Assembly (NCBI GenBank): GCA_019309545.1
Contig: JAFDGA010000024.1
Span: 1 to 38,383 of the forward strand
DNA: 38,383 nucleotides
Direction of reading: 5' to 3'
Origin: Deltaproteobacteria bacterium
GTDB taxonomy: Bacteria > Desulfobacterota > Desulfobaccia > Desulfobaccales > Desulfobaccaceae
Shown: positions 1 to 38,383 of the stretch, piece after piece
How the letters are laid out: each line of letters starts with the position of its first letter
Position numbering within the stretch: the stretch's first letter is position 1
The notes under the pieces: generated by a model
The model's database searches: none
What the model was told of the DNA's origin: nothing
Seen by the model: only the letters and a program-made list of their open reading frames with translations
Program-made: the position numbers and the translations under genes

Positions 1-1
1 G

Positions 2-151
2 CAGGATGGCCAGGAATTTCTGGAACTGGCAGCTAAGATACCGATTCAAACCGAGACCCAACTATTCCGGCTGGAGGAAGCCAACCAGGCCCTGCAACTG
101 CTCAAGGCCGGTAAGATTAACGGGGCGGGGGTTCTGGCGATTAATCCATAG
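2..151 (+). CDS. Zinc-type (MDR) alcohol dehydrogenase, C-terminal end only
   Basis: The window opens inside this gene; 49 residues in frame 2 remain before a TAG stop. The visible tail reads like the end of medium-chain zinc alcohol dehydrogenases: a short strand, the helix EEANQALQLLKAGKINGAG, and a final VLAINP strand, matching the family pattern of an EEAN-A-LK-GKI-G helix followed by a VL strand. The catalytic zinc ligands and Rossmann motif lie outside the window, so substrate and cofactor cannot be judged. It ends about 100 bases before the AT-rich accessory stretch. Confidence 0.7.
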   Translation, partial: QDGQEFLELAAKIPIQTETQLFRLEEANQALQLLKAGKINGAGVLAINP

Positions 152-162
152 GATCATGATCC

Positions 163-190
163 ATTAATAATCCGTAGATAACATGAAAAT
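163..190. repeat. Left copy of imperfect direct repeat bracketing the AT-rich stretch
   Basis: ATTAATAATC followed by CGTAGATAACATGAAAAT here matches ATTAATAATC followed by TATGGATAATAAAAT at 1142-1166, with a few substitutions and a small gap. The two copies bracket the AT-rich segment that carries the 192-aa unknown gene. They could be the footprint of an insertion, but the copies are AT-rich and short, so chance is possible. Confidence 0.35.
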
Positions 191-249
191 TAACACCTTT
201 CCACATAATTTTTTTCTTAGGCACCTCAATTTTCAATCAAGGAGGGAAG

Positions 250-828
250 ATGCAAGTATTCATCATGCATGTTGGCCATCCTGGTAATGTCGACATCGAC
301 TATACGGTCACAAGGCAGAGAAATATTCGTGAAATCCTCGACAAACTGCCCAAAGATGCTCCCGAACGCCACTACTTCGAAAACGATTCAACGCTTCATT
401 CTGCTTTTCCAAATGGCTCTTTCAATTGTTGGGGGGTACCCCCCCACGCAGAGCCTGCTTTTGGCGAGACTCGACTTGGGGACCTTATATTAATCATACC
501 TCAAATTGGCATTCATGACGGTGGCATTCACCAAATTGGCATTGTCAAAGCAAAGGCCCCTCTTAGGTGTTATAATGCCTCCAGGATATTGTGGCCAAGG
601 ACTCCGAGACAAAGGCTTTTTCCATTTATATTTTTCTTCACTACCGAGATCGGTTTTCGCGGCTGGTTCGAGTTTCTCGAAGATCTTGGTTACAACCCCA
701 GATGGAACCCTCGAGGTTGGTACAAGCGATTAGATTTTAACCGTTTTGCTCATTGGGGTGGACCTGAAGGCTATTTGAATTTTTTGAGAACAGAATGTGG
801 ATTCCGCTTATTAATGCCCTTAGCCTAA
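250..828 (+). CDS. Unknown 192-aa protein, possibly PUA/EVE-like
   Basis: The ATG at 250 has a strong ribosome site (AAGGAGGG, 239-246). I do not recognise the family with certainty. The centre has a beta-rich pattern: RLGDLILIIP, then GGIHQIGIVKAK, then a hydrophobic FPFIFFFTTE strand. This order (a GD-strand followed by a glycine-led IGIV strand) is reminiscent of EVE/PUA-like nucleic-acid-binding domains, but the match is by eye only. The C-terminal third is rich in Trp and aromatic residues. No signal peptide or membrane span is evident. Codon use and base composition look more AT-rich than the flanking genes, and it stands alone in a segment bracketed by an imperfect repeat, which suggests recent acquisition. 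Function unknown. Confidence 0.75.
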   Translation: MQVFIMHVGHPGNVDIDYTVTRQRNIREILDKLPKDAPERHYFENDSTLHSAFPNGSFNCWGVPPHAEPAFGETRLGDLILIIPQIGIHDGGIHQIGIVKAKAPLRCYNASRILWPRTPRQRLFPFIFFFTTEIGFRGWFEFLEDLGYNPRWNPRGWYKRLDFNRFAHWGGPEGYLNFLRTECGFRLLMPLA

Positions 829-920
829 CCTTACGCTTTAGCAGGCGGCAGGGACGTGCCCATTGTTGAAAGGTTTTACAGAATCTCCCGGGTTATAGAT
901 ACGTCACTCGAATTCAACGC

Positions 921-1100
921 TTGTTGTTGTCTCTTATTTTTGCTGCAGTTTTTGTTATAATCTTTTCGTTAATGAATTGGGTAATTCTCGTTTCAGGAAA
1001 TTGGCTTTATACTCGATTTAGAACTATTACGATCACTTTCAAAATGGTGACTGAGGATAATATGATTTCCGAAGACAAGCATACGAATATCCAAAAATAA
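921..1100 (+). CDS. Doubtful small membrane protein (59 aa) or remnant
   Basis: Starting at a run of three TTG codons, this frame encodes a strongly hydrophobic N-terminus (LLLSLIFAAVFVIIFSLMNW) that looks like one membrane span, followed by a polar tail rich in Thr, Lys and Asp. There is no convincing ribosome site before TTG 921 or before the internal ATG at 972, and the frame is open upstream to about 870. It may be a decayed gene or a chance frame in AT-rich DNA. Apart from this frame, I see nothing recognisable in 833-1193. Confidence 0.25.
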   Translation: MLLSLIFAAVFVIIFSLMNWVILVSGNWLYTRFRTITITFKMVTEDNMISEDKHTNIQK

Positions 1101-1141
1101 CAATCTCTATAGGGGTGACCCGCCGGGACGCACCTACGAAA

Positions 1142-1166
1142 ATTAATAATCTATGGATAATAAAAT
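1142..1166. repeat. Right copy of imperfect direct repeat
   Basis: Partner of 163-190 (ATTAATAATC core, then GATAA and AAAAT in both copies). It sits 28 bases before the MoxR start codon, so it may also overlap that gene's promoter. Confidence 0.35.
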
Positions 1167-1193
1167 CTGTTAGGCGGTGTATTATTTAGACCG

Positions 1194-2054
1194 ATGGAAA
1201 CTGTAAAAATTGAAGGAGTCACCCTGCATCTGGCCCATCCCGATGAACTGGACCTGGCCTGGGTGGGGCAGGAAGAGTTGCTGGCCCAGGTGTTGGCCGC
1301 CTGGCTGATGGTGGATGAACGGGATCTGCCGCTGAACCCCCGGCTGCTGGGCAAACCCGGAGTCGGCAAAACCACCCTGGCCTATGCCGCGGGTAAAAAA
1401 CTAGGCCGCGAAGTTTACCTGTTTCAGGCCACCATGGACACCCGGCCCGAGGACTTGCTGGTCACTCCGGTGATCGCCGGTTCCAATAAAATCCAATACA
1501 TGGCCAGTTCCCTGGTGACCGCCATGCTGCGGGGCGGGGTGGCGGTGATCGATGAGGCCAACCGGATGAGCGAAAAGAGCTGGGCTTCCCTGGCCCCGCT
1601 GCTGGATAACCGCCGTTATGTAGAATCGATTGCCGCCGGGATCAAGATCAAGGCCCATCCCGATTTTCGCATCTGTGTGACTATGAACGATGATGCTTCT
1701 ACCTTTGAGGTGCCGGAATACATCCACTCCCGGCTTATGCCCCAGATCGTGGTGGATTTCCCCAGCGCCGACGAAGAACAGCGTATTCTAACGCAGAATC
1801 TGCCTTTCGCCCCTAACTTTATCCTGGATTATGTGGTCAACTTCCTACAGCAGGCGCACCAGGCCCGGGAACGCTTTACGGTCCGGGATGGTATCAACAT
1901 TGCCCGCTATGCCTTTAAATTGTCCCGTTCCCAAACCACTCCGGCTCAAGGGCGGCTAACCCAGATCTCCGGTCAAGAGATTTTTCGTACTTGTCTGATA
2001 CAGGCTATCGTCCAGATTCTAGGGGAGGAAGCCCTGGATTATGTCCCCCACTGA
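1194..2054 (+). CDS. MoxR-type AAA+ ATPase
   Basis: A 286-residue single-domain AAA+ protein. Walker A is GKPGVGKTT (about residues 53-61), Walker B is VAVIDEAN (about 116-123), and sensor 1 is the ICVTMND strand near 163. The text between them (PEDLL, SSLVTAMLRGGVAVIDEANRM) is the MoxR/CbbQ pattern, and SRLMPQIVVDFP matches the family's arginine-finger region. MoxR ATPases act as chaperone-like motors, usually with a VWA-domain partner. The next gene starts inside this one (14-base overlap), so the two are translationally linked. No VWA gene is visible. The ATG at 1194 has no clear Shine-Dalgarno, but the N-terminus is of normal length for the family. Confidence 0.88.
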   Translation: METVKIEGVTLHLAHPDELDLAWVGQEELLAQVLAAWLMVDERDLPLNPRLLGKPGVGKTTLAYAAGKKLGREVYLFQATMDTRPEDLLVTPVIAGSNKIQYMASSLVTAMLRGGVAVIDEANRMSEKSWASLAPLLDNRRYVESIAAGIKIKAHPDFRICVTMNDDASTFEVPEYIHSRLMPQIVVDFPSADEEQRILTQNLPFAPNFILDYVVNFLQQAHQARERFTVRDGINIARYAFKLSRSQTTPAQGRLTQISGQEIFRTCLIQAIVQILGEEALDYVPH

Positions 2055-3876
2055 GGTCAATCACTCCGCCCCGGCCTTTATTCCCTTTCAGCATCTGGCC
2101 CTGGTTCCGGTCTTGCACGGCCGCCTGGAATGCGCCCTGCTGGTGCGCCAGGCCTTTGACCAGTATCAGCCCCAGGCGGTGGCGGTGGAGCTGCCCCCCA
2201 CGGTCCAGACCGCGGTCCGGCAGGCGGTGCAACGTCTGCCCTTGCTCTCGGTAGTTTATTATGAAGAAAGCGACGGCCGCTTGGTCTATTTCCCCATCGA
2301 GCCCACTGACCCGCTCATCGAAGCCATTCGCCTGGGGCAGGAACATAGCTTGCCGGTCCATTTTATTGATCGCGAGGTGGAAGGTTATCCACGCCTCCGG
2401 GAACCCCTGCCAGACCCTTATGCATTGAACCAGATCGGCCTTAGAGCCTATGCCGACGCCTACCGCCAAAGTTGCCAGGGGCTGACCCCCAAATGGCCCG
2501 ATGTGCTCCGAGAACAGGCTATGGCCTATCACCTGGGAGAGTTGCAGAAGCGTTATGAACGACTGCTGGTCGTCTTTGGACTGGCCCATTACCCTGGGCT
2601 AATGGAGCAATTGACCCGGCCCCAGGCCCATCCCCTGGAAAAGCGCAAGCGAGCCGGGGTGATGGTGGCCCACCTGGCCGAGGACTCCAGCCGCGAGATA
2701 TTGTCAGAAATTCCTTATCTAGCCGCAGTCTACGAGCAGGCCCGGATTGAAATTCCGCCCCCAACCCTGGATCGCCTGCAACTCCATCAGCAACTCATTG
2801 CCGAGGCCGCAGTCCGTTACCAGAAAAATCAGGGCGACGGCATTTCCCTGACACAGCAGGCTATCCTGCACCAGTTTGCCCGCAATTATGCCCTCATTCA
2901 GGGGCATCTGACCCCCAACTTTTATCAACTGGTAGTGGCCGCCCGGGGGGTGGCCGACGACGATTTTGCTTACGAAGTCTGGGACTTGGGAGCTACTTAT
3001 CCCTGGCAGAGCCAAGACCCTGGACTGCCGGTTTTACGTCTCACCGGCGAAGATCTCTTCCTCAATCAGAAGCGCATCCGCTTTCAGCGGCGTTTTCGCC
3101 AGACCCGGCGACGTCTGGTGCCAATGCCAGTGCGGGCCCGCCCCCGAGAAGCCCGACCCGGCCAGTGGCGGGAAGCTTGGCGCGGCACCGGCATCTGTTC
3201 CTATCCCCCGGAAGATCTGGTGATAGAAGACTTCGGCGATTTCGCCCGCAAAAAAGCCATGCACACGCTTTCCGAGCAGAACCGCCGGGTGGAGCCTTTT
3301 ACCGCGTCGTTGTTGGACGGCATTGCAGTGCGGGAGACCATCCGCAACTGGCATGAACAGGTGATTTATGTGATGGAAGAGCGGCGGGTGCCCGGTAAGG
3401 TCGGGGCAGTGGTGACCATCTTTGACCCTGACCGCGGCGCAGAGGAAAAATATCCCTGGCGGGTCACCTGGCTGGGGGAACACGCGCAGGAATCAGACAT
3501 GGCCTTTTATGCTACTCCGGCCGGGGAACATTTAGTCGGCCCAGGCATTTCGCGTTGCAAATATGGCGGCTTCATGCTCTCTTACCCGCCCTGGCGGCTG
3601 TACGAAGTCTGGCAAGATGCCTTCTTTGGGATAGCCCGCAGCAAACCCGAGCGTCTGGTGCTGGCCGCCCTGGATTACAGCCTGGAAAAGCACGTAGCCT
3701 ATATTGCCGCCCAGCCGCCCCGCCGTCGCTGGCTGAGCTGGGCCAATCGCTACGGCAAAAAGCTGGTCTATCTGCCGCTCGGCAGCTTCTCGCCGGTGAC
3801 CTTAAAGAAAATCCAAACCTTCCATGTTCTCGACGGCCAGCCGGTGCGCCACTGGGCCGGGGATTATATCTGGTAA
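2041..3876 (+). CDS. 611-aa protein with TraB/EreA-like N-terminal domain; MoxR partner
   Basis: ATG 2041 overlaps the end of the ATPase gene by 14 bases and follows an AGGGGAGGAAG ribosome site. Residues about 18-190 show the sequence pattern of the TraB/PrgY/EreA (Tiki-like) hydrolase fold: a His after the first strand (VPVLHG), a Glu in VAVELPP, the FIDRE strand-turn, and a late VVFGLAHYPG strand carrying another His. Residues about 200-380 are helical. The C-terminal 230 residues are rich in Trp, Tyr and Arg, and I do not recognise them. No signal peptide or membrane segment is seen. Because it is coupled to a MoxR ATPase, it is plausibly the client or effector that the ATPase remodels; this is inference. 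TraB-like assignment rests on motif spacing only. Confidence 0.7.
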   Translation: MSPTEVNHSAPAFIPFQHLALVPVLHGRLECALLVRQAFDQYQPQAVAVELPPTVQTAVRQAVQRLPLLSVVYYEESDGRLVYFPIEPTDPLIEAIRLGQEHSLPVHFIDREVEGYPRLREPLPDPYALNQIGLRAYADAYRQSCQGLTPKWPDVLREQAMAYHLGELQKRYERLLVVFGLAHYPGLMEQLTRPQAHPLEKRKRAGVMVAHLAEDSSREILSEIPYLAAVYEQARIEIPPPTLDRLQLHQQLIAEAAVRYQKNQGDGISLTQQAILHQFARNYALIQGHLTPNFYQLVVAARGVADDDFAYEVWDLGATYPWQSQDPGLPVLRLTGEDLFLNQKRIRFQRRFRQTRRRLVPMPVRARPREARPGQWREAWRGTGICSYPPEDLVIEDFGDFARKKAMHTLSEQNRRVEPFTASLLDGIAVRETIRNWHEQVIYVMEERRVPGKVGAVVTIFDPDRGAEEKYPWRVTWLGEHAQESDMAFYATPAGEHLVGPGISRCKYGGFMLSYPPWRLYEVWQDAFFGIARSKPERLVLAALDYSLEKHVAYIAAQPPRRRWLSWANRYGKKLVYLPLGSFSPVTLKKIQTFHVLDGQPVRHWAGDYIW

Positions 3877-3897
3877 AAAAATCGGCCAGTTAATAAT

Positions 3898-4329
3898 TCA
3901 GATATTACTTTGTTTTCGTAGCCATTCTCTGACAAAATCGGCAAATCTGGCTAAATCATCGATCTGTTGTAAATTACTATAGACTTCATCCCAATCCAAT
4001 CGAATATATTCATGAATCAGGATGTTGCGGAATCCGGCTAGCGGGGCTAAGTTCCGGGCAAAATCTAATGGTATAACCCCCAGTTCCCCCATTTTTAATA
4101 AGGCCTCATAATAATCCGTGGGCTTAGGGGCCTGAGTCAGCGATATGATGCGGTGGCTAATATCCAGGCAACATTGCACCGCTACTTCCAGATTTCGCTC
4201 CACAATATCGCGCAGGTACGGGTCCTGGTCAAACTCGGCCCGTTTCTTGGCTCTGAGCGGCTCTAATCTGGCCAAGCGTTCGCTCAGTTCGTCCAAGCGC
4301 CTCTCGATACCACTGAATTCGACTGGCAC
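3898..4329 (-). CDS. hepT: HepT-type HEPN toxin (RNase)
   Basis: A 143-residue all-helical protein of the HEPN/DUF86 family. The diagnostic RX4HXY motif is present as RNILIHEY, with Arg101, His106 and Tyr108. In characterised systems HepT cleaves RNA and is silenced when MntA adds AMP to that tyrosine. The start is GTG at 4329, chosen because AGGAGGG lies six bases upstream. The start lies inside mntA, giving a 101-base overlap, so toxin translation depends on antitoxin translation. It ends only 22 bases from the convergent MoxR-partner gene. Confidence 0.88.
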   Translation of the reverse strand: MPVEFSGIERRLDELSERLARLEPLRAKKRAEFDQDPYLRDIVERNLEVAVQCCLDISHRIISLTQAPKPTDYYEALLKMGELGVIPLDFARNLAPLAGFRNILIHEYIRLDWDEVYSNLQQIDDLARFADFVREWLRKQSNI

Positions 4330-4729
4330 GTTGCCCTCCTGCTAAAATTTCCTGCCGCCAGGCCCGCAAGACTGGGAGATAATCGGCATAACGACTCATA
4401 ATTTGAGCCTCATATTCCACCCGGATCGCCAGATCGCGCTGATAAAGGACTTTACCCTGCCAGATAATGGCGTAAGCCAATTCAATAGGGGCTTGACCTA
4501 ACCAGACCACGTCCACCTTAGCAGGTTTGAGGAGACTGGTTAGGGCCTGGTGCAGACGGCCATGCCGTGGGGGGGGATCTTGACCTCGGTCACACAAAAT
4601 TCCCAGATCATAGTCACTCTGCGGCCCGGAACGACCCTCAGCCTGCGAACCGAATAGATAAACCAGACTGACCTCAGGAAAATTTTTTAGGATTTGCGGT
4701 AGTTTATTTTTAAGAAAGGCTAGCCTCAT
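4229..4729 (-). CDS. mntA: MntA nucleotidyltransferase antitoxin
   Basis: A 166-residue minimal nucleotidyltransferase. The GSX10DXD signature is intact: GS of LFGSQAEG, ten residues, then DYD (residues about 27-41), with a third acidic strand at VDVVW near residue 93. In MntA/HepT pairs this enzyme AMPylates the toxin's RX4HXY tyrosine. The protein is a little longer than many MntA proteins; its last third, rich in Arg and Gln, is the part that overlaps hepT. No strong ribosome site is seen before the ATG at 4729. Order is antitoxin first, toxin second. Confidence 0.88.
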   Translation of the reverse strand: MRLAFLKNKLPQILKNFPEVSLVYLFGSQAEGRSGPQSDYDLGILCDRGQDPPPRHGRLHQALTSLLKPAKVDVVWLGQAPIELAYAIIWQGKVLYQRDLAIRVEYEAQIMSRYADYLPVLRAWRQEILAGGQRASRIQWYREALGRTERTLGQIRAAQSQETGRV

Positions 4730-4817
4730 TAGCCACTATTCAGTTAATAACAAAAACCTAAATATTATATTGGTGTGTTTTACCCGCCCTGATAAAGTTA
4801 TTAAGATAAAGTATAAA

Positions 4818-4932
4818 CTTATACCGATTAGCTTTTAAATGAGTAATTTTGTCCTTTATCCCCTCTCCCCCGCCGGCGGGGGAGAGGAGGAGGGTGAGGG
4901 GGCATTTTAGCTCTTTGATCGCAAGTTGGTAT
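4818..4932. repeat. 115-bp palindrome-cored repeat, copy 1
   Basis: Aligns without gaps to 5802-5916 with about six mismatches. Its core is a strong inverted repeat (CCCCTCTCCCCC / CGGGGGAGAGG), and its ends both read ATACC inwards (ATACCGATTAG on one side, ATACCAACTTG on the other strand), so it resembles a small non-autonomous mobile element or REP-like unit. It occupies most of the gap 4730-4985, between mntA and the 3' end of the Fe-S gene. Confidence 0.85.
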
Positions 4933-4985
4933 TAGAGGACGCAATAAAGCGAACCGCCGGATAATATTAGGCTTTGAATGTATTT

Positions 4986-5723
4986 TTAACGGCAGTCGCG
5001 GCAGACGAAGTAGTGTTCCACCGGTTCCCCGGTAAGTTTGGCCCAGTATTCCAGTTGGGCCAGGGGGGCGATATAGTTGCCGCAGACATTACAGCGGACC
5101 ATCTCGAATTCCCGTCCCCAGATGATGCGCTTGCCGTCTTGTTCAATATAAGGGATGACCTCTGTAGGACAGATGAAGGCACAGGAACCGCAGCCGATGC
5201 AGGCGTCGGAAGGCTCCAGAAAGGGGGTGGTCACCAACTTGCCAGGGGTGCGGTAAGCCATACTGATGGCGCTGACGCCGACGACCTCCCGGCAGGTGCG
5301 GACGCACAGGCCACAGAGGATGCAAAGTTCATTCGGGTCTTCGCTGGGAAACCGGGACTCATGGATTCCCATCTCGGCAGCCATATCCTGAATAATCTTG
5401 GCCTTGGGAGCTCGAGCCAACAGCAGCTCCAGTGTCATACGCCGGGCTTGCAGGACCTTTTCGGAGTGGGTCTGCACCTGCAGACCGGACTCGGCCGGAT
5501 AGGTACAGGAGTTGACCAGGCGGGTATGGGGATGTTCGCCGATCTCTACCACACACAACCGGCAATTGCCTTCCGAAGGTAGTTCGGGATGGTAACAGAG
5601 GGTGGGGATATCGACGCCGAGGTGTTGAGCAGCCTGTAGCAGGGTATACCCCTGGGGCACCTTGAGGTAGATGCCGTTGATCAGAAGACCTACTTCCTCC
5701 ATGACGGACTCCATTTTATCCAC
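4986..5723 (-). CDS. HoxU/NuoG-N-terminus-like iron-sulfur protein
   Basis: A 245-residue electron-transfer protein. A plant-type [2Fe-2S] site (Cys43, Cys54, Cys57, Cys73) is followed by two [4Fe-4S] ferredoxin motifs (Cys134/137/140/144 and Cys175/178/181/185) and a final CX2C...CX2C pair (Cys211/214/241/244) that could hold zinc or iron. The His-Cys cluster site usual in NuoG and HndD is absent: the helix there reads LLLARAPKA. There is no H-cluster or molybdopterin domain. It is the last gene of the por-nuoEF run, 167 bases after nuoF, with a repeat in the gap. The longest frame starts at GTG 5723; in-frame ATGs at codons 4 and 8 are alternatives. It probably carries electrons between the flavoprotein and a ferredoxin-type partner. 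Confidence 0.85.
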   Translation of the reverse strand: MDKMESVMEEVGLLINGIYLKVPQGYTLLQAAQHLGVDIPTLCYHPELPSEGNCRLCVVEIGEHPHTRLVNSCTYPAESGLQVQTHSEKVLQARRMTLELLLARAPKAKIIQDMAAEMGIHESRFPSEDPNELCILCGLCVRTCREVVGVSAISMAYRTPGKLVTTPFLEPSDACIGCGSCAFICPTEVIPYIEQDGKRIIWGREFEMVRCNVCGNYIAPLAQLEYWAKLTGEPVEHYFVCRDCR

Positions 5724-5801
5724 ATCGCTACTAACTGGTTAGTTATATGACATATTAAGCCCTGTTTTTACCTAAAACTAGAACTCGAAACTGACTTGTA
5801 G

Positions 5802-5916
5802 CTTATACCGATTAGCTTTCAAATGAGTAATTTTATCCTTTATCCCCTCTCCCCCGCTGGCGGGGGAGAGGGCGAGGGTGAGGGGGCATTTTAGCTCTTT
5901 GATCGCAACTTGGTAT
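5802..5916. repeat. 115-bp palindrome-cored repeat, copy 2
   Basis: Second copy of 4818-4932, same orientation, about 95% identical. It overlaps the 3' end of nuoF: the stop codon and the last residues (TKLRSKS) are written in repeat sequence. The strong hairpin lies just past the stop, where it could act as a transcript-end or mRNA-stability structure between nuoF and the Fe-S gene. Confidence 0.85.
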
Positions 5917-7756
5917 CCGCGTCAAATTGGCAGACATCATGACAGCGGCCGCATTTGATGCAGAGGTCCTGATCAATATGTTGCGCTTCCTTCTTGGGGC
6001 CGCTGATCGCCCCCACCGGGCATTCCCGGACACAGGCCAGACAGGCGGTGCAAGCCTCCGGGTCAATGGTATAGGTCAGCAGGGGCCGGCACACCAGGGC
6101 CGGACATTTTTTGTCCCGGATATGAGCTTCGTATTCCTCCCGGAAATATTTTAAGGTAGTAAGCACCGGATTGGCGGCGCTCTGCCCCAACCCGCAGAGG
6201 GAGGCGTTGGCCATGGTGGTGCAGATTTCCTCCATCAGGGCAAGATGCTCCTCCTTGCCCTGGCCGGAAGTGATGTCGTTTAAGATACTCAATAACTGCC
6301 GCAGGCCTTCCCGGCAGGGAGTACACTTGCCGCAGGATTCTTCAAACAGAAACGAAATGAAATAGCGGGCTACGTCCACCATGCAGCTGGTGGTATCCAT
6401 GACGATCATGCCGCCGGAGCCCATGATCGAGCCGACTTCCTGGAGGCTGTCATAATCGACCGGCAGGTCCAGGAACTGCTTGGGGATACAGCCGCCGGAG
6501 GGGCCGCCGGTCTGCACCGCTTTGAACTCCCGGCCTCCCGGGATGCCGCCGCCCAGTTCAAAGATGATCTGTCGGAGGGTGGTACCCATGGGCACCTCCA
6601 CCAGGCCGGTATGATTCACCGCCCCCACCAGGGAGAACACTTTGGTGCCCTTGCTCTTTTCTGTCCCCAGGGAGGCAAACCACTCCGGCCCCATATTGAT
6701 GATCTCCGGGACATTGGCCCAGGTTTCGACATTATTGATCACCGTGGGCAGGTCAAACAGCCCTTGCTGGGCCGGATAGGGAGGTCGGGGCATAGGCTCC
6801 CCGATATTGCCTTCAATGGAGGCGATCAGGGCCGTTTCTTCGCCGCAGACAAAGGCCCCGGAGCCTTGACTGATCTTGATATCAAAGTCAAATCCGGATC
6901 TCAAAATGTTGGTACCTAGGAGGCCGAATTCCCGGGCCTGCTCAACCGCCTGGGAAAGGCGTTTGACGGCCAGGGGATATTCATGCCGCACATAGATGTA
7001 ACCTTGGCGAGCGCCGATCGCAAAAGCCCCGACGATCATACCCTCCAGAACAGCGTGGGGGTCGCCTTCCATCACCGCCCGGTCCATAAAGGCCCCCGGG
7101 TCGCCTTCATCGCCGTTACAAATGACGAATTTCAGTTCACCAGGAACCTGGCGGCACAGGCGCCATTTGCGTCCGGTGAGAAAACCGGCCCCGCCCCGGC
7201 CCCGCAAGCCGGAACGTTCCACGGCCTCAATGACTTCTTCTGGGGTCATCTTGAACAGCACCTTCCTCAGGGTACGGTAGCCGCCTAAGGCTAAATAATC
7301 GTCCAGACTTTCCGGGTCGATCTCATCCAGTTTCCTTAACACCAGCGGCTTTTGCCCCTGATAAAAGGGGACTTCAGACTTATGAACGGCAGGTTGCCCG
7401 CTGACCGGGTCATGATAGACCAGACGCTCAACCACTCCCCCCCCGACCAGACTGGTCTCGACGATTTCCGGGACATCTTCGAGGGTTACTTTCTGGTAGG
7501 CGATCTCCTGGGGCCGCAGCAGCACCCGCACGCCGTGCGCACATAAGCCGTGACAACCGGTGCTTTTCAGAACGACTTTACCTTGCAGGCCCTTTTCTTG
7601 CAGCTGCTCCTGGAAAGCCTGGGCCACCTCGGTGCTTCCCATCGGGAGACAGCCGGGGCCGCTGCAAACCAAAACCTGCTGCTGCTTAGGGTCCCGTCGG
7701 GCCCTAACCTGGCGCCGATATTCTGTCAGATGATCAACCGATTCAATCTTAGGCAT
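5891..7756 (-). CDS. nuoF: NuoF/HydB-like NADH-binding flavoprotein
   Basis: A 621-residue three-part protein. Residues 1-110 are a thioredoxin-like [2Fe-2S] domain (Cys31, Cys36, Cys68, Cys72). The centre is the NuoF core: FMN loop GRGGAGFLTGRKW (about 186-198), NADH-binding GSGAFVCGEETAL, and the [4Fe-4S] motif ESCGKCTPCREG with its fourth Cys in SLCGLG. The C-terminal 60 residues carry two [4Fe-4S] motifs (CTACLACVRECP, CIKCGRCHDVC). This domain order matches the beta subunits of bifurcating hydrogenases and NAD-dependent formate dehydrogenases, rather than complex I NuoF. It starts 15 bases after nuoE. Its last residues are encoded by the inserted repeat. Confidence 0.93.
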   Translation of the reverse strand: MPKIESVDHLTEYRRQVRARRDPKQQQVLVCSGPGCLPMGSTEVAQAFQEQLQEKGLQGKVVLKSTGCHGLCAHGVRVLLRPQEIAYQKVTLEDVPEIVETSLVGGGVVERLVYHDPVSGQPAVHKSEVPFYQGQKPLVLRKLDEIDPESLDDYLALGGYRTLRKVLFKMTPEEVIEAVERSGLRGRGGAGFLTGRKWRLCRQVPGELKFVICNGDEGDPGAFMDRAVMEGDPHAVLEGMIVGAFAIGARQGYIYVRHEYPLAVKRLSQAVEQAREFGLLGTNILRSGFDFDIKISQGSGAFVCGEETALIASIEGNIGEPMPRPPYPAQQGLFDLPTVINNVETWANVPEIINMGPEWFASLGTEKSKGTKVFSLVGAVNHTGLVEVPMGTTLRQIIFELGGGIPGGREFKAVQTGGPSGGCIPKQFLDLPVDYDSLQEVGSIMGSGGMIVMDTTSCMVDVARYFISFLFEESCGKCTPCREGLRQLLSILNDITSGQGKEEHLALMEEICTTMANASLCGLGQSAANPVLTTLKYFREEYEAHIRDKKCPALVCRPLLTYTIDPEACTACLACVRECPVGAISGPKKEAQHIDQDLCIKCGRCHDVCQFDADTKLRSKS

Positions 7757-7771
7757 GACGTATTCTCAGTG

Positions 7772-8230
7772 TTATTCTTTATAGAGTTTCAATATCTTAG
7801 GAACCTTATCAATGGTCATTCTAGCATAGTATTTATCATCCACCATCATCACCGGGGCCTGGGCACAGGAACCCAAACAGCCCACCGTCTCCAGAGAGAA
7901 TTGCATGTCCGGAGTGGTATAGCCCGGCTCGATTCCCAGGTGACTGGTCATCGATTCTAACAGGCGTTGCCCGCCCTTGAGATGACAGGTAGTGCCCAGG
8001 CATACCCGCAACTGGTGGCGTCCCTTGGGAGTCAGACTGAACATCTTATAAAAGGTGGCTACCGAGTAAACTCTGGTTAAGGGGACGTTGATCCGCTGCG
8101 CCACCTCTTTCAGTTCGTCTTTGGGGAGATAGTGATACTGGTCCTGGATTTCCTGCAGGATCGGGATCAGATCCTGGGGATAACCCTCATATCGAGATAG
8201 AATTGATTCCAGTCGTTCTACGTCCATCAT
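7772..8230 (-). CDS. nuoE: NuoE-like [2Fe-2S] subunit
   Basis: A 152-residue thioredoxin-like ferredoxin. The N-terminal helical part contains LIPILQEIQDQYHYLP and RVYSVATFYKMF, typical of NuoE/HoxE/HydC. The cluster cysteines appear as CLGTTC and, about 36 residues later, CLGSC. The ATG at 8230 overlaps the porB stop in an ATGA, with GAGGAAGG upstream, so it is translated in step with the pyruvate oxidoreductase beta subunit. It passes electrons to or from the NuoF-like flavoprotein. Confidence 0.92.
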   Translation of the reverse strand: MMDVERLESILSRYEGYPQDLIPILQEIQDQYHYLPKDELKEVAQRINVPLTRVYSVATFYKMFSLTPKGRHQLRVCLGTTCHLKGGQRLLESMTSHLGIEPGYTTPDMQFSLETVGCLGSCAQAPVMMVDDKYYARMTIDKVPKILKLYKE

Positions 8231-9219
8231 GCACCTTCCTCAGCATGAGATAGGGGAGGAAATTCCGGATAGGGTGCTGCGCATTTTTTCAATAACAGAT
8301 CATAGTGCGCCAGCACCTGGCGTTGAATAAATTCGATCTCCGGTTCCCGGAGATGCCGGAACCGGCCCTGCAGCCTGAGATAATCTTTCACGGGCCGCAG
8401 TTTGGGTATTTCAATGGTCAGGCGATAACGGCCATCTACTACCTCATAAAGCGGGAAGACGCCGGTTTCCACTGCCAGGCGGCCCAGTCGCACGGTCAGG
8501 TCAGTAGCCGAACGCCAGCCAGTGGGACAGACCGACAGGATATGGATATAGGCCGGACCCGGGGTTTCCACGGCGCGTTTGACTTTGAAATAGAGGTCGA
8601 ACAGATAGCTGGGGCAGGCCGTCGCCACATAAGGGATGCCGTGTGCCACTGCGATGGCCACCATATTCTTTTTCCAGGTGGGTTGTCCGATGCTTCTTTT
8701 GCCCGGCGGCGAGGTGGTGGTCATGGCCCCATAAGGGGTGGAGCTGGAGCGTTGGATGCCGGTGTTCATATAAGCTTCGTTATCCCAGCAGATATAGGTG
8801 AAATCATGGCCCCGTTCCATGGCTCCGGACAGGGCCTGGAGGCCGATATCGCTGGTGCCACCGTCACCGCCCATAGCCACCACTTTGGGGGGGTGACCGG
8901 CAAGTTTCCCCTTGCGGGCCAGAATCTTGTAGCCAGCCTCCAACCCCGAGGCTACTGCCGCAGTATTTTCAAAAGCCACATGAATCCAGGGTTGGACCCA
9001 GGCCGTCTGCGGGAAGCCGGAGGAGACGATCTCCATACAGCCAGTGGCGTGAGCAATAACCGCATTTTTACCAATGGCCTTGCAGACCCACCTCACGGCC
9101 AGGGCTTCACCACACCCTTGGCAGGAGCGATGGCCGGAAGTGAAGTACTCCTCCTTGGGCAATAGGCGCGAGGCGTAGACATCGTATTTTTGGCTGCTAG
9201 CCACATCAAATTTATCCAT
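8227..9219 (-). CDS. porB: Pyruvate (2-oxoacid):ferredoxin oxidoreductase, beta (TPP) subunit
   Basis: A 330-residue thiamine-diphosphate subunit. CX2CG (Cys33, Cys36), Cys61 in ATGCMEI and the distal Cys231 in VCPTGW give the four [4Fe-4S] ligands of PorB. GGDGGTSDIG with the following NEAYMNTGIQRS segment is the TPP/Mg site. It binds pyruvate with PorA and makes acetyl-CoA, CO2 and reduced ferredoxin (or the reverse). It overlaps porA by one base and nuoE by four. Length is normal for PorB. Confidence 0.93.
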   Translation of the reverse strand: MDKFDVASSQKYDVYASRLLPKEEYFTSGHRSCQGCGEALAVRWVCKAIGKNAVIAHATGCMEIVSSGFPQTAWVQPWIHVAFENTAAVASGLEAGYKILARKGKLAGHPPKVVAMGGDGGTSDIGLQALSGAMERGHDFTYICWDNEAYMNTGIQRSSSTPYGAMTTTSPPGKRSIGQPTWKKNMVAIAVAHGIPYVATACPSYLFDLYFKVKRAVETPGPAYIHILSVCPTGWRSATDLTVRLGRLAVETGVFPLYEVVDGRYRLTIEIPKLRPVKDYLRLQGRFRHLREPEIEFIQRQVLAHYDLLLKKCAAPYPEFPPLSHAEEGA

Positions 9220-10397
9220 CAGCCTCTTACTCCATACATATAAAATTCTTGACGGGGTCCCAGTTCAGCTTCAGCCTGGGCCTGAGCCACGATCTCTTTA
9301 AAGTCCTCGGGCGGGACATCCCGCCCTCCCAGGCCGATTATATAACCAAGCACTTTGGGTTGGGGAGAAAGCGGGTAAAGTACGCTGCGGACTTCAGAGA
9401 GTACCGGCCCCCCAGGGCCGCCCACCGACAGGGCCCGATCGCAAACGATTAATAGTTCGGCGCCATTGACCGCCTCCCGCAGGGCGGCAAAGGGAAAGGG
9501 CCGCCACAGACGTAACTTTAACAGGCCCACCGGCACACCCGCGTCCCTCAGTTCGTCCACGGCGATTTCGGCCACTTCACTCAAGCAACCCATAGTCAAC
9601 AGGAGAATCTTGGCGCCTTCGGTTTTGTAATGCTCTACCGGATGATAATCCCGCCCGGTAAGCTGCCCCCACTCCTGCCACACCTTCATAATCTGGTCAT
9701 AGGAGTTCATCAGGGTAACCTGATGCTTCATCTTAAATTCCGCGAAAATCTCGGGCATACCAAAGGCCCCCATGGTCACCGGTTTTTTGGGGTCTAGTTG
9801 ATGCCAGGGGTGATAAGGGGGCAAAAAGCGATCCACGGTGTCCTGATCAGTAAACTCCAAGGCCTCCACCACGTGGCTGAGGATAAATCCGTCCAGATTG
9901 ACGATCATCGGTAACAGCACCCTGCGATGTTCAGCAATCTTAAAGGCCATAATGGTATGGTCAAAGGCCTCCTGGCCATTTTGGACAAAGACCTGAATCC
10001 ACCCAATATCCCGCGCCCCCATGATATCGCTATGGTCGTTCCAGATACTTAGGGGACCAGAGAGGGCCCGGTTGGCCACGGTCATCACGATGGGAAAGCG
10101 CATGGCCGAGGCAATGAACAGGATTTCGTGCATCAGGGCCAGACCTTGGGAGCTGGTGGCCGTATAGGTCCGGGCTCCGGCCGCGGAGGTGCCGATACAG
10201 GCGCTGATAGCGGAATGCTCGGACTCCACATTAATAAATTCCGCCTCTAATTCGGCGTTGGCAACCAGACTGGAAAGATGTTCCACAATGTGGGTCTGGG
10301 GGGTGATGGGGTAGGCGGCGATGGCCTCGGCCCGGGCCAATTGCACCGCATGGCTGACGGCAAGGGAGACCTCTATGCCCACTCGCTTAGCCATCAT
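9219..10397 (-). CDS. porA: Pyruvate (2-oxoacid):ferredoxin oxidoreductase, alpha subunit
   Basis: A 392-residue PorA. The N-terminus has AAYPITPQTHIVEHL, the conserved YPITP motif, and ESEHSAISACIGTSAAG; then TATSSQGLALMHE and NRALSGPLSIWNDHSD, the latter being the form seen in pyruvate enzymes rather than 2-oxoglutarate ones. The C-terminal domain (about 260-375) is the transketolase-C part. The start is ATG 10397 (or the next codon, 10394), overlapping the porD stop in ATGA with GGAGGAAG just upstream; a longer frame running back to 10466 lies inside porD and is rejected. Confidence 0.93.
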   Translation of the reverse strand: MMAKRVGIEVSLAVSHAVQLARAEAIAAYPITPQTHIVEHLSSLVANAELEAEFINVESEHSAISACIGTSAAGARTYTATSSQGLALMHEILFIASAMRFPIVMTVANRALSGPLSIWNDHSDIMGARDIGWIQVFVQNGQEAFDHTIMAFKIAEHRRVLLPMIVNLDGFILSHVVEALEFTDQDTVDRFLPPYHPWHQLDPKKPVTMGAFGMPEIFAEFKMKHQVTLMNSYDQIMKVWQEWGQLTGRDYHPVEHYKTEGAKILLLTMGCLSEVAEIAVDELRDAGVPVGLLKLRLWRPFPFAALREAVNGAELLIVCDRALSVGGPGGPVLSEVRSVLYPLSPQPKVLGYIIGLGGRDVPPEDFKEIVAQAQAEAELGPRQEFYMYGVRG

Positions 10398-10687
10398 TCT
10401 TCCTCCGTTACCATGCTGATACAACCGGTGACACATTCCCGGGCGCAGATGCCGCAACCTTTGCAATAATCGAGGTTAACATCAAAATAGCCCCCGGTTT
10501 CCTCGATAATCGCCGCTTCCGGACAGACGGTCCAGCAGACCCCGCAACGGATGCAGTGGCTTTTGGTCCATACCGGGTGCTGCGATTTCCAATCTCCTAC
10601 CTTATAATCCCTGGCACTTCCCGGCTCCCTTAGGATCCCGCCCAGCTCAACTTCTTGCCAGGTGTAGTCCTCCAATGGTTTGGTCAT
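10394..10687 (-). CDS. porD: 2-oxoacid oxidoreductase delta (two-cluster ferredoxin) subunit
   Basis: A 97-residue ferredoxin-type subunit. After a 40-residue lead there are two [4Fe-4S] motifs, CIRCGVCWTVCPE and CKGCGICARECV, spaced as in bacterial ferredoxins. In four-subunit POR enzymes the delta chain relays electrons from the TPP-side cluster to external acceptors. It overlaps porG by four bases at its start and porA by four at its end, so the whole set is translationally coupled. Confidence 0.93.
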   Translation of the reverse strand: MTKPLEDYTWQEVELGGILREPGSARDYKVGDWKSQHPVWTKSHCIRCGVCWTVCPEAAIIEETGGYFDVNLDYCKGCGICARECVTGCISMVTEEE

Positions 10688-11241
10688 GGTCGAGCTTCCT
10701 CCACCACTGTTTTGTCGTAGGCTGCTTTCAAGGCCGCAAAATTTTTGGCCGCCATGGGACCGAATCGTTCCCGCAGCGGGTGCTCTAAGGAGTCAACGTT
10801 AACCACTCCGGTAGCCCGGATCAAGGCCCCCAGCATGGTAGTGTTGACAATCAGCACTCCCAACACCTCTCGGGCAATATGATTGGCATCCACTATCGCC
10901 AAGGTATGCTTAAAGCCATATTCCTGCCGGACTTGGTCTATCGACTTGTGGGTATTTAACACCACTATGCCATTGTCTTTCAAGTCTGCGGTCGGTTTCT
11001 GAATGCGTATCAAGCCAGGGTCAAGAATAGTCACCACATCCGGTTGGGCAATCTTGCAACGCAGACGGATATGACGGTCGTTAATGCGGAGGAAAGCCAA
11101 TACCGGAGCACCTCGGCGTTCCGGCCCGAAGCTGGGGAAACCTTGGGCAAACTTGCCTTCCTCAATGGCGGCCAGAGCCAAAAGCTCCACCGAGGTTACT
11201 GCTCCTTGTCCGCCCCGGCCGTGGAATCGAATTTCTAACAT
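10684..11241 (-). CDS. porG: 2-oxoacid oxidoreductase gamma subunit
   Basis: A 185-residue gamma chain with the hallmark N-terminal FHGRGGQGAVTS glycine motif and FPSFGPERRGAPV loop. IVNTTMLGAL and the C-terminal helix AAKNFAALKAAYD are also typical. This subunit helps form the CoA/substrate-binding region of POR. It is the first gene of the continuous cluster, with a leader of about 240 bases separating it from a diverged copy of itself upstream. The short upstream block at 11317-11330 recurs at the same distance ahead of that copy. Confidence 0.93.
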   Translation of the reverse strand: MLEIRFHGRGGQGAVTSVELLALAAIEEGKFAQGFPSFGPERRGAPVLAFLRINDRHIRLRCKIAQPDVVTILDPGLIRIQKPTADLKDNGIVVLNTHKSIDQVRQEYGFKHTLAIVDANHIAREVLGVLIVNTTMLGALIRATGVVNVDSLEHPLRERFGPMAAKNFAALKAAYDKTVVEEARP

Positions 11242-11479
11242 ATATTGGCCTCCTCAACTGGGATGGCATACAATTGTTCGAAAGCCATTATAAAGCTTAA
11301 TATTCTTAAACCAGAGTGTCAAATAAAATCTTATCAGGAAGATCAGATTTCGCTTAGAATAATTGGATTTTTAATTTATTCAGTACCACCCAAAATGAAC
11401 ATATGTTCTTAATAATTTTAGTGATTTCGAAACCGCCCTAGCAATCTTGACTGAAAGCGATAAAATCTGTCCAGCCTCC
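11242..11479. promoter_or_regulatory. Leader of porG, related to the leader of its paralogue
   Basis: AT-rich spacer that must hold any promoter of the por-nuo run. Three blocks recur in the same order upstream of the second gamma gene: TGTCAAATAAAATC (11317-11330; 12107-12120 has one change), TTAGTGATTTCG (11418-11429; near 12183), and ATCTTGAC (11444-11451; 12214-12221). The first lies 76 bases from one start codon and 73 from the other. This suggests gene and leader were duplicated together. Confidence 0.5.
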
Positions 11480-12034
11480 TTAAGTTTCTCTTTCCTGGAT
11501 AACTGTTTCCTTGTAGGCCTTCTGGAGGGCAGCAAGATTTTTGGGGGCTGACCGACCCAGGTGTTCCAGCATCGGCGGTTCGATTGATTCCAGATGCACT
11601 ATCTGGGTTACCTTGATGACCGCACCCAGCATGATGGTGTTGACCATGGAAGTGCCCAGGATTTCCCGGGCAATCTGGTTGCCATTGATAACCCCCAAAG
11701 TGACTTGATAGCCGTAGATTTCTCGGATTTCCTCAGGTGCCTTGGCAGTATTTAAAATTAGGATGCCGGTCTTTTTCAAGCCTTGGGTAACATCTTGAAC
11801 TGTTAACAGACTTTCATCCAGGACCACTGCGACGTCTGGTTCCTCGATCTGGGCAGCTAAGCTAATCGGCACTTCATTAACTCTAACAAAGGCCTTAACC
11901 GGGGCTCCCTTCTGTAAGGGTTGATTTGTAAATGCTTGCACATACTTGCCCTCGGCCATGGCTGCCAGGGCCAGTAATTCGACCGAGGTTTCCACTCCCT
12001 GGCGGTCCCAGGCGTGAAATCGAATTTCTATCAT
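11480..12034 (-). CDS. Diverged second 2-oxoacid oxidoreductase gamma-like subunit
   Basis: A 184-residue paralogue of the downstream porG, nearly half identical by eye and collinear almost to the end. The signature is broken: where porG has FHGRGGQGAV this has FHAWDRQGVE, and the FPSFGPERRG loop reads FTNQPLQKG. The rest (TSVELLALAA, GAPV-AF-R-N, MVNTIMLGA, PKNLAALQKAY) is kept, and the frame is intact. It stands 238 bases upstream of porG on the same strand. It may be an alternative or non-catalytic gamma chain that changes substrate or assembly, but this is inference. Confidence 0.85.
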   Translation of the reverse strand: MIEIRFHAWDRQGVETSVELLALAAMAEGKYVQAFTNQPLQKGAPVKAFVRVNEVPISLAAQIEEPDVAVVLDESLLTVQDVTQGLKKTGILILNTAKAPEEIREIYGYQVTLGVINGNQIAREILGTSMVNTIMLGAVIKVTQIVHLESIEPPMLEHLGRSAPKNLAALQKAYKETVIQERET

Positions 12035-12216
12035 GAATCAGCTTCCTTAGCCTCCTCGGCCCGATATATCCCAACGACTGCCTAGTTTAAATTCCTGATT
12101 AGGGAATGTCAAATTAAATCACCGCTGTCCCTGTTCAGAAGGCAGAGGTTTTTACCTTAAAATTTATTCGAATCTCAACAGCTTAGTGATTATTTCGCCG
12201 GTACCCATTATTTATC

Positions 12217-12245
12217 TTGACCTAGCGGCGTAGGGCATTTATAAA
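12217..12245 (+). promoter_or_regulatory. Sigma-70-type promoter
   Basis: TTGACC, a 17-base spacer, then TATAAA: near-consensus -35 and -10 boxes at optimal spacing. It faces the small Cys-rich gene at 12313 and the flavin reductase-like gene after it. It lies within the leader region shared with the divergent gamma paralogue. Confidence 0.6.
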
Positions 12246-12312
12246 ACAATTATGAGCCGACTGTTAATCGTGAATGAGGTGACCCAGGTCGGCAGCCCAA
12301 GGAGAAAGATAA

Positions 12313-12516
12313 TTGAAGATCTGCAAAACTTGCCGTTACTGGTCTTGGAAGTTCAAGGGTTTCTGTTACCGGCAAAACCGAGGGGTAGGTCAATTTTGGA
12401 GTTGTGAAGCGTGGGTTGAAGATCCGCCTTTGAGTGAATCCAGCCAGGATGACAAGCATCATGACTACTTAATGCCGGGGATAACAGCGCAAAGCAAGGT
12501 TGCCAAGCACGGCTGA
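12313..12516 (+). CDS. Small Cys-rich protein (67 aa), metal-binding candidate
   Basis: Starts at TTG 12313, supported by AAGGAGAAAG eight bases upstream. Cys4, Cys7, Cys18 and Cys31 sit in CKTCRYWSWKFKGFC and FWSCEAW, a four-Cys arrangement fit for one zinc or iron, as in small zinc-ribbon or rubredoxin-like proteins. The tail is hydrophilic. Its stop is nine bases before the flavin reductase-like gene, so the two form an operon behind the promoter at 12217. A second protein with a related CX2C-X11-C pattern follows at 13113. I do not recognise a named family. Confidence 0.65.
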   Translation: MKICKTCRYWSWKFKGFCYRQNRGVGQFWSCEAWVEDPPLSESSQDDKHHDYLMPGITAQSKVAKHG

Positions 12517-12525
12517 GGAGAAATT

Positions 12526-12984
12526 ATGCAGGAGGTAGTATTTTCTGCCATAACCCAAGGCGTTTGTGTACTCACTAGCCGAGACGGGAACAAAGTCAAT
12601 GGCATGACCGCGGCCTGGGTGGCCCAAGTGTCCTTCAAACCTTTATTGATTATGGTATCCGTGGCGTTTACCCGCTATTCCCATGAGTTGATCAAGAAAA
12701 GCGGCATCTTTGCGCTCAATGTCTTGACTACCGAACAGGTGGACCTGGGTAAACGCTTCGGTTATAAGAGTGGACGCCGGGTGGACAAGTTCGCCGGCCT
12801 GTCTTATGATACCGCCGTTACCGGGGCGCCCATTCTTCCCGAAGCTTATGCCTACCTGGATCTGAAACTGGTCCATACCTATCCGGCCGGTGACCATGAT
12901 CTGTTCATCGGCGAGGTAGTGGATGCCAAGATACTTCACCCTGAGGCTAAGCCGTTGATTTTTAAAGCAAGTACATTCTTTTAA
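12526..12984 (+). CDS. Flavin reductase-like FMN-binding protein (flavoredoxin type)
   Basis: A 152-residue split-barrel flavoprotein. The N-terminal strand GVCVLTSRDGNKVNGMTAAWVAQ, followed by KPLLIMVSVA and YSHELIKKSGIFALNVL, is the pattern of the flavin reductase/flavoredoxin family, in which FMN is bound around the GMTA-W segment. The C-terminal DHDLFIGEVVDAKI strand is also typical. It starts at ATG after GAGGAGA. It probably shuttles electrons to small redox proteins; flanking Cys-rich small proteins are possible partners. Confidence 0.85.
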   Translation: MQEVVFSAITQGVCVLTSRDGNKVNGMTAAWVAQVSFKPLLIMVSVAFTRYSHELIKKSGIFALNVLTTEQVDLGKRFGYKSGRRVDKFAGLSYDTAVTGAPILPEAYAYLDLKLVHTYPAGDHDLFIGEVVDAKILHPEAKPLIFKASTFF

Positions 12985-13054
12985 AATATTCCTCGACATT
13001 TTATAAATTATTTGTTAAGGGTAGGCAAATAAGTCGAAGATCTATTTTGAAAGT

Positions 13055-13092
13055 CGCTATAGCAAGTCACCTGGGAAAGGTGATAGCTAGCG
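13055..13092 (+). promoter_or_regulatory. Leader hairpin before the second Cys-rich gene
   Basis: CGCTA (13055-13059) pairs with TAGCG (13088-13092), enclosing a perfect six-base stem TCACCT / AGGTGA with a GGGAA loop. It is followed by a GGGAGGGGAG ribosome site and a CTGCTAGC that echoes the AGCTAGC in the stem. The structure lies directly before the ribosome site and could control translation, but I match it to no known riboswitch. Confidence 0.4.
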
Positions 13093-13112
13093 GGAGGGGA
13101 GACTGCTAGCAA

Positions 13113-13307
13113 ATGTCTGATTTAAGGGATGTGGGTATAATCTGCATAAACGGCAAAATCCGAGGTGTATGTCAGAACTGCTTGTGGCTGGAGTGGGATC
13201 ACGCTCTAAATAAATGCGTTAACCAGGGAACCAGCGTCTGCCACCTGGAGGCAGAGCGGAAGGCAAATTTCCCTTCTCCAAAAGAGATGAAGTTAGCCGG
13301 TGTCTAG
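13113..13307 (+). CDS. Small Cys-rich protein (64 aa)
   Basis: ATG 13113 with a GGGAGGGGAG site 11 bases upstream. Five cysteines are present; Cys20, Cys23, Cys35 and Cys43 (GVCQNCLWLEWDHALNKC, SVC) form a pattern like that of the 67-aa protein at 12313, with the same Trp-rich stretch between the second and third Cys. It likely binds a metal. It follows the flavin reductase-like gene by 128 bases with a structured leader. No named family recognised. Confidence 0.65.
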   Translation: MSDLRDVGIICINGKIRGVCQNCLWLEWDHALNKCVNQGTSVCHLEAERKANFPSPKEMKLAGV

Positions 13308-13324
13308 GAAAAGTCAATCCGGCG

Positions 13325-14002
13325 CTAGTCAGGACCAGCGGACCCGGCCCGCAGGCGCTGGCTAAGCAGATGAGCTTCTCGCAAAGGCAACGGCAGGCGA
13401 TATTTATCCAGGCATTTTAGCACTACCTGTAGGGTTTCCTCAAGGGTAATCAGATTTCCAGGAGATAGGTAAAGAGGTTTGCAGGACCGCCGGGACCGCA
13501 GGACCAAGCCGATTACCTGACCCTCCCATTCCAGGGGGCTGATGCTCCCCTTCTCCATTCCCGGTTCATTGGCCTTGCCGATCAACCGGCTTTTGGCACA
13601 GCCAATGGTGGGCCTCCGTAACAGAACCCCCAGGTGGCTGGCCAATCCCAAGCCCCGCGGGTGGGCAACCCCCTGGCCATCGACCAGGATTACATCTGGG
13701 CGCTGACGGACCTTCTTAAGGGCCGAAATCAGGATGGGTATTTCCCGGAAGGAGAGGAGACCAGGTATATAAGGAAACTGTTGTTCTCCGGTAGCACCCA
13801 CCGCTTCGACTATCTCTAAATCCGGCAGCGTCATTACCACTACTGCCCCATACAGGGCCGGACCTACTTTGTCGTAGGCCACATCCACACCAGCTACCAG
13901 CCGCGGCGGGGTGGCGAGGGGGATCAGTCTGACCTTATCCTGGCAAGCTTTTTGACAGGCCACCGCTTCTTGATAGTTGCTCGGCCAGTTAGAGGATAAC
14001 AT
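13325..14002 (-). CDS. nfi: Endonuclease V
   Basis: A 225-residue DNA-repair nuclease that nicks near deoxyinosine. Family motifs are in order: GVDVAY (first catalytic Asp), YIPGLLSFRE (with the catalytic Glu), VDGQGVAHPRGLGLASHLG (second Asp and the conserved His/Arg loop), and the KSRLIG stretch. Length is normal. It begins 11 bases after the aldehyde dehydrogenase-like gene on the same strand, so it is probably co-transcribed with it. Confidence 0.95.
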   Translation of the reverse strand: MLSSNWPSNYQEAVACQKACQDKVRLIPLATPPRLVAGVDVAYDKVGPALYGAVVVMTLPDLEIVEAVGATGEQQFPYIPGLLSFREIPILISALKKVRQRPDVILVDGQGVAHPRGLGLASHLGVLLRRPTIGCAKSRLIGKANEPGMEKGSISPLEWEGQVIGLVLRSRRSCKPLYLSPGNLITLEETLQVVLKCLDKYRLPLPLREAHLLSQRLRAGSAGPD

Positions 14003-14013
14003 CGGCGAACTAG

Positions 14014-15201
14014 TTACCCCTGGACCAGTTCGGCGCTATAAATGAAGGCACCGTCCCGGCGCTGTAAGCTGCCGTCCTTATTTTCCAAGATCCAGCCACT
14101 CTGTTTTTTGCCACCAAAGGGCAGGCGTAAGGGCGTAAAGGTAAAGTTGGGGTTTTCATAAACCATTCCAAAGGTCTGCTCCAGCTGTTCCCGGGCTTCA
14201 GCAGTGGGTGTCCCAAAAATCGACACCGCAAAAGGATATTCGGTCTGTTGCACCCGCTCTATTGCCTCGGCATCATCCTTAACCCTGATAAGCGCCAGGA
14301 AAGGGCCAAACATCACCAGATCCGGCACCTCCTTAACTTCCACCAACAAGGGCCAGATCCACTTCCCCTCCAGGCGCGGCGGCACCAGATAGCGGGGGCG
14401 GGGAATAGCCTCCAAGCTCTCAGACAGCAAGCGGCGGGTCCGTTCCACTATGATGGGGCCGATCCAGACGTCGGGATCATGTACCTCCCCCACCTTGATT
14501 TCGGCCAACTGGGTCAACACCGCGGATTTAACCTGCTCATAGATTTCTGAATGGATATAAGCCTTTTTTATCGTGGTACAATACTGGCCGCCGTTGATAA
14601 AGGCCCGCCGGACTAGATAACGGGCTGCGGCCGTGATCGAGGTATCGGCTAATAGCACCGCTGCGGGCATGCCGCCGGGTCCGGCGAAAAAGAGCTTGTC
14701 AAAATTAGCCGCGGCCTGTTCGTAGATGGTTCCCACTTCGCTGCCCCCGGAGATAAAAAAGACTCTCACCTGCGGATCAGCAATGCATTGGCGGCCAAAC
14801 TGGGGATTGGCCTGGCCCACTACTGGCTCAAAGATCGGAAAAGGTCGCACCACCTCGGCGATAACCCGGGCAGTCCGGGGAGTCTGGGAGGAAAAGCTGA
14901 ATCGGAACCGATTGCCGCCCAGGACCGCGGCCCCGCCGACCCGGGCCAACATTACTACCGGGGCATCATAAGGAAAAATTGCCGCCACGGTCCCATAGGG
15001 AGCTTTACCAGCCACATGCGGGACCTCTACCGCCATGCTGCCCAGGTGGTCAATGCCTATATCCAATTCGATATGGCCGATCTGATATGGTGCGCCAATA
15101 TCCTCCGCCTCCGCGGCCACCAGGTCATCCCGCCAGCGTTCCAATCTCTCCGCCACCTGGGCCAAGATTTCTAATCTCTCCTGAATTTCCATGTTAGACA
15201 T
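14014..15201 (-). CDS. Aldehyde dehydrogenase-family protein with altered active site
   Basis: A 395-residue ALDH-fold protein, shorter than the usual 450-500. The nucleophile is kept (GGQYCTT, Cys208), as are SGGSEVG and the C-terminal PFGGKKQSG. Other key positions differ: the oxyanion Asn motif (P-N-P) reads FPYDAPV with Asp79, the general-base ELGGK motif reads FAGPGGMP with no Glu, and the cofactor-side E-FGP motif reads VMFGP. It begins with ATG after CGGAG. It may be a non-oxidising or reassigned member, or act without NAD; the substrate cannot be predicted. It is upstream of and close to nfi. Confidence 0.8.
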   Translation of the reverse strand: MSNMEIQERLEILAQVAERLERWRDDLVAAEAEDIGAPYQIGHIELDIGIDHLGSMAVEVPHVAGKAPYGTVAAIFPYDAPVVMLARVGGAAVLGGNRFRFSFSSQTPRTARVIAEVVRPFPIFEPVVGQANPQFGRQCIADPQVRVFFISGGSEVGTIYEQAAANFDKLFFAGPGGMPAAVLLADTSITAAARYLVRRAFINGGQYCTTIKKAYIHSEIYEQVKSAVLTQLAEIKVGEVHDPDVWIGPIIVERTRRLLSESLEAIPRPRYLVPPRLEGKWIWPLLVEVKEVPDLVMFGPFLALIRVKDDAEAIERVQQTEYPFAVSIFGTPTAEAREQLEQTFGMVYENPNFTFTPLRLPFGGKKQSGWILENKDGSLQRRDGAFIYSAELVQG

Positions 15202-15501
15202 ATTACTCCGAGCATTTAAAGGGTTGATCTGAGGGGAGGGCCGGGGGACCGCCGGCCCACCGCCCTTCCCTCAAGTTCCCTTCCCAACCTCCTCTCCCAA
15301 GAGCTGTTTTTTCTAATCCCGATTCATTTATTTTATGATCCGAGTAATAAATATTAAGTCAAGTATATTATAACTCAGAATGTCTGGCTTGCCTTGCAAA
15401 AGGGAAATTTTGGCTCTCCGTGGTTGGGCTAACCGGTCTATCTTGACGTCCCGGGGTAGGGGGGATAAAGTTTAATTATTAATTAAACTGAAGAAGGATT
15501 C
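15202..15501. other. Divergent intergenic region with GC-rich inverted repeat
   Basis: Separates the minus-strand ALDH-like gene from the plus-strand UbiA-family gene. 15231-15272 is an imperfect inverted repeat (GAGGGGAGGG against CCCTTCCCTC, with CCGG blocks inside) 30 bases before the ALDH-like start, so it would lie in that gene's leader. On the plus strand, TTGACG (15443) and TAAAGT (15466) are spaced by 17 and could be a promoter for the next gene. Otherwise nothing is recognised. Confidence 0.5.
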
Positions 15502-16428
15502 GTGGCTCCCGAGGTCAATCAACTAAATTGGCTCAGATGGTCGTACCTGCCCCTGTTATTGTCCGGTGTAATGGCCTTTTGGGTGGGGACGCTGCTGGCC
15601 CCGGTCAATGGCTATCCTTTGCGGTTGGCGGTGGCCGGCTGGGCCAGCTTGGGGTTGGCCTCCCTGATCATGGCGGCTTTATGGGGCGGACAGTTCTACG
15701 AGCCGGAATCCCTAAAACCGCCGATGGCCATCTCGGTAACTCGCTTGCCGGCCGATGTCCCCTGGTGGTTGACCGGGCTGGTCTCTAAATCCACCATCAA
15801 ACAAATGTCCTGCGCAGCGGTTGGGGTGGCCGCGGCAATCGGCGGCCTGTTGCAATTTTATTTTCATACCGCCCGATTGACCATGCCTCTGGTGATTCTC
15901 GTCCTCCTGGGAGGCTATTTTGTGGTCGCCATTCCCCGGACTTGGCTCACTCGGGCGGCAGGCGGGCTGGTAGCCGGATTTGCTCTGGGCCTGTTGCCCT
16001 TATTAGCCGGTTTTTATATCCAGAGCGGCCATTGGGCCAGTGAACTGTTTCTATATGGTCTACCCTTAAGTTTTTCCGGTTTCTGTGTTTACCTGACCCA
16101 GGGATTTCGGAATTATGCCTCTGACCTGGAGACCGGCCGGCTGACTCTGGTGACCCGTTTAGGCCTGATCAGCGGCGCTTTGGTTTATACCCTGGCCAAT
16201 ATTCTGACTATCATCGGGCTGGTCCTGTGTATCTTGTTGCCGGCAGTTAGATTGCCTTATCATCAGGGGTTATGGCTCATCATTCTTGTTGCGGTGGTCA
16301 ATCAGGAAATGATCAAACGCCGACAGTATCGGCAGCCACAGGGGCAGACCACTCTCTGGGGGTTGACCTGGCTGGTCAATCTAGGCATGGGAGGGTGGTT
16401 CCTGGTCATGGTCGCGGCCCGGCTGTAA
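15502..16428 (+). CDS. UbiA-family membrane prenyltransferase-like protein
   Basis: A 308-residue protein with about eight to nine hydrophobic spans. The second aspartate region reads NYASDLETGRLTLVTRLG, close to the D-D-GR-TL-RLG segment of MenA/UbiA-type prenyltransferases. The first aspartate motif, normally N-D-D-D after the second span, is not visible: the equivalent stretch is GGQFYEPES. The start is GTG 15502 with AAGGA five bases upstream. It could act in quinone or other isoprenoid synthesis, but the missing first motif makes catalysis uncertain. Confidence 0.65.
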   Translation: MAPEVNQLNWLRWSYLPLLLSGVMAFWVGTLLAPVNGYPLRLAVAGWASLGLASLIMAALWGGQFYEPESLKPPMAISVTRLPADVPWWLTGLVSKSTIKQMSCAAVGVAAAIGGLLQFYFHTARLTMPLVILVLLGGYFVVAIPRTWLTRAAGGLVAGFALGLLPLLAGFYIQSGHWASELFLYGLPLSFSGFCVYLTQGFRNYASDLETGRLTLVTRLGLISGALVYTLANILTIIGLVLCILLPAVRLPYHQGLWLIILVAVVNQEMIKRRQYRQPQGQTTLWGLTWLVNLGMGGWFLVMVAARL

Positions 16429-16522
16429 TGGGCTTATCGGCTTGCCAGACATGGATGATAGGCATCCCTGATACACCCTCAAAATGGTTGCATCCTCGAA
16501 TCATTAATGCCATAATGGTAAC

Positions 16523-16825
16523 ATGCAGTGTTATCACCAGCGTAAGCCTGGAGACCCTAGCTGGTGGTGCAAGGCTTTGGCGCTTGCTCTTATCCTGGCC
16601 CTGGTGCCAGCCTGTCACCTGGCTCCGTCCCAGATTTATATCCCCCTGGCCTATGGACTCACCGGATTGTGTATTGCGCTGTTGATTAACCCCTCTGTCA
16701 CTGCGGCGATCATTGGCCTGGTAATGGGAGTGGTGCTAGGGGCAGCAGTCTATAACAATTCCCTGAAAAGGGCTATAGTAGAGCGCTACAATCACCCGCC
16801 GTCCCAGACCCCGTCATCGGAATAA
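16523..16825 (+). CDS. Small membrane protein, unknown (100 aa)
   Basis: Begins MQCYHQRKPGDPSWW and then has two or three hydrophobic segments (LALALILALVPAC; PLAYGLTGLCIALLI; TAAIIGLVMGVVLGAAVY) and a basic then polar tail. There is no clear ribosome site at ATG 16523. The consistent hydrophobic pattern suggests a real gene between the UbiA-family gene and birA, but no family is recognised. Confidence 0.5.
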   Translation: MQCYHQRKPGDPSWWCKALALALILALVPACHLAPSQIYIPLAYGLTGLCIALLINPSVTAAIIGLVMGVVLGAAVYNNSLKRAIVERYNHPPSQTPSSE

Positions 16826-16882
16826 TTTTCCGCCATGAGACAGAGAAAATCGGTTACAGAGAGCCCTCGCTAAGGCCATGCC

Positions 16883-17893
16883 ATGAACCAGCGTCCACCA
16901 CTGGGAAGTACCCCTGACTTCGATCCCATCCAGCAAGAGCTTTTGGGAGCCCTGAGGCAGTCTTCCGATTACATTTCCGGGGAAACCCTGGCTGCCCGCT
17001 TGGGGGCGAGCCGCACCGCAGTCTGGAAACGTCTCCAGCGTCTTAGGGCAGCCGGCTACCAGATTGTCGGTAGCCCCCGGCGCGGCTATCGGCTGGAAGC
17101 ACACCCGGACTTGCTCCTGCCGGCGGAGATCGCCCGGGACCTGGACACGAAATTTTTGCGAGGCCCTTTTTATCATTTCTTTAACTTAAGTTCGACCAAT
17201 GACCTGGCCAAACAACTGGCCCGGCAAGGATACCCGGAGGGGACGGTAATCTTGGCCGAAAGCCAAACTGCTGGCCGGGGCCGACTGGGCCGGAACTGGG
17301 AGTCCCCGCCGGGCAGCGGCATCTATGTCTCCATTATCCTCCGCCCGGCTCTGCCCCCGGTGGAAATGCCCAAACTCACCCTTACCGCCGCGGTGGCCGT
17401 GGTGCAAGCCCTGGAACAGACCACCGGGATCAGGGTGGGTATCAAATGGCCCAACGACCTCATTTGGCAGGAGAAAAAATTAGGTGGCATCCTGACGGAA
17501 ATGGAAACCGAAAGCGATCAAATGAGCCATCTGGTGCTGGGATTGGGGGTCAATGTCAATACCTCTAGTTTTCCCCCGGCTTTGGCAACCATTGCTACTT
17601 CCCTGGCCCAAGGCGGGGGTAGGTTTTCGCGGCTGGCTATCCTGCGCGCCTGGTTGGAGGCCCTGGACCGCCTCTACGGCCGATTTCAAGCCCGGGAATT
17701 TGCCCCCATTTTAGCGCGGTGGCGTCAAGCCGCAGTGAGTCTGGGCAAAACCGTGACCGTGCGGCAAGGTTCAGGGACCATCACTGGCTTGGCCTTGGAT
17801 GTAACCCCGGAAGGGGCATTGCTGATTCAGACCGCCGTTGGGGAGATAAGACAGGTGATCTGTGGGGAGATTGACCCAGGCCCCCTGGGTTAG
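16883..17893 (+). CDS. birA: Bifunctional biotin--protein ligase / biotin repressor
   Basis: A 336-residue BirA. Residues about 14-70 are the winged-helix DNA-binding domain (GETLAARLGASRTAVWKRLQRLRAAGY). The catalytic domain follows: SSTNDLAKQLA, ESQTAGRGRLGR (biotinyl-AMP loop), KWPNDLIW and KLGGILTEM. The last 50 residues are the SH3-like C-terminal domain. It attaches biotin to carboxylase carrier proteins and, with its helix-turn-helix, may repress biotin genes. No biotin gene lies in the window. Confidence 0.96.
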   Translation: MNQRPPLGSTPDFDPIQQELLGALRQSSDYISGETLAARLGASRTAVWKRLQRLRAAGYQIVGSPRRGYRLEAHPDLLLPAEIARDLDTKFLRGPFYHFFNLSSTNDLAKQLARQGYPEGTVILAESQTAGRGRLGRNWESPPGSGIYVSIILRPALPPVEMPKLTLTAAVAVVQALEQTTGIRVGIKWPNDLIWQEKKLGGILTEMETESDQMSHLVLGLGVNVNTSSFPPALATIATSLAQGGGRFSRLAILRAWLEALDRLYGRFQAREFAPILARWRQAAVSLGKTVTVRQGSGTITGLALDVTPEGALLIQTAVGEIRQVICGEIDPGPLG

Positions 17894-17928
17894 GGCCGCA
17901 GGAGGCCTTTCCAGTCAGGGATAGGAAG

Positions 17929-18222
17929 CTATTCCGCCTTTTTCTTCAGCTCCTCGATTTCCGCCTTTAAACTTTCGACTTCCGCCTTATATTTCTCGAC
18001 CTCTGCCTCGGTAGCTTTGGGAGCTTCGAAGCCAGATGTTTCGGACTTTTTAAATAGCTTGTCTTTCGCCTCTTCAAATCCCAAGTAGACCGCTAAAGCC
18101 CCTCCTAACAATAGCAATAAGGGAATGCCGCCCTTCAACAGGGTTAAGAAATCTCCAAACCATAGGGTCAAACCAATGATCCCCAGAATAACCGCCCCTA
18201 AACCGCCTGCCAATGCTGTCAT
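17929..18222 (-). CDS. Small two-span membrane protein with C-terminal coiled coil (97 aa)
   Basis: Starts at ATG 18222 behind a textbook GGAGGTAATTTT. Two hydrophobic spans (GAVILGIIGLTLWFG; GGIPLLLLLGGALAVYLG) are followed by a charged tail whose last 30 residues (EAEVEKYKAEVESLKAEIEEL) form a heptad-like coiled coil. The span pair with LTLW-F and GGIPLLLL faintly recalls MamI-like small membrane proteins from memory, but no magnetosome genes are nearby and I claim no function. Confidence 0.75.
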   Translation of the reverse strand: MTALAGGLGAVILGIIGLTLWFGDFLTLLKGGIPLLLLLGGALAVYLGFEEAKDKLFKKSETSGFEAPKATEAEVEKYKAEVESLKAEIEELKKKAE

Positions 18223-18541
18223 AAAATTACCTCCTTAACCGGCAATCCATTTAAATTATTTAAATTAACTTACAGCTTCTTTCGGAGCAGATTTTATATA
18301 CTATCCAACTTGGCATTGATAACACAATTAAAAAAAATAATCAAGCCGATGCTGTGAATTTTTTCACCTTAAAATATTATTGTTTGATACAAAAAAATAA
18401 TAAATATAATAAGTTATATTATTACCGGTGTCTTGACAAACCATTGGCCGCCTTTTATAATTTAATTGAGCGCTACTTGAAGCTACCCATAACTTTTCAG
18501 CAAAATGAGGTAATCAGGGCGTCAAGCTTATCAATAGTACA
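18223..18541. other. Divergent AT-rich regulatory region upstream of the DnaJ homologue
   Basis: Very AT-rich from 18300 to 18432, immediately before the perfect promoter at 18433, so it could act as an UP element. No small gene or known RNA is recognised. It also holds the promoter for the minus-strand coiled-coil membrane protein. Confidence 0.5.
18433..18461 (+). promoter_or_regulatory. Perfect consensus sigma-70 promoter of the DnaJ homologue
   Basis: TTGACA, 17 bases, TATAAT: both boxes match the consensus exactly at optimal spacing, with an AT-rich tract upstream. It is 80 bases before the DnaJ start. This suggests strong vegetative expression rather than heat-shock control; no CIRCE or sigma-32 box was seen. 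Confidence 0.85.
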
Positions 18542-19492
18542 ATGGCTGATCAGGATTATTATCAGATTCTGGGCGTCGCCAAGGACGCCAGTCCGGAAGA
18601 GATCAAGAAGGCCTACCGCCGTCTGGCCCTCAAGTATCATCCCGATAAGAACAAGGAAGACAAGTATGCCGAAGAGATGTTCAAAAAAATCAGCGAGGCC
18701 TATGCGGTCCTGAGTAATCCTGAAAAGCGTAAAGAATATGATGCCTACGGTTCCAGTGCCTTCAAGGCCAAGTTCTCTCAGGAAGACATCTTTCGGGGAT
18801 TTGATTTTACTGATATTTTTAGAGATTTCGGCATCTCCGACGATATCTTTGGTCGACTCTTCGGAGGCCGGGGCCGGAGTCGGGCTTATGGCCCGTTTAC
18901 CAAGAGAGGCAAGGGCAGAATTTTTGATTATACCGATCTGGGCGGTTTTGAAAACCAGACCCGCCCGGTCCGGGGGCCGGACCTGCAGGTGGAATTACCC
19001 TTAACTCTCCATGAAATTGCCTATGGCACGGAGAAATTAGTCCAATTTAACCGAGATGGCAGGATAGAAAAGCTCTCGGTGAAAGTGCCTCCCGGGACCA
19101 GCCCCGGGAAAAAACTGCGGCTAGCCGGTAAGGGTGGAGCCAGTCCGGTCGGTGGCCCTCCCGGTGATTTGTATATCAGAATAAAAGAAATCGAACACCC
19201 CGTCTTTAAACGCGAGGGCAATGATCTCTATATTGACAAACATATTAAATTTACCGATGCCGTTATCGGGACCAAGGTCACCGTTCCCACCCTGGACGGC
19301 AAGACCATGAGCCTGAAGATTCCAGCTGGCACCCAAAGCCATACCAAGATGCGTCTTAAGGGATATGGCCTTCCCCAGGCCAACGGCAAGTCCCGGGGAG
19401 ATGAATATGTCCGGATTATTGTTGACGTTCCGGATGACCTTACCAAAAAACAGAAGACCTTGATCGAGGAACTGGCTAAAGAGGGATTATAA
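18542..19492 (+). CDS. dnaJ: DnaJ-class co-chaperone without zinc finger (CbpA-like)
   Basis: A 316-residue type II J-protein. The J domain (1-68) has the HPD motif in [12 protein letters not shown] Gly/Phe/Arg-rich linker (about 75-125) leads to two C-terminal beta-barrel domains ([39 protein letters not shown]). The four CXXCXGXG zinc repeats of DnaJ proper are absent. It stimulates DnaK ATPase and delivers clients. No Shine-Dalgarno is evident before ATG 18542. It has its own promoter and no dnaK or grpE beside it. Confidence 0.93.
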
Positions 19493-19564
19493 GCGCCGGG
19501 GTCTGATTCCTTAAGTATTGAATATTATTTTACCTGGGGGGTCAGCGGGCCACGTCTGGCTAAT

Positions 19565-20233
19565 TTGATCTTAGAAGACCTTGAAACGCCACAGCTTCAG
19601 GAAGCCGCGCGAGATTACCGTTATCTTCTGACCCGGGGCTATCCCCGTCAGGCCGCGTTGAACCTGGTGGGGAACCGCTACCAGCAGAGCTATACTGCCC
19701 GGCAGTTATTGCACCGGGGGGTATTTGACCCGCCCACTGCGGCCCGGCGGCGGGCTAAACTGGCGACTCTGGCAGTCCTGGGGGCCGGGCCTTTGGGACT
19801 GGATGGCCATAACGTGCTGATTACCCTGGAATGCGGGTTAAGGGGTCTGCCCCTGGTCGCGGCAGATGATGGCTTTATTCGCGATGTTGGTGAAATTTCC
19901 AGAAGTTACCGACCTTCCGCCACTACTGACCATGCCCTCAACCTGCTGGCCCAATATCTGCGAGAGCACCGGGTCGGGCCGGTAAAGGTTTGGTATGACG
20001 CGCCCCTCAGCCGCAGCGGCGAATTAGCCGCCCGAACCCGGCAGCTCTTCCGCGACCACGGCCTGGCAGGTGATGCCCAGGCCGTCGCCGTACCCGAAAA
20101 AGCCCTGATAGCAGAGCCTATTCCAGTAGGCACCAGTGATACGGCCCTCATCGACCAAGTGGCTGTGGTGGTGGATGTTGCGGGGGAAATTCTCCGGCCG
20201 CGGCCCGGAATCCGGATAATTTCCTTTAATTAA
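19565..20233 (+). CDS. DUF434-family protein
   Basis: A 222-residue protein whose start region (AARDYRYLLTRGYPRQAALNLVGNRYQ) and centre (LIDGHNVLITLE-type: LGLDGHNVLITLECGLRG) match the DUF434 family as I remember it. The middle and C-terminal parts carry conserved Asp-rich strands (AADDGFIRDVGE; VWYDAPLSRSGELA; DTALIDQVAVVVDVAGE) suggestive of a metal-dependent nuclease-like fold, but that is inference. The start TTG 19565 has no clear ribosome site; the frame is open back to 19493, just after the DnaJ stop. Function unknown. Confidence 0.7.
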   Translation: MILEDLETPQLQEAARDYRYLLTRGYPRQAALNLVGNRYQQSYTARQLLHRGVFDPPTAARRRAKLATLAVLGAGPLGLDGHNVLITLECGLRGLPLVAADDGFIRDVGEISRSYRPSATTDHALNLLAQYLREHRVGPVKVWYDAPLSRSGELAARTRQLFRDHGLAGDAQAVAVPEKALIAEPIPVGTSDTALIDQVAVVVDVAGEILRPRPGIRIISFN

Positions 20234-20314
20234 CCCCTAACCGCTTGATAACCGCCCTAAGCGCGGAACAGGAGACCGATAAGAAGTTTTCCCAGATGCC
20301 TAACCCTGATAACT

Positions 20315-20515
20315 TTGGTGATCTTCCTGGTCAGCGGTTTTACCCTCTTGGGCGTAACCCTGGGTGAAACTACCTTTAGCGAAGTCTATCAGAAGTATCC
20401 GGGCGGGAACGAGAAAACTTCATTCCCCGACCCCATGGCGGAAACCCTGGAAGTCAAAAAAGTCTATAGCTCGGCTGATCAGCGCCTGCATTGCTGGTTC
20501 AATGCCACAGTTTGA
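20315..20515 (+). CDS. Doubtful small secreted or membrane-anchored peptide
   Basis: From TTG 20315 the frame gives VIFLVSGFTLLGVTLGE, a signal-like span, then about 45 polar residues including KYPGGNEKTSFPDPM. The frame is open upstream to 20261, with AGGAG at 20270 but no standard start at the right distance, so the start is unresolved. It may be a degraded gene. The rest of 20234-20685 holds only the rpsU leader. Confidence 0.3.
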   Translation: MVIFLVSGFTLLGVTLGETTFSEVYQKYPGGNEKTSFPDPMAETLEVKKVYSSADQRLHCWFNATV

Positions 20516-20524
20516 AAAAATGAC

Positions 20525-20552
20525 TTGACAGTAAAAAAGTAAATGATAAATT
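20525..20552 (+). promoter_or_regulatory. Possible promoter of the rpsU block
   Basis: TTGACA is an exact -35 box; TAAATT follows after 16 bases as a weaker -10. It lies about 135 bases before rpsU, at the head of the ribosomal protein, primase and sigma factor genes. No transcript evidence is available. Confidence 0.45.
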
Positions 20553-20685
20553 TAATAAATTCAATTTATTTGCCAAATAAAACCCCGGAATTTAAAGTTA
20601 AGTTTTATCGAATGCGATAAACTAAGTGAGGGTAGGAAACGGGGTGTGTAACGGCTTGATTTAACAGGGGAGGAGGCGAAAATGA

Positions 20686-20889
20686 ATGCCGGGCGTAAGG
20701 GTGAAAGCAAATGAGCCCTTTGAACTGGCCTTAAAGCGCTTTAAAAAGCAGTGTGAGAAAGCTGGAATACTCTCGGACATCCGCAAACGGGAACACTACG
20801 AAAAACCTAGCGTCAAGAGGAAGAAAAAAGCATTGGCGGCCAAAAAACGGGCTCTAAAACGCATGCGGAAATTTGGGGCCAGAGGCTAG
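20686..20889 (+). CDS. rpsU: 30S ribosomal protein S21
   Basis: A 67-residue basic protein: [39 protein letters not shown] followed by a Lys/Arg tail, the normal S21 layout. ATG 20686 is chosen because AGGAGG lies nine bases upstream; the ATG four bases earlier is in another frame and soon stops. It starts the macromolecular-synthesis block, where S21, primase and the vegetative sigma factor are classically grouped. Confidence 0.95.
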
Positions 20890-20892
20890 GCG

Positions 20893-21345
20893 ATGTCCCT
20901 TTACCAGAAGATTGACACGGCTTTTACAGCCGCTTTAAAGGATAGGGAAAATCTCAAGCTTGCGGCACTAAGGATGGTCCGTGCGGCTTTGAAAAATCGT
21001 GAAAAAGAAGAAAAACGCCAACTGACCGATGATGAAATTATCGCAGTGATTTCATCGCAGATAAAACAACGGCGAGAGGCCAGTGCAGAATATACCAAAG
21101 CTGGCCGCTTAGATTTGGCTCAGAAAGAAGAGGAGGAATTACAATTCCTCCTTTCTTTTTTGCCACCCCAACTTTCGGAAGCCGAACTGAACCAGGAAAT
21201 TTCGGCAGTTATACAAGAGGTGGGAGCTACCGGGCCCCGAGATCTGGGCAAGGTAATGAAGGCTACTATGGCCAGGCTGGCAGGCCGGGCCGACGGAAAG
21301 GTAATTAATGAGTTAGTAAGGCAACATTTAGCGGCCTTAAGCTGA
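20893..21345 (+). CDS. yqeY: GatB/YqeY domain protein
   Basis: A 150-residue protein beginning SLYQKIDTAFTAALKDRENLKLAALRMVRAALKNRE and ending in the DLGKVMKATMARLAGRADGKVINELV helix, which is the YqeY pattern shared with the tail domain of the GatB amidotransferase subunit. It starts three bases after the rpsU stop. YqeY genes commonly sit between rpsU and dnaG in bacteria; the precise role is unknown, with a possible tRNA-related function. Confidence 0.93.
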   Translation: MSLYQKIDTAFTAALKDRENLKLAALRMVRAALKNREKEEKRQLTDDEIIAVISSQIKQRREASAEYTKAGRLDLAQKEEEELQFLLSFLPPQLSEAELNQEISAVIQEVGATGPRDLGKVMKATMARLAGRADGKVINELVRQHLAALS

Positions 21346-21386
21346 ATCACCTATCTCATAACTTTCGTAACCGATACGACTCTGAC

Positions 21387-23765
21387 ATGGCGGAGCAGAC
21401 CTTGAGAGCTCTGGAATTTCCAGAGCTGATTAAAGTATTACAGGGTTATGCCAGGTCATCTCTGGGGCGAGCCCGTTTGGCAGTTGTTTCACCCCACTCC
21501 GACCATGACTACATTTCCGCCCGGCTCCAGGAAGTGACGGAACAGGGCGAACTGACCACGGTCGAGGGTCCCTGTCCCTTGGAGAAGTTTCCCGATTTAG
21601 CCCAACTTCTGGGACGGGTGAAGATTCCCGGCAGCCTGTTGGAACCGGTTGATTTTAATCAGATCGTAAGGGTATTACGGCTGGTTAGCCGGGTACGCCA
21701 ATATTTTGCCAACGTTGTCGACCAATATCCCCTGATCGCCGGCCGGGCTTTGCGTCTGCAGGAACTGGCCCCGGTGCGCCAGGCCATCCAAAACGCTATC
21801 AGCCCCCACAGCCTAATTCTAGACCAGGCCAGTCCGGAACTACAACGGCTCCGGGAAGAAATGGCCCGAACCCGGCAGCACCTGACCCGCCAGTTACGGC
21901 AATTATTTTTCCAGCCCGAGTTTAAAGAGGCGCTCCAGGATCGTCTGGTGGCACAGCGCAATGGTCGATATGTCATCCTCCTTAAGGCTGAGTGCAAGGG
22001 GAGGGTGCCAGGGATCATTCATGATCAATCGCAGAGCAAGGCTACCCTCTTTGTAGAGCCCTTTGAGGTCATTAATCTCAATAACAGCCTCAACCTCCTG
22101 ACCAATGAGGAAAAACGCGAGCAGGAACGCATTCTAAGGCAATTAACCGACCTGGTTCGGGCCCATCAGGAGGCGATCCGGGAAAACCTGGCCATCCTGG
22201 CTGAATTAGACGCTATAAATGCCAAGGCCCTATATGCCCGAGATTTCCAGGCCCGGGCCCCGATTTTGACCCACAAGGGGCGAGTGATCCTCAAAGAGGC
22301 CCGACATCCACTGCTTTTGGCCCGCGAGCGAGGCCGGGACGGACTCCAGGGTGTGGTGCCAGTAGACCTGGAGCTTAACCCCCAGCAGCGTTTTTTAGTG
22401 ATCTCCGGGGCCAACACCGGCGGCAAAACCGTAACCTTGAAGACCTTGGGCCTGTTAACCCTGATGGTCCAATGCGGTATTCCGATTCCGGTAGCCGAGG
22501 GCAGTGAAATCTGCGTCTTTGACCACATCTTTGCCGACATCGGTGATACCCAGGATCTGGCCAGTAATCTCAGCACTTTTTCAGCCCATATCAAGCGGGC
22601 CTCAGCCATTCTGAGCCAGATTGCCGGCCGGTGTCTGGTGCTCCTGGATGAAGTGGGCACCGCTACCGATCCGGCCGAAGGAGGGGCTTTGGCCCTGGCC
22701 CTGCTTAACGCCCTGGCTCGGGCCGGGGCGTATGGCGCGGTAACCACCCATTTTCATCTACTCAAGGCTTTTGCCCATGAACAGCCCGGCTTTGTCAATG
22801 TCTCTGTCCTCTTTGATGAACAGACCCAAAAGCCATTATACCGTCTGGCCTACGGAGTGGCTGGCCCCAGTAACGCCCTAAAAATCGCCCGGGAGTTGGG
22901 TCTGGCTCCCGAAATCATTGCCGAAGCCCAACAATACCTGGGTCAGGAGGGTGTCCAGGCCATGCAACTCCTGGCTCAACTTGAGTCTTCCCAACAAGAT
23001 CTGGCCCGGCAACGCCAGGAACTGGTCCAAAAAGAACAGTCCCTGGCAACCCAGATGGCTGACCTGGAGGCGCAACGTCAGGTCCTGGAGGACGAGCATC
23101 GGCGGCGGCGGGAAGAGGACCGTCAGGCAGCAGTTCAGGCCATTAAAGCCGCTGAGGCGGAATTTAAGCAGATCTTGCAGCGTCTGGAAAGCGGGCAACA
23201 ATCCTGGGGTCCTTTACGCCAGGAACTTTCCCGGCAGCAGGCCAGACTGCATCAATTCTTTGCCAATTCCCCGGAACCCTCGCCAGTTGCGGAGGTCCCG
23301 TTACAGACCGGCCAGGAGGTTTTTCTCTCCTCCTTGGGTCGAGAAGGGGTGGTGATGTCGGGGCCTGACAAGGAAGGCCGGATTGAAGTTCTGGTCGGCA
23401 CTGTAAAACTCCGGATGCCGCAGGAGGACATTAGACCGGCGCGGCCGGAAGCCAGAACCGGCAGGGTATTTCGAAGCTATCCTCAGAGAGGAGTGGAGAT
23501 CAGCGGAACTTCGGAAATGACCTCTGCGACCCTGAATATTATTGGCCTGAGGGTGGAGGAGGCCCTGCCTTTGGTGGATCGCCTGTTGGACCAGGCCGTA
23601 TTGTGCGGTTGTCCGCGGGTGGATATCATCCACGGCATCGGCACTGGCCGTTTGCAGAAGGCGGTGCGGGAGCATCTGCGCCACCATGTCATGGTCAAAG
23701 ATTTTTACCCTGGAGAAATCAGCCAGGGCGGACGGGGGGTGACTACCGTGGACATCAAAGACTGA
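21387..23765 (+). CDS. mutS2: MutS2 ATPase with Smr domain
   Basis: A 792-residue MutS2. The clamp/lever region is N-terminal; the ATPase has Walker A GANTGGKTVTLK (about 341), LATNLSTFSAH-type signature DLASNLSTFSAHIKR, and Walker B LVLLDEVGTATDPAEG. A long coiled coil (about 530-620) leads to the C-terminal Smr domain with HGIGTGRLQKAVREHL. The Smr LDLRG motif reads LNIIGL, so its Asp and Arg are missing. MutS2 senses collided ribosomes or recombination intermediates, not mismatches. It is inserted between yqeY and dnaG. Confidence 0.95.
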   Translation: MAEQTLRALEFPELIKVLQGYARSSLGRARLAVVSPHSDHDYISARLQEVTEQGELTTVEGPCPLEKFPDLAQLLGRVKIPGSLLEPVDFNQIVRVLRLVSRVRQYFANVVDQYPLIAGRALRLQELAPVRQAIQNAISPHSLILDQASPELQRLREEMARTRQHLTRQLRQLFFQPEFKEALQDRLVAQRNGRYVILLKAECKGRVPGIIHDQSQSKATLFVEPFEVINLNNSLNLLTNEEKREQERILRQLTDLVRAHQEAIRENLAILAELDAINAKALYARDFQARAPILTHKGRVILKEARHPLLLARERGRDGLQGVVPVDLELNPQQRFLVISGANTGGKTVTLKTLGLLTLMVQCGIPIPVAEGSEICVFDHIFADIGDTQDLASNLSTFSAHIKRASAILSQIAGRCLVLLDEVGTATDPAEGGALALALLNALARAGAYGAVTTHFHLLKAFAHEQPGFVNVSVLFDEQTQKPLYRLAYGVAGPSNALKIARELGLAPEIIAEAQQYLGQEGVQAMQLLAQLESSQQDLARQRQELVQKEQSLATQMADLEAQRQVLEDEHRRRREEDRQAAVQAIKAAEAEFKQILQRLESGQQSWGPLRQELSRQQARLHQFFANSPEPSPVAEVPLQTGQEVFLSSLGREGVVMSGPDKEGRIEVLVGTVKLRMPQEDIRPARPEARTGRVFRSYPQRGVEISGTSEMTSATLNIIGLRVEEALPLVDRLLDQAVLCGCPRVDIIHGIGTGRLQKAVREHLRHHVMVKDFYPGEISQGGRGVTTVDIKD

Positions 23766-23833
23766 TCCGGATTCGGTTGGGCGTCAGGAAAGAACCGTTA
23801 TTTAACCAATTTCGGAAATCAAACATTTATCTT

Positions 23834-25628
23834 ATGGCTCCTTACATCCCGGAATCCAAGCTGCTGGAGATCAAGGCCGCGGCCCCCATTGCCGAGGTCA
23901 TTGGGCAGTATGTGAATCTGAAGCCTCGCGGGAGCTATCTGGTCGGTCTGTGCCCCTTCCATGCCGAGACCAACCCCTCTTTTACTGTCTATCCGGAACG
24001 GGAAATATTTCACTGTTTCGGCTGCGGGGTGGGCGGTAATGTCTTTACTTTTCTCATGCAACACCTGCGCTTGACCTTCCCCGAAGCGGCGATGGAATTG
24101 GCCCGCCGCTATGGCGTTCCCCTCTATGCCAAAGAATTGCGGCCGGAGGATGCTCGTCAGGCCCGGAAACGTCAAGCCTTCTACGAGGTCAATGAATTGG
24201 CCGCGGCCTTCTTTGAGGCCAATCTACGAGCCCCGCAGGGAGCGCCAGCCCAAGCCTATCTGTCCCGCCGTGGTCTAAACCCGGAAGTAGTGGCCAGCTA
24301 TCGGTTGGGCTTTGTGCCGGATGAATGGCGGGCTCTGGAAAAGCATCTGTCGGCGCGAGGTGGCTCGCTGGAGGCAGCGCGTGACCTGGGACTGATCATC
24401 CCCCGTCAGTCAAGGGGGTATTATGACCGGTTCCGGGGCCGATTGATGTTTCCCATCCAGGATCAGCAAGGACGGGTAATTGCCTTTGGCGGGCGGGTTC
24501 TGGGGGAGGGAGAGCCTAAGTATCTGAATTCTCCTGAAAGCCCGTTGTACTCGAAGGGGCGCTCTCTTTATGGCCTCTATCAGGCCCGCGAGGCCCTGCG
24601 GAAACACCAGGTAGCTATTCTAGTCGAAGGCTATATGGATCTGTTGGCCCTGCGGGTCCATGGCATTGAGCCGGTAGTGGCCACTCTGGGCACGGCCTTG
24701 ACCCAGGATCAGGTGCGTCTGTTAAAGGGCTATGTCCCGCGGGTGGTGCTGGTCTTTGATGGCGATGAGGCTGGCCTGAAGGCCATGATGCGGTCGTTTC
24801 CACAATTTGCCCGGGAACGTCTCCCGGTACGGGTACTGACCTTACCGAAGGGGGAGGATCCGGACAGCTATGCCTTTAACCACGGGGTAGAAATCTTCCG
24901 GCATCCCTGGGATCAGGCCCGTCCCTTGTTTGAGGTCATCCTAGAAGAAATCCTACACTCTCAGGGAGGCCAGATTGAGGGCAAAGTCACTGCCCTGGAA
25001 CGGTTGAAACCCTATTTCCAGGCCCTGAATGATCCGGTGGAACGCACCCTGTGGACCCGACGGGCCGCGGAACGACTGGGGGTGGAAGAGACCATCCTCC
25101 AGCAGGCCTTGAAGTCCGGACCCAGACAGTCGGTGAATTTGCTGGCTATCCGAGGTGAGTTTTTCGTTAGCCTGGAAGAGCGATTAATAAAACTGATCCT
25201 TAATCATCCCACCATTCTACCCCAGGTCGGCCTGGAAACCTGGCTGGAGGACTTCGAGGACGAAAATCTCAAGGAGATCGCAGCGCAGATCCTGATCTGC
25301 TATCAGCAGCATGGACGGCTGGACTACGGCCTGTTGGTGAACCAGATGGAAACCACCAGCCTCCAGAATCAGGTCTGTGCCTTATCTTTGGCGGTAGAGG
25401 AATTCCCTGTGGAGAATTTGGCAACCCTGGTGGAAGATTGTTGCCGGGGTTTCCGGAAACGGCAATTAAAAAAGGAACAACAACAGCTCAAGCAACAACT
25501 ACACCGGGCCTACAATAATCAAACGGGGGAGGAGTTTATGGCGATTCAGGCCCGGATCAGGGACGTTGATCTGCAGTTGCAAAATTTGCAAGCAGAACCA
25601 AGACCTTCTGGGGAAAAGGAGAAACCAC

Positions 25629-25651
<23 letters not shown>
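23834..25651 (+). CDS. dnaG: DNA primase
   Basis: A 605-residue DnaG. The zinc-binding site is Cys40, His43, Cys61, Cys64 ([21 protein letters not shown]). The RNA-polymerase core has [13 protein letters not shown] and [18 protein letters not shown], and the TOPRIM segment has [10 protein letters not shown] and VFDGDEAG. The C-terminal helicase-binding part is present. I placed the start at ATG 23834 ([10 protein letters not shown]), the normal N-terminus; the frame runs back into mutS2 without domain content. No clear ribosome site. rpoD begins inside its end. Confidence 0.95.
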
Positions 25652-27368
<1,717 letters not shown>

Positions 27369-27723
27369 TTCCGGAAATTGCGGATGCTGGTGTTGTGTAT
27401 CGTAATCGGCTATAATTGATAAGAGACCTGTCCATCCCTCTCTCCAACGGGGAGAGGGATGGAATAAGAGCTGGAAGTCACAGATATTATTATCAGATCG
27501 GTAATTATGATACCATTCACCAGCAATGGCGGGAAGCCAACCGGATTTTTACTGATTGAGAATTAGGGTTGCATTGCGCAAGGTTTTATGGATTATAATT
27601 ATATAAGGCAATTTTTTAATTGACTGGCCAAGGAGGGCCAAAGCCACCTAATATGGACCTCCAGCCTGGACAGATCAGGTCTGCGGGCGGAAGTGAATGC
27701 GGCGGCCAGGCAGGATCAATCTG
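27369..27723. other. Intergenic region after rpoD with a strong hairpin
   Basis: 27431-27463 is a 15-base-pair hairpin (TCCATCCCTCTCTCC against GGGGAGAGGGATGGA, one G-U pair) with an AAC loop. There is no T-run after it, so it is more likely a REP-like or processing element than an intrinsic terminator. Its CCCTCTC / GAGAGGG arms resemble the core of the 115-bp repeats. TATAAT at 27594 may be the -10 box of the tRNA promoter. No gene is recognised. Confidence 0.55.
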
Positions 27724-27799
27724 GGGCCCATAGCTCAGCGGTTAGAGCCACCGGCTCATAACCGGAAGGTCCCTGGTTCGAATCCAGGTGGGCCCACCA
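27724..27799 (+). tRNA. tRNA with CAU anticodon, probably tRNA-Ile2
   Basis: A full cloverleaf of 76 bases: acceptor GGGCCCA/TGGGCCC, D arm GCTC-AGCGGTTA-GAGC, anticodon loop CTCATAA, T arm CCTGG-TTCGAAT-CCAGG, discriminator A and encoded CCA. The anticodon is CAT, so it is either elongator Met or the Ile2 tRNA whose C34 becomes lysidine. C4 and C5 in the acceptor stem match known TilS determinants and favour Ile2. No initiator features (1-72 mismatch) are seen. Confidence 0.93.
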
Positions 27800-27873
27800 A
27801 TATCAGAGGCAAGATGCTTATATTGCGACAAGTTAATCGTTATCCCCTTGAGCACCAGTGGGGATATAGCTCT

Positions 27874-27900
27874 GGGGTGCTGGCCGAGCACCCCTTTTTT
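27874..27900 (+). terminator. Intrinsic terminator after the tRNA
   Basis: GGGGTGCT, loop GGCCG, AGCACCCC, then six T: a perfect eight-pair GC-rich stem and T-tract. A second stem (TATCCCC / GGGGATA, 27841-27866) precedes it. It ends only seven bases before the Nif3-like start codon. Confidence 0.9.
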
Positions 27901-27907
27901 ATTAACC

Positions 27908-29026
27908 ATGGCAGTCACCGTTAAGCACATTCTGGCCCTGGTTGAAGAGCAGGCCCCGGCCTCACTGGCGCTGGCCTGGGACCGGGTGGGATTGCAGGTT
28001 GGCCATCCCGAGCAGGAGGTGAAGACTCTGGTTGTGGCCCTGGAGCCTTCCGAAGCGGTTCTGCAGGGCGCGGTTGAGGCTGGCGCCCAGATGGTTTTGA
28101 CTCATCACCCGGTGCTGTTTCAACCCCTAGAATGCCTCCGGTTGGATACGCCCACCGGGCGGCTGTTAAGCCTGGCCCTGAAGCACAACCTGGCCCTGGC
28201 CGCAGCCCATACCAACCTGGATATTGCCGAGCACGGTTTGAACGATTTTTTGGCCCGGACCCTGGAATTAAACCAGATCCAGGTGCTTCAGGAAACCCAG
28301 GCTGATAGTTGGTATAAGTTGGCGGTTTTTGTCCCCATAGGTTATGAAGACCAGGTGCGCCAGGCCCTGTTCGACGACCGCACCGGAGTGATCGGAAGGT
28401 ATGGAAACTGCTCCTTTGCGGCCCGCGGGGAGGGGACCTACCGGCCCTTGGCCGGGGCGCAGCCTTTTCGCGGCGAGGTCACAGTGCTATCCCGGGCCAG
28501 CGAGTCGCGATTGGAAATCCTGGTGCCGGAAAGCCGGGTGGCCGCAGTAATCGAGCGTCTCAGGGCCGCCCACCCCTATGAAGAAGTGGCCTATGACCTC
28601 TATCCCTTAAAAAATCCAGGACGGTCTCTCGGCTTAGGTCGAGTGGGAGAGTGGCCTGAGGCCCGTCCCTGGCCGCAGGTTGTTCAGCACCTCAAGACCC
28701 TGTTCCAGGTGTCAATAATCAAAGCGGTGGGACAGCCGCCGGAGATGGTCAAAAAAGTGGCACTCTGCGGCGGCAGCGGCGGCGACCTGATCGAAGCCGC
28801 CTGGAAACAGGGGGCGGAGCTTTATCTCAGCGGCGATATCCGCTATCATCAAGCGGTCCCTTGGGCTTTGGAAAGCATGGCCATTCTTGATCTGGGCCAT
28901 TATGCCACCGAGTCGATCTTTATGCCGGCCTGGGGCCAGAAGCTCCAGGAAAGACTGGATCAGGAAGGCATGCCGGTAAAAGTTATCATCGACGCCTGGG
29001 GGCAAGACCCGTTTCATTATTTATAG
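27908..29026 (+). CDS. Nif3-like dinuclear metal-centre protein (with PII-like insert)
   Basis: A 372-residue DUF34/NIF3 protein. The two halves of the metal-binding domain are at the ends (LTHHPVLFQ and AAAHTNLDIA near residues 60-95; LDLGHYATE near 330), separated by the YqfO-type insert (about 130-235: KLAVFVPIGYEDQVRQAL and AHPYEEVAYDLYPL). ATG 27908 is taken as start because it is the first residue of family sequence; the frame extends back into the tRNA, which is rejected. Proteins of this family are linked to GTP cyclohydrolase or nucleotide-related hydrolysis, without agreed function. Confidence 0.92.
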   Translation: MAVTVKHILALVEEQAPASLALAWDRVGLQVGHPEQEVKTLVVALEPSEAVLQGAVEAGAQMVLTHHPVLFQPLECLRLDTPTGRLLSLALKHNLALAAAHTNLDIAEHGLNDFLARTLELNQIQVLQETQADSWYKLAVFVPIGYEDQVRQALFDDRTGVIGRYGNCSFAARGEGTYRPLAGAQPFRGEVTVLSRASESRLEILVPESRVAAVIERLRAAHPYEEVAYDLYPLKNPGRSLGLGRVGEWPEARPWPQVVQHLKTLFQVSIIKAVGQPPEMVKKVALCGGSGGDLIEAAWKQGAELYLSGDIRYHQAVPWALESMAILDLGHYATESIFMPAWGQKLQERLDQEGMPVKVIIDAWGQDPFHYL

Positions 29027-29055
29027 TTAAAAAATCATATGTTGGAGGTTTAGCA

Positions 29056-29802
29056 TTGCTAGCAGAATTAAGGCAATTGATCGCCTTGCAGCAACTGGAT
29101 AAGGAAATCCGGGCCCTTTCTCAGGCGCTGGAAGAAATTCCGGCCAACCTGAGGGAACTAGAGGCCAAGTTATCGGAAGTCCAGCAGGAGAAACAGAAAG
29201 AAGAACAAAAAGTGGAGGAATTGGAGAGTCAGCATCGCCAACTGGAATCAGAGATGACTGTGATGGATGAAAGCATCACCCGCAGCCGGGAACGGCTGAT
29301 GGAGATCAAAGATAATATTGAATATAAGGCGATGCTTCGGGAGATTGCCTTCCGGGAGGATCGTAAGGATCAGAAAGAGACTGAGATCCTGGAATTATTG
29401 GAGGCCATTGAGGTCCATCATCAAACCCTGACCCAGCAACAAGAGGCGATAATCACCCTGCAACGCCAGATCGAGGGATTGCGGGCGGAAGTGGAGGAGC
29501 GGTTGGCCACGGTCAATCAGCAGATTCAGGAACTGACCGCGCAGCGACCGCAGGTCCTGCAACAGATTTCCCCTAATCTTTTAAAACGTTATGAGTTTAT
29601 CCGGGAACGGCGGAATGGCACCGCCATCGCCGAGGTCCGCCAGGGGGTTTGTATGGCCTGCCATATGAATCTGCCGCCCCAGCATTTTATTGAGCTCCAG
29701 AAGGAACAAGAGATTCTGACCTGCCCGCATTGCCAGCGGATTATCTATTGGCTGGGGCCGGCTGACACCGAGGAACTGGCTTCGGAAACCGCGGTAGGAT
29801 GA
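29056..29802 (+). CDS. Coiled-coil protein with C4 zinc ribbon
   Basis: A 248-residue protein. Residues about 10-180 are one long heptad-rich helical stretch (LRELEAKLSEVQQEKQKEEQ and similar). The C-terminal ribbon has CMACHMNLPP and, after 22 residues, CPHCQR. The start is TTG 29056, supported by GGAGG seven bases upstream. It belongs to the CT398/zf-RING_7 type. Its stop overlaps the RNase H start in ATGA; this neighbour pair is common, which suggests a nucleic-acid role. Confidence 0.9.
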   Translation: MLAELRQLIALQQLDKEIRALSQALEEIPANLRELEAKLSEVQQEKQKEEQKVEELESQHRQLESEMTVMDESITRSRERLMEIKDNIEYKAMLREIAFREDRKDQKETEILELLEAIEVHHQTLTQQQEAIITLQRQIEGLRAEVEERLATVNQQIQELTAQRPQVLQQISPNLLKRYEFIRERRNGTAIAEVRQGVCMACHMNLPPQHFIELQKEQEILTCPHCQRIIYWLGPADTEELASETAVG

Positions 29803-30386
29803 CTGCTGCTGCGTCCAGGTCTGCGAATCGGGCCGAGCTGTTCTATGCCCTGGCGGAGAATCCTTATATTCCTGGCATGTTGAAGCGTTACAACCTAAGT
29901 CTGAAAGACTGGCAGATGCCTTTCTGGGAAACCGCGGAATATTATCGCTCCCTGGACCAGGAATACTGGACCTTATATGTTGATGGGGCCTCTCACGGCA
30001 ATCCCGGTCCGGCCGGAGCCGGGGCGGTGCTGCGGGATAGCCAGGGGCGGGTTCAGGCTGAACTCAGAGAATATTTGGGAGAGGCCACCAATAATGAAGC
30101 CGAGTATCGCGCCCTGCTGCTGGGGCTGGAAGCCGCCAGGCGCCGGGGGGTGCGCCGCCTTTATATCTTTTCGGATTCCAAACTGGTGGTAGAGCAGCTC
30201 CAGGGAGGCTATCAGGTCAGAAGCCCGAAGCTGAAGCCTCTGTGGCAGTCCGCCAAAATCCGGTTGAACAATTTCGAGGCTTATGCTATTTCACATGTAG
30301 ATCGGGCGAAAAACCAACACGCCGATCGCTTAGCCCAGGAAGCCATTGACCAAAAGGCCACAGTGGATTATAATTTAATCAACTAG
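29799..30386 (+). CDS. rnhA: Ribonuclease HI with N-terminal extension
   Basis: A 195-residue protein. The RNase H fold spans about 56-188 with the catalytic acids Asp62 (LYVDGASHGNPGPAG), Glu102 (TNNEAEYRAL), Asp126 (FSDSKLV) and Asp176 (NQHADRLAQEA). It cuts RNA in RNA-DNA hybrids. The first 55 residues are a helical extension not usual in E. coli RNase HI. The four-base overlap with the zinc-ribbon gene shows co-translation. Confidence 0.93.
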   Translation: MTAAASRSANRAELFYALAENPYIPGMLKRYNLSLKDWQMPFWETAEYYRSLDQEYWTLYVDGASHGNPGPAGAGAVLRDSQGRVQAELREYLGEATNNEAEYRALLLGLEAARRRGVRRLYIFSDSKLVVEQLQGGYQVRSPKLKPLWQSAKIRLNNFEAYAISHVDRAKNQHADRLAQEAIDQKATVDYNLIN

Positions 30387-30395
30387 CAGGCCCCG

Positions 30396-30770
30396 TATCG
30401 GAGTAGGCCAGGTGATCGCTGGCCGCCCGTTCTGGGCGGCGAGAGGAAAGTCCGAGCTCCGCAGGGCAGGGTGCTGGGTAACGCCCAGTGGGGGTAACCC
30501 CAAGGAAAGTGCCACAGAGAATAGACCGCCGGGACGAGTTCTTTGTCTCGGTAAGGGTGAAACGGTGAGGTAAGAGCTCACCAGTTCCGATGGTGACATC
30601 GGAAGCTAGGTAAACCCCACCCGGAGCAAGACCAAATAGGAGGGCGCTTGAGGGTAGCCCGCCCGAAGCTCTCGGGTAGGTCGCTGGAGGCCGCAGGCAA
30701 CTGTGGTCCTAGAGGAATGATCACCACCGGTTATCCGGGACAGAACTCGGCTTATGGCCTGCTCCGATAG
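30396..30770 (+). ncRNA. rnpB: RNase P RNA (class A)
   Basis: The conserved core is unmistakable: GAGAGGAAAGTCCGAGCTCC near the 5' end, CAGGGCAGGGTGCTGGGTAA, CACAGAGAATAGACCGCC, AAGGGTGAAACGGTGAGGTA and, near the 3' end, AACTCGGCTTATGGCC. The outer P1 helix is TATCGGAGTAGGCC (from 30396) with GGCCTGCTCCGATA (ending about 30769). It is the catalytic RNA that trims the 5' leader of tRNA precursors. End positions are set from P1 and may be off by a few bases. Followed by its own terminator. Confidence 0.96.
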
Positions 30771-30785
30771 GTGTCTGTTTTCCTG

Positions 30786-30815
30786 AGGCCGACAATATTT
30801 GCGTCGGCCTTTTTA
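30786..30815 (+). terminator. Intrinsic terminator of rnpB
   Basis: AGGCCGAC, nine-base loop, GTCGGCCT, then TTTTTATT: a perfect eight-pair stem and T-tract 16 bases after the RNase P RNA. Confidence 0.9.
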
Positions 30816-30842
30816 TTAATTAGAGGAATTTAATTATCAATC

Positions 30843-31829
30843 ATGGATGGTTCTATCCGGCCGATGTTATCCCGACACGAGGCTTCGCCTTATATTTCCG
30901 TAGTAATTCCAGTATATAACGAAGAAGACAATCTACCTGAGCTGGTCCGGCGTTTGCTGCACACTCTGACCGGCATGGGTCGCAGCTTTGAAATTGTATT
31001 TGTTGACGACGGCTCACAGGACCGTTCCTGGGAGATTCTGACTGAACTGCATCAGCAGCATCCGGATCACCTGCGGGCCATCCGGTTCAACCGCAATTTT
31101 GGCCAGCACCGGGCTATCTTTGCCGGATTTCAGGCCGCCCGGGGTCAGGTCATGGTCACTCTGGACGCCGATTTACAAAATCCTCCGGAAGAGATCCCGC
31201 GTCTGATCGCCAAACTGGAGGAAGGTTATGATGCGGTCGGCGGTTGGCGGGAGAACCGGCACGACTCCATGTTCCGCCGGCTGACGTCGCGGTCGATGAA
31301 CCGGCTGATGTCCTGGGTCACCGGCGTCCGGTTGCATGATTATGGCTGTATGCTGCGGGCCTACCGCCGGGAAATCGTCGATAGCATCAATCAGTGTCAC
31401 GAGTCCGCCAGCTTTATTCCTGCTCTGGCCAACAGTTTTGCCCAGCGCATAGCCGAGATCCCGGTCAGCCATGCCCAGCGGCAGGGGGGAAAGTCCAAGT
31501 ATGGCATCCGGAAACTGATTCGCCTCAATTTTGACTTCATGACCGGCTTTTCCCATTTTCCCATCCATGCAGTGGGCTTCTTGGGTCTGCTGATTGCCTT
31601 GTTGGGTATGGGTTTTGGCATCTTTTTGTTTATCCGCCGCCTGGTGGTGGGGCCTGAGGTCGAGGGGGTGTTTACCCTGTTCGCCATCCTGTTCGTGTTC
31701 ATTGGCTTACAGATGTTTGGTCTGGCCCTGATCGGCGAGTATGTCGGCCGTATCTATCGCGAGGTGCGCCAGCGGCCCCGCTATGTCATCCGGCAGCAGC
31801 TGGGCGCTGGCCCAGACCTGCGGAAATAG
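30843..31829 (+). CDS. arnC: ArnC-like undecaprenyl-phosphate Ara4FN transferase
   Basis: A 328-residue family-2 glycosyltransferase. SVVIPVYNEEDNLPELV and IVFVDDGSQDRSWEIL form the nucleotide-binding part, and DADLQNPPEEI holds the DXD metal motif. Two C-terminal membrane spans (about 240-262 and 275-300) end in GEYVGRIYREVRQRPRY, as in ArnC. It moves 4-formamido-arabinose from UDP to undecaprenyl phosphate on the inner membrane. The next genes encode the matching sugar-making and deformylating steps, which supports ArnC over a dolichol-phosphate-mannose synthase type. Confidence 0.88.
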   Translation: MDGSIRPMLSRHEASPYISVVIPVYNEEDNLPELVRRLLHTLTGMGRSFEIVFVDDGSQDRSWEILTELHQQHPDHLRAIRFNRNFGQHRAIFAGFQAARGQVMVTLDADLQNPPEEIPRLIAKLEEGYDAVGGWRENRHDSMFRRLTSRSMNRLMSWVTGVRLHDYGCMLRAYRREIVDSINQCHESASFIPALANSFAQRIAEIPVSHAQRQGGKSKYGIRKLIRLNFDFMTGFSHFPIHAVGFLGLLIALLGMGFGIFLFIRRLVVGPEVEGVFTLFAILFVFIGLQMFGLALIGEYVGRIYREVRQRPRYVIRQQLGAGPDLRK

Positions 31830-31866
31830 AACAGCTTCAACTAGTTTTTGGTCTTAAGCTCAAAAT

Positions 31867-32844
31867 ATGCGCCTGATCTTCCTCGGCTATCATAATATCG
31901 GCCATATCTGTCTGGAAGTCCTGGGGGACCTTTGTCGGCAGTATGGTGATGAAATTGTGGCGGTAGTCACCCACGCTGATGATCCGGGCGAGAATATCTG
32001 GTTTGCCTCAGTGCGAGAGCTGGCCTGGGCGCAATATCATCCCCTCTATCAACCGGCTGACCCCAACGACCCGCAGTTTGTCGAAGTCATGCGGCGGCTG
32101 GCGCCCGACTTTATTTTTTCCTGTTATTATCGCCAGATGTTGAAAAAACCGCTGCTGGACCTGCCGCGCTTTGGGGCGCTGAATCTGCATGGCAGCCTGC
32201 TGCCCCGGTACCGGGGGCGTTGTCCGGTCAATTGGGTGCTGATTAACGGCGAAAACGAAACCGGGGTGACCCTGCATTATATGGAAGAAAAGCCTGATTG
32301 CGGCGACTTGGTGGCCCAGAAGCGGGTGCCTATCACCCTGGAGGACACGGCATTGACTCTGTTTGCCAAAATGACCGCCGCAGCCGGGGAATTAATCCGA
32401 GAAATTTATCCCCCATTACGCGCCGGGGTTGCGCCCCGAATTCCTCAGGACCATCGCCAGGCCAGCTATTTTGGGGGCCGACACCCCCAGGATGGTAAAA
32501 TTGACTGGAATCAATCCGCCTGGCAGATTTACAACCTGGTGCGGGCCGTCACCCACCCTTATCCCGGGGCGTTCACCACGCATCGGAGCCGCAAGCTCTT
32601 CATCTGGAAAGGTAAAATGGTAAATGAACCACTGCCCCCAGGTTCGCAGCCGGGGCAGGTGGTGGCTATTCTTCCTAATGAGGGGTTGCTAGTTGCTACG
32701 GGTGAGGGGGGATTTTTGCTGCAGCAGGGGCAATTCGAGGGAGAACCAGAGTTGGCGGGGGCGGAACTGGCGGATCAGGGGGGTTGGCCCGGCCAAAGGC
32801 TGGGCGATGATCAGCCCACTCAGGCGGGGAGGGAGCTATCTTGA
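31867..32844 (+). CDS. arnA: UDP-Ara4N formyltransferase (ArnA N-terminal half, separate gene)
   Basis: A 325-residue formyltransferase. The 10-formyl-THF site is present: Asn106 and His108 in ALNLHGSLLPRYRG and Asp144 in KPDCGD, equal to Asn102, His104 and Asp140 of E. coli ArnA. A C-terminal OB-like part (about 210-300) follows. In E. coli this domain is fused to the UDP-glucuronate decarboxylase; here the stop overlaps the decarboxylase start in TTGA. It formylates UDP-4-amino-arabinose before lipid transfer. The last 30 residues are low complexity. Confidence 0.9.
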   Translation: MRLIFLGYHNIGHICLEVLGDLCRQYGDEIVAVVTHADDPGENIWFASVRELAWAQYHPLYQPADPNDPQFVEVMRRLAPDFIFSCYYRQMLKKPLLDLPRFGALNLHGSLLPRYRGRCPVNWVLINGENETGVTLHYMEEKPDCGDLVAQKRVPITLEDTALTLFAKMTAAAGELIREIYPPLRAGVAPRIPQDHRQASYFGGRHPQDGKIDWNQSAWQIYNLVRAVTHPYPGAFTTHRSRKLFIWKGKMVNEPLPPGSQPGQVVAILPNEGLLVATGEGGFLLQQGQFEGEPELAGAELADQGGWPGQRLGDDQPTQAGRELS

Positions 32845-33878
32845 AAATCTTGATTCTGGGAGTGAATGGCTTTATCGGCAATGCCTTGGTGCGCCGCATC
32901 CTCAACACCCGCGACTGGGAAGTCTTTGGCATGGATTTGTTTGCTAATAAATTAGATCATTCCCTGGATCATCCGCGCTTCCACTTCCTGGAGGGGGACA
33001 TCGCCATTAATAAGGAATGGATCGAATATCACATCAAAAAATGCGATGTTGTCCTGCCCCTGGTAGCCATTGCGACGCCGATGAGTTACGTCAAACAGCC
33101 CCTTCAGGTATTTGAGTTGGATTTTGAGGAAAATCTGCGTATTGTCCGGCAATGTGTCAAATATCAGACGCGGATTATCTTCCCCTCCACCTCAGAAGTC
33201 TACGGCATGTGTGCCGAGCCCGAGTTCCACGAAGATTCCAGCCTGATGGTCTTGGGACCGATTCATAAACAGCGCTGGATTTATAGCTGTTGCAAACAAT
33301 TGCTGGATCGGGTAATCTGGGCCTATGGTCAGGAGGGCAAGCTTCAGTTTACCCTTATTCGCCCCTTTAACTGGATCGGCCCCAAGCTCGACGATATCGA
33401 TGCCGCCAAAGAGGGTAGTTCCCGCGTGGTGACCCAGTTTATCATTAACCTGGTCAACCGCGAACCGATCCGGTTGGTGGATGGGGGCCGCCAGAAACGC
33501 TGTTTTACCTACGTTGAAGACGGTATTGATTGCCTGATGAAGATCATCGAAAATCCTGGCAAGGTGGCTGACGGCCAGATCTTTAATATCGGCAATCCCA
33601 ACAATGAAGTTTCGGTCAAAGATCTGGCTTATATGCTGCGGGAGCTGTTTATGAATCATCCGGACCATCAACATGACCAGGAGTATTCCGAAATCATCCA
33701 GGTGCCTCACGAGGAATACTATGGCCAAGGCTATCAGGATATTCTGTCCCGCAAACCGGCTATTGACCAGGCGCGCCAGTTACTGGGGTGGGAACCCCGG
33801 ACAGATTTACCCACCTCCTTAAAATATACCCTCGATGCCTTCCTGACCGAGATTCGGCGGCTGAACAACCAAGGCTGA
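32841..33878 (+). CDS. arnA: UDP-glucuronate decarboxylase (ArnA C-terminal half, separate gene)
   Basis: A 345-residue SDR-type NAD enzyme. GVNGFIGNALVRRIL is the Rossmann motif; PSTSEVYGMC and WIYSCCKQLLDRVIWAYG carry the Ser and Tyr-X3-Lys of the active site; GGRQKRCFTYVEDGID contains the Arg used in decarboxylation. It matches E. coli ArnA (residues past 310) along nearly its full length. It oxidises and decarboxylates UDP-GlcA to the 4-keto-pentose. Start TTG 32841 with GGGAGGGAG upstream. The transaminase ArnB, needed next, is not in the window. Confidence 0.92.
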   Translation: MKILILGVNGFIGNALVRRILNTRDWEVFGMDLFANKLDHSLDHPRFHFLEGDIAINKEWIEYHIKKCDVVLPLVAIATPMSYVKQPLQVFELDFEENLRIVRQCVKYQTRIIFPSTSEVYGMCAEPEFHEDSSLMVLGPIHKQRWIYSCCKQLLDRVIWAYGQEGKLQFTLIRPFNWIGPKLDDIDAAKEGSSRVVTQFIINLVNREPIRLVDGGRQKRCFTYVEDGIDCLMKIIENPGKVADGQIFNIGNPNNEVSVKDLAYMLRELFMNHPDHQHDQEYSEIIQVPHEEYYGQGYQDILSRKPAIDQARQLLGWEPRTDLPTSLKYTLDAFLTEIRRLNNQG

Positions 33879-33894
33879 GGTTTTTTAAGAACCT

Positions 33895-34812
33895 GTGATG
33901 CATTTGGCAATAAAAGTTGATGTTGATACTCTGGCCGGCTATCGGGAAGGAGTGCCGTCACTGTTGGCGCTTTTTCAAGAACGGGGTATTCGGGCCAGTT
34001 TCTTTGTTGCCATGGGACCGGATAACTCCGGCCAGGCTATCTGGCGGCTGTTCCGACGCAAAGGTTTTTTACACAAAATGCTGCGGACACGGGCCCCGCA
34101 ACTGTATGGTTTGAGGACCCTGGCCTATGGCACCCTGTTGCCCGCCCCGATGATTGTCGCCGCCGCACCGGGGTTGCTCCCAGAGGTGGTGGCGGCTGGC
34201 CATGAATTGGGTATTCATGGATACGACCATGTGTACTGGCAGGATCACCTTAACCATTTGCCTCAGGAGGCCATTCACCTGGAAATTCTACGCGCCCAAA
34301 AGACTTTTATCAAGGTTATGGGTTACCCGGCCAAGGCCTTTGCCGCCCCTGGTTGGCAGTGTAACCCGGCCAGTCAGGCCGTCCTGGCAGCTGAAGATTT
34401 TCTTTACGTCAGCAATACTCGGGGCTACTGTCCTTATTTTCCCCGCTATGACCGCCAGGTCTTTCCCACTTTGGAAATCCCTACCACTCTGCCTACCCTG
34501 GACGAACTTTTAGGGTTAAACGGTCGCACTGCCGGAGACTTTAATCAAGAAATCCTGGCCCGTCTGCGTCCCGGCCAGGTTGAAGTCCTCACCGTTCATG
34601 CCGAAGCCGAAGGGCGTATCTTTAAAGATGATTTTGCCCGCCTCCTGGATCAATTGCAGGGCCGTGGGGTCAAATTCCTTCGCCTGGGAGATTGGGTCCA
34701 GGAGCTGTTATCTTCGCCAACCGCCCTCCTGTCAGCACCGGTTACGTGGGGGACACTGCCCGGACGGGCCGGAGAAGTTGCCTGCCAGGGGCCTTTGGAG
34801 GGCCAACCATGA
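33895..34812 (+). CDS. arnD: ArnD-like lipid-linked Ara4FN deformylase
   Basis: A 305-residue polysaccharide deacetylase-family protein. IKVDVDTLAGYREGVPSLL carries the metal Asp; RASFFVAMGPDNSGQAIWRLFRRKGFLHKMLR, ELGIHGYDHVYWQ (metal His pair) and IPTTLPTLDELLG follow, all collinear with E. coli ArnD. It removes the formyl group from undecaprenyl-phosphate-Ara4FN. Start is GTG 33895 or ATG 33898. It has about 30 extra C-terminal residues, and its stop overlaps ispD in ATGA, joining the lipid A genes to isoprenoid synthesis. Confidence 0.9.
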   Translation: MMHLAIKVDVDTLAGYREGVPSLLALFQERGIRASFFVAMGPDNSGQAIWRLFRRKGFLHKMLRTRAPQLYGLRTLAYGTLLPAPMIVAAAPGLLPEVVAAGHELGIHGYDHVYWQDHLNHLPQEAIHLEILRAQKTFIKVMGYPAKAFAAPGWQCNPASQAVLAAEDFLYVSNTRGYCPYFPRYDRQVFPTLEIPTTLPTLDELLGLNGRTAGDFNQEILARLRPGQVEVLTVHAEAEGRIFKDDFARLLDQLQGRGVKFLRLGDWVQELLSSPTALLSAPVTWGTLPGRAGEVACQGPLEGQP

Positions 34813-35534
34813 CCGTGGCCGCCATTGTTCCGGCCGCCGGAGTAGGTCGGCGTATGGGCCACAAAATCCCCAAGCCCTACCTTCCTCTGGCCGGAAAGCC
34901 CATTCTGGCTCATACCCTGGCAGTGTTTGAATCCCTACCAGAGATCGACGAGATTACCGTAGTTACTCACCCCGCCGAACTGGAGTTCTGCCAGGAAAAA
35001 ATATTGGTCCCTTATGGATTTCAAAAAGTCTTACGGTTGGTGCCCGGAGGCAAGGAACGTCAGGACAGTGTGTATCATGCCCTGAAAATCCTTTATCATC
35101 AAGAAGACTTGGAAATTATTGTGGTGCATGACGGAGTGCGCCCGTTTGTGACCCCTGAGGCCATTCGCCAGACCATTCAGGTCGCTCGTGACAGCGGTGC
35201 CGCCATTTTAGCCCAACCTGCCCAGGATACTATCAAGCGAGTGAACAAAAAACATCAGGTTCAAGAGACCTTAGATCGCCGGGACCTATGGCTGGTGCAA
35301 ACTCCTCAGGCCTTCAAAGCCGATCTGCTCTGGAAGGCCTTTGTCGAAGCCTATGCCAGGAATTTTTTTGGTACCGATGAAGCCTCTTTACTAGAGCAAC
35401 TGGGAGTGCCGGTCACGGTGGTCAAAGGTTCTCCCTATAATCTGAAAATTACTACTCCGGAGGACCTCCACCTGGCCGAAATTCTGCTCAAGATGAGGCA
35501 GAAGTCCAAACATGCGCGTCGGACTAGGATATGA
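34809..35534 (+). CDS. ispD: 2-C-methyl-D-erythritol 4-phosphate cytidylyltransferase
   Basis: A 241-residue IspD. The CTP-binding start is AAIVPAAGVGRRMG with KPYLPLAGKPIL; VHDGVRPFVTPE and the later DEASLLEQLGVPVTVVKGSPYNLKITTPEDL are the family signatures. It makes CDP-methylerythritol in the MEP isoprenoid pathway. ATG 34809 is chosen because it begins the CTP motif; a 39-residue upstream extension within arnD is rejected. ispF starts within its last 23 bases, so the two steps are coupled. Confidence 0.95.
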   Translation: MTVAAIVPAAGVGRRMGHKIPKPYLPLAGKPILAHTLAVFESLPEIDEITVVTHPAELEFCQEKILVPYGFQKVLRLVPGGKERQDSVYHALKILYHQEDLEIIVVHDGVRPFVTPEAIRQTIQVARDSGAAILAQPAQDTIKRVNKKHQVQETLDRRDLWLVQTPQAFKADLLWKAFVEAYARNFFGTDEASLLEQLGVPVTVVKGSPYNLKITTPEDLHLAEILLKMRQKSKHARRTRI

Positions 35535-35988
35535 TGCCCACCGGCTGGTGCCCGACCGCCCCTTAATTCTGGGCGGGGTGGAGATCCCTTATCATCTCGG
35601 CCTAAAAGGACATTCTGACGCTGATGTCCTCTCCCACGCCATTGGCGACGCGCTTTTGGGGGCGGTAGGGGCGGGAGATCTAGGGCAGCATTTCCCCGAC
35701 AGTGATCCAGCCTACCAGGGGATTTCCAGTCTGGTCTTATTGGAGAAGATTATGGCCCTGATCCGGAAAAGGGGCTATCATCTAATTAATGTCGATGCCA
35801 CGGTGGTCGCCCAAGCCCCGACCCTGAAACCCTATATTCCCCAAATGAATGCTACCCTGGCCCAGACCCTGCAACTATCGCCGCAGGCGGTGAATATCAA
35901 GGCCACTACCACCGAAAAAATGGGCTTTACCGGCCGCGGCGAAGGCCTGGCCGCCTATGCCGTGGTGTTGGTGGATCAAGCCGGATGA
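35512..35988 (+). CDS. ispF: 2-C-methyl-D-erythritol 2,4-cyclodiphosphate synthase
   Basis: A 158-residue IspF. The metal site is DAHRL (Asp8, His10) with the later His of LSHAIGDALLGA; HSDADVLSH, DLGQHFPDSDP and the C-terminal TTTEKMGFTGRGEGLAAYAV complete the family pattern. It forms the cyclic diphosphate in the MEP pathway, directly after the missing IspE step. Length is normal. Confidence 0.96.
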   Translation: MRVGLGYDAHRLVPDRPLILGGVEIPYHLGLKGHSDADVLSHAIGDALLGAVGAGDLGQHFPDSDPAYQGISSLVLLEKIMALIRKRGYHLINVDATVVAQAPTLKPYIPQMNATLAQTLQLSPQAVNIKATTTEKMGFTGRGEGLAAYAVVLVDQAG

Positions 35989-36036
35989 GTGATTTAGATT
36001 GAAAATTGCTCGGCCTTTTGGCATGATTAAATAACT

Positions 36037-36603
36037 ATGTCAAAAATATGTCCATCGCCAACCGAGTGCATGCAGTTGATGGCTGAGCATCAGATGCTGC
36101 CCAACATTCGGGAGCATAGCCTGCGGGTCAGGGAGGCGGCCCTAATGGTCGGCGAAGCTCTGGTGGAGGCAGGTTGTCAATTGCACCTCTCCCTGCTTGA
36201 GGCCGGGGCTCTGCTCCACGACATTGCCAAGACCACCTGCCTGCGTAACGGCGGCGATCATGCTCAGCTCGGAGCAGAGTGGCTGCAAGACTATGGCTAT
36301 CCAGAGGTGGCCGAAATCATTCGGGGGCATGTCTATCTGCCTACTCGGGTCCGGGAATCCCCCCGCATCTGTGAGGCCGAGGTGGTCAATTATGCCGATA
36401 AACGGGTAATGCATACCCAGGTCGTGCCCCTTGAGGTGAGGTTTGCCGATCTACGGAATCGATATGGTCGGAATGATCAGGCCCGGCAACGCATAACCGA
36501 GCTTGAGCGGCGCACTCGCCGACTGGAAGATAAACTGTTTGCACCCCTCAGCCTCAATCCTCCTGACTTACTTTGTATCAATGACTCCTGGAGGGCAGTA
36601 TGA
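36037..36603 (+). CDS. HD-domain metal-dependent phosphohydrolase
   Basis: A 188-residue HD-fold protein. The H...HD...D ligands are His27 (REHSLRV), His61-Asp62 (LLHDIAK) and Asp121 (NYADKRV), with extra His75 and His98. This resembles small HD hydrolases acting on nucleotides or related phosphates. It starts 48 bases after ispF and overlaps ddl by four bases (ATGA), so it is co-translated with the peptidoglycan gene. Substrate unknown. Confidence 0.85.
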   Translation: MSKICPSPTECMQLMAEHQMLPNIREHSLRVREAALMVGEALVEAGCQLHLSLLEAGALLHDIAKTTCLRNGGDHAQLGAEWLQDYGYPEVAEIIRGHVYLPTRVRESPRICEAEVVNYADKRVMHTQVVPLEVRFADLRNRYGRNDQARQRITELERRTRRLEDKLFAPLSLNPPDLLCINDSWRAV

Positions 36604-37532
36604 ATAAATTGCGCCTGGCGCTTATCAGTGGCGGCAAATCCTCGGAACGGGAGGTGTCGCTGAAGAGTGGCGAACAGGTCTATCAGGCCCTGGACAAAAG
36701 CAAATATGACATCCGGCGCTATGACCCCCTGGTCGATCTGGAAAAACTGGTGCGCGACGCCCCTGAACTCGATGTCGCCCTGATCATCATGCATGGCCGC
36801 TGGGGGGAGGACGGCACCATCCAGGGCCTGCTTGATCTGTTAGGTATTCCCTATCAGGGGTCTGGGGTGCTGGGCAGTGCCCTGGCCATCAACAAGGAGA
36901 TCAGCAACCAGCGTTATCGCCAGGCCGGGCTAAAAACGCCTAAGGAAGTGGTCTTTTCTCGCACCCAGGTCCCGCCCCCGGCGGAAATCGAGGCCCGGCT
37001 GGGACTGCCTGCGGTCATCAAACCGGTCAGCGAAGGCTCCAGTATCGGGGTCACCATCGCTCAATCCCGGGAACAACTGGCGGCCGGCATCGAAACCGCG
37101 CTGGCCACTGATAATCGGGTGTTGGTGGCGGAATTCATAGCTGGCACCGAGGTCACCGGCGCGGTCTTGGGCAACGACCACTTGCAGGCCCTGCCGCTGG
37201 TGGAGATCGTTCCGGCTACGGATTATCCCTTCTTTACCTATGAAGCCAAATATAAAGCTGGCGCTACCACCGAAATCTGCCCGGCCCGGATCAGTCCGGA
37301 ACTCACGACCAAAGCCCAGCAATGCGCCCTGACCGCGCATCGGGCCCTGGAATGTCGGGGCTACAGCCGCACCGATATGATTATCCGGGACGGCGACATC
37401 TATGTCCTGGAGACCAATACCATCCCTGGCATGACCGCCACCAGCCTTTTCCCCCAGGCCGCCCAAGCCCAGGGCCTGAGTTTTTCGGCCCTGCTCGACC
37501 GACTCATTGATCTGGCTTTGGAAAATTCATGA
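36600..37532 (+). CDS. ddl: D-alanine--D-alanine ligase
   Basis: A 310-residue ATP-grasp ligase. ISGGKSSEREVSLKSG is the N-terminal signature, HGRWGEDGTIQGLLDLLGIPYQGSG the substrate region, PAVIKPVSEGSSIGVT the ATP-binding lysine and loop, and VLETNTIPGMTATSLFPQAA the metal-binding end. It joins two D-alanines for peptidoglycan. It overlaps the HD hydrolase gene and is followed after four bases by a beta-lactamase-family gene. Confidence 0.95.
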   Translation: MNKLRLALISGGKSSEREVSLKSGEQVYQALDKSKYDIRRYDPLVDLEKLVRDAPELDVALIIMHGRWGEDGTIQGLLDLLGIPYQGSGVLGSALAINKEISNQRYRQAGLKTPKEVVFSRTQVPPPAEIEARLGLPAVIKPVSEGSSIGVTIAQSREQLAAGIETALATDNRVLVAEFIAGTEVTGAVLGNDHLQALPLVEIVPATDYPFFTYEAKYKAGATTEICPARISPELTTKAQQCALTAHRALECRGYSRTDMIIRDGDIYVLETNTIPGMTATSLFPQAAQAQGLSFSALLDRLIDLALENS

Positions 37533-37536
37533 CCAG

Positions 37537-38383
37537 ATGAGCAATTCCTGGCCGGTTCTGGATGAGATATTACAGCAAGGACTGCGCCACCAAGTTTTTA
37601 CTGGGGCCGCGCTGTTAGTGGGACTCAAGGGAGAACTGCGCTACGAGGCTGCGGTCGGACAGGTTGATCAAACTCCCGAGGCCGCTCCGGTCCACCGCAA
37701 CACCTTCTTTGATCTGGCCTCCCTGACCAAACCGTTGGCTACGGGGCTGGCGCTACTGACCCTCATGGCTGCCGGGCGGCTACAATTGACCACCACTCTG
37801 GGCGAAATTCTGCCCGGTGACCGGCTGCCGCATGATAAACTGCCCCTCACCCTCGGGTCCTTGCTGACCCATAGCGCCGGGTTGCCGGCTTGGCGGCCTT
37901 TTTATCAGACTATCTTAGTGCAACCCCCCGAGCAACGACCGGGAATGCTGGAAAAGCTGGCCGCCGCCGAGCCTTTGGAATATCCGCCCGGTACCGCCAC
38001 CGTGTATAGTGATTTAGGTTTCATGCTCCTTAAGGGGGTGATCGAAACCGCCAGCGGCCAGGATCTGGACAGCTTCTGCCGGGAGCAGCTTTATATTCCC
38101 CTGGGGCTGCCCGGACTGGGGTTTTGCCCCCGGAGCCGCCCCGGTGGTGATAAGCGAGATTATGCCGCTACCGAGACCGGTCTGATTCCTGAGCGCTCCA
38201 TCCGGGGCGAGGTGCACGATGAAAACGCCTGGGCCGCCGGGGGCATCGCCGGGCATGCCGGATTATTCGGGCGGGGCTGGGAAGTCTTCCGGCTGCTGGC
38301 GGCGCTCTATCAGAGCTATCAAGGAAAAACGCCACAATTTTTCCATACCCCCTGGGTCCGCACCTTTCTCACCCCAGCGCCGG
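37537..38383 (+). CDS. Serine hydrolase of the class C beta-lactamase family, 3' truncated by window end
   Basis: At least 282 residues are visible with no stop before the window ends. The nucleophile motif SLTK is at 62-65, and the second motif is YSD at 158-160, in place of the more usual YSN. FTGAALLVG, LTHSAGLPAW and GGIAGHAGLFG are typical of this penicillin-binding/esterase family. There is no signal peptide, so it may be cytoplasmic. It follows ddl by four bases and may act on peptidoglycan fragments or related amides. Confidence 0.9.
   Translation, partial: MSNSWPVLDEILQQGLRHQVFTGAALLVGLKGELRYEAAVGQVDQTPEAAPVHRNTFFDLASLTKPLATGLALLTLMAAGRLQLTTTLGEILPGDRLPHDKLPLTLGSLLTHSAGLPAWRPFYQTILVQPPEQRPGMLEKLAAAEPLEYPPGTATVYSDLGFMLLKGVIETASGQDLDSFCREQLYIPLGLPGLGFCPRSRPGGDKRDYAATETGLIPERSIRGEVHDENAWAAGGIAGHAGLFGRGWEVFRLLAALYQSYQGKTPQFFHTPWVRTFLTPAP

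Follow-up and report, generated by a model that had tools for sequence, protein, structure and literature searches.

A putative CoA-blind second gamma subunit encoded beside a POR operon in a genus of the Desulfobaccaceae

The POR locus and its surplus gamma gene

The stretch of DNA analyzed here, referred to as the window, comprises 38,383 nucleotides of contig JAFDGA010000024.1 from a Deltaproteobacteria bacterium of the family Desulfobaccaceae (GCA_019309545.1). It encodes an ordinary pyruvate oxidoreductase (POR; this one POR1) together with an additional gene for a PorC-type gamma subunit, designated gamma' in what follows. The genes of the locus are:

11480 to 12034, minus strand: gamma', a second PorC-type gamma subunit (open reading frame, Pfam POR, TIGR02175, predicted fold)
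10684 to 11241, minus strand: canonical gamma subunit PorC, with GRGGQG and FPSFGPERRGAPV (open reading frame, Pfam and TIGR profiles)
10394 to 10687, minus strand: delta subunit PorD, with two [4Fe-4S] sites (profiles)
9219 to 10397, minus strand: alpha subunit PorA (POR_N and PFOR_II; PorA_Arch, 476 bits)
8227 to 9219, minus strand: beta subunit PorB, TPP (profiles)
7772 to 8230, minus strand: NuoE-like subunit of the same operon (profile)
5891 to 7756, minus strand: NuoF/HydB-like NAD(H)- and FMN-binding subunit (profiles)
4986 to 5723, minus strand: HoxU/NuoG-N-like [2Fe-2S]/[4Fe-4S] subunit (profile), conserved in Desulfobacca

The mechanically called frame of porA reaches 10466; its likely start, MMAKRVGIEV at 10397, was deduced from the sequence. 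The order gamma, porD, porA, porB, followed by the NuoE-, NuoF/HydB- and HoxU-like genes, is common to the window and to Desulfobacca, of which Desulfobacca acetoxidans is an acetate-oxidizing sulfate reducer (PMC3156406). In Desulfobacca too, the operon continues (4986 to 8230, minus strand, in the window) with these three genes, connecting the POR to an NAD(H)/FMN module; POR1 is probably NAD(H)-linked and the assembly possibly electron-bifurcating or confurcating. A gene pair for a HepT-like ribonuclease and a nucleotidyltransferase (HEPN/MNT toxin-antitoxin type; 3898 to 4729, minus strand) lies directly after the por-nuo operon, and an AAA ATPase followed by a DUF5682 protein is encoded at 1194 to 3876 on the plus strand.

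The gamma' frame begins with an ATG at 12034, terminates at 11480 and encodes 184 amino acids with no internal stop, exactly the coordinates, frame and length given by the initial annotation, which had described an intact second gamma subunit. Its product scored 112 bits against Pfam POR (PF01558; cut-off 27.4) and 158 bits against TIGR02175 PorC_KorC (cut-off 81.1). A PorC fold was predicted by AlphaFold2 with a pLDDT of 94.2, and the best PDB matches found with Foldseek were PorC of Thermotoga and Methanosarcina (2raa, TM 0.88; 9bt4_E, TM 0.86). Two alignments were made without Met1 of the window gamma' (end coordinate 12031), and residue numbers in these, including those of the predicted structure, are shifted by one.

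A second complete POR (POR2; gamma, delta, alpha and beta) is encoded on contig C23 of the same genome (413 to 3548); it is present in the window genus and in some other genera of the order, and was not seen in Desulfobacca. Each of the other gamma-type genes of the genome (those of POR2, of an indolepyruvate enzyme and of one fused protein of 1300 amino acids) has its own catalytic subunits, and no orphan alpha/beta pair devoid of a gamma was found in the genome. With gamma' being surplus and adjoining the porD, porA and porB genes of POR1, the PorABD encoded downstream is therefore its likeliest partner.

Two altered loops

Alignment of gamma' with the neighboring canonical gamma, which reads MLEIRFHGRGGQGAVTS..GFPSFGPERRGAPV where gamma' reads MIEIRFHAWDRQGVETS..AFTNQ-PLQKGAPV, located two altered elements:

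11996 to 12013, minus strand: AWDRQG codons at the place of GRGGQG; residues 8-13, in the turn between strand 1 and helix 1 (alignment, secondary structure, orthologs)
11900 to 11929, minus strand: rewritten second loop TNQPLQKGAP, canonically PSFGPERRGAP (alignment; TKRSSSSKESS in orthologs)

The replacement of GRGGQG by AWDRQG had been recognized earlier, and the alignment confirmed it. The FPSFGPERRGAP loop had been described as lost; altered it is, but rather than being wholly lost it is rewritten and one residue shorter, with GAPV persisting in the window copy. Two orthologs from the same genus both read TKRSSSSKESS at the second loop, and GAPV is gone from each. At the first motif they read ARAGQK and ARPGQG, such that glutamine is the sole residue of the six positions common to all three gamma' copies. 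An altered motif common to the orthologs, for which the initial annotation had suggested looking, was thus not found; with the three copies reading differently, the first motif is freed from constraint and not replaced by a new signature. GRGGQG and FPSFGPERRGAPV are kept by the canonical POR1 gamma across the order, and by every further phylum match in which the motif was read.

In length, fold, position beside porDAB and most core residues, gamma' resembles PorC/KorC gamma subunits (PF01558, TIGR02175); it differs from them by an erased GRGGQG P-loop and an erased FPSFGPERRGAP loop, and in being a surplus copy. On sequence grounds, it is a member of the PorC fold family, yet it is not classed as a functional CoA-dependent PorC because the glycine-rich GRGGQG and FPSFGPERRGAP signature of these proteins is absent from all three gamma' copies.

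The presumed CoA site and oxalate oxidoreductase

According to an article citing the Moorella PFOR structure, CoA is bound by a P-loop that domain III of PFOR, the gamma domain, forms (PMC8091585). The GRGGQG motif here would represent this CoA-binding P-loop, as suggested by that secondary citation, by the position of the motif in the predicted model, at the turn that joins strand 1 to helix 1, and by a comparison with oxalate oxidoreductase (OOR). OOR oxidizes oxalate without CoA (PMC5020499), and nine OOR-delta-like genes of the phylum (seven of them above the curated cut-off) all lack both elements, reading RGVVMD, RGVIQD or RGVTQD (SGVVQD in one) and DLPDRV. Hence, an OFOR that is independent of CoA lacks what gamma' lacks. 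Several families of the phylum have genes of this kind, and in some of these the gamma part and the ferredoxin part are separate genes, divided by a stop.

Like OOR delta (NF045790; PDB 5c4i), whose enzyme needs no CoA, gamma' is an OFOR domain III devoid of the same two elements, and by sequence comparison it shares the OOR-delta trait of having no CoA P-loop. In contrast to OOR delta, which has a fused C-terminal ferredoxin domain (split off in some genomes) and its own alpha/beta subunits, gamma' has neither, its 184 amino acids holding the POR domain only. The two proteins are only distantly related (23-33% identity), the gamma' score of 62 bits against NF045790 lies below the cut-off of 230 bits, and gamma' appears to have lost its loops separately. 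The literature covered contained no description of a CoA-blind gamma.

Selection on gamma'

Selection was assessed with a branch codon model (F3x4) in which the three gamma' sequences carry the tests; the stem branch of gamma' was saturated and left out of interpretation. An omega of 0.265 was obtained for gamma' vs 0.072 for the canonical gamma. Neutrality, for which a dN/dS test had been proposed earlier, was rejected (omega = 1, 2dlnL 63), and setting omega of gamma' equal to that of gamma cost 2dlnL 30. On the recent branches of the two other genomes of the genus alone, omega of gamma' was 0.21, again distinct from 1 (2dlnL 35).

The alignment was further partitioned at the loop regions named by the initial annotation, with branch lengths kept at those estimated from the complete alignment. 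Omega of the two regions was approximately 0.001 in the canonical gamma vs 0.51 in gamma' (0.67 for its GRGGQG site alone), while the remainder of gamma' gave 0.235; the difference between loops and rest was moderately significant (2dlnL 7.2, p ~0.007). The two loops are thereby the most constrained sites of the canonical gamma and the least constrained of gamma'. A neutrally evolving gene should have taken approximately 24 nonsense hits across the clade, and no stop or frameshift occurs in the three species. Given these omega values and the retention of the frames, the scaffold of gamma' is kept under purifying selection with its two loops released to near-free drift, and decay to a pseudogene is rejected.

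Predicted promoters

Two predicted promoters of the same type are positioned at nearly the same distance from their genes:

12084 to 12112, minus strand: gamma' promoter, sigma-70-type, TTGACA-N17-TAAACT, conserved in all three species
11294 to 11322, minus strand: promoter of the canonical por operon, TTGACA-N17-TAAGCT

The former is found 50-78 bases ahead of the gamma' start, together with a purine-rich stretch resembling a Shine-Dalgarno sequence. The genome contains 82 occurrences of TTGACA-N17-TANNNT vs nine for the reversed control, an excess suggesting that the organism makes use of such sigma-70 promoters. An extended pattern, ATTTGACA-N17-TAANCT, occurs genome-wide only at the gamma' and por promoters, but it was written after both had been seen and counts for little; outside the hexamers the similarity of the two is weak. 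In the two genomes of the genus Desulfobacca that were checked, gamma is not preceded by the por operon promoter.

Distribution and origin

Orthologs of gamma', the search for which had also been proposed, were found in all three sequenced species of the genus: both other genomes (G027 and G028) carry an intact copy at the same place. All genomes of the genus are drafts; with two independently assembled ones carrying the gene in the same position, gamma' is not an accident of sequencing or assembly. These orthologs share 61-62% identity with the window gamma', compared to 92% for the canonical gamma and 91-96% for porA, porB, porD and the Nuo-like genes. The gamma' gene evolves several times faster than the neighboring genes, as would be anticipated were its role weak or narrow.

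Searches of the 26 remaining genomes of the order, Desulfobacca included, and of 395 sampled genomes of the phylum, these with either a single sequence or a three-sequence profile, yielded no ortholog; with the profile, the next best phylum match scored 215 bits vs 360-379. A tblastn search of the gap upstream of gamma in Desulfobacca revealed no relic of the gene, a scan of GTDB contigs returned only one canonical Anaerolineae gamma, and viral contigs gave no match. In trees built without the loop columns, an origin of gamma' within the POR1 gamma subunits of the order was not rejected (AU p 0.41), and a recent duplication of the genus's own gamma was disfavored (AU p 0.02), a result made unsure by long branches.

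In all three species of the genus a flavin-reductase-like gene (12526 to 12984, plus strand, in the window) is divergent from gamma', and it is absent beside POR1 in Desulfobacca; on this account, it may have arrived together with gamma'. Two small Cys-rich proteins with no Pfam match are encoded on either side of it (12313 to 12516 and 13113 to 13307, both plus strand), and a relative of the second is also found near POR1 in Desulfobacca.

Proposed function of gamma'

The initial annotation had taken an open frame with a lost signature to indicate a new role and not decay, a view upheld by the orthologs in three species, the omega of 0.26, the intact frames and the conserved promoter. It had left the role itself open; the data now point to a loss of CoA binding. 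We propose, with a probability of about one half, that gamma' is a functional, CoA-blind alternative gamma which acts on PorABD to throttle or divert the pyruvate/acetyl-CoA reaction. It would compete with gamma for the same site on the PorA-PorB-PorD core, whose genes follow immediately downstream, thereby generating a second form of the enzyme able to bind TPP and pyruvate, and not CoA. Such a complex would stop at hydroxyethyl-TPP or release from it a product free of CoA, and so constitute a brake or a diverter on the exchange between pyruvate and acetyl-CoA. That it would stall or leak is suggested by observations on an archaeal OFOR, in which the radical intermediate derived from pyruvate is stable without CoA and decays once CoA is added (PMC5020499). 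The bifunctional POR/pyruvate decarboxylase of Thermococcus and Pyrococcus exemplifies a POR able to end in acetaldehyde and not acetyl-CoA; it differs in that one gamma serves both reactions, with no CoA-blind gamma reported (PMC4058850). CoA has a structural role even in the release of acetaldehyde by this enzyme (PMC4058850), and we accordingly lean toward a brake over a decarboxylase.

An appreciably less probable role is that of an assembly or holding chain, whereby gamma' would stand in for gamma on PorABD while clusters are inserted, or in storage, and would then give way to gamma without ever being catalytic. Its separate promoter ahead of the operon and the retention of the scaffold with loss of the ligand site are compatible with this, but no such chain accompanies the further POR systems observed in the order, and the sequence bears no sign of a transient role. 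It is rather unlikely that PorABD with gamma' oxidizes a different 2-oxoacid without CoA in the manner of OOR. The two elements lost are the same in OOR delta, to which gamma' is also slightly closer than gamma is (62 vs 43 bits with the profile; 42 vs 38 in separate comparisons). Nevertheless, the single alpha/beta pair at the locus is PorAB by score (PorA_Arch 476 bits vs OOR alpha 282 bits), no OOR delta passes the cut-off in the window genome, the fused ferredoxin domain is missing, and gamma' is nearer to PorC (49-53% identity) than to OOR delta.

A partnership with POR2 is more doubtful still: within the family, POR2 and gamma' do both occur in the window genus with neither being seen in Desulfobacca, but POR2 is complete in itself, with a canonical gamma as well as delta, alpha and beta; a POR2-like gamma without gamma' is present in further genera of the order (G007, G015, G017 and G018); and gamma' both adjoins POR1 and shares its promoter core. 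Least probable is a slowly decaying relic with no role, as the raised omega, the drifting loops and the lack of gamma' in the sister genus might suggest, given that omega = 1 is rejected on deep and recent branches separately, the three species are free of the nonsense hits expected, and the promoter and Shine-Dalgarno-like sequence are conserved.

POR joins acetyl-CoA and pyruvate in anaerobes, and little is understood of how these organisms direct it toward oxidation, synthesis or side reactions. A CoA-blind gamma' would raise the tentative prospect of a bacterium that regulates its POR by swapping in a pseudo-subunit blind to the acyl acceptor, the exchange of gamma turning the same catalytic core into a CoA-independent enzyme, whether stalled or diverted. 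Being a retained copy of gamma released from constraint at the presumed CoA site only, gamma' would make the role of this domain testable by a natural subunit swap. If the proposal is true, gamma' would be a second, independent case, beside OOR, of an OFOR without the CoA loops.

Follow-up and report, generated by a model that had tools for sequence, protein, structure and literature searches.

The aldehyde dehydrogenase (ALDH)-fold gene described here lies in a 38,383-nucleotide stretch of DNA, all of which was analysed (the window). As judged by comparison with its relatives, it belongs to a real, uncharacterised side branch of the ALDHs and is not a case of local decay. The changes at the Asn, Lys and Glu sites of this branch are old, shared and under purifying selection. 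As an explanation of these changes we rank non-hydrolytic thioester chemistry first, ahead of a redox-dead binder or partner; we put the probability that the protein is a non-hydrolytic Cys-thioester enzyme (catalysing acyl transfer or acyl-thioester reduction), with an Asp replacing the Asn, at roughly 0.4. Few enzyme folds have been studied as thoroughly as that of the ALDHs, whose Asn and Glu are regarded as almost universal among the hydrolytic members. The family has lost both of these residues as well as the cofactor Lys, whereas an equally short sister clade has kept all of them; a comparison of the two clades is therefore a natural experiment on which residues acylation, hydride transfer and deacylation require.

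Gene, predicted fold and active-site residues

The only Pfam match of the window protein (Table 1) is Aldedh (PF00171), with an E-value of 3.3e-53, a score of 181 bits against a cut-off of 23, and a start at profile position 45. An AlphaFold2 model built from 48 family members (mean pLDDT 96.1, pTM 0.92) was compared with known structures using VIA-align and matched 3etf_C, a putative succinate-semialdehyde dehydrogenase, with a Z-score of 41.3 and an rmsd of 2.0 over 375 residues, residue 1 of the model matching residue 46 of 3etf_C. By sequence profile and by predicted fold alike, the protein is thus a member of the ALDH superfamily, as a sequence-only reading of this DNA had proposed. The alignment shows that it lacks the first ~45 residues of ordinary ALDHs as well as the hairpin of the oligomerisation domain; correspondingly, helix 56-62 of the model leads to strand 71-76 with no other strand in between. 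The window genome contains two further Aldedh matches, one to a full-length ordinary ALDH and one that spans only profile positions 123-300.

None of the more specific ALDH models listed fits the protein well. In 25 listed of the 39 NCBIfam equivalog models matched, it falls far short of the cut-off every time, the top score being 122.8 bits and the lowest cut-off 500. Among the 50 VIA-align entries, none is titled CoA-acylating, apart from the methylmalonate-semialdehyde dehydrogenases 4zz7 and 1t90, which are presumably CoA-dependent; this absence is no proof that the folds differ.

Table 1. Features of the ALDH-like gene and its neighbour (window positions)
Feature	Position	Strand	Remarks
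ALDH-fold protein gene	14014..15201	minus	ATG at 15201, 395 aa
Possible ribosome-binding site GGAG	15206..15209	minus	Read by eye, 4 nt upstream of ATG
Asp79 codon	14965..14967	minus	Replaces oxyanion-hole Asn (Asn169; N156 of GabD)
Ser102 codon	14896..14898	minus	Replaces NAD(P) adenine-ribose Lys (Lys192; K179 of GabD)
Ala173-Gly174 codons	14680..14685	minus	Replace general-base Glu (Glu268; E254 of GabD)
Cys208 codon	14578..14580	minus	Nucleophile (Cys302; C288 of GabD), motif GGQYCTT
Val296 codon	14314..14316	minus	Replaces nicotinamide-ribose Glu (Glu399; E385 of GabD)
Endonuclease V gene	13325..14002	minus	Pfam 2e-71; 11 bp downstream of ALDH-like gene

Residue equivalences were derived from alignments to E. 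coli GabD, and general numbering follows human ALDH2, in which we take the oxyanion-hole Asn to be Asn169. The contact roles of the GabD residues are those given in PMC2823781, and PMC8160307 bears out the human ALDH2 numbering for Lys192, Glu268, Cys302 and Glu399. The motifs FPYDAPV (76-82), FAGPGGM (172-178) and VMFGP (296-300), from which the sequence-only reading had concluded that the Asn, the general base and the cofactor Glu are lost while the Cys is kept, were each read correctly for the window protein. The exchange of Lys192 for Ser102 was absent from its list of changes. Which of Ala173 and Gly174 is the exact partner of Glu268 is unsure, since this loop has one extra residue. Residues 169-185 contain no acidic residue and residues 70-96 no Asn, so that neither the Glu nor the Asn is restored nearby in the sequence. 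Hence all four residues by which we recognise a hydrolytic NAD(P)-dependent ALDH (Asn169, Lys192, Glu268 and Glu399) are missing from the window protein, and since catalytic residues are absent, an annotation as "aldehyde dehydrogenase" from the Pfam match alone is doubtful.

Conservation of the changes across the family

A scan of a genome collection described as covering 84,980 species yielded 96 relatives, the best 80 of which we examined. Of these 80, 72 read as family members (L041-L111, L113); of the other eight, six were ordinary ALDHs (L114, L116-L120), L112 was a locus headed by a sister-type gene, and L115 was a short match to the C-terminal part. Pooling L041-L111 with the loci of further relatives gave 102 rows, 73 of which were distinct over a core of ~150 residues: 66 intact sequences (the window protein included), five cut by contig ends or split, and two halves of one broken copy. 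The scan recognises sequences with one of two motifs, and the Asp, Lys and Glu sites lie outside both.

All 71 scored rows have Asp at the Asn169 site (66/66 intact rows). The Glu268 site is occupied by Ala in 70 and Gly in two of 72 (65 and one, respectively, of the 66 intact rows), or by Gly in 72/72 in the alternative register. At the Lys192 site, we found Ser in 65, Gly in five and Asn in one of the 71 scored rows. Cys302 is present in 72/72 scored and 66/66 intact rows, a count that is partly built in because one of the two scan motifs contains the Cys. Recurrence in relatives, which the sequence-only reading had named as a check, is therefore complete for three sites: every relative scored has Asp instead of Asn and lacks both the Glu and the Lys. 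The cofactor Glu behaves differently. The Glu399 site carries Glu in 64, Val in three and Gln in one of the 68 scored rows (62, three and one of the intact rows), and among scored rows Val occurs only in the window protein and its two congeners. The claimed loss of this residue thus stands for the window protein but not as a trait of the family. The nucleotide-site Gly (G232) is kept in 71/71.

These patterns go beyond chance. In a comparable alignment of 22 other ALDHs, the Asn was found in 22/22, the Cys in 22/22 and the Glu in 21/22, and these 22 sequences together with 10 sister-clade rows also keep the Lys (with one Arg) and the nicotinamide Glu. Furthermore, the former general-base site is followed by a Pro in 72/72 family rows; in the 22 other ALDHs this next residue is Leu (19), Met (2) or Gly (1).

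We consider it very unlikely that the protein is an ordinary NAD(P)-dependent ALDH with the missing residues supplied from nearby, or else a decaying pseudogene, although its predicted fold is intact. A search for a restored Asn or Glu, using sequence alignments and predicted secondary structure, recovered neither, and the point that might have overturned the earlier reading has gone in its favour: positions 169-184 are free of acidic residues in 72/72 fully covered rows, the acidic residue at position 185 in 28 rows being aligned with the first Asp of the GabD sequence DDAD, and residues 70-96 are free of Asn in 70/71 fully covered rows, the exception (L096) having its Asn at the start of a strand, off the catalytic site. 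Moreover, Nei-Gojobori dN/dS values were well below 1. Of the 16 pairs compared, 15 gave 0.08-0.30, with dS >1 in some of them; the remaining pair (0.37) was set aside because its members are nearly identical and too similar to count. Together with the residue conservation, these values led us to reject decay except in one broken copy, which does indicate that some copies decay: a third family copy (L030/L102, G019:C329) in a genome that has two intact ones. In addition, the family member at L070 716-1897 is split over two open frames, a possible frameshift or assembly error.

Phylogenetic position, distribution and the sister clade

To place the family, we computed a tree of 56 rows with IQ-TREE. 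The family forms one clade (support 100/99), its sister is an equally short ALDH clade (99/98 for the pair), and both are placed with the hydrolytic ALDHs, apart from EutE and AdhE. An earlier tree, which contained six extra rows judged to be in the wrong frame and left out of the 56-row tree, also returned the family as one clade (98/100) but did not resolve the sister relation. Family-tree placement, likewise suggested in the sequence-only reading, thus indicates a common origin of the family with a sister clade in which the catalytic set is complete. Members of the latter (e.g. L031, L103 3679-4950 and L112 6465-7736) resemble the family in their short length and missing hairpin and differ from it in having kept the Asn, Lys, Glu, Cys and nicotinamide Glu in 10/10 rows. 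For L031, too, the scores fall far short of the cut-offs in the 25 NCBIfam models listed. A TGA in one sister-clade match had raised the possibility of selenocysteine; this was rejected, there being no stop within the aligned protein and a Cys at the site.

Within the order to which the window belongs, the family is present in 25 of 29 genomes and in all 11 genera. In a draw of 395 genomes from the phylum it was found in 21, namely 16/18 within that order and 5/377 outside, where it is therefore patchy. The genomes carrying it are mostly metagenome-assembled genomes (MAGs), and organism names were taken from record titles, which mostly give deltaproteobacterial or Desulfobacterota groups; those titled otherwise, all of them MAGs, are Aquificota (L101, L103, L104) and Deferribacteres (L097). 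The relative from Desulfoferrobacter suflitae strain DRH4 is the single member with a record that carries no MAG label.

This distribution bears on a second explanation, that the family consists of redox-dead pseudoenzymes that bind an aldehyde, an acyl group or a protein partner, perhaps through a covalent bond to the Cys, and that act as a sensor, a scavenger or a structural or regulatory partner, for example of the sister ALDH. This is a strong rival to the thioester enzyme, and we think it less probable than not. The loss of the Asn, Lys and Glu, and in the window's genus of the nicotinamide Glu too, would fit it, as would two loci at which the clades meet. At L103, genes for a TetR regulator, a thioesterase, the sister ALDH, an LDH-like enzyme, the family protein and an MFS exporter follow one another (each identified by Pfam), and the active-type sister, the LDH-like enzyme and the family gene lie in one apparent operon; at L112, a decayed family remnant (5887-6369, N- and C-terminal parts with an internal deletion) lies beside an intact sister ALDH. 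The sister was also found in 9/19 genomes picked behind loci outside the order (L112 having been picked though known to hold it), as against 10/377 in the phylum draw outside the order. On the other hand, a Cys kept in all scored rows and a nicotinamide Glu kept in nearly all are more than a scaffold needs. Obligate partnership with the sister clade is weakened as well, since the sister occurs in only 10 of the 29 genomes of the window's order (in one as a mere 93-residue piece), far fewer than the family. Nine of these 10 also carry the family. In the phylum draw, 19 genomes have the sister and nine have both clades; eight of the nine belong to the window's order, so that relatedness confounds the association.

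The sister ALDH has neighbours of its own. In five MAGs (L148, L151, L152, L153 and L154, the last being the L103 locus) it is followed by an LDH/MDH-like enzyme, and a thioesterase-type gene lies near it in L153 and L154 (by similarity) and in L148 and L152 (by eye). Genes for putative ADP-forming acyl-CoA synthetase subunits were seen by eye near the sister ALDH in L148 and L152.

Candidate chemistry and gene neighbourhoods

With the hydrolytic enzymes GabD/Sad (succinate-semialdehyde dehydrogenase) and 2-aminomuconate semialdehyde dehydrogenase (AMSDH), the family shares the fold (Z 38-41 for the entries listed), the catalytic Cys and the nucleotide-site Gly; it departs from hydrolytic NAD(P)-dependent ALDHs in having Asp for Asn, Ala or Gly for Glu and Ser for Lys, and in missing ~45 first residues and the hairpin. 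In its active site, conversely, it resembles EutE, the N-terminal domain of AdhE, and Cphy1178, which also lack the Glu base and have a small residue instead, have lost the Lys, and keep the Cys and the nicotinamide Glu. A distant alignment with E. coli proteins is consistent with this: EutE, AdhE and ProA lack the Glu and keep the Cys, the Lys site is Ser in AdhE and Ala in EutE, and EutE has Ala at the Glu site too. According to PMC4762007, acylating ALDHs are without the Glu general base, have a small residue in its place (Ala in Cphy1178), and depend on a conserved His close to the Cys. This His (H387 in Cphy1178) is absent from the family in the distant alignment, the only two majority-His columns lying elsewhere. 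Membership in the EutE/AdhE family is ruled out by the missing His and by the tree position; CoA-acylating ALDHs form a separate clade and have the catalytic His, whereas the family has Asp at the Asn site. As the tree groups the family with hydrolytic ALDHs and away from EutE and AdhE, its likeness to the CoA-acylating enzymes is most simply regarded as convergent.

An ALDH without its Glu can still load its Cys, to judge from PMC4286809: the E268A variant of AMSDH has no detectable steady-state activity, but a thiohemiacetal is bound to it covalently and prolonged soaking gives a thioacyl adduct. Two of the changes that are natural in the family occur in AMSDH variants in the PDB. Entry 4oe2 carries E268A, and the chain sequence of 5kj5, 5klk, 5kll and 5klm has Asp at the Asn169 position; the difference is that these are point changes within an otherwise canonical enzyme. 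In a limited literature search, we came across no catalytically altered or pseudo-ALDH that we recognised as this family.

For the non-hydrolytic thioester enzyme that we favour, the following course can be proposed. Cys208 would react with a carbonyl or acyl substrate to give a thiohemiacetal or thioester; in the absence of Glu268, the acyl group would pass to a thiol such as CoA and not to water or, in the alternative direction, would be taken from such a thiol and then reduced. Asp79, a predicted neighbour of the Cys, would take over proton handling. The loss of the general base fits transfer to a thiol, and fits a binding role as well. Because the nicotinamide-ribose Glu is kept, most family members probably bind NAD(P) through its nicotinamide half; in the window's genus, where this Glu is lost, NAD(P) binding may be weak or absent, and the lost Lys, together with the lost Glu, would argue against tight nucleotide binding there.

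The Asp also invites a third explanation, in which a new Cys-Asp centre carries out non-redox chemistry (as a hydrolase, lyase or transferase) on an ALDH scaffold, without NAD(P). An invariant Asp at a position predicted to adjoin the Cys, the loss of Lys192, and the Pro that sets the family apart after the former general-base site all speak for such a centre. The retention of G232 and, in most members, of the nicotinamide-ribose Glu suggests that a nucleotide is still bound there, and we regard this explanation as improbable.

The sequence-only reading had suggested altered chemistry (thioester transfer or binding) or a structural role. Altered chemistry has indirect support from the recurrence of the changes and from their likeness to those of the CoA-acylating ALDHs, and thioester transfer is a reasonable lead; a structural or binding role is plausible too. 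In favour of thioester chemistry are the residue counts with their controls, the recurrence of the changes under purifying selection in every relative scored, the likeness to EutE, AdhE and ProA, and acyl-CoA genes near family members in deep branches. Counting against it are the absence of the acylating enzymes' His, a tree position apart from EutE and AdhE, the scarcity of shared metabolic operons, the loss of the last cofactor Glu in the window protein, and the commonest neighbour in the window's order, endonuclease V, which is uninformative on acyl chemistry. In addition, Asp is expected to be a poor substitute for the oxyanion-hole Asn in hydride transfer. A wider reading is more doubtful still: that a clade scattered through the Thermodesulfobacteriota (and a few MAGs titled otherwise) rebuilt the ALDH site from Cys-Asn-Glu to Cys-Asp and so became a non-hydrolytic thioester enzyme independently of the CoA-acylating ALDHs, with Asp in place of His.

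No operon common to most loci was seen among the loci listed. Beyond the MFS exporter, L103 has three CoA-transferase-III genes, of which one was identified by Pfam and two by similarity. In other deep branches we identified, by eye or by similarity cluster, genes for a thiolase, a hydroxyacyl-CoA dehydrogenase and an acyl-CoA dehydrogenase at L098, an enoyl-CoA hydratase gene at L099 and L101, and CoA-transferase genes at L099; at L097 and L104, no acyl-CoA genes of such kinds were seen. An EmrB-like MFS exporter lies beside or near a gene of one or other ALDH clade in L103 (by Pfam), L098, L099 and L101 (by similarity) and L034, L156 and L161 (by eye).

In the window's order, 18 of the 29 loci (two by short, weak matches) have an endonuclease V gene downstream on that strand, at spacings of 15 bp to 1.7 kb as estimated from approximate match coordinates; 0/45 more distant loci have one, nine of these 45 having <1 kb of downstream sequence. 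A functional tie between the two genes was considered and set aside, no mechanism being proposed.

Further downstream in the window, on the minus strand, 11480-12034 encodes a second protein resembling the gamma subunit of 2-oxoacid:ferredoxin oxidoreductase, beside a normal one at 10684-11241 (both named by eye). Its glycine motif, GRGGQG, reads AWDRQG, and it looks like a degenerate or repurposed paralogue.
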